45,565 nucleotides of DNA from Methanosarcinales archaeon (lineage in GTDB: Archaea; Halobacteriota; Syntropharchaeia; Alkanophagales; Methanospirareceae). Where the stretch lies: the NCBI GenBank assembly GCA_030611045.1, contig JAUWQN010000006.1, forward strand, positions 1 through 45,565, written 5' to 3'. This document shows positions 1 to 45,565 of this stretch, piece by piece (within the stretch, counting starts at the first letter, position 1; each line of letters begins with the position of its first letter). The position numbers and the translations under genes were made by a program. Below the pieces are notes generated by a model. That model searched no databases. It was given only the letters and a program-made list of their open reading frames with translations, and was not told where the DNA came from.

Positions 1-278
1 ATTTAAGCTTATATTGGGGCAATAGCCGTTCACAAAGGGTGCTTTTATTCCCCTGATGACGCATATCTGTTATTGACTACGTATGTGAATAGCTAATCAA
101 ATGCCTCCGTTTACTGGAAATAGTGGCAAAGTTTGTTGATATAAAGTCGGTGATTATTTATACTCTGAAACTTAGGCTACTACCGGTTCTTTTTAAAAAA
201 GAAAGTGTTTTGACATTGCTGAAAGCAATGGAACGGCGAAGCCGTTCAAAAAAGAAAAAGTGTAAGAAACAGTTTTTA
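1..278. other. Left-edge intergenic region
   Basis: I see no convincing coding frame here. The only clear structure is near the right end: an A/T palindrome of the form TTCTTTT...AAAAGAA at about 187-203 and two abutting hairpins at 214-247. These lie downstream of the minus-strand RNase III gene and probably mark its transcript end. Confidence 0.5.
214..247. terminator. Tandem hairpins after the RNase III gene
   Basis: Two perfect inverted repeats abut. CATTGC (214-219) pairs with GCAATG (225-230) around a 5-nt loop. GAACGGC (231-237) pairs with GCCGTTC (241-247) around GAA. Read on the minus strand, a T-rich stretch precedes them and the RNase III stop is about 32 nt upstream. A 3'-end stabiliser or terminator role is inferred. 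Confidence 0.45.
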
Positions 279-1061
279 CTACGAGCTTTTTAATTCCCAC
301 CCCCGCTCTTCCATGTAGTGATACGCCTGCTCAATAGCGTCCGTTTCGGCATCTTTTTTGGTATTAAACCATTCCTCGTTTCTCACTCCGCTTAATTTGA
401 CATATTCTCCTGTTGGAGCATCTTTAATCGCGCACGCCTTTATTCTCCACTGTTTCTGGTGTGCCGCTCCTTGTGACTCATACGTGAACTTTATTTCTGG
501 ATTGCCACGGTTTTTCTCCCTGAACTTGTTCTCAAACTGGTTTCTAATGGGTAGGAAGTCTTCTACAGCAGACATCTTCTCCTGCAACCGCTCAAAGATC
601 AGAAATTTCTGTAGGAACTTCTTTACCGCCGCCATTCCCTGTGAGCCTTTGCCATCCCAATAGATCGCACCGCAAACGGCCTCGAAAACGTCTGCAATCA
701 CCTTTGAGCTTATGTTATCTTTTTCTTCGCTTGCTCTGATGTAATCCCTGAGCCCTATTTTTTCACCATATTCGGCCAATCTCTGATTATTCTCAAGTTC
801 AGACTTAAGAAAGGTCATCTTCCCTTCATCGAGCGATTCTTCCGCCATGAGGTTCTCTGTTAGTATCAGACTGATAACGCGGTCTCCGAGAAATTCGAGT
901 TTTTGGTAATCTGAGGAACCGGGATGCTCTTTAGAATACGAACTCGTGGTTATCGCCACTTCCAGAAGTTTTTGGTTCTTGAAGTGGTAGTCAATGAGCT
1001 GTTCTAATTCTGAGAGTTTTTCTGTTATATCTTCGTTTCCTGTTTCCGTTGGTTCGTTCAT
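279..1061 (-). CDS. rnc: Ribonuclease III
   Basis: Double-stranded-RNA endonuclease of the RNase III family, 260 residues from the chosen start. The N-terminal nuclease domain shows the signature EFLGD at residues 56-60 and the second acidic cluster ADVFEA (D124, E127), so both catalytic acidic sites look intact. Residues about 165-255 resemble a C-terminal dsRNA-binding domain rich in Lys, Gln and aromatics. I place the start at the ATG at 1061, which shares its A with the TGA of the upstream toxin fragment. A longer frame to 1097 would lie wholly inside that fragment. RNase III is standard in bacteria and scarce in archaea, so lateral acquisition is likely. The substrates are not evident from the context. 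Confidence 0.88.
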   Translation of the reverse strand: MNEPTETGNEDITEKLSELEQLIDYHFKNQKLLEVAITTSSYSKEHPGSSDYQKLEFLGDRVISLILTENLMAEESLDEGKMTFLKSELENNQRLAEYGEKIGLRDYIRASEEKDNISSKVIADVFEAVCGAIYWDGKGSQGMAAVKKFLQKFLIFERLQEKMSAVEDFLPIRNQFENKFREKNRGNPEIKFTYESQGAAHQKQWRIKACAIKDAPTGEYVKLSGVRNEEWFNTKKDAETDAIEQAYHYMEERGWELKSS

Positions 1062-1225
1062 CAAAATCCAATTTTGTATTTCCGATATGTGCCCCAATAA
1101 AACTCATAGAGTGAAATGGTGGAGATAGCATGCCTTCCCTCCGCGTCTAACTCTCTTGCTTTTTCCAGTACCCCTTTTCCTCCGATATCAATCTCAATTA
1201 ACACGCTTGTATCTAACAGCTTCAT
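1061..1225 (-). pseudogene. VapC-like PIN toxin, N-terminal fragment
   Basis: A 54-residue frame begins MKLLDTSVLIE, the typical start of a PIN-domain ribonuclease toxin with its first catalytic Asp at residue 5. It continues to SLYEFYWG, where the next conserved Glu sits, then stops after KIGF. Complete VapC proteins run to about 130 residues, so the C-terminal half with the remaining acidic residues is missing. Its TGA overlaps the ATG of the RNase III gene. The sequence therefore looks like a toxin gene cut off where foreign DNA joined it, although translational coupling to RNase III is possible. It lies 2 nt after the antitoxin remnant. Confidence 0.7.
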
Positions 1226-1226
1226 T

Positions 1227-1465
1227 TTATACCCGTTCTTTACCGAGTTTCTTTAATGTTAGGTTACCAGCCCTTTTCAACTCTCGTTTCACTTCGTCCC
1301 AATCTTCCTTTGAGAGTATCTGAGTGCCAACAACATCTTCTATGCACAGATTCTTTCTTGAAAGACGCAGTATAACACCGTTTAAGCTCTCTTTATCTTT
1401 TTTCCCCTAAAAGCTAAAAGCGCTTTATACACCACTTCCTTAATCGGGATTGTTATTTCTCCCAT
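1227..1465 (-). pseudogene. VapB-like antitoxin, frameshifted
   Basis: The first frame reads MGEITIPIKEVVYKALLAF and ends early after a G4-A6 run. Shifting frame at that run opens a continuous reading through KKDKESLNGVILRLS to a TAA at 1227. The restored product of about 79 residues looks like a short VapB/UPF0330-type antitoxin. It is placed directly upstream of the toxin fragment, as in normal vapBC pairs. The frameshift at a homopolymer could be genuine decay or an assembly error; the truncated partner favours decay. Confidence 0.6.
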
Positions 1466-1620
1466 TATTCGTCATTTATACTTACGCTACAACGAAATAA
1501 AGAGATAATCGTGTAGCCACAAACAAGGATTGGAAAAATAGAAGAAGAGGACATGCCTATCTATGTCCTCTAACTGCTGCGTTTATTCGCTCTACTTATC
1601 GACGACTGCCTTTGGACTTA

Positions 1621-2526
1621 CTAAAGCCCTAACACCTCTTTAAGCTTGAACTGGTATTTTCCCAATGTACCGCCGAAGTTACCTGCTGTTATTTTCACCA
1701 CGCCCGGAACTTTCACCGCCGCTTTTATTCCCTCACGCATTGCGTCCTTAACTGCTTCTTCACTAACGCCATCTATCACTATCTCCAAAACGCCATTTAC
1801 ATCCGCTGGCAGCTCCGACCCTTCTATTTTGTCTTTTAGCGTAGGACAATACTTCTCATTTACCGTTGCATGCATAAACTTGTACTTCTGAGAGCCCGTT
1901 TTTGAGCCAGATGCGACAATACCACCAGTAAAAGGAGTTATTGCACCTTCTACCCGCCCTATAGCTGCAACAGCATCCTCAGCCGCGGTTAATGCTGACA
2001 TCGGATCTTTCGCGAGGATAAAGAAATTACCACCGGCAACGCCTGCCTTTGCGCCTAAGTTCTTCTCCACCACGAATTCGCCACCCATTACAGGAACCTT
2101 CGCCACTGCTCTACCACCAACTTCCTCCTCCGACTCGAACCCGTCACCGAAGAATTTTAGCTTGAAGCCGGTATTGAACTCTTTCTCAGTTTCTTCCTTC
2201 TTCAGCGCGTTAAAAGCCGATGCAGTCGCACAGGTGAGCACGCACTGTCCTATCCTCGCAAGCAGTTGCTCATCAAGCGCCTTGTAGCCAAATGTGCAGA
2301 TAAGTACCGCAACGCCTGGTCGCCCATCCGGAGTCTCTTCTGCAGGTACTGTTACATCCACGCCAGCCTCTGCAGGGCACATTATTACAGACGTGCCGAA
2401 ACCCGTCGTCTCTTTCGCCGCTACCATCGCCCATTTCTCGTTCACCGCCGTTATCAACACACGTGCAACCTTTATCGGGAACGCTTCAGCAAATGTATCC
2501 TCTATCTCTACTCCTTCTAATTCCAT
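1621..2526 (-). CDS. ftr: Formylmethanofuran:tetrahydromethanopterin N-formyltransferase
   Basis: Ftr transfers the formyl group between formylmethanofuran and tetrahydromethanopterin, the second step of CO2 reduction to methane or its reverse in methane oxidation. The protein is 301 residues, the usual family length (about 297). It opens with the characteristic GVEIEDTFAEAFP and carries the conserved block TGFGTSVIMCPAEAG near residue 45. It is a soluble cytoplasmic enzyme. The gene sits 66 nt downstream of cofC, whose product belongs to F420 synthesis, so both serve C1 metabolism and may share a transcript. This is the clearest metabolic marker in the window for a methanogen, ANME or Archaeoglobus-type archaeon. 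Confidence 0.96.
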   Translation of the reverse strand: MELEGVEIEDTFAEAFPIKVARVLITAVNEKWAMVAAKETTGFGTSVIMCPAEAGVDVTVPAEETPDGRPGVAVLICTFGYKALDEQLLARIGQCVLTCATASAFNALKKEETEKEFNTGFKLKFFGDGFESEEEVGGRAVAKVPVMGGEFVVEKNLGAKAGVAGGNFFILAKDPMSALTAAEDAVAAIGRVEGAITPFTGGIVASGSKTGSQKYKFMHATVNEKYCPTLKDKIEGSELPADVNGVLEIVIDGVSEEAVKDAMREGIKAAVKVPGVVKITAGNFGGTLGKYQFKLKEVLGL

Positions 2527-2592
2527 CTTTTTCCACCTTGATGAAGGAAGAGGGTAGCGAAGTACTAATAGTTTTCTATTTATATCTATTTC

Positions 2593-3294
2593 CTATCTGC
2601 CTACCACCGCTCGGCTCTTTGAATTTTTATCCACATTAAGAAAAACGCCGATACGACGTAGATAGTCCGCCGAGAAGCCATTACCATGAATCAATAACTC
2701 TATCAAGTCTTCTACCTCGTCTATATCCGCACTGATAAAGAATGAATCATAAACCACGTGGCTCAAATTCCTCCGCTTCGCCGTTTCTATATGCGCCGAA
2801 AAGCTTAGACCATAATAAGAGACAGAGAAAGCGTACGGCTTTCGCAGGAATAAAGCGTTTGTGCCTCCTTTTCGCCCTGGTACTATCACCACTTCCTCCA
2901 CATGCTCGAGAATTTTATTTATGTTTTCAGGCGTAGTCAGCGGGACATCAGCCATTATTATCAGCACTGGCTCTTTCTCCTCTGTTATCGCCTCGTTTAG
3001 CACTTCGTTTAGCCCCCTTTCGTCCTCTCTGACGTCCACCTTTAATGTTGAGGTTAAGTCTAACGCACCATTCAACTGTGCTTCTTTTGCTAATCCATCT
3101 CCATCCAAAGAGCTTGTTGAAATTATCTCTACTTCTTCTATTTTCGACTCGGATAACGCAGCTAAAACATCCTTCAGCATGCTTATGGCAAGTTCTTCTC
3201 TTTCGTTCTCGCTTAAAAAATCCCCCAATCTCGATTTTGCACCTTCCTTCTTAAATGGTATAATTGCCTTCACGCCCATACTGTCTACCATCAT
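2593..3294 (-). CDS. cofC: 2-phospho-L-lactate guanylyltransferase (CofC)
   Basis: CofC activates 2-phospholactate (or phosphoenolpyruvate) with GTP to form the side-chain precursor of coenzyme F420. The sequence has the nucleotidyltransferase start VKAIIPFKKEGAKSRLG, in which the Lys/Arg residues bind the GTP phosphates. It also has IIMADVPLTTPENI around residue 110, whose Asp belongs to the metal site, and GGTNALFLRKP. Length (233 aa) fits the family. The true start may be the ATG at 3279, since residues 1-5 are not conserved. It lies between ftr and rpo3 on the minus strand. Confidence 0.9.
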   Translation of the reverse strand: MMVDSMGVKAIIPFKKEGAKSRLGDFLSENEREELAISMLKDVLAALSESKIEEVEIISTSSLDGDGLAKEAQLNGALDLTSTLKVDVREDERGLNEVLNEAITEEKEPVLIIMADVPLTTPENINKILEHVEEVVIVPGRKGGTNALFLRKPYAFSVSYYGLSFSAHIETAKRRNLSHVVYDSFFISADIDEVEDLIELLIHGNGFSADYLRRIGVFLNVDKNSKSRAVVGR

Positions 3295-3382
3295 AGTAGT
3301 AAAAAAATCTTCCGATAATTGGCTACTAAGTCGGAAACTAAAAAAAGATTCTTTTAAATTACTTTAGGTTTTGAATTTGTAA

Positions 3383-4048
3383 TTAGGATTCGGAAGGTTT
3401 AGACTGCTCGTTCAGTTCATCAAGCACACTCTCGCACTTTCCGCGCATTATCCTCGTTGCTTCTTCTATTATCATATCCACTGGCAAAGCGCCATCGCTC
3501 TCAACAGTAAAAAGTAAAGAGTTCTTATGCTTATGCTCTTCGTCTGGCATATCTTTGTAACTACAGGCACTAACAGGCTGCCATTTCGCATGCTCTTTCC
3601 CTCTGCCCAGTTTTGCTATCGCTTCGAGCGCTATCTTTTGCCGCGCAACAGATTTTATACCGCCAACTTCTCGCTCCGATGAAATCAACTTCACAATCGG
3701 GATATTTCCAAACGCCGCCTCCACGTTGGGCTCAGACGAGATGAGCTCCTTAGAATAAACCATCGTGTACCCCGCTCTTGCCGGGCTTATCGCCTTTAAC
3801 GTCAGCGAAACCCGGTCATCAGCACCATAATCACTAAGGTCCGTCTTCAAGGGTATCAGAGCTAACCGCAGCGCTAATTGCTCATCGTATAATAAAGAGG
3901 TGTTATCGTGGATGTTCACTTCATCAATTGCAAGCTTCGGCACTTCTGCAATCATTGCTCTCCTCAGCGCATTTGCAAAACGCAGATTCACACCAGAAAG
4001 CATGAATTTTACTTCATTTTCCCCGCGGTCCAATATTTTTACGTCCAT
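3383..4048 (-). CDS. rpo3: DNA-directed RNA polymerase subunit Rpo3 (RpoD)
   Basis: Archaeal counterpart of bacterial alpha and eukaryal Rpb3; with Rpo11 it nucleates polymerase assembly. It begins MDVKILDRGENEVKFML and has the alpha-type block RFANALRRAMIAEVP followed by DEQLALRLALIPL. At 221 residues it is a short form. I see only one Cys in the region SACSYKD and one near the C-terminus, so the ferredoxin-like iron-sulfur domain found in some archaeal Rpo3 proteins is absent. The longer frame to 4096 would translate the hairpin leader, so ATG 4048 is preferred. It follows rps11, the usual archaeal order. Confidence 0.95.
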   Translation of the reverse strand: MDVKILDRGENEVKFMLSGVNLRFANALRRAMIAEVPKLAIDEVNIHDNTSLLYDEQLALRLALIPLKTDLSDYGADDRVSLTLKAISPARAGYTMVYSKELISSEPNVEAAFGNIPIVKLISSEREVGGIKSVARQKIALEAIAKLGRGKEHAKWQPVSACSYKDMPDEEHKHKNSLLFTVESDGALPVDMIIEEATRIMRGKCESVLDELNEQSKPSES

Positions 4049-4070
4049 TTCAAACTTTTTGCTCCGCAAT

Positions 4071-4111
4071 CGCGGGCTCCGCCCGCGTCCCCGCAAGCCC
4101 CGAAAGGGCTT
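4071..4111 (-). promoter_or_regulatory. Double-hairpin leader upstream of rpo3
   Basis: CGCGGGC (4071-4077) pairs with GCCCGCG (4081-4087) around TCC. AAGCCC (4095-4100) pairs with GGGCTT (4106-4111) around CGAAA. In the minus-strand transcript the proximal hairpin ends 22 nt before the rpo3 ATG. The same architecture and spacer (CCCCG) recur upstream of rps13 at 5663-5701. Whether it is a dispersed repeat, a leader or a processing site cannot be settled here. Confidence 0.5.
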
Positions 4112-4183
4112 ACTTTATTAAAAACGCTTGCGCCATTTTTGCAAGCAACAACATTTGCTAAAAATAATATAAATAATGCTAAA

Positions 4184-4573
4184 CTAAACTCTTCTTCCTC
4201 GCTTGCCACCGGGACGCTTTGTGCCGTCGTGTGGTATCGGCGTCACATCCTCTATTCTGCCTATTCGCAGCCCAGCCCGAGCAAAAGCTCTTATCGCTGC
4301 CTGCGCACCCGGAGCGGTCGATCGTGATTTACGCCCTGCCGCCGCTTTTACTTTCACGCGTAGCCCTGTTATTTCACGCTCTTTAAGTTTCTCCGCAAGT
4401 TGGATTGCCATCTGCATCGCGGTATACGGAGAACTCTCATCACGGTCCGCTTTTGCCACCATCCCTCCAGAAGATTGTGCAATCGTTTCCGCACCCGTCA
4501 TATCGGTGATCGTGATAATGGTGTTATTAAACGAAGAAAATATATGCGCTATTGCCCATCGCTCCACGAACAT
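4184..4573 (-). CDS. rps11: Small ribosomal subunit protein uS11
   Basis: uS11 (129 aa) is a 30S platform protein. The sequence has the family's [18 protein letters not shown] near the N-terminus and the very basic C-terminal tail [16 protein letters not shown], which contacts 16S rRNA. It follows rps4 by 2 nt and precedes rpo3, the canonical archaeal arrangement S13-S4-S11-RpoD. The ATG at 4573 gives a full-length archaeal uS11. Confidence 0.97.
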
Positions 4574-4575
4574 TT

Positions 4576-5124
4576 TTATTCAGTTGCCTCCTCTACTTTC
4601 CCTTTCGCCTCTGCAATGATAGGCGCTTCCCCATAGTAGCCGATTTGCCTTTCCTCCTCCAGGTCTACCACATAAGAAGGAATAGTAACCCGTCTACCAT
4701 CAACCGCAATATGACCGTGAACGATAAGTTGTCTGGCGTGTTTTGACGAATTAGACAGCCCCTTTTTATGTACTCTTGTCTGTAGCCGCCTTTCTAAGAT
4801 ATCCTCTACGTTCAGCGCCAAAACATCTTCTAATCTCGCGCTCTCACCTTCACTCGCCTTCAATATACCCCGCCTTCGTAAGGCCGCCGAGATGGCTTCT
4901 TTCTTCTGTAATGTATGTTCTGAGGGTTTCATCCCTGCTATCTCCGCTAAAATCGCTCTTATTTCCCTTCGGTATCTTTTTATGACGCTTGCAGCCCTCC
5001 ATATCTCTCTCTTGTTCTTCAATCCGTACATCTCGACTAACTCTTTCTCCGCCTTTATCCTTGTTATCTCCCAAGGCCTTCTTGGCCTTTCATATCGCTT
5101 CTTGCTTCTCTTTGGATGCCCCAT
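4576..5124 (-). CDS. rps4: Small ribosomal subunit protein uS4
   Basis: uS4 (182 aa) is a primary 16S-binding assembly protein. It starts [19 protein letters not shown], typical of archaeal and eukaryal uS4. The S4 RNA-binding domain lies at about residues 105-165 ([20 protein letters not shown], then [17 protein letters not shown]). Its ATG is 1 nt beyond the rps13 stop and its stop is 2 nt before rps11, so the three are cotranscribed and probably translationally coupled. Confidence 0.97.
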
Positions 5125-5125
5125 T

Positions 5126-5644
5126 TTATCTACCTCTTTCTCTTGCTCCGCCCTTTGCCGCTGCTGCTAATTGCTTCTTTCTTATTACGCCCACCACCAA
5201 TCCTCTCCGTCCGGTTGATTTTGTCCTTTGTCCTCGCACTTTCAATCCCCTTTCATGCCGTATGCCGCGGTAGGATCGTATCTTACGCAGCAAATTTATA
5301 TCCGCTCGTAACTGCAACATATGATCCGCACCCATGAGATGCTTGTCCGAGCCACTAAGCAAGTCCTTCCTCCTGTTCAGCATCCACCCCGGCAATCGCT
5401 TCTCAACAGTGTTAATAGCGCCCTTTAACCGCTCTATTTCATCGTCTGAGAGATCGCCCATCCTAAAGCCCGGGTCTATCCCCGTGGAAATAACAATTAC
5501 CTTCGCTACTCGCATTCCTACGCCCTTTATCCCGCATAGTGAATGCACTACGCTCCTTTTACCATCTAAGTCAGCATCCAAGATCCTGACAATATGCTTG
5601 AATTCCTCTTTCTCTTCCTCTTTCTTCTCCGCTTCTTCACTCAT
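5126..5644 (-). CDS. rps13: Small ribosomal subunit protein uS13
   Basis: uS13 (172 aa) sits in the 30S head and contacts the P-site tRNA and the inter-subunit bridge. After an acidic N-terminal extension of Glu/Lys repeats it reads HIVRILDADLDGKRSVVHSL, then the helix-hairpin-helix GIKGVGMRVAKVIV, and ends with the basic RGQRTKSTGRRG tail. A longer frame to 5779 would cross the leader hairpins and part of the tRNA gene, so ATG 5644 is the start. It is the first protein gene after the tRNA and heads the rps13-rps4-rps11-rpo3 unit. Confidence 0.96.
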   Translation of the reverse strand: MSEEAEKKEEEKEEFKHIVRILDADLDGKRSVVHSLCGIKGVGMRVAKVIVISTGIDPGFRMGDLSDDEIERLKGAINTVEKRLPGWMLNRRKDLLSGSDKHLMGADHMLQLRADINLLRKIRSYRGIRHERGLKVRGQRTKSTGRRGLVVGVIRKKQLAAAAKGGARERGR

Positions 5645-5662
5645 TTTTCTTTTAGCGCTGTA

Positions 5663-5701
5663 GGGCTCTGCCCCACGACCCCGAAAACCCTGTAAGGGTT
5701 T
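5663..5701 (-). promoter_or_regulatory. Double-hairpin leader upstream of rps13
   Basis: GGGC (5663-5666) pairs with GCCC (5670-5673) around TCT. AAACCC (5685-5690) pairs with GGGTTT (5696-5701) around TGTAA. In the transcript the proximal hairpin ends about 19 nt before the rps13 ATG. Order, orientation, loop position and the CCCCG spacer match the element upstream of rpo3. A T-rich stretch lies between it and the tRNA 3' end. Confidence 0.5.
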
Positions 5702-5736
5702 AGTTTTCTTTTTTCTGAAAAGAAAAAGTGTTGTTT

Positions 5737-5835
5737 CGCCGAGGAAGGGATTTGAACCCTTGAGTTCCTTTCGAAACACAGGCTATCTGGCCTTACGAGC
5801 TCCAGGCCTGCGCCTTACCGCTCAGCCACCTCGGC
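5737..5835 (-). tRNA. tRNA-Ser(GGA) with a 15-nt intron
   Basis: The acceptor stem GCCGAGG/CCTCGGC (5835-5829 with 5744-5738) closes a class II tRNA with discriminator G at 5737; CCA is not encoded. The anticodon stem is CAGGC/GCCTG and the mature loop CTGGAGA gives anticodon GGA (5803-5801), reading serine UCC/UCU. The long variable arm is GTTTC-GAAA-GGAAC and the T arm AAGGG/CCCTT encloses TTCAAAT. A 15-nt intron follows position 37. The 5' 21 nt of the gene also encode the end of Cbf5. Mature length without the intron is 84 nt. Confidence 0.93.
5785..5799 (-). other. tRNA-Ser intron (bulge-helix-bulge)
   Basis: Removing these 15 nt restores a normal 7-nt anticodon loop. The precursor folds into a bulge-helix-bulge: CTGG (loop positions 32-35) pairs with CCAG in the intron. 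One 3-nt bulge is AG|C at the 5' cut and the other AT|A at the 3' cut. A 2-bp inner stem is capped by a GTAA tetraloop. This is the substrate form for the archaeal tRNA-splicing endonuclease, at the canonical 37/38 site. Confidence 0.85.
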
Positions 5836-6822
5836 TTTACGCTTCCATCCCTTCGGATATATTCCGGGCTTCATAAGTACTTTCTTTGTTTCTACACATA
5901 TACCTTTTTCAGCTTTGTACATATCTCTCGAGTTCAGCGTTGCTTCGCCTCTGCCCACAGCCTCCCCTTTCACTGTATATATTACCACAGGATCGCCTAT
6001 ATTTATTCCTTCTTCTATCCTTGAAATCCCGGGGGCGGCGAGGTCCGCACCATGACATATCGCATCAACCGCGCTATCCTTTACAATTATACACGGAAGA
6101 TGCCCGACCGCGTATTCCATTGGCATGATGAGACCCCGTAGAAGGCTCTCGTCCCCTTCCTCAAAAAAGACATACGCATCTTTCAAGTCTTGCAATTTCG
6201 TAAGAGTATCCTCACCGAAGGGATATGATTTCGTCCTACGCAACTGCGACATATGCGCACCCACCCCTAATGCGAGCCCGATGTGATGGCAAAGCATTCT
6301 TATGTACGTCCCTGCCTCGCAACCCACTTTCATCAACACATCCTTACCCTCTATCTCTTTTAGCTCGATGTGATGCACGGTTCTTGTCCTTATCTGCCTC
6401 TTTACCGCGGACTTCAGCGGCGGTCTTTGGTATATCTCACCTATGAATTCACCACTCACCTTCCTCAGCTTATCCTCGCTAACCTCTCTGTGCAGCTTCA
6501 TCAGGCACACATATTCCTTATCGCTAACAAAAGTATCAGCTAACTTCCTTGACGCTCCGAGCAGAACAGGCAGCACTCCTGTGACCTTCGGGTCGAGCGT
6601 TCCTGTATGCGCCGCCTTATTTATCTTCAATATCTCTTTCACCCACGCAACAACCTCATGGGAGGTTGGACCCGCAGGCTTATCTATAATCACCACACCT
6701 TTATCGATATGCTCTTCTATCGAGCGGGTTTCTGGTGCACAGCCGTATCGTGGGTCTGTAACAGCAGGAGTTTTTTCCAATTCACATCTTTCTAACGGTT
6801 TATTCATTCTAATTTTAATCAT
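5815..6822 (-). CDS. cbf5: tRNA/rRNA pseudouridine synthase Cbf5
   Basis: Cbf5 is the catalytic subunit of archaeal H/ACA ribonucleoproteins and also makes pseudouridine 55 in tRNA. The TruB-type catalytic region is clear: KPAGPTSHEVVAWVKEIL, then HTGTLDPKVTGVLPVLLG with the catalytic Asp in GTLDP, then the YICLMK/LH motif region. A PUA RNA-binding domain follows at about residues 240-320. At 335 residues it is of archaeal length. The last six codons and the TAA are the first 21 nt of the tRNA-Ser gene on the same strand. The start could be the first or second Met (6822 or 6807). Confidence 0.95.
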   Translation of the reverse strand: MIKIRMNKPLERCELEKTPAVTDPRYGCAPETRSIEEHIDKGVVIIDKPAGPTSHEVVAWVKEILKINKAAHTGTLDPKVTGVLPVLLGASRKLADTFVSDKEYVCLMKLHREVSEDKLRKVSGEFIGEIYQRPPLKSAVKRQIRTRTVHHIELKEIEGKDVLMKVGCEAGTYIRMLCHHIGLALGVGAHMSQLRRTKSYPFGEDTLTKLQDLKDAYVFFEEGDESLLRGLIMPMEYAVGHLPCIIVKDSAVDAICHGADLAAPGISRIEEGINIGDPVVIYTVKGEAVGRGEATLNSRDMYKAEKGICVETKKVLMKPGIYPKGWKRKAEVAER

Positions 6823-6828
6823 CGGACA

Positions 6829-7024
6829 TTCTCTTTTAATTCCCTTTCGATTAAAATCCCACTTTCTGTTCCCTTAATGAATCTAATCCACAAATTTACG
6901 AAATTATGTTCAACATCTTCTCCCAATCTGCATTCCATTTTTCTGTAACGATTTTTCCCATATTCTGGCGAGTTAATTTCAATACAAAATCGAAATCTCC
7001 CGGGTGCGCATTACGGATTTTCAT
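6829..7024 (-). pseudogene. GNAT acetyltransferase remnant
   Basis: An ATG at 7024, overlapping the stop of the Xre gene, opens a 42-residue frame beginning MKIRNAHPGDFDFVLKLTRQ and ending at a TAA at 6896. This resembles the N-terminal strand and helix of a GNAT-fold acetyltransferase. A second frame continues as HNFVNLWIRFIKG to a stop near 6830, as if a frameshift and an internal deletion had removed the acetyl-CoA-binding core. Family assignment rests on about 35 residues only. Confidence 0.35.
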
Positions 7025-7218
7025 CTTTCTTCATAGATAAAGATATCCTCAATCGTTACGTCAAATAATCTCGCAAGTTTGAACGCCAGCTCTAACGAAG
7101 GGTTGTATTTTCTTTTCTCTATTGCATTTATGGTCTGCCTCGTTACACCCACTTTCTCAGCCAAGTCCTCCTGCGTTAAATCATGCATCGCTCTGAATAC
7201 CTTTAGTTTGTTCTTCAT
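7021..7218 (-). CDS. Xre-family transcriptional regulator
   Basis: A 65-residue protein made almost entirely of one helix-turn-helix domain: LTQEDLAEKVGVTRQTINAIEKRKYNPSLELAFKLARLF. It ends with VTIEDIFIYEE, typical of small Xre/HTH_3 regulators. Its ATG overlaps the end of the upstream DUF2178-like gene by 4 nt, so the two are coupled. Such regulators commonly accompany this membrane-protein family; the likely target is the local operon and the divergent ABC genes (inference). No ligand domain is present. Confidence 0.9.
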   Translation of the reverse strand: MKNKLKVFRAMHDLTQEDLAEKVGVTRQTINAIEKRKYNPSLELAFKLARLFDVTIEDIFIYEER

Positions 7219-7598
7219 TTAATCCCTTTTCTGTTGTAGTAAAAGCGGATTATAAAGTATGAGTAAATGCCGATAAGCGCGAGTATAGTCAAAATATCGG
7301 TGGTTCTAAACATATCAGGAAAATAGATACTTACCCAAAATAAAATTCCAATTGCTCCAATCATCTGCCAGAACGCAAGAAGACCCGCTCGCTCATTGAT
7401 TCTTCGCATTCGTTCGTCCACACGAAGCTCCGTTTCGGGTTTCGTTGCTCTATACAATCCGGCTATCAGTAGCACTAACCCAGGAGCGGCTAAGCCAACT
7501 CCAAGAGTCTCGAGGTCAAGTATCGCAAATGCAATACCACCCAATAGTATAAGTACGATGCCCACTATCAGATGCCCTTTACTTCTTTTTAATTCCAT
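7215..7598 (-). CDS. DUF2178-like membrane protein A
   Basis: A 127-residue protein with four predicted membrane segments in two pairs (about 10-27, 32-48, 74-92 and 100-118). Between the pairs a short polar stretch contains DERMRRINERAG, the family's most recognisable motif. No catalytic residues are evident. It overlaps the Xre gene by 4 nt and is the third of three related genes read from 8642 down. Function unknown; a signal-sensing or membrane-stress role together with the regulator is speculation. Confidence 0.8.
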   Translation of the reverse strand: MELKRSKGHLIVGIVLILLGGIAFAILDLETLGVGLAAPGLVLLIAGLYRATKPETELRVDERMRRINERAGLLAFWQMIGAIGILFWVSIYFPDMFRTTDILTILALIGIYSYFIIRFYYNRKGIK

Positions 7599-7610
7599 TT
7601 AGATTCCCCC

Positions 7611-8177
7611 TTACATCCTCCATTCATAGTACAACCTCGCAAAAATAAGAACGAGCCAGCCGCCAAAGAGCGTTAATAACAACGTGTCATCAAAAATCCC
7701 TGCTTCAAGATAGTCCTTGATTAGATACGCCAGTAAAAACAACGAAAGAGCGATAAAACCAACAGTTGCACTTTTTTCATTCAGCATTGCACCCCGTTCA
7801 TCGGTTTTGTATGCCATCTCAAGCTTTTTGCGGTCTGTCTTCCTCTCAAGCAATCTGAAAAGAACCACGCTTATACAAACCCCAATAGCAAGGAAAACGC
7901 TGAATATCGGCAACGTCACTTCGACTTTGAGGTATTTGGCTATACCTACAAACAGCCCTGCGATCGGGAGTCCGCCAAATATCGAAGCTATTTTCATCAG
8001 TGGTCTCTCAAACCGTGATCCGAAAATTACATAAAAAACGATGAACCCTGTTGTGGCACCTATTGCAGTAGGGAGGATACTGCCCCGGTCTGTAGGTATA
8101 AACGTGCCTAATAAGACCATATATATGAATGTCGCAAGGCTCACCAGCATTATCGTTGTAATATTCTTCTTGTTCAT
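7611..8177 (-). CDS. DUF2178-like membrane protein B
   Basis: A 188-residue membrane protein with about six hydrophobic segments. It resembles its neighbours in the C-terminal part: KTDERGAMLNEKSATVGFIAL, then two membrane helices and the terminal RLYYEWRM. It has an extra N-terminal pair of helices. The ATG at 8177 follows the stop of protein C by about 45 nt and the gene precedes protein A by 12 nt, so all belong to one minus-strand operon. Function unknown. Confidence 0.75.
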   Translation of the reverse strand: MNKKNITTIMLVSLATFIYMVLLGTFIPTDRGSILPTAIGATTGFIVFYVIFGSRFERPLMKIASIFGGLPIAGLFVGIAKYLKVEVTLPIFSVFLAIGVCISVVLFRLLERKTDRKKLEMAYKTDERGAMLNEKSATVGFIALSLFLLAYLIKDYLEAGIFDDTLLLTLFGGWLVLIFARLYYEWRM

Positions 8178-8222
8178 GACATCACCTCATAAAAATTCCT
8201 TGATTCTGGTTTTCACACAATA

Positions 8223-8642
8223 TCATCCTCCATACCTTCGATTATAATACCATCGAAGTATAACAAATGAAAACATCCCAACAATGAAAATGTCAGGTGA
8301 AACACTCTTATAGTTAAGATTTAATCTCCAGAACATAGCTATTACTTGAACAATAGCCATGGTCCCAATGAGAATCCAGAACGCATGATAACCTGCCTTT
8401 TCATTAATTCTCACTGACCTTTCATCCTGTATCAAATCTTCTCTGGTCTTTGTAGCGGTATATAAACTCATTATTGTTAGCGTTATTCCACCAAAAATGA
8501 ACAGTCCTCCGATAACATAAGGAAATGTCCATGTTCTTCCAACAACATCAGGAACTATCCACAGGATTATTATACCTAGCAGTACCAGCCCCAGACCCAT
8601 TCCTAAAAATCGCAAAATGTCTTTATCTTTTCTTATTTTCAT
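8223..8642 (-). CDS. DUF2178-like membrane protein C
   Basis: A 139-residue protein with the same plan as protein A: two N-terminal membrane helices, the motif DERSVRINEKAGYHAFW, then two more helices and the ending RWYYNRRYGG. It is the first gene of the operon. A TATA-like sequence on the minus strand at 8716-8706 lies at a suitable distance from its start. Function unknown; three paralogues in a row suggest tandem duplication. Confidence 0.78.
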   Translation of the reverse strand: MKIRKDKDILRFLGMGLGLVLLGIIILWIVPDVVGRTWTFPYVIGGLFIFGGITLTIMSLYTATKTREDLIQDERSVRINEKAGYHAFWILIGTMAIVQVIAMFWRLNLNYKSVSPDIFIVGMFSFVILRWYYNRRYGG

Positions 8643-8705
8643 TTTTTTCTATAAACTCCTCAAGGTTATTTGCGCTTTACTTTATGTAAGGGTATCCATA
8701 CTTAG

Positions 8706-8716
8706 AGTATATAAAA
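8706..8716 (-). promoter_or_regulatory. TATA box for the DUF2178/Xre operon
   Basis: Read on the minus strand, the sequence GTTTTATATAC lies about 65 nt upstream of the ATG at 8642. It is back to back with the promoter for the ABC genes, so the Xre product could act on both directions from this 160-nt gap (inference). Confidence 0.4.
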
Positions 8717-8743
8717 CTTTCTATTTTGTAAATATGCTATGGC

Positions 8744-8752
8744 TTTATATAA
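8744..8752 (+). promoter_or_regulatory. TATA box for the ABC operon
   Basis: TTTATATAA at 8744-8752 lies 50 nt before the preferred ATG at 8802. This would place initiation near 8775-8780. It lies in the frame extension excluded from the ABC ATPase call, which supports the shorter start. Confidence 0.45.
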
Positions 8753-8801
8753 GAGGAATACTATAAAAAGAGGGAAACGGGATAACCAAAACGCAGATGA
8801 G

Positions 8802-9722
8802 ATGATAAAAACAGAAAACCTTACAAAGGTATACAATGGAAATAAGGCAGTAGACAATCTGAATTTGGAGATAGCAGAAGGCGATATATTCGGCTTTTTA
8901 GGTCCGAACGGAGCGGGAAAGAGCACGACGATTCTGATGCTCGTGGGCATGATCGAACCCACCGACGGCAAATGCTTCATAAACGACCTCGAGGTAGCGA
9001 GAAATCCGATTAAAGTAAAGGAGATTATTGGATACCTGCCGGAGAACGTTGGATTCTACGGCAATATGACCGCGGAGCAAAACCTCGATTACTTCGCTCG
9101 ATTCTACGCCACGATGGATGCGAACGAGAGGAAGAAGAGAATAGAAGAACTGCTTGAACTGGTACAGCTTGATAGCGTAAGCCAGAAAGTGGGCGGATAT
9201 TCAAGGGGGATGACGCAGCGACTTGGATTTGCACAGGCGTTGCTTAACAATCCAGAGGTTATTTTATTGGATGAGCCCACTACGAATCTTGACCCCGAAG
9301 GGGTCGTTCAACTCAGACAAACGCTCAAAAAACTATCGGATGAAGGAAAAACGATCTTCTTCTCTTCTCACATTTTAGCCGAGGTCGCTCAGGTGTGTAA
9401 CACGATAGGCATAATCTCTAATGGCACGTTGATAGAGCGTGGCACACTCGATGAAATCAAGACGAAATTAGACGTGCGGAAGACCGTCAAAATTATCGTG
9501 GAAACAACAAATGAAGATATACCAAAGATAGAACATGAAAATATCGTTAACGTAGAATACAAAGGTAGAAGGGCGGTCATAGAAGCAAAATCTGACATAA
9601 GAGAAGATATATCAAGGTATTTGGTTGAAAACAACATCGGAATTAAGGAGCTAAGAATAGAAGAGCCAACGTTAGAGGATATTTTCATGGAATCGGTTTA
9701 TAAAGGAAAAGGAGGTAAATAG
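8802..9722 (+). CDS. ABC transporter ATP-binding protein
   Basis: A 306-residue ATPase of the ABC-2 exporter class. It shows Walker A GPNGAGKST near residue 40, the signature YSRGMTQRLGFAQAL, Walker B VILLDEPTTNLDP and the H-loop SSHILAEV. A C-terminal extension of about 85 residues follows, as in CcmA/NatA-type subunits. The ATG at 8802 begins MIKTENLTKVYNG; the 21 residues upstream are basic, unconserved and cross the TATA box. The stop abuts the permease gene, which starts 1 nt later. Substrate unknown. Confidence 0.93.
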   Translation: MIKTENLTKVYNGNKAVDNLNLEIAEGDIFGFLGPNGAGKSTTILMLVGMIEPTDGKCFINDLEVARNPIKVKEIIGYLPENVGFYGNMTAEQNLDYFARFYATMDANERKKRIEELLELVQLDSVSQKVGGYSRGMTQRLGFAQALLNNPEVILLDEPTTNLDPEGVVQLRQTLKKLSDEGKTIFFSSHILAEVAQVCNTIGIISNGTLIERGTLDEIKTKLDVRKTVKIIVETTNEDIPKIEHENIVNVEYKGRRAVIEAKSDIREDISRYLVENNIGIKELRIEEPTLEDIFMESVYKGKGGK

Positions 9723-10790
9723 ATGGCTGGAATATTCGTAGTAGCAAAAAAAGAGTTCCTGGACCACGTAATGGGCAAGAAATTCCTGGCGATTCTCGCG
9801 ATACTTATGATAATTTCGCTTTTGGCGATGTATCAGGGCGTTGAGAGCTATAATAAGCAATTGGATAGCTATAAAGGACAAATAGCGGAAATAGAGGAGC
9901 ATCCAGAGGGAATGCCGCCGGGTTGGATGCCGGAAAAACCTTCGATACTATTCGTTTTCCAGATGATGAGTGCATTGTTTGGCATTCTTGGAGCGATACT
10001 GGCGATAGCGATCGGTTTCAATTTGATTTCCGGCGAGAAAGAGAGCGGTTCCCTGAAGTCCTTATTATCGCATCCGGTGTTCAGGGATACGATAATCAAT
10101 GGTAAGGCGCTTGGCGGAATGGGAGCACTTGGATTCGCAATGCTGGTTATGACGTTATTGTCAATAGGAATTCTAATGATGCTCGGGATCATGCCGACCG
10201 GTGACGAATTTGTGAGGATTTTAGTCTTCATGGGATTTACGCTGTTGTTTATGTTCTCGTTTTTTGCGATTGCATTGATGTGCTCAACGATTGCGAAGAA
10301 CAGTACCCGCGCAATAACATACACGCTTGTGATCTTCATTGTGATCTCATTCGTCATGCCCATAGCAGGCACGTTCGTCGGTATGCAACTCGCTGGAGAC
10401 ATGCCTGAGTTTTCCGGAGTGAGGGTGGAGATACAGGAGACAAATGAATCTGGAGACATAAGTAAAGAGGAACAAATAGAAGAGCAAGAACGAATACAAG
10501 AAGAAAGGCAAGAAGAGATGCAGGAATACTGGAAGAAAGTGATGGGGATACAAGAGATGTTTTCAATAGCCGATCCATTGAGTAATTTCAATAAAGTATC
10601 TGCTGCGGTTCTCAATCCAAGATTTCAATCATTTCGCGGATTTTTTGGTCCGATGGGAGAACCACCCGCTGAAACGAGTATCCTCGAAGCTCTGGGAATT
10701 GTGTGGAAGAATTTACTCGTCTTACTGCTCTTTCCGGTGGTAATGTTTGCGATCGCATACATAAGATTCATGAGGATGGATATACGCTAA
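9723..10790 (+). CDS. ABC-2 type transporter permease
   Basis: A 355-residue membrane protein that pairs with the ATPase. One N-terminal helix (about 20-38) precedes an extracytoplasmic loop. A core of four or five helices lies at about 75-215, including the conserved LISGEKESGSLKSLLSHPV. A long Glu/Gln-rich, probably coiled-coil segment follows at about 235-270, and there is a last helix near 325-345. This topology matches NatB/ABC-2 permeases. The acidic coiled loop is larger than usual and may contact the NEW3 protein encoded next (inference). Confidence 0.9.
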   Translation: MAGIFVVAKKEFLDHVMGKKFLAILAILMIISLLAMYQGVESYNKQLDSYKGQIAEIEEHPEGMPPGWMPEKPSILFVFQMMSALFGILGAILAIAIGFNLISGEKESGSLKSLLSHPVFRDTIINGKALGGMGALGFAMLVMTLLSIGILMMLGIMPTGDEFVRILVFMGFTLLFMFSFFAIALMCSTIAKNSTRAITYTLVIFIVISFVMPIAGTFVGMQLAGDMPEFSGVRVEIQETNESGDISKEEQIEEQERIQEERQEEMQEYWKKVMGIQEMFSIADPLSNFNKVSAAVLNPRFQSFRGFFGPMGEPPAETSILEALGIVWKNLLVLLLFPVVMFAIAYIRFMRMDIR

Positions 10791-10807
10791 AAAATGCAAA
10801 GTGAAAA

Positions 10808-12271
10808 ATGAAAAAAATGAAAGCAAAAAAGATAGTGAAAGCGAGAATATTAGTGGTAATACTTATCCTCTCTTCTTTTTTTCTCCCGTTCTTTTTCCTT
10901 TCTCCAGCGTTAGTGGCAGCACAAACAGTGGAGAAGAGAATAGAGATAAGATGCGATTTCCCCGCTCAGATGATTGAAGCAGGAGATACTGCCACTTTTG
11001 AGCTACTGCTCGTAAATAATGATAAGACTGCCACTTACAGTTTGCGATGGTGGGCATACCGGGAAGCGAAGATTTGGGACATAAAATTCAAAGACGGCGA
11101 GAAGGACGTGTATAAGGTACTGCTACCCGAAAGTGGCAGTAAGACGGTAACACTCGCCGTAGAGACACCGGGAGATGAAAAGGTTGGAGAATATCCGATA
11201 CATGTTGAGATTGGTGACGGGCGTATTACGCTTTACGTTAAAATAACGGAGACGCATAAAGGAGAGAAGGGGACGCTTGCTTTGACTGTTACGGACAAAG
11301 ACGGGGACAGCATCAAAGGTGCTACGGTTAGTGTTTATAAAAAGAATAAATTTGTGGATTATGCAAAGACGACCGTAGAAGGGAAGATAGAACTGGAGTT
11401 AGAAAAAGGAGAATATAGGGCTGAGATATTAAGGGACGGGTATCATGCGAAGGAGACAGAGGATTTTAAGATAAGGATAGGAAGAACGACGGACATTGGT
11501 ATCATTTCATTGGAACAAAAAGAGTATTATGCGGAAGTTTCGAGCAAATCGCCTTCTAAGACCGCGATGGTTGGAGAAAGTCCCTTATACCAAATAAAGA
11601 TAAAGAATAGCGGTAAGGCGGATGATACATATAGATTAGATATTGAAGGATCACCCGAGGATTGGTATTGTAGGTATAAGGAGACGGAGGAGGGGAAAGA
11701 AGACATTTCTGAGCTCTTCGTCGGCTCAGGAGAAGAAAAAACGTTGTATTTGGAGTTCGTTCCCCCGTACGATGTGGAGATAGGCGAATATAACTTTACA
11801 AGCATAGTTCAATCTTCTACGGGGCAGTATGAGCTCAATCTTGCGTTAAAAGTCAGGGGGAGCTATGAACTGAGGTTATATTCCCGCAGGCTTAGCTATG
11901 AGGTGAAAAGGGGTGAGAATGCTTCTATTGCGCTGACTGCTTCAAATGCCGGTAAGGGCGGTACGATAACGAATATAAAACCCGAGATAAGCGCTCCAGA
12001 GGGTTGGACTGCGACGATATATCCGAAAGAGGTGACAAGTTTGAAACCTGGTGAGAGCGAGACTTTTACGATGAAAATAACGCCTCCCGGTGATATTACG
12101 CCCAGCGATTACAAGGTGACGGTGAAGATTAAAAGCGACCAACTGGAGGAGAAAGAGGATTTTAGAATAATCGTCGAGGAATCGTCTAATGTAGCCCTCT
12201 ATGGCGTGGTGATCATCGTTATAGTGATACTGGCTTTGGCGTTCATGTCCAGGAAGTACGGGAGGAGGTGA
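10808..12271 (+). CDS. Membrane-anchored NEW3/PEGA-type surface protein
   Basis: A 487-residue protein with a basic N-terminus and a strong hydrophobic signal (about 12-37) ending near ALVAAQ. Beta-rich extracellular domains follow. The section GTLALTVTDKDGDSIKGATV around residues 155-220 resembles a carboxypeptidase-regulatory or PEGA fold. Two further repeats end in the NEW3-like GWTATIYPKEVTSLKPGES (about 390-440). A C-terminal membrane helix at about 463-480 has a positive tail. The gene follows the permease by 17 nt. Archaeal ABC-2 exporters are often paired with such proteins, suggesting a surface accessory subunit; the cargo is unknown. Confidence 0.8.
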   Translation: MKKMKAKKIVKARILVVILILSSFFLPFFFLSPALVAAQTVEKRIEIRCDFPAQMIEAGDTATFELLLVNNDKTATYSLRWWAYREAKIWDIKFKDGEKDVYKVLLPESGSKTVTLAVETPGDEKVGEYPIHVEIGDGRITLYVKITETHKGEKGTLALTVTDKDGDSIKGATVSVYKKNKFVDYAKTTVEGKIELELEKGEYRAEILRDGYHAKETEDFKIRIGRTTDIGIISLEQKEYYAEVSSKSPSKTAMVGESPLYQIKIKNSGKADDTYRLDIEGSPEDWYCRYKETEEGKEDISELFVGSGEEKTLYLEFVPPYDVEIGEYNFTSIVQSSTGQYELNLALKVRGSYELRLYSRRLSYEVKRGENASIALTASNAGKGGTITNIKPEISAPEGWTATIYPKEVTSLKPGESETFTMKITPPGDITPSDYKVTVKIKSDQLEEKEDFRIIVEESSNVALYGVVIIVIVILALAFMSRKYGRR

Positions 12272-12277
12272 GAAAAC

Positions 12278-12472
12278 ATGAATGAAATAGTAAAAGAAGA
12301 ACTGTGGCGAAGCGTTGCAGTATTCTTCTTTGCTCTGATATTTATGATTGAAATTTATATAAGAAAAGGAGAACCAACCAAAGAATCTCTTATCTGACTT
12401 GGAATTTACTCTTCCTTCCTGGTTATATCATTAATGTGGTATTATAAGTTAAAAAAGGCTGAAAGAAATTGA
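12278..12472 (+). pseudogene. Small membrane protein with in-frame TGA (DUF2178-like remnant)
   Basis: An ATG at 12278, preceded by GGAGGAGGTG, opens a 39-residue frame MNEIVKEELWRS... ending at a TGA (12395-12397). The same frame then runs on as LGIYSSFLVISLMWYYKLKK to a TGA at 12470-12472 that overlaps the TTG start of the next gene. The joined product of 64 codons has two membrane helices. It resembles the C-terminal half of the nearby DUF2178-like proteins (compare IGIYSYFIIRFYYNRK). The coupling of the distal stop to the next gene suggests that the internal TGA is a nonsense mutation. Confidence 0.5.
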
Positions 12473-12903
12473 AAAAGAACGTCTTGATCGGTGCGGGAGT
12501 TGCAATAATCGTTGTGGTGGTTAGTTTTTATGTTATCCTTCCTTATCTTTTCGTTGGCCCTGCAACTCCTCTTTTCTATATATATAATTACGACCAAAAC
12601 GCCAGTCACCAAGTATTTGTTAAGATATTTAATCCTGATAACGAACCAATCTTCAAAGAAATGTATGATCTTGCTCCAGGAGAAAGCATTGACTGCCCTA
12701 AACCCGTTTACTTAAAAATCCTATGGCCCAAAGGAGAATACCGCTTTGAAATCACCTTGGATAATGAAATCGATAAAACCTATAAGACGAGGATTTATCC
12801 TTACCTCACCGTTGTTATCGACCTGTATCATGCTCAAAGAGCTGAAGATGATCCATTTTCCAAGGAAGTCTACCCTGTTTGGGTTGGAACTATAGTCGTA
12901 TAA
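12469..12903 (+). CDS. Membrane-anchored protein of unknown function
   Basis: A 144-residue protein with a short basic start, one hydrophobic segment (about 5-27) serving as signal or anchor, and a beta-rich outer domain of about 110 residues. The outer part includes QVFVKIFNPDNEPIFKEMYDLAPGES, which could be an Ig-like fold. The start is TTG, overlapping the stop of the preceding small frame; no upstream ATG exists in frame. I do not recognise the family. Its place after the surface-protein gene suggests it belongs to the same envelope locus. Confidence 0.6.
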   Translation: MKKNVLIGAGVAIIVVVVSFYVILPYLFVGPATPLFYIYNYDQNASHQVFVKIFNPDNEPIFKEMYDLAPGESIDCPKPVYLKILWPKGEYRFEITLDNEIDKTYKTRIYPYLTVVIDLYHAQRAEDDPFSKEVYPVWVGTIVV

Positions 12904-12935
12904 TTTTTAAATTCCTAAAATATATAATAAAAGAA

Positions 12936-13334
12936 ATGATGAAAACAAAACACATACAACTGATGTCGGTAGGAATCGCCTTTGTGATACTCTCTCATCT
13001 TACAAACGGTCTGGTTTTCTTGTTTTTGACCCACTATTCCGCAGCCAGATATGACGATGGTTTTTTCTTCCCCGTAGCTTTTGTTTTTGCTGCAATCTAT
13101 GGTTGGTGGAGCAGGGATTATCTTCTCAGTTTCTTTGTTGGGTTCCTTTCGATCCCGTTGATAATTACTCCATTCCCCCCGTACTTTATGCCCGTCATCT
13201 TTATTACAGACCTTCTTGAACTGACTGACTACAATTTAGTTACCATCGCAATTTTCTGCGGTTTTGGAATAGTAAGCGGATTAATTGGCGTGGGATTTGT
13301 TAAATTACATAAAATTAGATTAAAAACAATGTAG
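12936..13334 (+). CDS. Multi-pass membrane protein, unknown
   Basis: A 132-residue protein from the ATG at 12936 with four predicted membrane helices (about 8-28, 42-58, 62-83 and 103-122) and aromatic-rich loops such as YDDGFFFPVAF. A longer frame begins at 12879 but overlaps the previous gene and adds a basic stretch. No known family is recognised. It closes the plus-strand cluster; the next genes lie on the opposite strand. Confidence 0.55.
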   Translation: MMKTKHIQLMSVGIAFVILSHLTNGLVFLFLTHYSAARYDDGFFFPVAFVFAAIYGWWSRDYLLSFFVGFLSIPLIITPFPPYFMPVIFITDLLELTDYNLVTIAIFCGFGIVSGLIGVGFVKLHKIRLKTM

Positions 13335-13393
13335 AATGAGAACCGCATGGCTACCATTTTTTCAAGCGAAATTTGACAAACTAAACGAAAGTG

Positions 13394-14461
13394 TTATAAC
13401 AACTCATACAATGTATTTCTTCTCTTAGGTGTTCTCCCCGAATCCTTTATGACCCACTCGAAGTCCTCTGGACTCATATACTCACCAGCCGGTGAACCTG
13501 ATAACCGTGAGATGTTCTCTTCCATTAACGTCCCACCCATGTCATTTACACCAAAATAAAGCATCTTCTGTGCATCGCTCACACCCAACTTCACCCATGA
13601 TACCTGGAGATTGGTGCAGTATGGATGAAGAATAACTCTGGCAAGCGCATGAACAATCGCATCTTCTAAAAAGGAAAGGGATCGCTTCACCATTCGTCCC
13701 AATTCATTGTTCTTTTGCATGAACTTCAACGGTACAAACTCGGTAAATCCGCCTGTCTCCTTTTGGATCGCCAGTATCTTTAATATGTGATCTATTCTGT
13801 CCTCCAATGATTCTATATGCCCGTACAGAATTGTTGCCGTTGATGGAATTCCCAACCGATGCGCGGTTTTTATTATCTCTACCCATTTCTCTGTTTTTAG
13901 CTTCTCAGGGCAGATTATCTCTCTTATAGAATCGTCAAGTATTTCCGCTGCCGTTCCCGGCATAGATCCCAAACCAGCTTTTTTTAATTCTTTCAGTACC
14001 TCCGTTTCGTTCAGTCCGGAATTTTTTGCGATATGGCATATCTCCATCGGTGAATATGCGTGTATATGCACATCAAAATGTGATTTTATGATTGCAATAA
14101 TTTCACAATAGTCATCCACCACGAGATCGGGGTGCAAACCACCCTGAATGCATACCTCCGTTGCCTCGGTATTCACCGCTTCCTCAACCTTACTCAAAAT
14201 CGCATCCATACTCAACACATATCCTCTCTCCTTCTCCCCCTTGAAAGCACAAAACTTGCACGCACCCACGCAGATGTTTGTGAAGTTTATGTTCCTGTTC
14301 ACCACGTAGGTAACAATATCGCCGTTCTTCTCCTTTCGCAACTCATCTGCAATGCAGAACAAATGAAAAGGATTATGTGCTAAAAATATCGCATCTTCTC
14401 TCTCAACTTTACCTGCTCTTATTTTCTCGTACAGCGCATCAAAATCAAAATCATCTTTCAT
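13394..14461 (-). CDS. cofH: F0 synthase subunit 2 (CofH)
   Basis: Radical SAM enzyme that joins tyrosine-derived hydroxybenzyl to 5-amino-6-ribitylaminouracil in making F0, the F420 chromophore. The iron-sulfur motif CVGACKFCAF (C-x3-C-x2-C) lies near residue 63, preceded by RNINFTNI, which favours CofH over CofG. The C-terminal domain has VSWVKLGVSDAQKML and the glycine-rich NDMGGTLMEENISR. Length (355 aa) fits. It follows the PurM-like gene by 7 nt. CofG, its partner, is not in the window. Confidence 0.92.
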   Translation of the reverse strand: MKDDFDFDALYEKIRAGKVEREDAIFLAHNPFHLFCIADELRKEKNGDIVTYVVNRNINFTNICVGACKFCAFKGEKERGYVLSMDAILSKVEEAVNTEATEVCIQGGLHPDLVVDDYCEIIAIIKSHFDVHIHAYSPMEICHIAKNSGLNETEVLKELKKAGLGSMPGTAAEILDDSIREIICPEKLKTEKWVEIIKTAHRLGIPSTATILYGHIESLEDRIDHILKILAIQKETGGFTEFVPLKFMQKNNELGRMVKRSLSFLEDAIVHALARVILHPYCTNLQVSWVKLGVSDAQKMLYFGVNDMGGTLMEENISRLSGSPAGEYMSPEDFEWVIKDSGRTPKRRNTLYELL

Positions 14462-14468
14462 GTGCTTC

Positions 14469-15503
14469 TCAGTAGGGCATGCTTAAACTTCCTACGGTGC
14501 CCACTATTCCTGTTATTATCTCTCTGTTAAAGTCGAATACCGTTGCGGTCTCTTCACCATTTGTTATTCTCAATTTCTTGCTCGCATCCACCTCACCTAT
14601 GATAAACGCCGCTATCTCTGCGTCCCGGAATATTTTTATACATTCAGCCCCTTTTTCCTCAGTCTCGACCGTGAGCACAAAACCAGTTCCCGGATACATC
14701 TTTAACCACTGCGCAAAAGATATTTCTTTCGCATCCGGTCTTGGCACCTTAGTCGGCTCTACAAGCGCTCCTGCTCCAGAACTTTCAAGTAACATTCCAA
14801 GCGTGCCTAACGTGCCGGGATTGCTTATGTCTTTCCCTGCGGTTGCTAACTTTCTCTCCCCTATCTTCACCATGGTCTCCAATTGTTTTTTTATCACTGC
14901 TGGAGACTTTTTCGTTGTGGTGTCCCATGCCAGATTGTAGTTTGGAGATATTCTGCCCTCGAGGTCAATCGCAACCAGTACCTTGTCGCCCGGTTTCGCA
15001 CCACTTGAAAATATAATACTATCCCGTTTTACCGTTCCTACTATACCAACATCAAGTGCATCATAAACAGTGTCCGGATGTAAATGCCCCCCTACCATGG
15101 GCACGCCGAATTTTTTCACGCCGTCTTCCATCCCTCTTCCCAGTTCCAGACAAACATCTTTCTGCTGTGTTGATGTCAAATTCACCATTGCTAAAGGAGT
15201 GCCGCCCATCGCCGCTATGTCGTTCACATTCACAAGCACGGCGCAATAGCCCGCCCACCAAGGGTCTGCACTCAACAATTTACCCCAGATGCCGTCCACA
15301 GCAAGTAAAATGCAATTATTATCGTCAATGCTAAGCACCGCAGCATCCTCTCCAAAGCCCGTTATCGTCCGATCTCCTACTTTATCAGAATCGCCCAGCC
15401 TTTTTACAAGATCGTTTATAGCTCTTTTTCGCTTCACGCCTTCGAAGTTTCTTAGTTCCTCAGCCAGCGATTCTAGATCTATCTCCTCTCTCGAACTTCC
15501 CAT
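14469..15503 (-). CDS. PurM/AIR-synthase-like protein, probable methanogenesis marker 2
   Basis: A 344-residue member of the PurM/ThiL/SelD ATP-binding superfamily. The N-terminal half has GFGEDAAVLSIDD and VNVNDIAAMGGTPLAMVNL, the Asp-rich Mg-ATP site. GGHLHPDT follows and then a PurM C-terminal domain with a glycine-rich stretch (SNPGTLGTLGMLLESSGAG). It is not a canonical AIR synthase or thiamine-phosphate kinase. Length and context next to cofH point to the conserved methanogenesis marker 2 family, whose reaction is unknown. Eight nucleotides or fewer separate it from both neighbours. Confidence 0.75.
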   Translation of the reverse strand: MGSSREEIDLESLAEELRNFEGVKRKRAINDLVKRLGDSDKVGDRTITGFGEDAAVLSIDDNNCILLAVDGIWGKLLSADPWWAGYCAVLVNVNDIAAMGGTPLAMVNLTSTQQKDVCLELGRGMEDGVKKFGVPMVGGHLHPDTVYDALDVGIVGTVKRDSIIFSSGAKPGDKVLVAIDLEGRISPNYNLAWDTTTKKSPAVIKKQLETMVKIGERKLATAGKDISNPGTLGTLGMLLESSGAGALVEPTKVPRPDAKEISFAQWLKMYPGTGFVLTVETEEKGAECIKIFRDAEIAAFIIGEVDASKKLRITNGEETATVFDFNREIITGIVGTVGSLSMPY

Positions 15504-15510
15504 TTTTTAT

Positions 15511-16317
15511 TTATACCTGCATCTCTTTTATTATTTCCCTTATTTCTACTATATCCCTTATCCTAAGATCTGCAACATCAAAAACCTCTTTTGGTCTATC
15601 TGCTGCTTCTTGTAATGATAATACCGCAATATCTGCCTCTCGCATTGCAAGATAATCATTCCTATCGTCACCTACCATCATTACCTTATATTCATCCTTC
15701 AACTTCCTCACCAATTCCCTCTTATCCTCCGGCTTCATCGTCCCAAAAATATTTCCCGGCGGTACATCGGGTAAATACATCGCCATCTCTTCACTCTCTA
15801 TTCTATCACCAGATGCAATAAAAGTTTGAATACCCAACTCACGTAATTCTTTAAACAGTTTGAGCGTTCCTGGGAAAAGATTTATACCACCTGCAATTAC
15901 ATATCGGATCGTCTCTTTTACCATATCCACGATTAATCCTATTCCCAGTACCGGAAGAATGTCACAGCACCTCAACAGAGACACCGCCTCATGAACATCT
16001 CCCAGGTTGACGCTTTTATCCCTCAAAATTGCACCCAGCACTTCCTCATCGCTCACTCCTTCTCTTTTATATATAACCTTACTTTCGATTTTTTTCGCCT
16101 TCATTAAATAGGATAAAAAATTAGAGGGGTCTTCTTTCTCCATCGTTTCTTCGTAGCGTGTCTTCAAAACCACCATCGCACCACTTCCAAGCCGGTCTGT
16201 ACACGTTATTCCCGAGACCCTGCTGCGCTTTGTCACCCCCCTCTCCATGTCTTTTATAATCCTGAAGGGCGCATATATAACGCCAGCACCATCAAAGACG
16301 ACTGCTAAGCTTAACAT
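15511..16317 (-). CDS. HAD-superfamily protein with altered motif I
   Basis: A 268-residue HAD-fold protein. Motif I reads VVFDGAGV, so the nucleophile Asp is kept but the second Asp of the usual DxDx(T/V) is Ala. Later motifs are present: FIASGDR (motif II Ser), KPEDKRELV (motif III Lys) and MMVGDDRNDYLAM (motif IV). The second half resembles soluble P-type-ATPase-like phosphatases. A Shine-Dalgarno GGAGAGG just before ATG 16317 supports that start over 16341. It heads the operon with the PurM-like gene and cofH, suggesting a linked role in cofactor chemistry (inference). Confidence 0.75.
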   Translation of the reverse strand: MLSLAVVFDGAGVIYAPFRIIKDMERGVTKRSRVSGITCTDRLGSGAMVVLKTRYEETMEKEDPSNFLSYLMKAKKIESKVIYKREGVSDEEVLGAILRDKSVNLGDVHEAVSLLRCCDILPVLGIGLIVDMVKETIRYVIAGGINLFPGTLKLFKELRELGIQTFIASGDRIESEEMAMYLPDVPPGNIFGTMKPEDKRELVRKLKDEYKVMMVGDDRNDYLAMREADIAVLSLQEAADRPKEVFDVADLRIRDIVEIREIIKEMQV

Positions 16318-16461
16318 TCCCTCTCCTTTTTTACCTTCCATCCTTCTTATTTATTCCCGATTTTAAAAGTATCTTTGAAGTATACTACGATGGGTACAAA
16401 TGCTAATGCTAATATAAATACAATGAAGTAACAGGTTCATTCATTCAGATACAGAGATAAA

Positions 16462-18567
16462 ATGATGCAAGACCTGGTGACGGAGAAATGGGAGGGCTTT
16501 TTGAAGCGGTATTATTGGGACGAAATCATAGAACTCTCGAATTCTTATCCTGAAAAACGTAGTTTGCTCGTTAAATTCTCTGAGATGGATATATATGACT
16601 CTACTATTGCAGATATGCTTTTGGATGATCCAGATGTAATACTTGAATCCGCAACACGGACTTTACGGGAGATGGATATTCCTACCGGTGTTACTCTCGA
16701 CGAAGCTAATCTGCGTGTAATAAAGCTTCCGAGAAAGGTGAAGATAAGGGATATTAGAAGCAACGATATCGGTAAGCTGGTAAGCATAGAAGGGTTGGTC
16801 ACAAAAGCGACCGAGGTGAGGCCGAGAATAGTCGAGGCGGCATTTGAATGCCCTTTTTGCCACCATATCTTTCCGATGGCGCAAGCTGGGAGCCAATTCA
16901 AAGAACCTTACGAATGCCCACAAGAGGATGGCGGATGCGGGAGAAAGGTACAGCGATTCTTATTAAGGGTGGATAAGTCAAAATTCGCAAACGCGCAAAA
17001 GGTACGGTTACAAGAGTCACCGGAGGAATTAAGGGGCGGTGAATTACCGCAAGCATTAGACGTTAATCTGGAAGACGACATCTCAGGCGAAGTAGCTCCA
17101 GGCGATCGAGTAATTGTCACCGGTATTCTCAGGTCGTATCAGCGGGTAACGCAGTTTGGGAAGAAGCTCTTCTTCGATATTTATCTCGATGGCAATTCGC
17201 TGGAGCTCAAAGAGGAGGTGTTCGAAGAGATTGAGATAACGGACGAGGATGAGCGTGCAATAATGGAGTTGAAGGATCAGCCAGATGTATATGAGAAGCT
17301 CATAAAAAGTATTTCACCCTCTATATACGGCTACGAGGAGATAAAAGAGGCAATGATTCTCCAATTATTCTCTGGTGTCCCAAAGGAGCTGCCTGATAAG
17401 TCAAGGGTACGAGGAGATATACACGTGCTTCTCGTTGGTGATCCTGGCGTTGCAAAGAGTCAATTGCTCACCTATTTAGTGAAGTTAGCACCCCGTGGCT
17501 TATATACCGGTGGGAAGAGCAGCAGTGCTGCAGGCCTTACCGCTGCCGCAGTTAAAGACGAGTTTGGGGAAGGGAGATGGACGTTAGAGGCTGGTGCTCT
17601 TGTGCTCGCGGACAAAGGGATAGCAGCGGTGGATGAGATAGACAAGATGAGGAAGGAGGACAGAGATGCACTCCATGAGGCGATGGAACAGCAAACGGTT
17701 TCTATTGCCAAAGCAGGAATAATGGCGCGGTTGAACTCACGATGCGCCTTGTTAGCTGCTGCAAATCCTATAGGGGGACGGTTCAACAAATATGATCCTA
17801 TTTCAAAGCAGATAAATATGCCTCCGACACTGTTGTCACGATTCGACCTCATTTATACCATGATTGACCGACCAAGTGAAGAGAGGGACACGAAGACTGC
17901 GGAACATATAATAGAGACTCATCACGCGGGGGAACTGCTTGCACGGTTTGAGCATGGGGGGGAGATGGACGAGGAAGGGAAGGAGCGTTTCCGGGAGCAG
18001 GTGGAGGCGATGAAGCCGGTGGTGCCCGAAGAGTTATTACGTAAATACGTGGCGTGGAGTAAGCGGAATGTATTTCCTGTAATGAGTGAGGAAGCGAAGA
18101 AGAAATTTTCGGCGTTCTATATCGGGCTTCGCAGGCAGGGCTATGAAGATGAGGAGGCTCCAGTTCCCATAACGGCACGGCAGTTAGAAGCGCTGATCAG
18201 GTTAGGCGAGGCGCGGGCAAGAACTCGGTTAAGCGATACAATAACCGCTGAGGATGCAGAGCAGGTGATCAGAGTGGTCACTTTCTGTTTGAAACAGGTT
18301 TTTGTTGATCCTGAGACGGGCAAGCTTGACGTTGATTGGGTTGCCGCAGGTACAACCAAATCCAGGAGGGACCGTGCAAGGTCTATAAGGGAGATAATAA
18401 AGGAGTTGGAGAAGGATTACGGCGAGGAAATACCAATAGATGAGGTGCTTGACCTCGCAGAGGAGGAAGGGATGGAAAGAGACAAGGTTGAGGAGATAAT
18501 AGACGTGATGAAACGCGATGGGATACTGTTTTCGCCTGGAAGCGGTGTGATTAAGTTCGTGAGATAG
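16462..18567 (+). CDS. mcm: Replicative DNA helicase MCM
   Basis: The archaeal hexameric replicative helicase, 701 residues. The N-terminal DNA-binding half contains a zinc site (CPFCHHIF, then ECPQEDGGCG). The AAA+ domain has Walker A VGDPGVAKSQ around residue 325, Walker B IAAVDEIDKM and the arginine-finger region LLSRFDLIYTM. A C-terminal winged helix (DYGEEIPIDEVLDLAEEEG to GVIKFVR) is present. There is no intein. The gene stands alone, divergent from the HAD operon, with a TATA-like TAATATAAATA at about 16408-16418. A second Met follows the first directly, so the start could be 16465. Confidence 0.97.
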   Translation: MMQDLVTEKWEGFLKRYYWDEIIELSNSYPEKRSLLVKFSEMDIYDSTIADMLLDDPDVILESATRTLREMDIPTGVTLDEANLRVIKLPRKVKIRDIRSNDIGKLVSIEGLVTKATEVRPRIVEAAFECPFCHHIFPMAQAGSQFKEPYECPQEDGGCGRKVQRFLLRVDKSKFANAQKVRLQESPEELRGGELPQALDVNLEDDISGEVAPGDRVIVTGILRSYQRVTQFGKKLFFDIYLDGNSLELKEEVFEEIEITDEDERAIMELKDQPDVYEKLIKSISPSIYGYEEIKEAMILQLFSGVPKELPDKSRVRGDIHVLLVGDPGVAKSQLLTYLVKLAPRGLYTGGKSSSAAGLTAAAVKDEFGEGRWTLEAGALVLADKGIAAVDEIDKMRKEDRDALHEAMEQQTVSIAKAGIMARLNSRCALLAAANPIGGRFNKYDPISKQINMPPTLLSRFDLIYTMIDRPSEERDTKTAEHIIETHHAGELLARFEHGGEMDEEGKERFREQVEAMKPVVPEELLRKYVAWSKRNVFPVMSEEAKKKFSAFYIGLRRQGYEDEEAPVPITARQLEALIRLGEARARTRLSDTITAEDAEQVIRVVTFCLKQVFVDPETGKLDVDWVAAGTTKSRRDRARSIREIIKELEKDYGEEIPIDEVLDLAEEEGMERDKVEEIIDVMKRDGILFSPGSGVIKFVR

Positions 18568-18810
18568 GATAGAAGAGCCTTTTCTGATTGGAGTATATTA
18601 CGTTCGGCACAGCGCCTCACCCGGATTTCAATTAGATTGCGGTAAGATTAAAATAGACGGGATTAAAGTAGTTATGCACCACAATAATGAAGGGGGAACT
18701 AAATAGTCGTGTAATGATGGTTACGTACATACGACATAATTAAAAATGAGTAGTTTGAAAGTAGTTTGTGATGGAATCAGGGAATCAAAACAAGGAGAAA
18801 GGTGAAATAC
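18568..18810. other. Intergenic region before the redox island
   Basis: I see no gene in these 243 nt. The A/T-rich stretch around 18738-18750 could serve as a promoter. A Shine-Dalgarno-like AAGGAG lies about 12 nt before the ATG at 18811. Confidence 0.4.
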
Positions 18811-20862
18811 ATGAAACTGGGAGTTTTTCTATGCACGTGCAACAGCACCATGGACATAGATTTTAAGAACGTCAAGAAAAGCATAAAGAAGGAAGTTGAG
18901 GTCGTTGAGACGGTTGATCAGCTATGCCAGAGAGACTTGGATTATGTTATAGATGACGTTAGGCGATTGGAACTTGATGGCATACTCATAGCGGCGTGCA
19001 CAGAAAAGAACCGCATCTTTGATCGGGTGACGTCTGGATTTGGCTGTGATACGTTCTTCCTAAACCTCAGAGAGCACTGCGGTTGGGTGCATGGTCGAAA
19101 AGAAGCGACTGAAAAGGCGAAAAGCATGATTAAAGCTGCTATCAGCCATGCTGAGCTGAGTGAGTCACTGCTAAGACCTGAAAAGCTCGATTTGGATGTG
19201 GGGTATGACGTGTTAGTGATAGGGGACGAGGATGAGGGAGCGGTAGAAGTTGCGAAGATCCTTTCTAAACTGGCTAACGTCCATCTGCTGACGAAGAATA
19301 TTCGTGAATGGTGTGATGAGCCCGAAATACATATTGGCTCGCCCATAGGCATACAGGGAGAGATCGGCGATTTTGACGTTGAGATTGAGAGAGATATAGA
19401 TATAGAAAAGTGCATCTCCTGCGGGCTGTGCGTTGACGCGTGCCCGAAAAATGTGATACGCTATGATGCAGTATACACGATTGGCGAGGGCTGTGATGAA
19501 TGCGGCGACTGTATTGAAGTGTGCCCAACAGGTGCTATTGAGTTCCACAACCGAGAGGTGCTTCATGTAGGGCAAATTCTCGTGATTGATAAGGACTGGC
19601 AATGGCCAACCTACTTTGGGATTTATAAAGCGGACGATTACGAAGATGCACTAAGAAAAGCGCATGATGTAGTTTCGAATTTAGGAGAGATAGGGAAAGA
19701 GAAGTATTTAGCGTTAGATTTGACAAGGTGTGCAAGTGGACGGGGTGAATTAGTTGGGTGTGAGTTATGTTTACCCTGCCCCTACGAGGCGATCGAAAGG
19801 GAGGGGTCCAAGATGGTGTTCAGCGATGTGCGGTGTCAAGGATGTGGGCTCTGCGCTTCTTTATGCCCGGTATCAGTCCCGCAACTACGTGAATATCCCC
19901 ACCAGTTACTGTATTCTCAAATAGGAACTTTATTAGCCGGAGATTTGCACCCAAAAGTTATAGTATTCACCGGTCAGGAAAACGTTGAAAAGTTAAATGC
20001 GGTTGGCAGGAAGAAAATTCAGTATCCTGCAGTATTACCGCTCTTCGTGCCTTGCGCTGATATGGTATCCGAGGCTCATATACTCAGCGCATTTGAACGC
20101 GGAGCCGATGGCGTTATCCTATGGAGCTGCGAAAACAGTCACCGTGAACAGATCGAATCTGCGGTGTCATTTGCGCAAAAGACCTTATCAGCCTTCGGTT
20201 TAGGAGAGCGAGTGCTTTTGATGGATAATGCCCACCAATTCGATGCAGCGGATTTCGCGAATGAAATTAGCGATTTCGTAGATAAGCTCAAACTATCTCC
20301 TATCAGAAAGAAGAAGCGGGGAACAATTGACTTTACCAAACCGAAACGGGATATTCTGCTGGAATTGATGCAAACCTTCCGTATGAAAACCGGCGTGCAG
20401 CCAACGTTAATAGAGGAGAATACGCAGTTCCCGTTCGCGGATGTCGCTATCAATTCGAAATGCACGCTCTGCAACGCGTGCGTGACCATGTGCCCAACAA
20501 ATGTCCTGAGTAAAGACGATAATAATATCAACTTCGTCTATGGTAGCTGTATCGCCTGCGGTATGTGTGAGCAGGCATGCCCGGAAGAAGCGGTTGATTT
20601 AAAGCGAGTGCTTGATTTTTCGCAACTGGTTGAAGAAGGAAGTAAAAAACTTGTCGAAGCTGAACTTGTTGCCTGTGCGAAGTGTGGCAAATTATTTATG
20701 CCCAAATCGGCATTTGAGCGAATGGCGCAGATATTGAAAGAAGGAAAAGATGAGGGTGAGTTCAACATAGAGGAACGATTAGAGCTGCTCAGATATTGTG
20801 AGAAGTGCAGACCTGTAAAAGCTGTTGAGTGGTCATTAGAAAAATTGGAGAGTGAAAAATAA
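18811..20862 (+). CDS. HdrA-like / MvhD-like multi-cluster iron-sulfur fusion protein
   Basis: A 683-residue cytoplasmic redox protein. Residues 1-118 resemble the HdrA N-terminus (GVFLCTCNS, then NLREHCGWVHGRKEATEKA). The following Rossmann-like part (VIGDEDEGAVEVA) lacks the GxGxxG expected of an FAD site. Ferredoxin-type clusters lie at about 201-238 and 307-353. Residues 382-470 resemble the MvhD/FrhD electron-transfer domain (VPCADMVSEAHILSAFERGADGVIL). Two further clusters lie at about 553-592, then a CxxC...CxxC tail. It starts the redox island, with the chaperone gene 1 nt downstream. It probably links cytoplasmic carriers to the molybdoenzymes; partners are inferred. Confidence 0.8.
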   Translation: MKLGVFLCTCNSTMDIDFKNVKKSIKKEVEVVETVDQLCQRDLDYVIDDVRRLELDGILIAACTEKNRIFDRVTSGFGCDTFFLNLREHCGWVHGRKEATEKAKSMIKAAISHAELSESLLRPEKLDLDVGYDVLVIGDEDEGAVEVAKILSKLANVHLLTKNIREWCDEPEIHIGSPIGIQGEIGDFDVEIERDIDIEKCISCGLCVDACPKNVIRYDAVYTIGEGCDECGDCIEVCPTGAIEFHNREVLHVGQILVIDKDWQWPTYFGIYKADDYEDALRKAHDVVSNLGEIGKEKYLALDLTRCASGRGELVGCELCLPCPYEAIEREGSKMVFSDVRCQGCGLCASLCPVSVPQLREYPHQLLYSQIGTLLAGDLHPKVIVFTGQENVEKLNAVGRKKIQYPAVLPLFVPCADMVSEAHILSAFERGADGVILWSCENSHREQIESAVSFAQKTLSAFGLGERVLLMDNAHQFDAADFANEISDFVDKLKLSPIRKKKRGTIDFTKPKRDILLELMQTFRMKTGVQPTLIEENTQFPFADVAINSKCTLCNACVTMCPTNVLSKDDNNINFVYGSCIACGMCEQACPEEAVDLKRVLDFSQLVEEGSKKLVEAELVACAKCGKLFMPKSAFERMAQILKEGKDEGEFNIEERLELLRYCEKCRPVKAVEWSLEKLESEK

Positions 20863-20863
20863 G

Positions 20864-21526
20864 ATGAACGAAATTGAAGATATTTTGGCGACACGAAGGG
20901 ACTTCTATGCCTTTTTGTATCGAATGTATGTGGAAGAGCCGGCACGGGAGTTTGCAGACGACTTGGTGAACGGAAGGGTCCGTTTCCAAGAGCTGACATC
21001 GTTAGAGATAAATGCGGAGCTATCAGAGGGCTTTCGTTTATTAAAAGAGTTTATGAAGAAGAGCAAAGGCAAAGAGGTTAATGCACTCTATGAAGACTTG
21101 AGAGACGAATATACGCTCTTGTTCATAGGCCCTTTTAAGCTCCCTGTGCAGCCCTACGAGTCGTGGTGGGTGAGTGGAAAGTTGCGTGGTGAACCACTGG
21201 TAAAGCTGAAGAAAGATTACAGGGAAGCAGGTATTGTTAAATCACGAGAGTTTGTAGAGATCGAAGACCATATCACATTTGAACTCAAGTTTATGCACTA
21301 TCTCTGCGAGGAGGCATTATCGGCGGATACGCAAGAAAGGGTGAAGGAATGCTTAAAGCTACAAAGAGATTTTTTAGATAACCATATATTGAAATGGATG
21401 CCGAATTACTGCGACGCGTTATACGAATACAAGCTATCAGATTTCTATAAAGGCATTGCAAAGATTACAAAAGGGTTTATTTTCTTGGATGATGCAGTGA
21501 TCAGCGATTTGTTGGATAGCGTGTAG
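20864..21526 (+). CDS. TorD/DmsD-family molybdoenzyme chaperone
   Basis: A 220-residue, mostly helical protein of the TorD/NarJ/DmsD type, which binds the Tat signal of molybdoenzymes and delays export until cofactor insertion. Recognisable features are the N-terminal RRDFYAFLYRMYVEEP, the central YTLLFIGPFKLPVQPYESWW and EDHITFELKFMHYLCEEA, the family's E/D-H-motif region. The ATG at 20864 follows the previous stop by 1 nt. Two Tat-bearing molybdoenzymes downstream with near-identical signals are its probable clients. Confidence 0.88.
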   Translation: MNEIEDILATRRDFYAFLYRMYVEEPAREFADDLVNGRVRFQELTSLEINAELSEGFRLLKEFMKKSKGKEVNALYEDLRDEYTLLFIGPFKLPVQPYESWWVSGKLRGEPLVKLKKDYREAGIVKSREFVEIEDHITFELKFMHYLCEEALSADTQERVKECLKLQRDFLDNHILKWMPNYCDALYEYKLSDFYKGIAKITKGFIFLDDAVISDLLDSV

Positions 21527-21584
21527 AATAAATGTTATATAAAGATGAGTAAAAGAGACTAAAAGAATACTCAAACATAGATAA

Positions 21585-22025
21585 ATGGATGAATTAGATA
21601 AGAAGATATTGAGAGAACTCCAGTTGGATGCGCGCCAATCGTTCACGACGATTGCGCAGAAGATAAAAATCAGTACCGCTACGGTGAGCGATAGAGTGAA
21701 AAAGCTGACCGAAAAAGGGCTTATCTGTTGATATACTACGATTCTCAATACATCTGAGATTGGTATGGCCACCTTGATCACGAGGATAAAAACCAAGCCG
21801 GGATGTAGTATTGAGGATGTGGGGGGGGGGATAGCGAAATTAGAAGAAAGTTGTAGCATTTACCACATAACCGGTGATTTTGACCTCATGATTATCACTA
21901 AGTGCCCTGGACAGGGAAAATGTGGGGCTGTTATTGAGAAGATAAAAGAAATCAAAGGTGTGGAAAGGGTGAATTCAGAAATCGTGCTCAAGATACTGAA
22001 GGAAGAGCTTACGGTTACGTTGTGA
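21585..22025 (+). pseudogene. Lrp/AsnC-family regulator interrupted by in-frame TGA
   Basis: A single frame of 147 codons, the normal Lrp length, with a TGA at codon 49 (21729-21731). Before it lies the helix-turn-helix: MDELDKKILRELQLDARQSF, then ISTATVSDRVKKLTEKGLI. After it come YTTILNT and a ligand-binding RAM domain (MATLITRIKTKPGCS ... HITGDFDLMIITK). Homologues normally read GxIxGY at this junction, so the TGA falls on the conserved Gly codon (GGA to TGA). A run of ten G at 21821-21830 keeps the frame. Either the gene is dead, it makes two pieces, or it is conditionally expressed. Confidence 0.75.
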
Positions 22026-22248
22026 GGGTTTTATTGCACGATTTTTTTGATTTTTTAGTTTTTATCCATTTCCGGCTGAGAATACCAGCCTGCTAATACC
22101 CCCCCCTATCAGTCTATGTCCGTTTTATAAAAATCTTATTTTGTCCACGTATATGAACTATTTGCTAAAAAACATCATGGTTTATATACCCACCTCACAT
22201 TTGAGTGTACACACGTATAGTTAAGTAGTTAGGAAGGAGGTGGAAAAA
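22026..22248. other. Promoter region of molybdoenzyme 1
   Basis: Noncoding. It holds T-rich stretches after the Lrp frame, a run of eight C at 22099-22106, and a TATA-like TTTATATAC at 22181-22189. A strong Shine-Dalgarno AAGGAGGTG lies just before the ATG at 22249. The TATA box is about 65 nt upstream of the start. Confidence 0.5.
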
Positions 22249-24486
22249 ATGGAGGTACGAACAAATACTGGTTGTGGTGGAGCAAGAGTATCAAGGCGGA
22301 CATTTACCAAGCTAACAGCTTTAGGAGCGGCAGCGGCACTGAGTGGCATCAGCAATGTCGGCGCTTATCCAATGGAGCACTTTGACAAGTTGATTGAACC
22401 CGCAATTGCGGCTCCCGCAGAAGCAGAAAGAATCGTATATGGTATATGCGAGATGTGCCCCTTTAACTGTGGCATAAAAGTGACATGTGAAGAAGGAGTG
22501 GTGAAATCGATAGAGGGAAATCCAAATGAACCACACTCAAAAGGGAAACTCTGCGCACGCGGAAACTCGGCAGAACAGGTGATATATAATCCGAACAGGG
22601 TTAAATATCCGCTTATACGAACTGGAGAGAGAGGTGCTGGGGGGTGGAAGCGTGCAACCTGGGATGAAGCGCTGGATTACGTTGCCGGAAAGCTGAATGA
22701 GATAAAAGGGAACTATGGCCCTGAAAGTATAGCCATAATACAATTTCCCACCAGCAGGATGGTTCCTTTGGTGGGAAGGTTTCAGAAGGCTTTGGGAACA
22801 CCGAATTATTTCACGAGTCTTGGAACCTGTAAAATCTCACGAGTTGTCGCGGACATCGCAACGTTGGGCGGACACATTCTGAATGCCGTTGATTTCGCAA
22901 ATGCGAAGTATATCATGCTCTTCGGCAGGAACACGTTCGAAACGCCAGCAACTGGTTCTGTTCAGGCTTTATCGGCTGCTATTACAAGCGGAGCGAAACT
23001 GGTATATTTAGACCCCCGGTATACGGTTACTGCTTCAAAGGCGGATGAATGGATACCTATAAAACCCGGAACTGATCTGGCTTTCGTCCTGGCGATGATG
23101 AATGTTATTATTAGAGAAGGGCTCTACGATGAAGAATTCATAAATACATACACCTACGGCTTTGAGGAGCTAAAAGAATTTATCGGGGAATATACTCCGG
23201 AATGGGCGGAAGGAATTACTGATGTTCCTGCAGCGCAGATTGAACGGATTGCGATTGAGTTCGCCACAACCAAACCAGCAGTAGCTCATCCAAATTGGCA
23301 TCCAAAGGGGTACGAAAGCGAGACACAGATAAGTAGAGGAATATTAATTCTGAATGCGTTGGTGGGGAACATAAATAAGCCGGGCGGAATCTTTTATCCG
23401 CGAGGAGTGGGATTGGGAGACATAAAACCACCGGCATATCCAGAGATAACCGCTAAGCGGGTGGATGGTGTTCCAGGCACGTACCCACTTGTTCCCGCAA
23501 GCCACGGGCTCTGGCAGTTATTACCCGATGCGATCATAAATGAGGACCCATATCCGGTAAAAGGTTTGATAGTCTATCGCTCGAATCCGCTCTTTGGAAT
23601 GCCTGATAGAAATAGGATTATTGAAGCATTCAAGAAACTCGATCTGCTGGTCGCCATTGATATCTTACCCAGCGATACCGCCTGGTACGCTGATGTTATC
23701 CTACCGGAGTGCACCTATTTGGAACGGGATGACCCTCCAATGGTTATCAAGGGAAAATCGCCAAAAGTCGCTTTGCGTCAACAATGCGTTGAGCCAATGT
23801 ACGATTCAAAGCATTCGTTCTGGATATTTAAGGAACTGGCTCAGAGAATAGGGATTGGAAATTACTTTGACTTTGAGTTGGATGACTACATTAATGCTCA
23901 ACTCAAGCCACTCGGGATTGACAAAGATTACTTCAAAGAGAACTCGATTTGGTCTTCTGATATAAGTCCAGAACTGAAGGGGCTTGAAGGGATGAAAATA
24001 AACACGTCCACCGGGAAAATAGAGCTTTATTCAAAGAAGCTTGAGGCGAATGGATATGATCCATTACCAACGTTTGTGCCGCCAAAAGAAGCTCCCAGTG
24101 GCATGTTTAGACTGCTGCACGGACATATAGCAGTGCACACCCATGCAAATCCAGCAACCTTTGATAATGCGTACCTGAACGAAATTTGCTCAGAGAACGA
24201 GCTCTGGATAAATACAGAGACCGCTATGGATTTGGGGATCATGAATGGAGAATACGTCTGGGTTGAAAATGAGCTCAGTAGAGGCAAGATAAAAGCAAAG
24301 GTTACGGAGCAAATAAGACCTGATGCCGTATTCATGTTGCACGGATTCGGACACCTATCACCAGATCTCACGTTAACGTACGGAAAGGGACTCAACGATA
24401 ATGATTTCATCAAAGCGGGTGCAGATCCAATAGGCGGGGTATGTCCAATGGGTGAGACCTTTGTAAGGATATATAGGGAGGGATAG
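22249..24486 (+). CDS. Tat-exported molybdopterin oxidoreductase (PsrA/PhsA-type)
   Basis: A 745-residue catalytic subunit of the DMSO-reductase superfamily. The Tat signal is SRRTFTKLTALG at residues 15-26. A [4Fe-4S] site is formed by C67, C70, C74 and C102. The probable Mo/W ligand is C194 in TSLGTCKIS, which favours the polysulfide/thiosulfate/arsenate reductase or formate dehydrogenase branches over Ser-ligated DMSO reductase. The C-terminal cofactor domain ends with GGVCPMGETFVRIY. ATG 22249 has the Shine-Dalgarno; a GTG at 22240 is also in frame. The ferredoxin subunit follows by 6 nt. Substrate is uncertain. Confidence 0.88.
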   Translation: MEVRTNTGCGGARVSRRTFTKLTALGAAAALSGISNVGAYPMEHFDKLIEPAIAAPAEAERIVYGICEMCPFNCGIKVTCEEGVVKSIEGNPNEPHSKGKLCARGNSAEQVIYNPNRVKYPLIRTGERGAGGWKRATWDEALDYVAGKLNEIKGNYGPESIAIIQFPTSRMVPLVGRFQKALGTPNYFTSLGTCKISRVVADIATLGGHILNAVDFANAKYIMLFGRNTFETPATGSVQALSAAITSGAKLVYLDPRYTVTASKADEWIPIKPGTDLAFVLAMMNVIIREGLYDEEFINTYTYGFEELKEFIGEYTPEWAEGITDVPAAQIERIAIEFATTKPAVAHPNWHPKGYESETQISRGILILNALVGNINKPGGIFYPRGVGLGDIKPPAYPEITAKRVDGVPGTYPLVPASHGLWQLLPDAIINEDPYPVKGLIVYRSNPLFGMPDRNRIIEAFKKLDLLVAIDILPSDTAWYADVILPECTYLERDDPPMVIKGKSPKVALRQQCVEPMYDSKHSFWIFKELAQRIGIGNYFDFELDDYINAQLKPLGIDKDYFKENSIWSSDISPELKGLEGMKINTSTGKIELYSKKLEANGYDPLPTFVPPKEAPSGMFRLLHGHIAVHTHANPATFDNAYLNEICSENELWINTETAMDLGIMNGEYVWVENELSRGKIKAKVTEQIRPDAVFMLHGFGHLSPDLTLTYGKGLNDNDFIKAGADPIGGVCPMGETFVRIYREG

Positions 24487-24492
24487 ATAAAG

Positions 24493-24984
24493 ATGGTATA
24501 CAAATTTCTGTTTGATGTAGGCCGATGCATTGATTGCAAGGCATGTGAAGTCGCCTGTAAACAGCAAAACGATGTTGAAATAGGCGTGAGATGGAGAAGA
24601 GTGCCAGAAATAGAGGGGGGGAAATATCCAAACCCGTCCAGAACATTTCTCTCGCTCGCATGCTTCCATTGCTCACGTCCCTATTGCATGGCAGCATGTC
24701 CAACGGGAGCGATATATCAACGAGCTGATGGTATTGTTTTGACCGATAAGGACAAGTGTATCGGTTGCGGATATTGCGTAATGGCATGTCCCTTTGCGGT
24801 ACCTGAATACGGAAGCGACGGGCTGATGCAAAAGTGTGTGGCGTGCTACCAGAGGATTGATAAAGGTTTAGACCCTGCCTGTGTTCATACTTGCTTGACC
24901 GGTGCTTTAGCGTTCGACACGCAAGAAGTGATTGCAAAGATAAAAAGGGAAAGAGTGGCGGAGAAAGTTATCATATCTCCATAG
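24493..24984 (+). CDS. Four-cluster ferredoxin subunit (DmsB/PsrB-type)
   Basis: A 163-residue electron-transfer subunit. It has the DmsB pattern: CIDCKACEVACKQQN at the start, CFHCSRPYCMAACPTGAI, CIGCGYCVMACPFAVP, then CVACYQR with DPACVHTC. This gives up to four cubane clusters. There is no signal peptide, so it would be co-exported with the Tat-bearing catalytic subunit upstream, as known for this family. No membrane anchor gene follows. The complex may therefore be soluble or share the anchor encoded at 28992. Confidence 0.92.
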   Translation: MVYKFLFDVGRCIDCKACEVACKQQNDVEIGVRWRRVPEIEGGKYPNPSRTFLSLACFHCSRPYCMAACPTGAIYQRADGIVLTDKDKCIGCGYCVMACPFAVPEYGSDGLMQKCVACYQRIDKGLDPACVHTCLTGALAFDTQEVIAKIKRERVAEKVIISP

Positions 24985-25622
24985 ATTGCCGGTCTTTTAA
25001 CAGGCAGACAATCCCAAAACTTCTAAATGACAATAGTTGGTGTAACGGCACGATAAGCCTGATACCGAGAAAAAACGTTGTCAGTATCTCGTGCAAATAG
25101 CCAGTCTGCATTATATTCCTCTTTAAAGTCTATCATAAAATAAATTGATTTGCAATTTTACCCACAGAGGCAAAAGTTTTTTGAGAACGCTGATGAGTAG
25201 TTTAGAATGGTACCACAAAAGGGGGGATTTAGAATATGCAGCACAAACGGGGGGTGGTGCTAAAACACCAAGTAGTCCTACACCCACTCCCAAGTCCCCG
25301 AGTTATGAAGCCAAGCCATCTTTGCAGTTGGCGGCTTTTATTAGCGGTAGCTTATCTGGCTGGAGAGAAGAAGGAGATAGTTGTCATATCTCCATCCGGG
25401 TAGATCGCGCAAATTTTAGATAGCGAGTTCTTCCGGTGTTTTGGTGGTTGGTAAGTAAGGTATATCGCCATTCAAGAAACATACAGCATGCAGTGACAAT
25501 CTTTTGATCCCTGCACTTTCTTAGTTTTGAATGAAGCCGTCAAAACCGAAAAGCTTTTATATATAGTAGAGGTATCGAATTACAACTAAGGAGGAAAAAT
25601 AGAAGGAGAAAGAGGTGAAATA
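24985..25622. other. 638-nt gap between the two molybdoenzyme operons
   Basis: No convincing gene. A 92-codon frame at 25145-25423 is low in complexity (Pro/Ser/Thr repeats), has no family resemblance and lacks a good ribosome site. A short frame ending near 25401 finishes KEIVVISPSG, faintly like the end of the preceding ferredoxin (EKVIISP), and could be a duplicated scrap. Several G and C runs occur around 25219-25255. The right end carries the promoter of molybdoenzyme 2. Confidence 0.4.
25546..25566 (+). promoter_or_regulatory. BRE/TATA promoter of the formate-dehydrogenase-like operon
   Basis: CCGAAAAG followed by CTTTTATATATAG is a textbook archaeal TFB-recognition element and TATA box. 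It lies about 60-75 nt before the ATG at 25623. The same CCGAAAAG plus TTTATATA combination precedes ftsZ at 40041-40056. Confidence 0.7.
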
Positions 25623-28418
25623 ATGGCGACAAGAACAAAATCTATGGATAAAAGTAGTGGTATCAGATTGTCAAGGCGGACGTTCACTAAACTGACTGCC
25701 TTAGGAACTGCAGCGGCTCTTAGTGGCATCAGCAGTGTCGGTACGTCAGCAGCTGAAATCTTAGTACCTGCAGCAAGTGCGGCTCCTGCTCCCGGTGTAA
25801 AGCTCGTAAAATCTATCTGTTCCCACTGCGCTGTGGGATGCGGATTCCACGGGGTAATTGAGGATGGTGTATGTACAGGACTTGAGCCGTGGACCGATCA
25901 TCCCGTCTGTCAAGGTGGGATGTGTTCCAAGGGAACTTCGATAGCAGAGATGATCAACTCGGAGACACGGCTGAAATCCCCGATGAAGAAGGTCGGGGGC
26001 AAGTGGGTAAAGATCTCCTGGACCGAGGCGTTGGATGAGATTGCGAACAAGGTCAAGCAAGTACAGTCGACGTATGGACCCGACTCGATCTTCTGGATGG
26101 GTTCTGCCAAAATGACAAACGAGGAATGCTACTTATTCAGGAAATTTGCGGCCTTTAACGGCACGAATAACGTAGACCACCAGGCGCGGATCTGCCATTC
26201 CACAACCGTTTTTGGGATGGCGAACACCTGGAGCTTTGGTGCAATGACCAACTCGTGGAACGACATGCGACACTCAGGGTTGATCTTCTTCTGCGGTGAA
26301 AATGCTGCCAATTCGCATCCAGTCTCGATGCAGCATATCCTCGAGGCGAAGAGAAGAGGCGCAAAGTTCATCGTAGCAGACCCGCGATTTACGAAGTCCG
26401 CAGCACTGGCAGATCAGTACATACGATTCAGATCTGGCACAGACATAGCACTGATCATGGGGATGGCCAATTGGATTATCCAGAACGACTGGCACAACAA
26501 GGACTTCATCGCGGAGAGGGGTTACGGATTTGACGCATTCAAGGAGGAAGCGGCGAAATATACGCCTGAAGTGGTGGAGGACATCACCTGGGTTCCGGCA
26601 GAGACTCTCAAGGAGCTCGCGTACGATTGGGCACACCCACCTGCTGCTGAGCTCGGTGAAGACTCTGTAGCATGTATATGCTGGGCAATGGGTGCTACGC
26701 AGCATACGGTTGGTACGCATAACATCAGGTCGTTTGCATGCCTCTCAGCTCTTATGGGTTATGTTGGCAAACCAGGTGGAGGCTGTAATGCGTTCAGAGG
26801 GCATGACAATGTGCAGGGCGCGACCGACATGTGCATCTTATCCCACTCACTCCCAGCCTACTATGGGCTTTCTGATGGGGCGTGGAAGCACTGGGTCGGT
26901 GTCTGGAACAGGCATGCGCCAGTAACCTTCGATGAGATGAAGGCGAAGTTCGCGGAGCACAACGGCAAGTCATTGATAAACGTGAAGGGACTTACAGATT
27001 CACGGTGGTACGAAGGTGTGCTCAACACTGATGAATTCCCGGTTAATCAGCCAAATCCGGTCAAGATGGCTTTCGTCTGGGGCCATTCACTGAACTCGAT
27101 CACAGAGATGAAGAAAATGAAGCAGGCGATGGAAAAGGTCGAACTGCTTGTTGGCGTGGATCCACATGCGACGATTGCAGCATCCCTTGCGGATAGACCT
27201 GATGGAATTATAGTACTGCCTGCATCTACGGTCTTCGAGAAAGACGGAAGCGTTTCGAACAGTGCGAGACAGGTGCAGTGGAGGAACACGCTGGTAGAGC
27301 CTATGTACGACAGCAGGACTGACTACTGGATCATGAAGGAGCTTGCAACCCGGCTTGGGTTCGGTGCGCACTTCACGTACAACAGCCCCGAAGATATAAC
27401 CCGAGAGTTCAACCTGGGTATGCGTGTAATCATGATGAAGCAATCGCCGGAGCGGTTAAAGAAGCAGCAGCAATACTGTGCTGATTTCGGTGTTGAGGAC
27501 TGCCAGGCGAAAAGCGGACCCTGTGCTGGCGAATACTATGGACTGCCATGGCCATGCTGGAATGATGAACATCCGGGAACACCGTTGTTATACAGGAATG
27601 ATGTCCCGATTTCAGAAGGTGGTAACGATTTCAGAACCAAATTCAAAGACGCAGCCCAATCTACACCCGGTAACCCGGTCTCGGATGATGGCGTGAGCAT
27701 GTTAGCAACGGGAGGATACGACGAGTTGAACAGCGATGGCACACCAGGTGGTGGCTGGAAGACAGAACTCGACGAGGATTTCAAAGATATAATTGCGCAG
27801 AACCTCTGCCCGTCAGGCTCTGGAAGAATGAGATTCCGAGCATGGAACTTGCCAGACTTTGTTCCTACACACAGAGAGCCGATAGAAAGCCCGAGACCCG
27901 ACCTGATTGACAAATATCCGACATACGATGACGTTGCGGACCATTACCGTATCCCGTGCAAGTATAAGACGATACAGCAGGAACGGAAGAATCTGGTGAA
28001 TGAGGGCTTCCCACTCATACTTACCACGGGAAGACAGGTAGAGCACATGGGTGGCGGCGCAGAGACGAGGTCATGTCATTACCTTGTGGAGCTTCAGCCG
28101 GAGATGTATGCAGAGATAAATCCAAAAACTGCTGGAAGCATAGGTGTCAAACATTGGGACTACGTATGGGTAGAGACGCTGAGAGGACGGTGCAAGGTGA
28201 GAGCGTATGTGACGGAGCGTGTGAACGACCAGACAGTATTCATGCCATACCACTGGGCAGGCTGGTTTGAAGGCGAGTCCTATGCGGACAGATGGCCGGA
28301 AGGAACCTGTGAACTCGCACTCGGTGATTCGGTCAACATAATATGTGTGGACGGATACGACAGGACATCGAACATGCAAGAGACAAAGGCATGCCAGTGT
28401 AAGGTGTACAAGTTTTAG
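25623..28418 (+). CDS. Tat-exported formate-dehydrogenase-N-like catalytic subunit
   Basis: A 931-residue molybdopterin enzyme. The Tat signal is SRRTFTKLTALG at 18-29, and C66, C69, C73 and C101 hold a [4Fe-4S] cluster. The block VDHQARICHST closely matches the FdhG/FdoG active-site motif. C191 stands where many homologues have selenocysteine and H192 is the conserved partner. AMTNSWNDM follows, also as in Fdh-N. It should oxidise formate, or reduce CO2, outside the membrane. It belongs to an operon with the four-cluster subunit and an anchor. Another substrate in the same family cannot be excluded. Confidence 0.85.
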   Translation: MATRTKSMDKSSGIRLSRRTFTKLTALGTAAALSGISSVGTSAAEILVPAASAAPAPGVKLVKSICSHCAVGCGFHGVIEDGVCTGLEPWTDHPVCQGGMCSKGTSIAEMINSETRLKSPMKKVGGKWVKISWTEALDEIANKVKQVQSTYGPDSIFWMGSAKMTNEECYLFRKFAAFNGTNNVDHQARICHSTTVFGMANTWSFGAMTNSWNDMRHSGLIFFCGENAANSHPVSMQHILEAKRRGAKFIVADPRFTKSAALADQYIRFRSGTDIALIMGMANWIIQNDWHNKDFIAERGYGFDAFKEEAAKYTPEVVEDITWVPAETLKELAYDWAHPPAAELGEDSVACICWAMGATQHTVGTHNIRSFACLSALMGYVGKPGGGCNAFRGHDNVQGATDMCILSHSLPAYYGLSDGAWKHWVGVWNRHAPVTFDEMKAKFAEHNGKSLINVKGLTDSRWYEGVLNTDEFPVNQPNPVKMAFVWGHSLNSITEMKKMKQAMEKVELLVGVDPHATIAASLADRPDGIIVLPASTVFEKDGSVSNSARQVQWRNTLVEPMYDSRTDYWIMKELATRLGFGAHFTYNSPEDITREFNLGMRVIMMKQSPERLKKQQQYCADFGVEDCQAKSGPCAGEYYGLPWPCWNDEHPGTPLLYRNDVPISEGGNDFRTKFKDAAQSTPGNPVSDDGVSMLATGGYDELNSDGTPGGGWKTELDEDFKDIIAQNLCPSGSGRMRFRAWNLPDFVPTHREPIESPRPDLIDKYPTYDDVADHYRIPCKYKTIQQERKNLVNEGFPLILTTGRQVEHMGGGAETRSCHYLVELQPEMYAEINPKTAGSIGVKHWDYVWVETLRGRCKVRAYVTERVNDQTVFMPYHWAGWFEGESYADRWPEGTCELALGDSVNIICVDGYDRTSNMQETKACQCKVYKF

Positions 28419-28437
28419 GAGGCAATGAGAAAGAAAA

Positions 28438-28974
28438 ATGACGACGTATAAATTCCTGAACGTGATTGAGAAATGCATAAACTGCGGAGGGTGTTTTGCC
28501 ATCTGCAAAGATACGAACAAGGTACCACATGGAACCGCCAGAGTGAAGATAGTGACAATTAACGAGGGCGTACCCGGCGAGAGGAATATACCAGTCTCCT
28601 GTATGCACTGCACGAATCCACCCTGTGAGGCTGCATGTCCAGTGAAGGCGATCGAACAGCGAGCGGACGGTGTAGTTCTGGTGGATAAGGACAAGTGCAT
28701 AGGCTGCGGATATTGCGGTTGGGCATGCCCGTTTGGCGCGCCACAGTATCCACATGATCTGCATGGTGCGGCCGCGGAATACGAGGGGATAATGGACAAG
28801 TGCACGTTATGCGTGACGCCTTTCGTGCCGGGAGCCACACTGAAATCGCCACAGCCGAAGTGTGCACAGTTCTGCTCGACAAAGTGCCGTCTCGGAGGAG
28901 ATATAAACGAGATATTGCCACAGTATAGAGAAGCGAAGGCTCGGAACATAATTGCTTGGCAAGAGCGGGTGTAA
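28438..28974 (+). CDS. Iron-sulfur subunit of the formate-dehydrogenase-like complex
   Basis: A 178-residue DmsB/FdhB-type protein. Cysteine groups in order are CINCGGCFAICKDTN, CMHCTNPPCEAACPVKAI, CIGCGYCGWACPFGAP and a final set CTLC...KCAQFCSTKC, giving four cubane sites. The start ATG at 28438 follows the catalytic gene by 19 nt. It should pass electrons from the catalytic subunit to the anchor. It differs from the ferredoxin subunit at 24493 mainly in its longer C-terminal loop. Confidence 0.92.
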   Translation: MTTYKFLNVIEKCINCGGCFAICKDTNKVPHGTARVKIVTINEGVPGERNIPVSCMHCTNPPCEAACPVKAIEQRADGVVLVDKDKCIGCGYCGWACPFGAPQYPHDLHGAAAEYEGIMDKCTLCVTPFVPGATLKSPQPKCAQFCSTKCRLGGDINEILPQYREAKARNIIAWQERV

Positions 28975-28991
28975 AGGAGGGATAGGTAACA

Positions 28992-29993
28992 ATGAGTAGT
29001 GCAGTTACAGCATACGTGGTCTTCACGGTGTTCACTCAGATGTCAGTGGGTGCGTTGATAGCAATGCTTATCGCCGACTTCCTTGCGAAGAGTAAAGAGG
29101 ATGCGAAGTTCTTTGAGACCGGGGCATGGATCTGTGTCCCGGTTGCCGCTATCGGCTTGATTGGTATACTTTCACACGAGGCACGACCGATCTTAGCGAT
29201 GATAACGATGACTAAAAACGTGAGTGCATCATTGCTGAGTCAAGAAGTACTGTTGCTTACGATTTTTGTCACCTTAGCAGTGGTGTATACCGCGATGTGG
29301 ATATTAGAGCCGGAATACGGTAGTCTCAAAGGATTCCCAGTGATACCTGCGATAGTAGGGAAGCTAATGCCGCTCAGGAAGCCTGTTGGAGTCTTAGCTG
29401 CAGTGGTGGGACTTGTGTTCCCCTATATAAGTGCGGCTGCATACATGATGTACACACTCCCCTCTTTGAATCATCCAACGACGATACTGTTCTTCTACGT
29501 TACCGCTCTGCTTGCAGGCGTAACGGCAGTAGCAGCAGTTCTTTCAGTGAAATATATGCTGAAAAAAGAGGGAGACGAGCCTTTAGCACAGATGCTCTGG
29601 ATTACAGTGGGAACCGCGCTTGTGATGATCATCGTGCTTGCCGTAGGACTTTGTCTGAATACCGGCATGCTACAAGTCGCGGAGACAGAATATGCACAAG
29701 TTGCGCAACAGGAAACGCTAACAAGCATGTTGTCGGGCGAATACTCTACGCTATACATGGCACGATGGGTAATAGGCGTTGGACTGGCTCTCTTATGCAC
29801 CATAGCACTTGCATTGCCACTGAGGAATAAGAGCATGGCAACAGCTTCGATGATAGCAATTGTTCTGTTCATCGTCGTGTTCAGCGGTGAGGTTATGGGA
29901 CGAACAGTAATGTTTGGTACGAACGTGCCTTTTGGTGATGTCTGTCACGCCTTACCCAGCATAGAGACATTCTATACCACAATTGGGCTATAA
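28992..29993 (+). CDS. DmsC-like membrane anchor subunit
   Basis: A 333-residue integral membrane protein with about eight helices (near 8-30, 46-66, 82-104, 130-153, 160-184, 195-218, 258-281 and 285-307). The late motif GEVMGRTVMFG matches the conserved GE(x)2GR region of DmsC anchors, the quinone/quinol-side subunits of DMSO-reductase-like complexes. It follows the iron-sulfur gene by 17 nt, behind a GGAGGGATAGG ribosome site. It would pass electrons between the membrane carrier pool (methanophenazine or quinone) and the exported enzyme. Confidence 0.85.
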   Translation: MSSAVTAYVVFTVFTQMSVGALIAMLIADFLAKSKEDAKFFETGAWICVPVAAIGLIGILSHEARPILAMITMTKNVSASLLSQEVLLLTIFVTLAVVYTAMWILEPEYGSLKGFPVIPAIVGKLMPLRKPVGVLAAVVGLVFPYISAAAYMMYTLPSLNHPTTILFFYVTALLAGVTAVAAVLSVKYMLKKEGDEPLAQMLWITVGTALVMIIVLAVGLCLNTGMLQVAETEYAQVAQQETLTSMLSGEYSTLYMARWVIGVGLALLCTIALALPLRNKSMATASMIAIVLFIVVFSGEVMGRTVMFGTNVPFGDVCHALPSIETFYTTIGL

Positions 29994-30009
29994 TAGACAA
30001 AAAATAAAT

Positions 30010-30053
30010 GGTTGTGGTTTGAAAAAGCCACAACCCACTATTTCTTTTTTTAT
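30010..30053 (+). terminator. Terminator of the formate-dehydrogenase-like operon
   Basis: GGTTGTGGTTT (30010-30020) pairs with AAGCCACAACC (30025-30035) through one G-T wobble around a GAAA loop, giving an 11-bp stem. A T-rich tract (TTTCTTTTTTTATTTT) follows. It lies 16 nt after the anchor gene stop and faces a minus-strand gene, so it separates convergent units. Confidence 0.75.
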
Positions 30054-30086
30054 TTTCGCTATAATTGTGTAATTTATGGTTTTGAC

Positions 30087-30563
30087 TTACTTAAAAGAAG
30101 CTATAATCGTTTTCCTGCATTTAACGCGGGCACCTTCTTCCACCAGTATCTCGAACCCGCAGGGGATGCTTATATCCACACGAGAGCCAAAACAAATCTT
30201 ACCTATCCGTTCACCTTTCCTTATTTCCTGCCCGTCTTCAACTTCGCAGATTATTTTCCGTGTAAAAAAACCCGCTATTTGCACTACTGTTATATCGCCA
30301 TATTCTGTGCTCAGTTCTATGGTATTTTTCGTGTTGAAATCGCTGCTGCGGAAGAAAGCTGGCTTAAATAATCCCTTTTCAGGTGTTATTTTTTTCACCA
30401 CGCCGTCTAATGGCGCGGTAGTGATATGCACATTATGAAGATGCATAAATATGGTGATCGTTCTGCTTTCTTCTCCGATTCTTAATATTTTACCGCTTGC
30501 CGGTGAGAGCATGTGTTCGTTCATGTGATTTTCTTTACTCCTGTTAATCCGTCTTGAAGCCAT
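30087..30563 (-). CDS. Phosphatidylserine/archaetidylserine decarboxylase-like protein
   Basis: A short Psd-family protein (158 aa from 30563, or 145 aa from ATG 30524). Family features are LSPASGKI at the start, [34 protein letters not shown] and the autoprocessing site [10 protein letters not shown], where Gly-Ser cleavage creates the pyruvoyl group. In archaea this enzyme makes archaetidylethanolamine. The longer start overlaps pcm by 20 nt, suggesting one transcript with it. Confidence 0.88.
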
Positions 30564-31197
30564 ATCTTCCTAACAAAGGCACGAAAACAACATCGCATTT
30601 TCGTTCCCGCTCTACTCCGTTTTTCTTCTCCACCAAATACAACACTTGCTGGTATTTTCCGATAGGTATAACCATTTTTCCACCGGTTTTTAACTGCTCA
30701 AGTAACGGCGGCGGCACATCAGGAGCAGCGCAGGTCACACTTATTTTGTCGTATGGCGCATGTTCGGACTGTCCAAGGGTTCCGTCACTGAGTATCACTG
30801 TCACATTCTTATATCCTGCATGCTTCAAGTTCTCCTTCGAAAACTCAACCAGCCACTTGATCCTTTCTACGGAATAAACATGCCCTTCATCGCCAATCAT
30901 CTCAGCAATAACCGCGGCATGGTACCCGGACCCTGCGCCAATTTCAAGCACTTTATCGCCCTTTTTGAGCTCTAAGTGATCGCACATCATCGCAACCATG
31001 TGTGGTGCGCTTATCGTTTGTCCTTCTCCGATAGGCAACGGATAATCGCCGTATGCCTGGTCAATGATAGGAGGAGGTACAAAAAGGTGCCTTTTGACAC
31101 GCATCATTGCTTTTAAAACACCTTCACTTACACCTTGCCTCCAGAGAAGTTCAACCAGCCGCTTCCGCTCTTCCTCGTATCCTCGCGCCTCTTCCAT
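30544..31197 (-). CDS. pcm: Protein-L-isoaspartate O-methyltransferase
   Basis: A 217-residue SAM-dependent enzyme that starts repair of isoaspartyl residues in aged proteins. It has the family N-terminus [30 protein letters not shown]. Motif I is [14 protein letters not shown] at about residue 85, and [15 protein letters not shown] with [16 protein letters not shown] follow. It overlaps the decarboxylase gene. A divergent or unrelated transcript lies upstream past 31197. Confidence 0.95.
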
Positions 31198-31316
31198 CTT
31201 TCAGTTAGATAGATAGATATTAAATTAATTAAAAATTATGACTTATGAATTTTGCTACACTACACAGATGATTCTTAGGTATTCGCTCGCTGTAATTGCA
31301 GGTATTCACCATCACC

Positions 31317-31844
31317 TCACCATTCTTCCTCAGCTCTCCGCTTCCTCTCCAAGAGATTATATACCGAGCTATGATGTGAACCGTGTATCAGCATCGCTAT
31401 TGCTTCATGCGCACTTCGTATCTGATGTGCATACCCAATCAAGCTTATAGTCTTCCCGTAAACCGAGATTTTAACGTCTGCCAGGTTCTCTATAGTCTGT
31501 CTCGTTTTTCCATTTCGCCCTATTACACGTCCTTTCACCCGGTTTAAGGTCTTTGGAGAGAGATGAGAGAGTGAAATTACTTCAAAGAGTAGTAAATCGT
31601 CATCAAGTAGTTTAAAAGCACTTTCTGGAGAAAACCCCCTGCCAATCGCCTTTACCACCTCAGCCACTCGTAGCGTTTTTACTGGGTCTCCGCCCTCTAT
31701 GCTTTCTATACGCACTTCTCCTTCAGTACTATCTACGGTTATCGTACTCTCCGATTTCTTCTCTATATCGTCTTTTACGAATCCATTATGACCGATGAGT
31801 ACACCTATTCTATCATGAGGAATCTTAACGTGCTGGGTCATCAT
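31317..31844 (-). CDS. KH-domain RNA-binding protein (Pno1/Dim2-like)
   Basis: A 175-residue protein with two KH modules: IPHDRIGVLIGHNGFVKDDIEKK near the start and VKGRVIGRNGKTRQTIENLADVKI at about residue 105, each with a GxxG loop. This is the archaeal relative of Pno1/Dim2, which binds the 3' end of small-subunit rRNA precursors. Its start touches the stop of rio1, whose product acts in the same 40S/30S maturation step in eukaryotes, so the operon context supports the call. Confidence 0.88.
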   Translation of the reverse strand: MMTQHVKIPHDRIGVLIGHNGFVKDDIEKKSESTITVDSTEGEVRIESIEGGDPVKTLRVAEVVKAIGRGFSPESAFKLLDDDLLLFEVISLSHLSPKTLNRVKGRVIGRNGKTRQTIENLADVKISVYGKTISLIGYAHQIRSAHEAIAMLIHGSHHSSVYNLLERKRRAEEEW

Positions 31845-32692
31845 TAGCCCTTCACCATCCGCATTATTTCATCTTCTGAGTGATTTAGACCAAGTTTATT
31901 GAAGTATATAACGATATTTCTCACGTCCCTCTGGAGAAACTTATCGGCATGAGAATGGCCTAAAAGCAGGGATTGCCCCATATCTATCAATATCGGCTCT
32001 ATTTCAATTTCTGCGCCAGTGTTTGCGGTTGTTTCAAATTCACGCTCCACATAGCCTTTCATCACGATATTGTACTCACTGAGATCTGCATGCACCAGCT
32101 TTCCTTTCTCATACAAGGTTTTTACAGAGGTAATGATACGCAGAAAGAGCTCTTCGGGTTCAAAATCATCTTTGAGGATGTCTACCGGAATGTCCTTCAA
32201 TCGTGGCGCTGCTATTCCTTCTTTTCCTATAAACGCCATTATCAGCACGTTTTTATCGCAGACAATCGGCTGGGGGACCAGAACACCGGCATCAAAAGCC
32301 CGTTTGAGATTCCTGAACTCCTTACGAGCCCATGCGAATATGATGCTCCTGTGATCTTTCTTTATATTTTTAAATCGTGGGTCGCCAATAATATAATCAA
32401 GCATGGCATTGAAGTTGGCGGTGCTTATTTTATATATCTTTATCGCCAGTTCCTCTTCTTCAGCGCCTAACGCATGAAAGATAACAGATTCCTTGCCCCT
32501 ACTTATAGGGCCACCCAACGCGGTTATTATCCCTTTATTTGAGAACTTATACAGCGTTTCCAACGTAGGGATGTCGAAGACGTATTGCTCTGTTTTTCGA
32601 TCGCGATAATCCTTTTTCCTGCGCTTACCTTTGGGTAATTGCCGATCGCTCACCCACTTTTCTATTTCAAATAGCCCTTCTTTCTCAGCCAT
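31844..32692 (-). CDS. rio1: RIO1 serine/threonine protein kinase
   Basis: An atypical kinase/ATPase of 282 residues involved in small-subunit maturation. It has the P-loop-like [16 protein letters not shown] (RIO type), the catalytic loop [11 protein letters not shown] and the metal-binding LIDMGQS. The C-terminus is short. It overlaps the aIF1A gene by 31 nt at its 5' end and abuts the KH gene at its 3' end: aIF1A-rio1-KH is a common archaeal order. Confidence 0.94.
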
Positions 32693-32961
32693 TCTACTTG
32701 TGGTCGCTTATATCGGTAGACAACCTCGCCCTTTTCATCCTGAAAGTCCCAAGGAACAACTATTACCACATCACCAACGGCAACCCATTGCCTCCGCTTC
32801 AACCTACCAGGGATTCGCCCCATCCGTTCAACTCCATCTAGGCACTGGACTGTTACTCGTCGCCCTCCTAACATCTTATCTACTATCCCCAACACTTCTC
32901 TCTTCCTTTTCTGCGGAATACGCACGCGTATTACTTCTTCCGGTTCTCCTGGTTTATTCAA
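32662..32961 (-). CDS. eif1A: Translation initiation factor aIF1A
   Basis: A 99-residue OB-fold factor promoting initiator-tRNA binding and scanning-type start selection. Characteristic sequence: [32 protein letters not shown], then [22 protein letters not shown] and a C-terminal [15 protein letters not shown]. It is the promoter-proximal gene of the aIF1A-rio1-KH unit; a divergent GTPase gene begins 193 nt away. Confidence 0.95.
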
Positions 32962-33153
32962 CTTTTTCTCCTCTTCGGCTCGGCGACCTCCCTTATTTTG
33001 CCCTTTCTCAGGTTTTTCCCCAACGCCTTTGCGAAAGATTTAAATTGAATGTGAGTATTATGAAGAGCAAAGAGATATAGTAATATTAAGTTTACGCGTA
33101 TCTTCGAGTAAAAAGTACTATTATAGGTATAGAGAAGAAGGAAGGTAGAAGAG

Positions 33154-33882
33154 ATGAAGTTGAGGAAAAGGAGGAAGGGCATTTTATCACGGCTGCTAAG
33201 AGCTTTGTTTTTCAGGAAGGTAACGGCAAAGATAGGCATCTACGGGCCGCCGAATGCAGGGAAGACCACGTTGGCGAATAGAATAATCCATACGTTTGTG
33301 GATGAGAACGAGGATATTGGAGTGTCCACTGAGGTCCCTCATGAGACGCGACGAGCAGTCAGAAGGGAAGGGGTACTCATAGATTTGAAATCGAAGTCCG
33401 AGCAGAACCCGTACCTTAACGCAAACCCTGACTCAAACGTAACATCAACCACAGAGCAAAAGCCGCGAGCAGGGAAATCAAAATTGAAGCTTGATATCGT
33501 TGATACGCCTGGATTAGCGACGAAGATAGATTTTCACGATTTTATGGCTTTCGGGTTAGAAGAGAAGGAAGCGAAAAAGAGGGCGAAAGAGGCGACGGAA
33601 GGCGTTATAGAGGCGATAAAATGGCTCGATGATATTGATGGCGTTCTGCTCTTGATGGATGCAACCGAAGATCCGTATACGCAAACGAACATTGTGATCA
33701 TCGGTAATTTAGAAGCACGGAGCATCCCGATGATCGTTGTTGCGAATAAAATGGACCTCGCGGAGGCGGCACCACAGAGGATAGCAGATGCGTTTCCTCA
33801 GCACACGGTCATACCCATATCGGCATTAAAAGGAGATAATATGGGTGAGTTGTATAGGGAAATGACGAGGAGGTTCAGGTGA
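33154..33882 (+). CDS. arvA: Era-like small GTPase, ArvA/OapA type
   Basis: A 242-residue GTPase with a basic N-terminus. G1 is GPPNAGKTT near residue 32, G3 DTPG, G4 NKMD and G5 SALKG. Between G1 and G3 lies a low-complexity insertion rich in Asn/Ser/Thr (about 88-108). It is followed by a DUF2073 gene and a zinc-ribbon gene. This trio is conserved in euryarchaea, and the GTPase has been linked to extracellular vesicle formation in haloarchaea (named ArvA, formerly OapA). Assignment to that orthologue group is from memory of the family and the context. Confidence 0.75.
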   Translation: MKLRKRRKGILSRLLRALFFRKVTAKIGIYGPPNAGKTTLANRIIHTFVDENEDIGVSTEVPHETRRAVRREGVLIDLKSKSEQNPYLNANPDSNVTSTTEQKPRAGKSKLKLDIVDTPGLATKIDFHDFMAFGLEEKEAKKRAKEATEGVIEAIKWLDDIDGVLLLMDATEDPYTQTNIVIIGNLEARSIPMIVVANKMDLAEAAPQRIADAFPQHTVIPISALKGDNMGELYREMTRRFR

Positions 33883-33918
33883 AATGGAAGGTTTTGAGCT
33901 AATGGGGGGAGTTAAACG

Positions 33919-34251
33919 ATGGAAATAAAGATGGATCTGATATCTGAAGATAAAATAAATTCGATGGGCTCGACGGAGAAGCTGAGATTTATACTTGATG
34001 GCGTGAAGTCTGGTAATATCGTGATATTAGAGGGCGGTCTGACATCGGAAGAGCAGATGAAGCTCATAGAGCTCACCATGACGGAGGTAAGCGACGATTT
34101 CCCTGGCATAGAGATAAGTGGCTATCAGGCAAAGCGGAGTTTTTTTAATCTGAGGAGAAAGCCGCGACTCACCGTGATCGGGCCTGCGAAGGTGATGCGC
34201 ACGATAAAGAAGGATAAGGACTTGATAAGCGCAGTCGTTTCCGCGGTCTGA
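33919..34251 (+). CDS. arvB: DUF2073 protein (ArvB/OapB-like)
   Basis: A 110-residue protein without membrane segments. It contains LRFILDGVKSGNIVILEGGLTSEEQMKLIELTM and a basic C-terminal half, AKRSFFNLRRKPRLTVIGP. The domain is known mainly from euryarchaea and occurs next to the Era-like GTPase. Starts ATG after a GGGGGAG ribosome site, 36 nt behind the GTPase stop. Its biochemical role is unknown. Confidence 0.72.
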   Translation: MEIKMDLISEDKINSMGSTEKLRFILDGVKSGNIVILEGGLTSEEQMKLIELTMTEVSDDFPGIEISGYQAKRSFFNLRRKPRLTVIGPAKVMRTIKKDKDLISAVVSAV

Positions 34252-34275
34252 TCTAAGTAACTAAGATGGAAGAAG

Positions 34276-34608
34276 ATGCATAAGTGTCTGAAATGCGGGA
34301 AGAAATTTGAAAGAATAACAGAAGCGATGTTGAAGGGCTGCCCAGCGTGTGGTGGCAAGCTTTTTCTTTATTTAAAGGATGGAGAGGATATAAGCGCCGC
34401 GGAGTTGGTGGATCGGATAGAAGTAGAGGAACGAGAGCCGATAGAGGGAGAGCGGATAGAAAGCTTGAGGATTTTGAGTCCGGGCGTATACGAACTCAAT
34501 CTGGATAAATTGTTAGAGCGAAAGGAGATCGTACTGAGGATAAAGGAGAACGGCACCTACGTCGTCCCGTTACCATCGTTGTTTAGAAAGAAGAAGCAAA
34601 AACAGTGA
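34276..34608 (+). CDS. arvC: Zinc-ribbon protein (ArvC/OapC-like)
   Basis: A 110-residue protein starting MHKCLKCGKKFERIT and followed by GCPACGGKLF, a four-Cys zinc ribbon. An acidic middle (EDISAAELVDRIEVEEREP) and the segment ESLRILSPGVYELNLDKLLERKEIV complete it, with a Lys-rich tail. It is the third gene of the GTPase unit, 24 nt after DUF2073. This matches the DUF2072/COG3364 zinc-ribbon family in euryarchaea. Confidence 0.75.
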   Translation: MHKCLKCGKKFERITEAMLKGCPACGGKLFLYLKDGEDISAAELVDRIEVEEREPIEGERIESLRILSPGVYELNLDKLLERKEIVLRIKENGTYVVPLPSLFRKKKQKQ

Positions 34609-34634
34609 TTGTGGCCGTAGACGATTGGCATGTA

Positions 34635-34835
34635 CTATTTTTTGGCGTGATACCGTGTCATAATCGCAAATGCTACCATTGCACTGATGATACCCACTGG
34701 GATGCCGATAAAAAGTGAACAGAAAATTCGGCTCTCGAGTAACCATGCAACAAAGAAGGTTACAACTATGAATATCGCAATACAAGTCAGGATCCGGAAG
34801 GCGAGATTAAAGAAGTTTTTCTTCATTTTTTCCAT
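34635..34835 (-). CDS. Small two-helix membrane protein
   Basis: A 66-residue frame with two hydrophobic segments (about 11-32 and 37-57), a basic start MEKMKKNFF and a basic end. It lies on the minus strand between two plus-strand genes. No family is recognised. Composition is convincing for a membrane protein, but coding status rests on that alone. Confidence 0.45.
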   Translation of the reverse strand: MEKMKKNFFNLAFRILTCIAIFIVVTFFVAWLLESRIFCSLFIGIPVGIISAMVAFAIMTRYHAKK

Positions 34836-34889
34836 TCAATTCCATAACCTACTTCTTAATAAACTTGCTATATCTATTCTTAGCTCTTA

Positions 34890-35978
34890 ATGACTATCAG
34901 AATGCGTGTATCCGTACGGTCATCGGTGGAAGAGATAGAAGAATACAAGCCGGGTAAATTGGTAAAGGGAGCGATAAAGCTGAGTTCCAATGAAAACCCG
35001 TTAGGCGCCAGCCCCGAGGTAGTACGCGCTATCGTTGGACAATTAGAAGCAGGTGGTTTGGAGCTGGGCGTGTATCCGTGGGAAAAAAATGAGGAAGCGC
35101 TTAAAGATGAGATTGCACGGTATGTTGGCGTTGACGTTAAAAATATCGTTATCGGTGCAGGCATAGATGGCGTTTTAGACACGCTTGTCAAGATCTTCGT
35201 TGACAAGGGCGATGAAGTGATTATCCCTATTCCGACGTTTTCGCTCTATGAATCGTTGGTGAAAATAGCGGACGCAACGCCCGTTTATTTATCACGCAAT
35301 CCCGCCGCTAATTATGACCTACCCGCCGTTGACATGATTTCTACCTGTAACGACAAAACACGCATGATTTTCCTCGCATCGCCGAATAATCCTACCGGTA
35401 ACGGCATAACCGGAGATAACGTGCGTACGCTTGCCGAATCCGTACCTAAGTTGATGATTGCGATTGACGAAGCATACGTGGAATTTGCCGAAAAGTCGCT
35501 GGTAAAGGTAGTGAACGAATATGAAAATGTGCTGGTATTGCGAACCTTTTCAAAGGCGTTTGGGCTTGCCGGGCTGCGGGTTGGCTATGCTGTACTACCA
35601 GGATGGCTGGCGAGCATTTATAAAAAAGTTTCACTACCTTTCACCGTTAACAATGTCGCGCTAACCGCAGCGGTTGCTGCGTTAAAGGATAAAGAACACT
35701 TACGTAAAAGTATCGGGTTGGTCAAAGAAGGAAGACAGTACCTCATAGAGAATCTGCAAGGAGTATTCAAAGTATATCCTTCAGAGGCTAATTTCGTGCT
35801 CGTGGATGTTTCACCCAAGAAATCGTATGCGGTATTTGATGCGTTGTTGAAGAACGGGATAACCGTGCGCGATTGCTCTTCATTTAGAGGTGCGGGCGAT
35901 TCGCTTATCCGAATCAGCGTAGGTACGCAGGATCAGAATGAGACGGTTGTGGCAGCGTTGAAACACTTTACTTTATAA
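34890..35978 (+). CDS. hisC: Histidinol-phosphate aminotransferase
   Basis: A 362-residue PLP aminotransferase of the HisC group, acting in histidine synthesis. It opens with LSSNENPLGASPEVV, has FLASPNNPTGN at about 165, AIDEAYVEFA, and TFSKAFGLAGLRVGYA with the PLP lysine in SKAFG. The C-terminal Arg motif is LIRISVGT. It stands alone rather than in a his operon. A Met at residue 5 could also be the start. Confidence 0.92.
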   Translation: MTIRMRVSVRSSVEEIEEYKPGKLVKGAIKLSSNENPLGASPEVVRAIVGQLEAGGLELGVYPWEKNEEALKDEIARYVGVDVKNIVIGAGIDGVLDTLVKIFVDKGDEVIIPIPTFSLYESLVKIADATPVYLSRNPAANYDLPAVDMISTCNDKTRMIFLASPNNPTGNGITGDNVRTLAESVPKLMIAIDEAYVEFAEKSLVKVVNEYENVLVLRTFSKAFGLAGLRVGYAVLPGWLASIYKKVSLPFTVNNVALTAAVAALKDKEHLRKSIGLVKEGRQYLIENLQGVFKVYPSEANFVLVDVSPKKSYAVFDALLKNGITVRDCSSFRGAGDSLIRISVGTQDQNETVVAALKHFTL

Positions 35979-35992
35979 GGGGCCAGACATCA

Positions 35993-36076
35993 AACTTTCT
36001 TTCACAAAGAAAGTTGGATCAAAGAAACCTATATTTTCGCGCAGCGTTTTGGATTAAACCTTTTTCTAAAAGGTTT
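35993..36076. terminator. Paired hairpins between hisC and nadA
   Basis: AACTTTCTTT (35993-36002) pairs with AAAGAAAGTT (36006-36015) around CAC. AAACCTTTT (36056-36064) pairs with AAAAGGTTT (36068-36076) around TCT. Both lie between convergent genes and contain T/A tracts in both directions, so each could end one transcript. This is a probable bidirectional terminator. Confidence 0.55.
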
Positions 36077-36141
36077 GACTTATCAACCCTCTCCCATCCA
36101 AATTAGTTCAGTTAAACTCCACCCACTTTTAAAAGGTGTGT

Positions 36142-37053
36142 TTAGACAGATAAAGCGAGCATCCGCTCGATGGGCTTCCTCGCCTTCTCCATGATTCCCG
36201 GTGGAATAACGACTTCGGGCTGCTCGTGCTCCAATGCTGCTTCTATCTTCTCTAATGTGATCATTTTCATCTGTGGGCAGACCGCAGTGTTAGAGAGGGG
36301 ATAAAATTTGTTCCCTGGTGCTTCCTTTTCGAGCCGATGCAGTAGTCCGATCTCAGTGCCGATTAGAAATTCTTCGTCCTCCACTGCCTTGCAAATCTTC
36401 ACCATGCCACTGGTTGACGCGATGTAATCCGCTCTGTCCTGGACTTCAGGAATGCATTCCGGATGTACCATGATTCTCGCATTTGGATGCGCGTCTTTCG
36501 CTTCCTGCAGGTCTTCAAGCGTGATTTGATGATGTGACGGGCAATTTCCATGTTCAGGCACAGGAATAATCGTTTTTGACGTTCCCTTCTGCGCATGATA
36601 TGCCAAGTTGCGATCAGGGCCAAATAATATGGTGGGAGCATCCATTGCCCGAACTATTTCCTGAGCGTTCGCAGAGGTGCAAATGCAGTCGGCAAGTGCC
36701 TTGCTTTCTGCAAGTGTGTTCACATAAAGGACCACTTCGGCATCGGGATGCTCACTCTTTGCCGCACGCAGAACTTCCTGTGGCAATTGCTGCGCCATCG
36801 GGCATATCGCACAGACATCAGGAATAATAACTTTTTTATGTGGATTTAATATCGCAGCGGTCTCCGCCATGAAATCAACGCCGCAAAAGATAATTAAATC
36901 CGCAGTCGTATCCATCGCTATTCTCGCAAGCTCTAAAGAGTCCCCAACGAACTCCGCGATGTCCTGAACCTCTGCTCTCTGGTAGTTATGAGCTAAAATA
37001 ATCGCATTTTTCTTCCGCTTTAATGCTTCTATTCGCTCTTTCCTCATTGCCAT
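36142..37053 (-). CDS. nadA: Quinolinate synthase
   Basis: NadA condenses iminoaspartate with dihydroxyacetone phosphate to quinolinate in NAD synthesis, using a [4Fe-4S] cluster. The 303-residue protein starts its core with ILAHNYQRAEVQDIAEFVGDS and has IIFCGVDFMAETAAIL, VHPECIPEV and NTAVCPQMKMI, which supply the three cluster cysteines. CAICPMAQQLP adds further conserved Cys. No nadB or nadC is adjacent. It is convergent with hisC. Confidence 0.95.
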   Translation of the reverse strand: MAMRKERIEALKRKKNAIILAHNYQRAEVQDIAEFVGDSLELARIAMDTTADLIIFCGVDFMAETAAILNPHKKVIIPDVCAICPMAQQLPQEVLRAAKSEHPDAEVVLYVNTLAESKALADCICTSANAQEIVRAMDAPTILFGPDRNLAYHAQKGTSKTIIPVPEHGNCPSHHQITLEDLQEAKDAHPNARIMVHPECIPEVQDRADYIASTSGMVKICKAVEDEEFLIGTEIGLLHRLEKEAPGNKFYPLSNTAVCPQMKMITLEKIEAALEHEQPEVVIPPGIMEKARKPIERMLALSV

Positions 37054-37133
37054 GTGACTCTGTATCCTATGTCTTGTTCTTGTAATAGATGTTAAAAATA
37101 CAATAAGGTTAGATAAGTGGAGTAAACGAACAA

Positions 37134-37577
37134 ATGAAAGGCACCTACGTGCTCATCATAGAAAACCATGCAGATGCAGAAGAAAAAATAGGCAAAACAA
37201 GATGTATAGCGTTTAAAAAAGGATTTTACGCGTACGTCGGCTCTGCACTTTCCGGATTAGAGCGAAGGATAGGAAGGCACCTGCGCGACGTTGGCGATAA
37301 TAAAAAGTTACATTGGCATATAGATTATCTCCTCGCGAATCCCGCGGTAGAAGTAAGGGAGGTGGTATGTGCAGAAACAGAGGAGCGGAAAGAATGTGAA
37401 ATAGCTGCGAACATGAGCATGCACCTGGATTCCGTTGCGCATTTCGGATGCACTGATTGCTCATGTAAAAGTCATTTGTTCTTTTCTGCCAGCGTAACCG
37501 GGCTAAAAGAGCACGTTTACAACAGTTTTCACTCCGCAGGAGAGCATTTCCTCGCCACAAAAATAAATCCTGTATGA
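37134..37577 (+). CDS. DUF123 / Uri-superfamily GIY-YIG-like nuclease
   Basis: A 147-residue protein with the family pattern GTYVLII near the start, KGFYAYVGSALSGLERRIGRHLR and HWHIDYLLA, which aligns with a GIY-YIG-type nuclease core. Two Cys pairs (HFGCTDCSCKSHLFF) are typical of DUF123. Its biological role is not established. Its last 49 nt overlap the 3' end of trmI on the opposite strand. Confidence 0.87.
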   Translation: MKGTYVLIIENHADAEEKIGKTRCIAFKKGFYAYVGSALSGLERRIGRHLRDVGDNKKLHWHIDYLLANPAVEVREVVCAETEERKECEIAANMSMHLDSVAHFGCTDCSCKSHLFFSASVTGLKEHVYNSFHSAGEHFLATKINPV

Positions 37578-38344
37578 GCAACCATTCTATGTTCCGGACG
37601 TATGCTTCTCCCTTTTACCTCCCAGCCTCGCATACCAACCTCATAAATACCCGTAACGCGAAAGCTTTGCGTGTATTTCAACTCTAACCGTTTTGAAAGC
37701 TTGTAGATCTGCAGCACTGTGGGGTTGAAGCAAAGGAGGATTCCACCGTTTCTAAGCGATTCTTCTACATGTTTCAACGCTCTCCACGGCTCTTGAAGGT
37801 CCAGTAGTATTCTGTCCACTTCTTTATCCTCTATCCCCTCATAAACGTCCTTCTCCTTCACTATCAGCTCCCCGGAACACTCTTTTCCCGCACTCTCCAC
37901 CGTGTCGAAGAACGTTTCGATATTGTTGCGTGCGATCTTCAAGAATTCCTTTCTCCGTTCATAAGAGATTACTCTCCCATCCGCGCCCACCGCACGCAGC
38001 AACGCCATCGTAAGCGCTCCAGAACCTATCCCCGCCTCTAAAACCGTTGCACCTGGAAATATGTCAGCAAGCATTAAAATAGCAGCAATGTCCTTAGGAT
38101 AGATTATCTGCGACCCTTTCCGCATCTTTGCGATATATTCTGCCAGCGTAGGCCGGATGACAAAGAACTTCTCACCGTAATTCGACTTCACAACGCTTCC
38201 GTCCTCCAATCCTATTATCGTATCATGTGAAACTGTTCCATGTCTAAAAGAGAAAGAGGACCCCGATTTCAATAAAATATGATAGCTTTTACCTTTTCTG
38301 TCTATCAAATGCACAAGTTCGCCTTCTTTTACTGGTTTTAGCAT
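37529..38344 (-). CDS. trmI: tRNA (adenine-58-N1)-methyltransferase TrmI
   Basis: A 271-residue SAM-dependent enzyme that makes m1A58 (and in some archaea m1A57) in the T loop. Visible features are RKGKSYHILLKSGSSFSFRHGTV, IIYPKDIAAIL, motif I LEAGIGSGALTMALL and the catalytic-region DRILLDLQEPWRAL. The N-terminal beta domain and length fit archaeal TrmI. It is convergent with the DUF123 gene. Confidence 0.93.
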   Translation of the reverse strand: MLKPVKEGELVHLIDRKGKSYHILLKSGSSFSFRHGTVSHDTIIGLEDGSVVKSNYGEKFFVIRPTLAEYIAKMRKGSQIIYPKDIAAILMLADIFPGATVLEAGIGSGALTMALLRAVGADGRVISYERRKEFLKIARNNIETFFDTVESAGKECSGELIVKEKDVYEGIEDKEVDRILLDLQEPWRALKHVEESLRNGGILLCFNPTVLQIYKLSKRLELKYTQSFRVTGIYEVGMRGWEVKGRSIRPEHRMVAHTGFIFVARKCSPAE

Positions 38345-38487
38345 GATGTTTTAATATAATCTTCCACTCTAATATGTTAGGTAACGAGATTAAAATAGTT
38401 TAAGAACGTTATAAAACCGTCATGGATACCCGCGAACGTGCACTGGCGTGACTTGGTTGACCCCTATAAAAGCAGGAGGAAAAGGAA

Positions 38488-39873
38488 ATGCTCGACTTTA
38501 TGCATAAAGGACTGAAAATGGCGTTAGAACGCTGCGATCAGGTAGAGATTTATGGAGAACAGAGCGATGTGTTAAGCATCGAGCTGGAACGCGAGGAAGT
38601 GAAGAAGGTAAAGCATATCAAAAGCACTGGTATCGGCGTGCGCGTTGTAATATCTAATAAGATAGGATTTTCACACACTACCGCTTTGGAAAAAGGAAAA
38701 ATAGATAAATGTGTGGTGCATGCACTAAAACAAGCGCGGGTATCAGAGCAAGATACGTATTTTGCTGGCTTACCAGCACCTATGGCAGGAACGTCAAAGC
38801 ATGGCTACAAGGAACCCGAAAAAACATTTGATCAACGAATAGTTGCCCTTCTTGGCGTTGAGGGCGGTAGCGAGGATGCGATAGAGTACTGCAAAGAGAT
38901 GCTAACAGGCATGAAAGAGCATAAGTTGAAAAAAGGTGTTCGATGCACACCAACAGAAGGGAGCTTTGCTGTAGCTTTTGATGAAACTTTCATTCTAAAT
39001 TCCGAAGGCATCGAAACCCATGATGAAGGCACGTACGTCTCCGCAGGAATAGCGGTTGTGGCAAGTGAAGATCGCAGCAGTGAGGAGATATCGGGATACG
39101 AGAGTAAGGTAAGCAGAATGCTCGGTGATATGGACTTTGGATGGATAGGCCACGAGGCAGTGAAGATAGCTGTGGATAGCTTGAGAGGCAAGCAGCTAAA
39201 AACGAAGCAGCTTCCTGTCGTTTTCTCTCCCAAAGCAGTGCAGAGCCTTCTCGCGTACACTGTAATTCCACAACTGAGCGCCGAGAATGTGCAGCGAAAA
39301 CAATCACCCTATCATGGCAAAAAAGGAACGGCGATAGCTTCTGAAATTCTTACTATTGTGGACGATGGCACGATGCCGTTAGGGGTGAACAGCAGAAAGA
39401 TGGATGGTGAAGGTGTTCTTTCCCAACCTACAACCATAGTGGAAAAAGGCGTGCTCACGAATTATCTATACGATTCTTACACCGCTAATAAAGACCGTGT
39501 AGAAAGCACAGGTAACGCTCTACGAAGCTTCGACAGTTTGCCATCCCCAGGGGCAACGAATTTCATAATAAAAGGAGAAGGGGAAGGTAGAGCGTCTAAA
39601 GAAGAGATAATCAGCGATATACGGGAGGGCTTATTCATAAGCGATGTGATAGGTGCACACACCGCTTCAAGAGCATCCGGAGATTTCTCCGTCGTTGCAC
39701 AGAATGCTTTTGGCATTAAAAAAGGTGATTTGTTTCCTGTTAAGCACGTGATGATCGCAGGGAACATGCAAGAGGTATTGAAACATATAGAAATGATCGG
39801 GGACGATACACGGCAGATTTATAATGTCGTTTCTCCTTCTATTACGGTATCGAGGATGCAGGTAATAGCGTAA
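38488..39873 (+). CDS. pmbA: TldE/PmbA-family peptidase-like protein
   Basis: A 461-residue member of the TldD/PmbA family. It has the N-terminal region EIYGEQSDVLSIELEREEVKK, the central VVFSPKAVQSLLAYTVIPQLSAENV and the C-terminal SGDFSVVAQNAFGIKKGD. It lacks the HExxxH metal site of TldD, so it is the TldE-type partner. The TldD/E pair degrades or matures small peptides in the cytosol. No tldD is adjacent. A strong AGGAGG precedes the ATG. Confidence 0.9.
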   Translation: MLDFMHKGLKMALERCDQVEIYGEQSDVLSIELEREEVKKVKHIKSTGIGVRVVISNKIGFSHTTALEKGKIDKCVVHALKQARVSEQDTYFAGLPAPMAGTSKHGYKEPEKTFDQRIVALLGVEGGSEDAIEYCKEMLTGMKEHKLKKGVRCTPTEGSFAVAFDETFILNSEGIETHDEGTYVSAGIAVVASEDRSSEEISGYESKVSRMLGDMDFGWIGHEAVKIAVDSLRGKQLKTKQLPVVFSPKAVQSLLAYTVIPQLSAENVQRKQSPYHGKKGTAIASEILTIVDDGTMPLGVNSRKMDGEGVLSQPTTIVEKGVLTNYLYDSYTANKDRVESTGNALRSFDSLPSPGATNFIIKGEGEGRASKEEIISDIREGLFISDVIGAHTASRASGDFSVVAQNAFGIKKGDLFPVKHVMIAGNMQEVLKHIEMIGDDTRQIYNVVSPSITVSRMQVIA

Positions 39874-39946
39874 ACGCCTTTCTTCGCTGTAAAGGTTCAC
39901 TGCACGTTTGCCGGGATCGGAAATTTTAGACTATACATGTCATGAA

Positions 39947-40006
39947 CACGAATAGCGCATTTTAGCGGACCTGAATGCTTGAATGAGTTTCCTGCACCTA
40001 TTCGTG
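39947..40006. repeat. 60-nt nested inverted repeat
   Basis: CACGAATAG (39947-39955) is the perfect complement of CTATTCGTG (39998-40006). Inside, GCATT (39957-39961) can pair with AATGC (39974-39978). It ends about 35 nt upstream of the ftsZ BRE. It may be an operator, the terminator of pmbA or a structured RNA; nothing decides between them. Confidence 0.4.
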
Positions 40007-40040
40007 AGTTTTTTTGATTTAGTAGCAAAGTACTTTCCGA

Positions 40041-40056
40041 CCGAAAAGTTTATATA
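40041..40056 (+). promoter_or_regulatory. ftsZ BRE/TATA promoter
   Basis: CCGAAAAG (40041-40048) followed by TTTATATA (40049-40056) is a strong archaeal core promoter. Initiation would be expected near 40076-40082, about 40 nt before the preferred ATG at 40124. It has the same sequence plan as the promoter at 25546. Confidence 0.75.
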
Positions 40057-40123
40057 ACCCCTCCTTCTTAAGAAGATGATTACAACCATGTGGGAAAATA
40101 GCGAAAAAGAAAAGGGGGATAAG

Positions 40124-41206
40124 ATGGGGGATATGTTAGGATACTCTCGAGATGTACTAAGTGGGCCAACAGAGGATGATTTATTTGGAGTACCACAGAT
40201 TGCGATAGTTGGTATCGGTGGGGCAGGTAACAATTCTATGAGTAGATTGGAGTACATGGGCGGGTTAAATGGCGTGAGTAGAATTGCTATAAACACGGAC
40301 AAGTTGCACCTGGATTCGATAAAATGTGAACAGAAGGTGTTGATAGGAAAGTCGCTTACCAAGGGATTAGGAGCAGGAGGCTCTCCCGATATAGGTAGAA
40401 AAGCCGCGGAATTGGACAGGGATGAGCTTCGGAGTTTGTTAAGCAATAAAAACTTCGTGTTCCTCACCGCCGGAATGGGTGGTGGCACAGGCACGGGCGC
40501 TGCACCTGTTATTGCTGACATAGCAAAGGAAGAAGGTGCAATCGTAGTAGCGATGGTCTCGTATCCTTTTGAAGCGGAGCGGATAAGAAGAAAAAGAGCT
40601 GCGGAAGGGATCGACCTGTTGAGAGAGGCTACGGACACGGTTATAGTGTTGGAAAACGACAAGTTGATAAAATATGCAGGCAATCTTCCGGTGAATGACG
40701 CTTTTAGGACGATGGATATGTTGATCGCTGAGACGATACAGGGCATAACAGAGACGATAACACAACCTTCTTTGGTCAACCTCGACTTCGCGGACCTCAA
40801 GGCAGTGATGGAGGCAGGCGGTGTTGCCGTGATGCTTGTCGGTGAGACGGCAAAATCGGAGAACAAGCCCGAGGCGGTTGTAGAAGATGCGCTCTGTCAT
40901 CCGCTATTGGATGCTGAGTATAGAGGCGCAAAGGGTGCTCTTATACACGTGACCGGAGGCTCCGACCTCACGATGAAGGAGACAACCGATATCGTAGAGT
41001 TACTTACCTACGACTTAGATCCCAATGCAAACGTGATATGGGGAGCAAGGATAAATGAGAATTACAATGGAAAGGCGAAGGTGACGGCAATATTGACCGG
41101 CGTGGAGCCGAGCTGGACGTTCGGCGGGATATACGAAGAGCGGAAAGAGAGCGTTGCTCACGGTAATGGTGGAGGCCTCGGAGGTATTATTCCATTTGTC
41201 CGGTGA
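40124..41206 (+). CDS. ftsZ: Cell division GTPase FtsZ
   Basis: A 360-residue tubulin-family GTPase forming the division ring. It has IAIVGIGGAGNNS near residue 20, the tubulin signature AGMGGGTGTGAAPVIADIAKE at about 118, the T7-loop region VNLDFADLKAVMEAGG and a C-terminal IIPFVR. ATG 40124 is preceded by AAAGGGGGATAAG; an ATG at 40076 would add 16 residues. I cannot say from this whether it is FtsZ1 or FtsZ2. It is followed by a membrane protein and an actin-like ATPase in the same direction. Confidence 0.96.
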   Translation: MGDMLGYSRDVLSGPTEDDLFGVPQIAIVGIGGAGNNSMSRLEYMGGLNGVSRIAINTDKLHLDSIKCEQKVLIGKSLTKGLGAGGSPDIGRKAAELDRDELRSLLSNKNFVFLTAGMGGGTGTGAAPVIADIAKEEGAIVVAMVSYPFEAERIRRKRAAEGIDLLREATDTVIVLENDKLIKYAGNLPVNDAFRTMDMLIAETIQGITETITQPSLVNLDFADLKAVMEAGGVAVMLVGETAKSENKPEAVVEDALCHPLLDAEYRGAKGALIHVTGGSDLTMKETTDIVELLTYDLDPNANVIWGARINENYNGKAKVTAILTGVEPSWTFGGIYEERKESVAHGNGGGLGGIIPFVR

Positions 41207-41417
41207 AACTTGTAGAGGATTTTGAAAAAACCCCAAGAACATCGAAATATATCCCAAAAGTATATAAGGGATGGAATAGAAAGAGGAGTGAATCAAAATA
41301 CTCTGTAATTTTTTCCCACCCTGCTTTTTTTCACTTTTTATCTGGGGAGATTATGTTCTGTCTTGCTTGGGTAAGCGCATAGGCTTTATAAATACAAATA
41401 AAAAATTATTTGTTATA

Positions 41418-42251
41418 ATGGATAACACAAGCTCACCTGGAATATTACAGCGAGGTGCATTGATTTATTATGTGGGTTCGGTGACTTTTGCGGCAGGCAT
41501 TGCGCTCTTAGCTGTAGGTACCGCATTTATTACGATTTCCAGGATACACTATGGGTCCGAGCCGGAAAAAATCATTCTTTCCGTTATTTCCACGGGCGTT
41601 GGAACCACGCTGATTTTAACGGGTATAAATATGATGATGAAGCAGACGCGATACGGGTATTATATTGTGGGTGCGAGTGCGTTTATATCATTGCTTGCGC
41701 TTCTCATCTTTACATCCAATTATCCGCACAACTGGTTTTATCCGCTTATAAGCTATGTTCTCACTCTTTACATCGCTGGATTTCTGGCGCTATTGGGAAA
41801 TGCGTTTGCGAACGTAATTCTCTGGATGATTGAGGGTAAACCCGAGGCTGTGGTGGGGAGGGAAAGGGAGATAAAAATATATACCGATGAAGAGATAGAG
41901 CGGGACATAGAAGAAGCAACGAGGAAAAGCATAGAGCTTTCTGCCAGTGAACTGAAATTTAAAGAGCCAGGTGTTGAGGAAGTGAAATTGGGGAAGACTT
42001 TTCGCGAAACACGAGGTAATATCACTAAGGTAAAAGACGATATAGGAGAAGCAAAAAGCTTGAGAAAGACGATAAACCCTGGAGAGAGGATGAAATCGGG
42101 TTCTGTGGAGGTTGAAAGTGTATCAAGGAATCTGGGGGAGATTTTAAGAAAGGGAGCGGTTCAGAAGGGACGATTTGGAAAAATTAAGGAGGAAATTAAG
42201 GATGAAATGAAAAAGTTTTATTCGTCTATCAGAGTTACGAGAAATAGGTGA
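41418..42251 (+). CDS. Four-helix membrane protein with charged cytoplasmic tail
   Basis: A 277-residue protein from ATG 41418. Four predicted membrane helices lie in the first 140 residues (near 15-38, 49-70, 78-98 and 105-135). A polar tail of about 130 residues follows, rich in Lys/Glu (IYTDEEIERDIEEATRKSIELS) and probably partly coiled-coil. I do not recognise the family. Its position between ftsZ and the actin-like gene suggests a membrane tether for one of these filaments; that is inference. A longer frame from 41367 lacks support. Confidence 0.7.
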   Translation: MDNTSSPGILQRGALIYYVGSVTFAAGIALLAVGTAFITISRIHYGSEPEKIILSVISTGVGTTLILTGINMMMKQTRYGYYIVGASAFISLLALLIFTSNYPHNWFYPLISYVLTLYIAGFLALLGNAFANVILWMIEGKPEAVVGREREIKIYTDEEIERDIEEATRKSIELSASELKFKEPGVEEVKLGKTFRETRGNITKVKDDIGEAKSLRKTINPGERMKSGSVEVESVSRNLGEILRKGAVQKGRFGKIKEEIKDEMKKFYSSIRVTRNR

Positions 42252-42315
42252 ATCGAAATCGAATCAGAAACTTTTAATACTATGAGATGGGTATAGAAAT
42301 AAGGGGAGATAAAAA

Positions 42316-43335
42316 ATGGCAAAAGGTCTTGATATAGGAACCATGAACATAATTTGTTCGGAAAGAGAGGAAGAAGATGTGGTTTTTACGCAGCAGCGGA
42401 ATGCATTTCTGGAACTCGATTCGAGCGACCTGACGGAGACGATGTTGGACAGTGCAAAGGTACTTTACATCGAGAGGGACGAGCGGATTTACGTATTGGG
42501 TGAGGATGCCTTTAAATTCGCAACGATATTTGGAAAAGATGCGAGAAGACCGATGAGATATGGTATAATAAGTCCTAAGGAGAAGGATGCAATACCCATG
42601 ATAAAGCTGATAGTGGAGCGTGTTTTAGGAGAGCCAGGCTATCGAAACGAGGTACTGTGCATTTCATCGCCAGGCGAACCGATAGATTTAGATATGAACC
42701 CTTTGTATCACAAGAAGATGATGGAAGCGCTGGCAAGGAGAATGGCTTATGAAACGCACGTGATTGACGAGGGTTTGGGCGTGATTTATTCAGAACTTTC
42801 GGATTACAACTTCACTGGATTGGGGATAAGCATGGGTGCGGGTCTCACAAACGTAACGCTCGCCTATTTAGCCACGCCCGTGATGTCATTCAGTATAGGC
42901 AGAGGAGGGGATTGGATTGACGAGCAGGTTTCAATTACGACAGGGTTGCCAAAGGAGCACGTATGTGCAACGAAGGAAAAAGGCTTTAAATTGGGGCTGG
43001 AAGTCGAATATGGAAGTGCTGATGGTGCGCTCTCCATTTATTACGATGCGTTGATGACGTATGTGATAAAGAACCTGAACAGGAAGCTTGCGGAGGTAAC
43101 ACCGCCAAAAGTGGAATTTCCGGTTGCGCTCGCAGGAGGAAGCACTTTGCCAGATGGATTTTTAAAGATGTTCGAGCGGAAATTGAGAGAGGCGGAGCTC
43201 CAAATTGATATATCGAAGATAAGACTTGCTAAAGAGCCGTTGTATTCGGTTGCAAGGGGATGTTTAATAGCAGCGAGAACACACGAAGGGGAAGAGATCG
43301 GGAGTGGAGGAGAAACAGAAGAGGGCGCAGGGTGA
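42316..43335 (+). CDS. Actin/MreB-like ATPase
   Basis: A 339-residue protein of the actin/Hsp70/FtsA superfamily. The first phosphate loop reads GLDIGTMNI, the second GISMGAGLTNVTL at about 172, and the adenosine motif ALAGGSTLPDGF at about 272. The block IGRGGDWIDEQVS resembles the connecting region of MreB/ParM. It is related to archaeal actin-like proteins (salactin-type or MreB-like), but the subfamily is uncertain. It ends in an acidic Gly-rich tail. The gene lies 64 nt after the membrane protein gene, with GGGGAGA before the ATG. Confidence 0.85.
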   Translation: MAKGLDIGTMNIICSEREEEDVVFTQQRNAFLELDSSDLTETMLDSAKVLYIERDERIYVLGEDAFKFATIFGKDARRPMRYGIISPKEKDAIPMIKLIVERVLGEPGYRNEVLCISSPGEPIDLDMNPLYHKKMMEALARRMAYETHVIDEGLGVIYSELSDYNFTGLGISMGAGLTNVTLAYLATPVMSFSIGRGGDWIDEQVSITTGLPKEHVCATKEKGFKLGLEVEYGSADGALSIYYDALMTYVIKNLNRKLAEVTPPKVEFPVALAGGSTLPDGFLKMFERKLREAELQIDISKIRLAKEPLYSVARGCLIAARTHEGEEIGSGGETEEGAG

Positions 43336-43373
43336 AGCATTCATTGTGAAACTACATACTGCCTGTGTCGCCA

Positions 43374-43384
43374 AAAAATATATG
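43374..43384 (+). promoter_or_regulatory. TATA box for RNase P RNA
   Basis: AAAAATATATG lies about 30 nt before the probable 5' end of the RNase P RNA at about 43412, the expected spacing for archaeal initiation. Confidence 0.5.
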
Positions 43385-43411
43385 TAGTAATAGAATAAAG
43401 AGAATTATACA

Positions 43412-43690
43412 TACGGGAGAGAGGAAGGGCAGCTGCCGGTCTTCTTTACTGAGAAGGCTGAGGAAAGTCCCCCCACCATAAGGAGGATACATACAACACG
43501 AACGCCGAGAGGGCGTAAGGCGAGAGTCTTGGCTCTGGTATAGAAACGATACCGTGCCATACCAACGTGATGATTCCGAAAGGATGAATTCGTATGGTTG
43601 CGGATGGAACGACCAACCTCGTGGGTGCAAGCCTGAGGAAGGCGCGAAGATAAATGCTGCCGAAACAGAAGGGGGCTTACTCTCCCCACT
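43412..43690 (+). ncRNA. rnpB: RNase P RNA
   Basis: The catalytic RNA of RNase P, which cuts the 5' leader from tRNA precursors. The universally conserved GAGGAAAGTCC (CR-I) is at 43460-43470. AGATAAATGCTGCC, matching CR-IV, is at about 43647-43661, and ACAGAAGGGGGCTTAC (CR-V) at 43665-43680. The ends pair as P1: GGGAGAG (43415-43421) with CTCTCCC (43680-43686). The length of about 275 nt is on the short side for archaeal type A and could mean a trimmed structure. It faces the RNase Z gene. Confidence 0.93.
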
Positions 43691-43743
43691 CCCTGTCAAA
43701 GGATCTTTTTGGAGGCGTGATTTTACATTTTTCGATTCGCACG

Positions 43744-44673
43744 TTATTCTTTATCTCTATATCCAACTTCTATCGTCATTAAATCACTCGCAACTTCAGT
43801 GTTCTCGAACACCTGCCGTGCTTCTTCCCGCAGCTTACGTGCACCATCTAAATCGGAATATCGTGCGCTGAGATGCGTGAGGATGAGCTTTCTCACCGAT
43901 GCTTTCTTTGCCACTTCCGCTGCTTCTAAAGCGGTTGAATGCATGTAATCAATTGCATATTCCTTCGTCTCATCTGATAGCGTGCCATCATGTATCAACA
44001 AATCTGCGTTCTTACTCGCCTCTATCACGCTCTCACACGGTCTCGTATCACCGGTATACACAATTTTCCTGCCGGGTCTCGGGGGTCCTAAGACTTGCTC
44101 AGGCGTTATCTCCTTATCGTCAACGATAATCGAACGCCCTGATTGTAGTCTGGCAAATAGCGGGCCGGGCTTTATGCCGAGTTCTATTGCTCTTTCTCTG
44201 TTAAATCTACCAGGTCGCATATCTTCCTCAAGCACATAGCCGATGCTAACCACGTTGTGCACCGTTTTTACCGTTCGTATCTCATAGTCCGCTCTTCTTA
44301 CAACATCCCCTGGTTCCAGTTCTATTGCTTTCACGTCAAAACTCCTGCCTGCATAACCCAACGCGAGGAGATGGTAGAGGAATTTATCCACGTGCCGCGG
44401 ACCGTAGATCTCCAAAGGCTCCTTTCTATCTTGCAGCGCCATCGTCTGTAATAGACCAGGAATGCCGAGCACATGGTCTGCATGGAAATGCGTGATGAAG
44501 ATAGCAGTTATCTTCATGCCTGTCTTTGCTCGCATCATCTGCTGCTGCGCACCTTCGCCGCAATCAAACAGCATCACCTCGCCTTTCCTATTCACCGCTA
44601 TCGCAGATGGAGTCCTGTTCGGCGTGGGCGTCGAGCCACCGGTTCCTAAAAATGTTATTCGTAGCATAGACAA
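43744..44673 (-). CDS. rnz: Ribonuclease Z
   Basis: A 309-residue metallo-beta-lactamase-fold nuclease that removes tRNA 3' trailers. It starts ITFLGTGGSTPTPNRTPSA and has the zinc motif THFHADHVLGIPGLLQ. The exosite region is present (FDCGEGAQQQM, then PGPLFARLQSG), followed by VYTGDTRPCE and LTHLSARYSD. The start may be the second Met (44667). It is convergent with the RNase P RNA gene, so tRNA 5' and 3' processing genes are neighbours. Confidence 0.96.
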   Translation of the reverse strand: MSMLRITFLGTGGSTPTPNRTPSAIAVNRKGEVMLFDCGEGAQQQMMRAKTGMKITAIFITHFHADHVLGIPGLLQTMALQDRKEPLEIYGPRHVDKFLYHLLALGYAGRSFDVKAIELEPGDVVRRADYEIRTVKTVHNVVSIGYVLEEDMRPGRFNRERAIELGIKPGPLFARLQSGRSIIVDDKEITPEQVLGPPRPGRKIVYTGDTRPCESVIEASKNADLLIHDGTLSDETKEYAIDYMHSTALEAAEVAKKASVRKLILTHLSARYSDLDGARKLREEARQVFENTEVASDLMTIEVGYRDKE

Positions 44674-44677
44674 ATCT

Positions 44678-44692
44678 TTCTTTTAAAAAGAA
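44678..44692. repeat. TTCTTTT/AAAAGAA palindrome
   Basis: TTCTTTT A AAAAGAA upstream of the RNase Z gene. Similar T/A palindromes occur at about 187-203, 5704-5727 and 35993-36015, all between genes. Probably termination-related or simply compositional. Confidence 0.35.
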
Positions 44693-44731
44693 CGCTTTAC
44701 TAAAGAAAAGCTTATTGAGAATATGCACCAC

Positions 44732-45565
44732 TTACACGATTTCAATACCATATTCCGCCCCGGTCATGGTTAGCTCTCTTTTCAGCTCCTTCAAAAAGAT
44801 CTTAAATGATTTGATGGCAGAATCAGCCCATTCAGCGAGCTTTTCCATGGGCATTTCCAATTCTTTCTCCGTTTCGTTCTGGCTGACGACCCCGAACTGC
44901 GTTACTTCCTCCCAATTCTCCTCTAAATATTTGAAGAGAGACGCTGATGCGAAATGCACAGGAACCAGTGGATGGAGTGCAGAAAGGCCAATAATCAATT
45001 GCCTTTCCTGTTCCACTTCTTCAGTAGAAATGCAAGACCACTGTATCGCTTTCATACGCGCTTCTTCGTGGATTGCACCCTTCAGCTCTAAGCTGAGGGT
45101 TTTGACGTTATTCACGGTTAAATCTCTGTAGATTTCGCCTTGGGCAAGTTCGTGTTCGAGCATGTATCTCAGCATGTTTTTGGTTGCGGATTTAAGATAC
45201 TCTTCGTTCATTGCAATGACGGAAAACCACAAGCCGTGAAGTGAGAATCGGCGGTACATTGCAGCGCCGTAATCTAACGACCCCATGTGAGGTGCTAATA
45301 TAGAAGGTGCGAAAATAACGGCTTCGGTTTTTAACAAAATGATATTCTTGAGACGCTCTTTGCCAATGAGCCGTTCGATTGTTTCTTCCTCGTCGTATTC
45401 AAGCGGAACATGCATAGCGGCAGGATGGTTGAGGTATTTTTCGTACGATTTAATAATTTGATTTGTTCTACCGGGGTAGAGCTTCTTTAGCTCCGCTGCT
45501 ATTTCCTTTGCTTCTACCTGCAACCAGGCGATATACTCCGCATCGCCTTTCCTTCGTAGTTCCTC
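44732..45565 (-). CDS. Unknown protein, 5' end beyond the window
   Basis: The frame is open to the right edge, so this is the C-terminal part: at least 277 residues. An apparent TTG start at 45523 is not needed. The protein is soluble and mostly helical. Notable stretches are LKTEAVIFAPSILAPHMGSLDYGAAMYRRFSLHG and MLEHELAQGEIYRDL, with a His/Glu group that might bind metal. I do not recognise the family. It lies 58 nt upstream of the RNase Z gene on the same strand and may share its transcript. Confidence 0.6.
   Translation of the reverse strand, partial: EELRRKGDAEYIAWLQVEAKEIAAELKKLYPGRTNQIIKSYEKYLNHPAAMHVPLEYDEEETIERLIGKERLKNIILLKTEAVIFAPSILAPHMGSLDYGAAMYRRFSLHGLWFSVIAMNEEYLKSATKNMLRYMLEHELAQGEIYRDLTVNNVKTLSLELKGAIHEEARMKAIQWSCISTEEVEQERQLIIGLSALHPLVPVHFASASLFKYLEENWEEVTQFGVVSQNETEKELEMPMEKLAEWADSAIKSFKIFLKELKRELTMTGAEYGIEIV

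Follow-up and report, generated by a model that had tools for sequence, protein, structure and literature searches.

An FdhA that bears a signal sequence, is exported and has a DmsC-like anchor has been described as occurring sporadically among ANME-1 genomes, so that an exported formate dehydrogenase with DmsC is already known in ANME-1 (Chadwick et al. 2022, PMC9012536, in the excerpts considered here). A solved enzyme of similar type is SoFdhAB of Shewanella oneidensis (PDB 9VAP), a reversible Cys-tungsten enzyme for the interconversion of CO2 and formate (2026 review, PMC13397495). In the formate-sulfur respiration of Halodesulfurarchaeum and Wolinella, an outward formate dehydrogenase and Psr-type reductases are linked by menaquinone (PMC5437934). 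The locus studied here, within a window of 45,565 nucleotides, would share this layout; however, the known systems are cultured and have several Psr enzymes, whereas the window comes from an uncultured ANME-1 archaeon with one DmsC for two modules. The locus differs from the known kind in its anchor-less PsrAB partner, the single TorD and anchor, the portable signal and the cytochrome-poor setting. In the excerpts of PMC9012536, neither a PsrAB module nor a single TorD nor a Tat co-occurrence is mentioned, and polysulfide and thiosulfate do not appear in its main text.

The window belongs to a 1.54-Mb genome that is 99% complete and contains mcrA, and its host is a C1 archaeon of the ANME-1 family, as an earlier note on this DNA had supposed. 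Both catalytic open reading frames are intact and lie where that note placed them. They gave the only long matches in the window genome when it was searched with the Molybdopterin-domain family; a third, partial match lies in a 436-aa frame that probably encodes formylmethanofuran dehydrogenase. Below, G-numbers are genomes (mostly ANME-1-family relatives) and L-numbers are loci or stretches; cytochromes and Tat signals were scanned for in stretches L235-L334, which cover ~85% of the window genome.

Features of the molybdoenzyme locus, listed in gene order (positions are those of the window)
Feature	Position	Strand	Evidence or remark
HdrA/FlpD-like polyferredoxin, Fe-S, 686 aa	18802..20862	+	NCBIfam/Pfam FlpD and Fer4
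TorD-family chaperone	20852..21526	+	Pfam PF02613, E=5e-36
Lrp/AsnC-type regulator, broken by in-frame TGA where relatives encode glycine	21585..22025	+	
Catalytic molybdopterin subunit, PsrA/PhsA-like, Tat signal	22249..24486	+	NCBIfam PhsA, PDB 2vpw, tree
Fe-S subunit, PsrB/DmsB-like, 163 aa	24493..24984	+	NCBIfam/Pfam matches
Intergenic gap with remnants of decayed FdhA neighbours	24985..25622	.	tblastn
FdhA, catalytic subunit of formate dehydrogenase, Tat signal	25623..28418	+	Cys191, His192, Arg392
FdhB, Fe-S subunit, 178 aa, FDH3-beta-like	28438..28974	+	NF038355, 170 bits, below cutoff 240
DmsC-type membrane anchor	28992..29993	+	Pfam PF04976, E = 1e-17, 65 bits against cutoff 22

The best solved-structure match of FdhA was 9VAP (830 bits, full-length), and in a quick LG+G4 tree FdhA fell within a 34-row clade (support 100) that holds 9VAP together with ANME-1, haloarchaeal, Archaeoglobales, Desulfobacterota and proteobacterial homologues. 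The Cys191-His192 pair, which the earlier note had correctly put at the Fdh active site, is invariant across 9 FdhA sequences, and so is Arg392 (in the motif FRGHDNVQG). Several Desulfobacterota relatives (L131, L135, L137, L139) have TGA at the position of Cys191 in a frame that is otherwise open, and these are probably selenoproteins. FdhD is a sulfurtransferase needed by formate dehydrogenases; its genes are found near the FdhA operons of relatives, and one is also present in the window genome. Because of this tree placement, the three residues, the selenocysteine codon in relatives and FdhD beside relatives, FdhA is assigned as a formate dehydrogenase, and the second enzyme, FdhAB, very probably has formate dehydrogenase chemistry. 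With the model TIGR01591, FdhA scored 538 of 666 bits and did not reach the NCBIfam cutoff, and the window FdhA and FdhB are relatives, not equivalogs, of the TIGR01591 and NF038355 families. The likeness to SoFdhAB/FDH3-type FdhABC extends beyond the full-length match to the Cys ligand, the short four-cluster beta subunit, and accessory genes for TorD and Fe-S proteins, which related operons also contain. As gamma subunit, the tested relatives outside ANME-1 have either NrfD or a cytochrome b561-type protein, in contrast to the DmsC of the window.

The description of this enzyme as of formate-dehydrogenase-N type was not borne out. FdhA scored 380 of 814 bits with TIGR01553, E. coli FdnG lies on a branch separate from the FdhA clade, the beta subunit has 178 aa compared to about 290 aa (294 codons in E. 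coli fdnH), and the anchor is DmsC with no cytochrome b. The tree of both catalytic subunits that had been proposed as a check thus kept FdhA inside the formate dehydrogenases and away from FDH-N (FdnGHI), and placed the PsrA-like subunit with Thermus PsrA (support 95, but at a point where long branches meet).

For this PsrA-like subunit, the start can be GTG at 22240 or ATG at 22249 after AGGAGGT; the latter, which had been chosen before, matches the N-termini of relatives better. A Cys is kept at the metal-ligand position in the alignment with 2vpw (497 bits), and Cys197, counted from GTG 22240, is the candidate ligand. The NCBIfam PhsA model gave 591 of 694 bits, below its cutoff, and the ArrA and DmsA models scored far below PhsA. 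The enzyme thus resembles Thermus PsrABC and Salmonella-type PhsABC in having a PsrA catalytic subunit with an Fe-S subunit, but differs from them in having no PsrC/NrfD anchor and in scoring below the PhsA cutoff. Homologues in G003, G004 and G022 share 85-95% identity with PsrA, and a further fragment is present in G010. In G010 and G022, PsrAB lies on another contig than FdhABC and has different downstream genes, and no anchor gene adjoins PsrAB of this clade in G000, G003, G004, G010 or G022. A second ANME-1 clade, PsrA2 (G020, G030, G059), has its own DmsC, and in G059 the Fe-S subunit of the PsrA2 module is FdhB-like.

The Tat signals of the two catalytic subunits read SRRTFTKLTALG[A/T]AAALSGIS[N/S]VG. 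As the earlier note had seen, they are nearly the same: 22/24 residues agree, compared to 32% identity in the mature parts, and the signal bases are 82% alike. Both contain an SRRxF twin-arginine motif with a hydrophobic stretch, a TatC pair is present in the window genome, and both enzymes are predicted to be exported by Tat. The same codon is used at 12/22 shared signal residues compared to 5.9 expected (p = 0.004; mature parts, 32%), which shows that the signals are related by descent and led us to reject mere convergence. The exchange had been called recent, but 10/22 shared residues have synonymous codon differences and pairs from the same genome are no closer than pairs across genomes (76% and 75% alike), which supports an old exchange instead. 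In the scanned ~85% of the window genome, PsrA and FdhA were the only convincing Tat precursors, and two further matches resemble membrane proteins. TatC, normally a divergent pair, is present in 24/51 family members, in 20/22 cargo genomes compared to 4/29 others (p = 2.5e-8, a nominal value uncorrected for phylogeny, given the kinship of the genomes and the incompleteness of some).

Only one TorD was found in the window genome, in agreement with the shared chaperone that had been proposed. The HdrA/FlpD-like gene has the same position, upstream of TorD-FdhA, in L027, L028, L033, L035, L036 and distant FdhA operons, and its product is probably an accessory or electron-transfer protein. The Lrp/AsnC regulator is intact in G003, G004, G006 and G022. 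In the gap before FdhA, tblastn detected a redoxin fragment at 25026-25130 (-; 74% over 35 aa) and a fragment of a 222-aa FdhA neighbour at 25223-25306 (+; 52% over 29 aa), which we read as fossils of the gene arrangement seen in G001, G005 and G059. When the window is compared with G004, identity is about 96% in the flanks (MCM, PCMT) and 95% in PsrA, but only 54-64% in FdhA, FdhB, DmsC and TorD. Across G003 and G004, TorD and FdhBC are 56-64% identical to those of the window, whereas PsrA is 85-95% identical. The TorD proteins of G003, G004 and G006 are 95% alike. It seems that FdhABC and TorD were replaced while PsrAB between them was conserved. Since TorD has diverged in G003 and G004 while PsrA is conserved, PsrA appears to work with either type of TorD, which the conserved signal would permit.

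The second enzyme does have the membrane anchor that the earlier note gave it, the DmsC-type protein (PF04976), whose His62 and Glu85 correspond in the alignment to His65 and Glu87 of E. coli DmsC, which we take to be quinol-site residues. Of the two enzymes in the window, just FdhA-FdhB has an anchor gene alongside. The window genome has one DmsC and gave no match to NrfD, and each genome with this PsrAB (G000, G003, G004, G010, G022) has exactly one DmsC. In G022, FdhB and DmsC are kept beside the TatC pair, and therefore G022 probably also has the formate dehydrogenase. The DmsC of the PsrA2 clade is 56-59% identical to that of the window; since that clade carries it and the G059 Fe-S subunit is FdhB-like, a window-type DmsC can presumably serve Psr-like modules. 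With a single DmsC, no NrfD, no anchor beside PsrAB and the DmsC of PsrA2, the simplest reading is that PsrAB docks on the same DmsC as FdhAB, and we consider the chance of such a shared anchor to be slightly below even. The evidence for a single anchor is circumstantial, and the split contigs of G010 and G022 mean that PsrAB may work alone. The AlphaFold models were of low confidence (DmsC, pLDDT 48, no alignment used; PsrA, pLDDT 40 from a 6-row alignment).

We propose an outward-facing respiratory unit in which formate is oxidized into the quinone pool with PsrAB as an anchor-sharing partner, and we hold this reading of the genes to be evenly balanced. TorD would hold both catalytic subunits by their common signal until molybdopterin is loaded, and Tat would then export each of them with its Fe-S partner. 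FdhAB would dock on DmsC, oxidize formate outside the cell and pass the electrons to the quinone pool, and PsrAB, which is without its own anchor, would dock on the same DmsC and exchange electrons between that pool and a sulfur compound. FdhD, for cofactor sulfuration, and the paired TatC would be the supporting genes. Comprising a formate dehydrogenase and a Psr-like reductase that lacks an anchor, both possibly bound to one quinone anchor, the unit would be candidate machinery for electron disposal or uptake in cytochrome-free ANME-1.

PsrAB could instead be a free heterodimer outside the membrane that is functionally unrelated to FdhABC and has only the chaperone and the Tat signal in common with it, as would fit the separate contigs and other downstream genes in G010 and G022 and an anchor that is never adjacent to this PsrAB clade. 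However, no multihaem cytochrome that could be its electron acceptor was found in the ~85% of the genome that was scanned and the related PsrA2 enzymes possess a DmsC anchor, and we consider free PsrAB somewhat unlikely. As for its substrate, there is about an even chance that this is a sulfur compound, for example polysulfide or thiosulfate. The reduction of polysulfide or thiosulfate by menaquinol is uphill by standard potentials, which counts against the proposed unit. It is rather unlikely that PsrA works on a non-sulfur substrate such as arsenate, DMSO or another oxyanion. The long PsrA branch in the tree would allow this, and ArsP_1 permeases occur on the PsrA contig stretches of G003, G020 and G030, but an arsenic role based on these genes is a weak rival: ArsP lies several kb off, and among curated entries it is most similar to SaoE and to Cu/Zn efflux transporters. 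Moreover, the nearest characterised relative of PsrA is the Thermus polysulfide/thiosulfate reductase, and the ArrA and DmsA scores speak against such substrates. A stronger version of the shared anchor, in which, in an ANME-1 without multihaem cytochromes, PsrAB is a terminal reductase on the DmsC of the formate dehydrogenase and passes electrons from methane oxidation or formate to an extracellular sulfur compound, is quite improbable in our judgement; if it were true, the organism would not have to pass electrons directly to a bacterial partner. That the locus is an assembly chimera of unrelated contigs is extremely improbable. The divergence from G004 is indeed far greater in FdhABC and TorD than in the flanks, but PsrA lies between TorD/Lrp and FdhA in G003 and G004 too, G006 agrees up to PsrA at a contig end, the composition across the window is fairly even, and allelic replacement explains the mosaic.

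The direction of the formate dehydrogenase bears on whether formate could serve as a product for partners, as had been suggested earlier. Formate (-430 mV) is about 350 mV below menaquinone (near -74 mV; PMC5437934), which favours formate oxidation over production. The enzyme is thus likely to run as formate oxidation into the quinone pool, and formate is more likely a substrate than a product. The reverse role, an extracellular CO2 reductase that gives formate to a partner organism, would be consistent with the reversibility of SoFdhAB (PMC13397495), and a soluble carrier would be useful where ~85% of the genome shows no multihaem cytochromes. However, the reduction of CO2 (-430 mV) is not readily driven by quinol at ~-74 mV (PMC5437934), and experiments to date have not supported formate as a carrier in AOM (Chadwick et al. 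2022, PMC9012536, as excerpted); we regard this role as improbable. In the cytochrome scan, no frame with at least 3 CxxCH haem-c motifs was found in ~85% of the window genome, while the same scan detects 5-9-haem proteins in other ANME-1 loci. The lack of multihaem cytochromes possibly resembles 'Ca. Methanoalium'. Complex I/Fqo-like genes are present in the window genome. E. coli FocA, a distant query for a formate channel, gave no match in the same ~85%.

Several further observations were made in relatives. Rhodanese-redoxin and redoxin-DsbD genes lie near FdhABC in G001 (L030:13001-15474) and form a possible link to sulfur, and a CoA-disulfide-reductase-like gene lies near PsrA in G022 and G020 and, by the look of the sequence, in G010. 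ArsP_1-type permeases are encoded within several kb of PsrA genes in three genomes (L039:10474-11586; L046:12674-13816; L108:4650-5132). The divergent TatC pair (e.g. L113:7573-9150) is a constant arrangement in the family, often beside FdhABC. In Ca. Ethanoperedens thermophilum (L120:6553-15305), TorD, Lrp, FdhA (73% identical to that of the window), FdhB and a TatC pair occur together, and DmsC was not seen directly downstream. Since the neighbours of this FdhA are just 35-63% identical to ANME-1 genes, transfer is more likely than misbinning. In G031 (L097:7093-8804), TorD adjoins a NiFe hydrogenase, and an FdhA-type Tat signal is present on the small subunit of this hydrogenase. The orthologue in the window genome (L299) starts without a signal, and therefore the G031 signal is probably a graft; a portable Tat signal would thus be common to two molybdoenzymes of unrelated function and to a hydrogenase in a relative.
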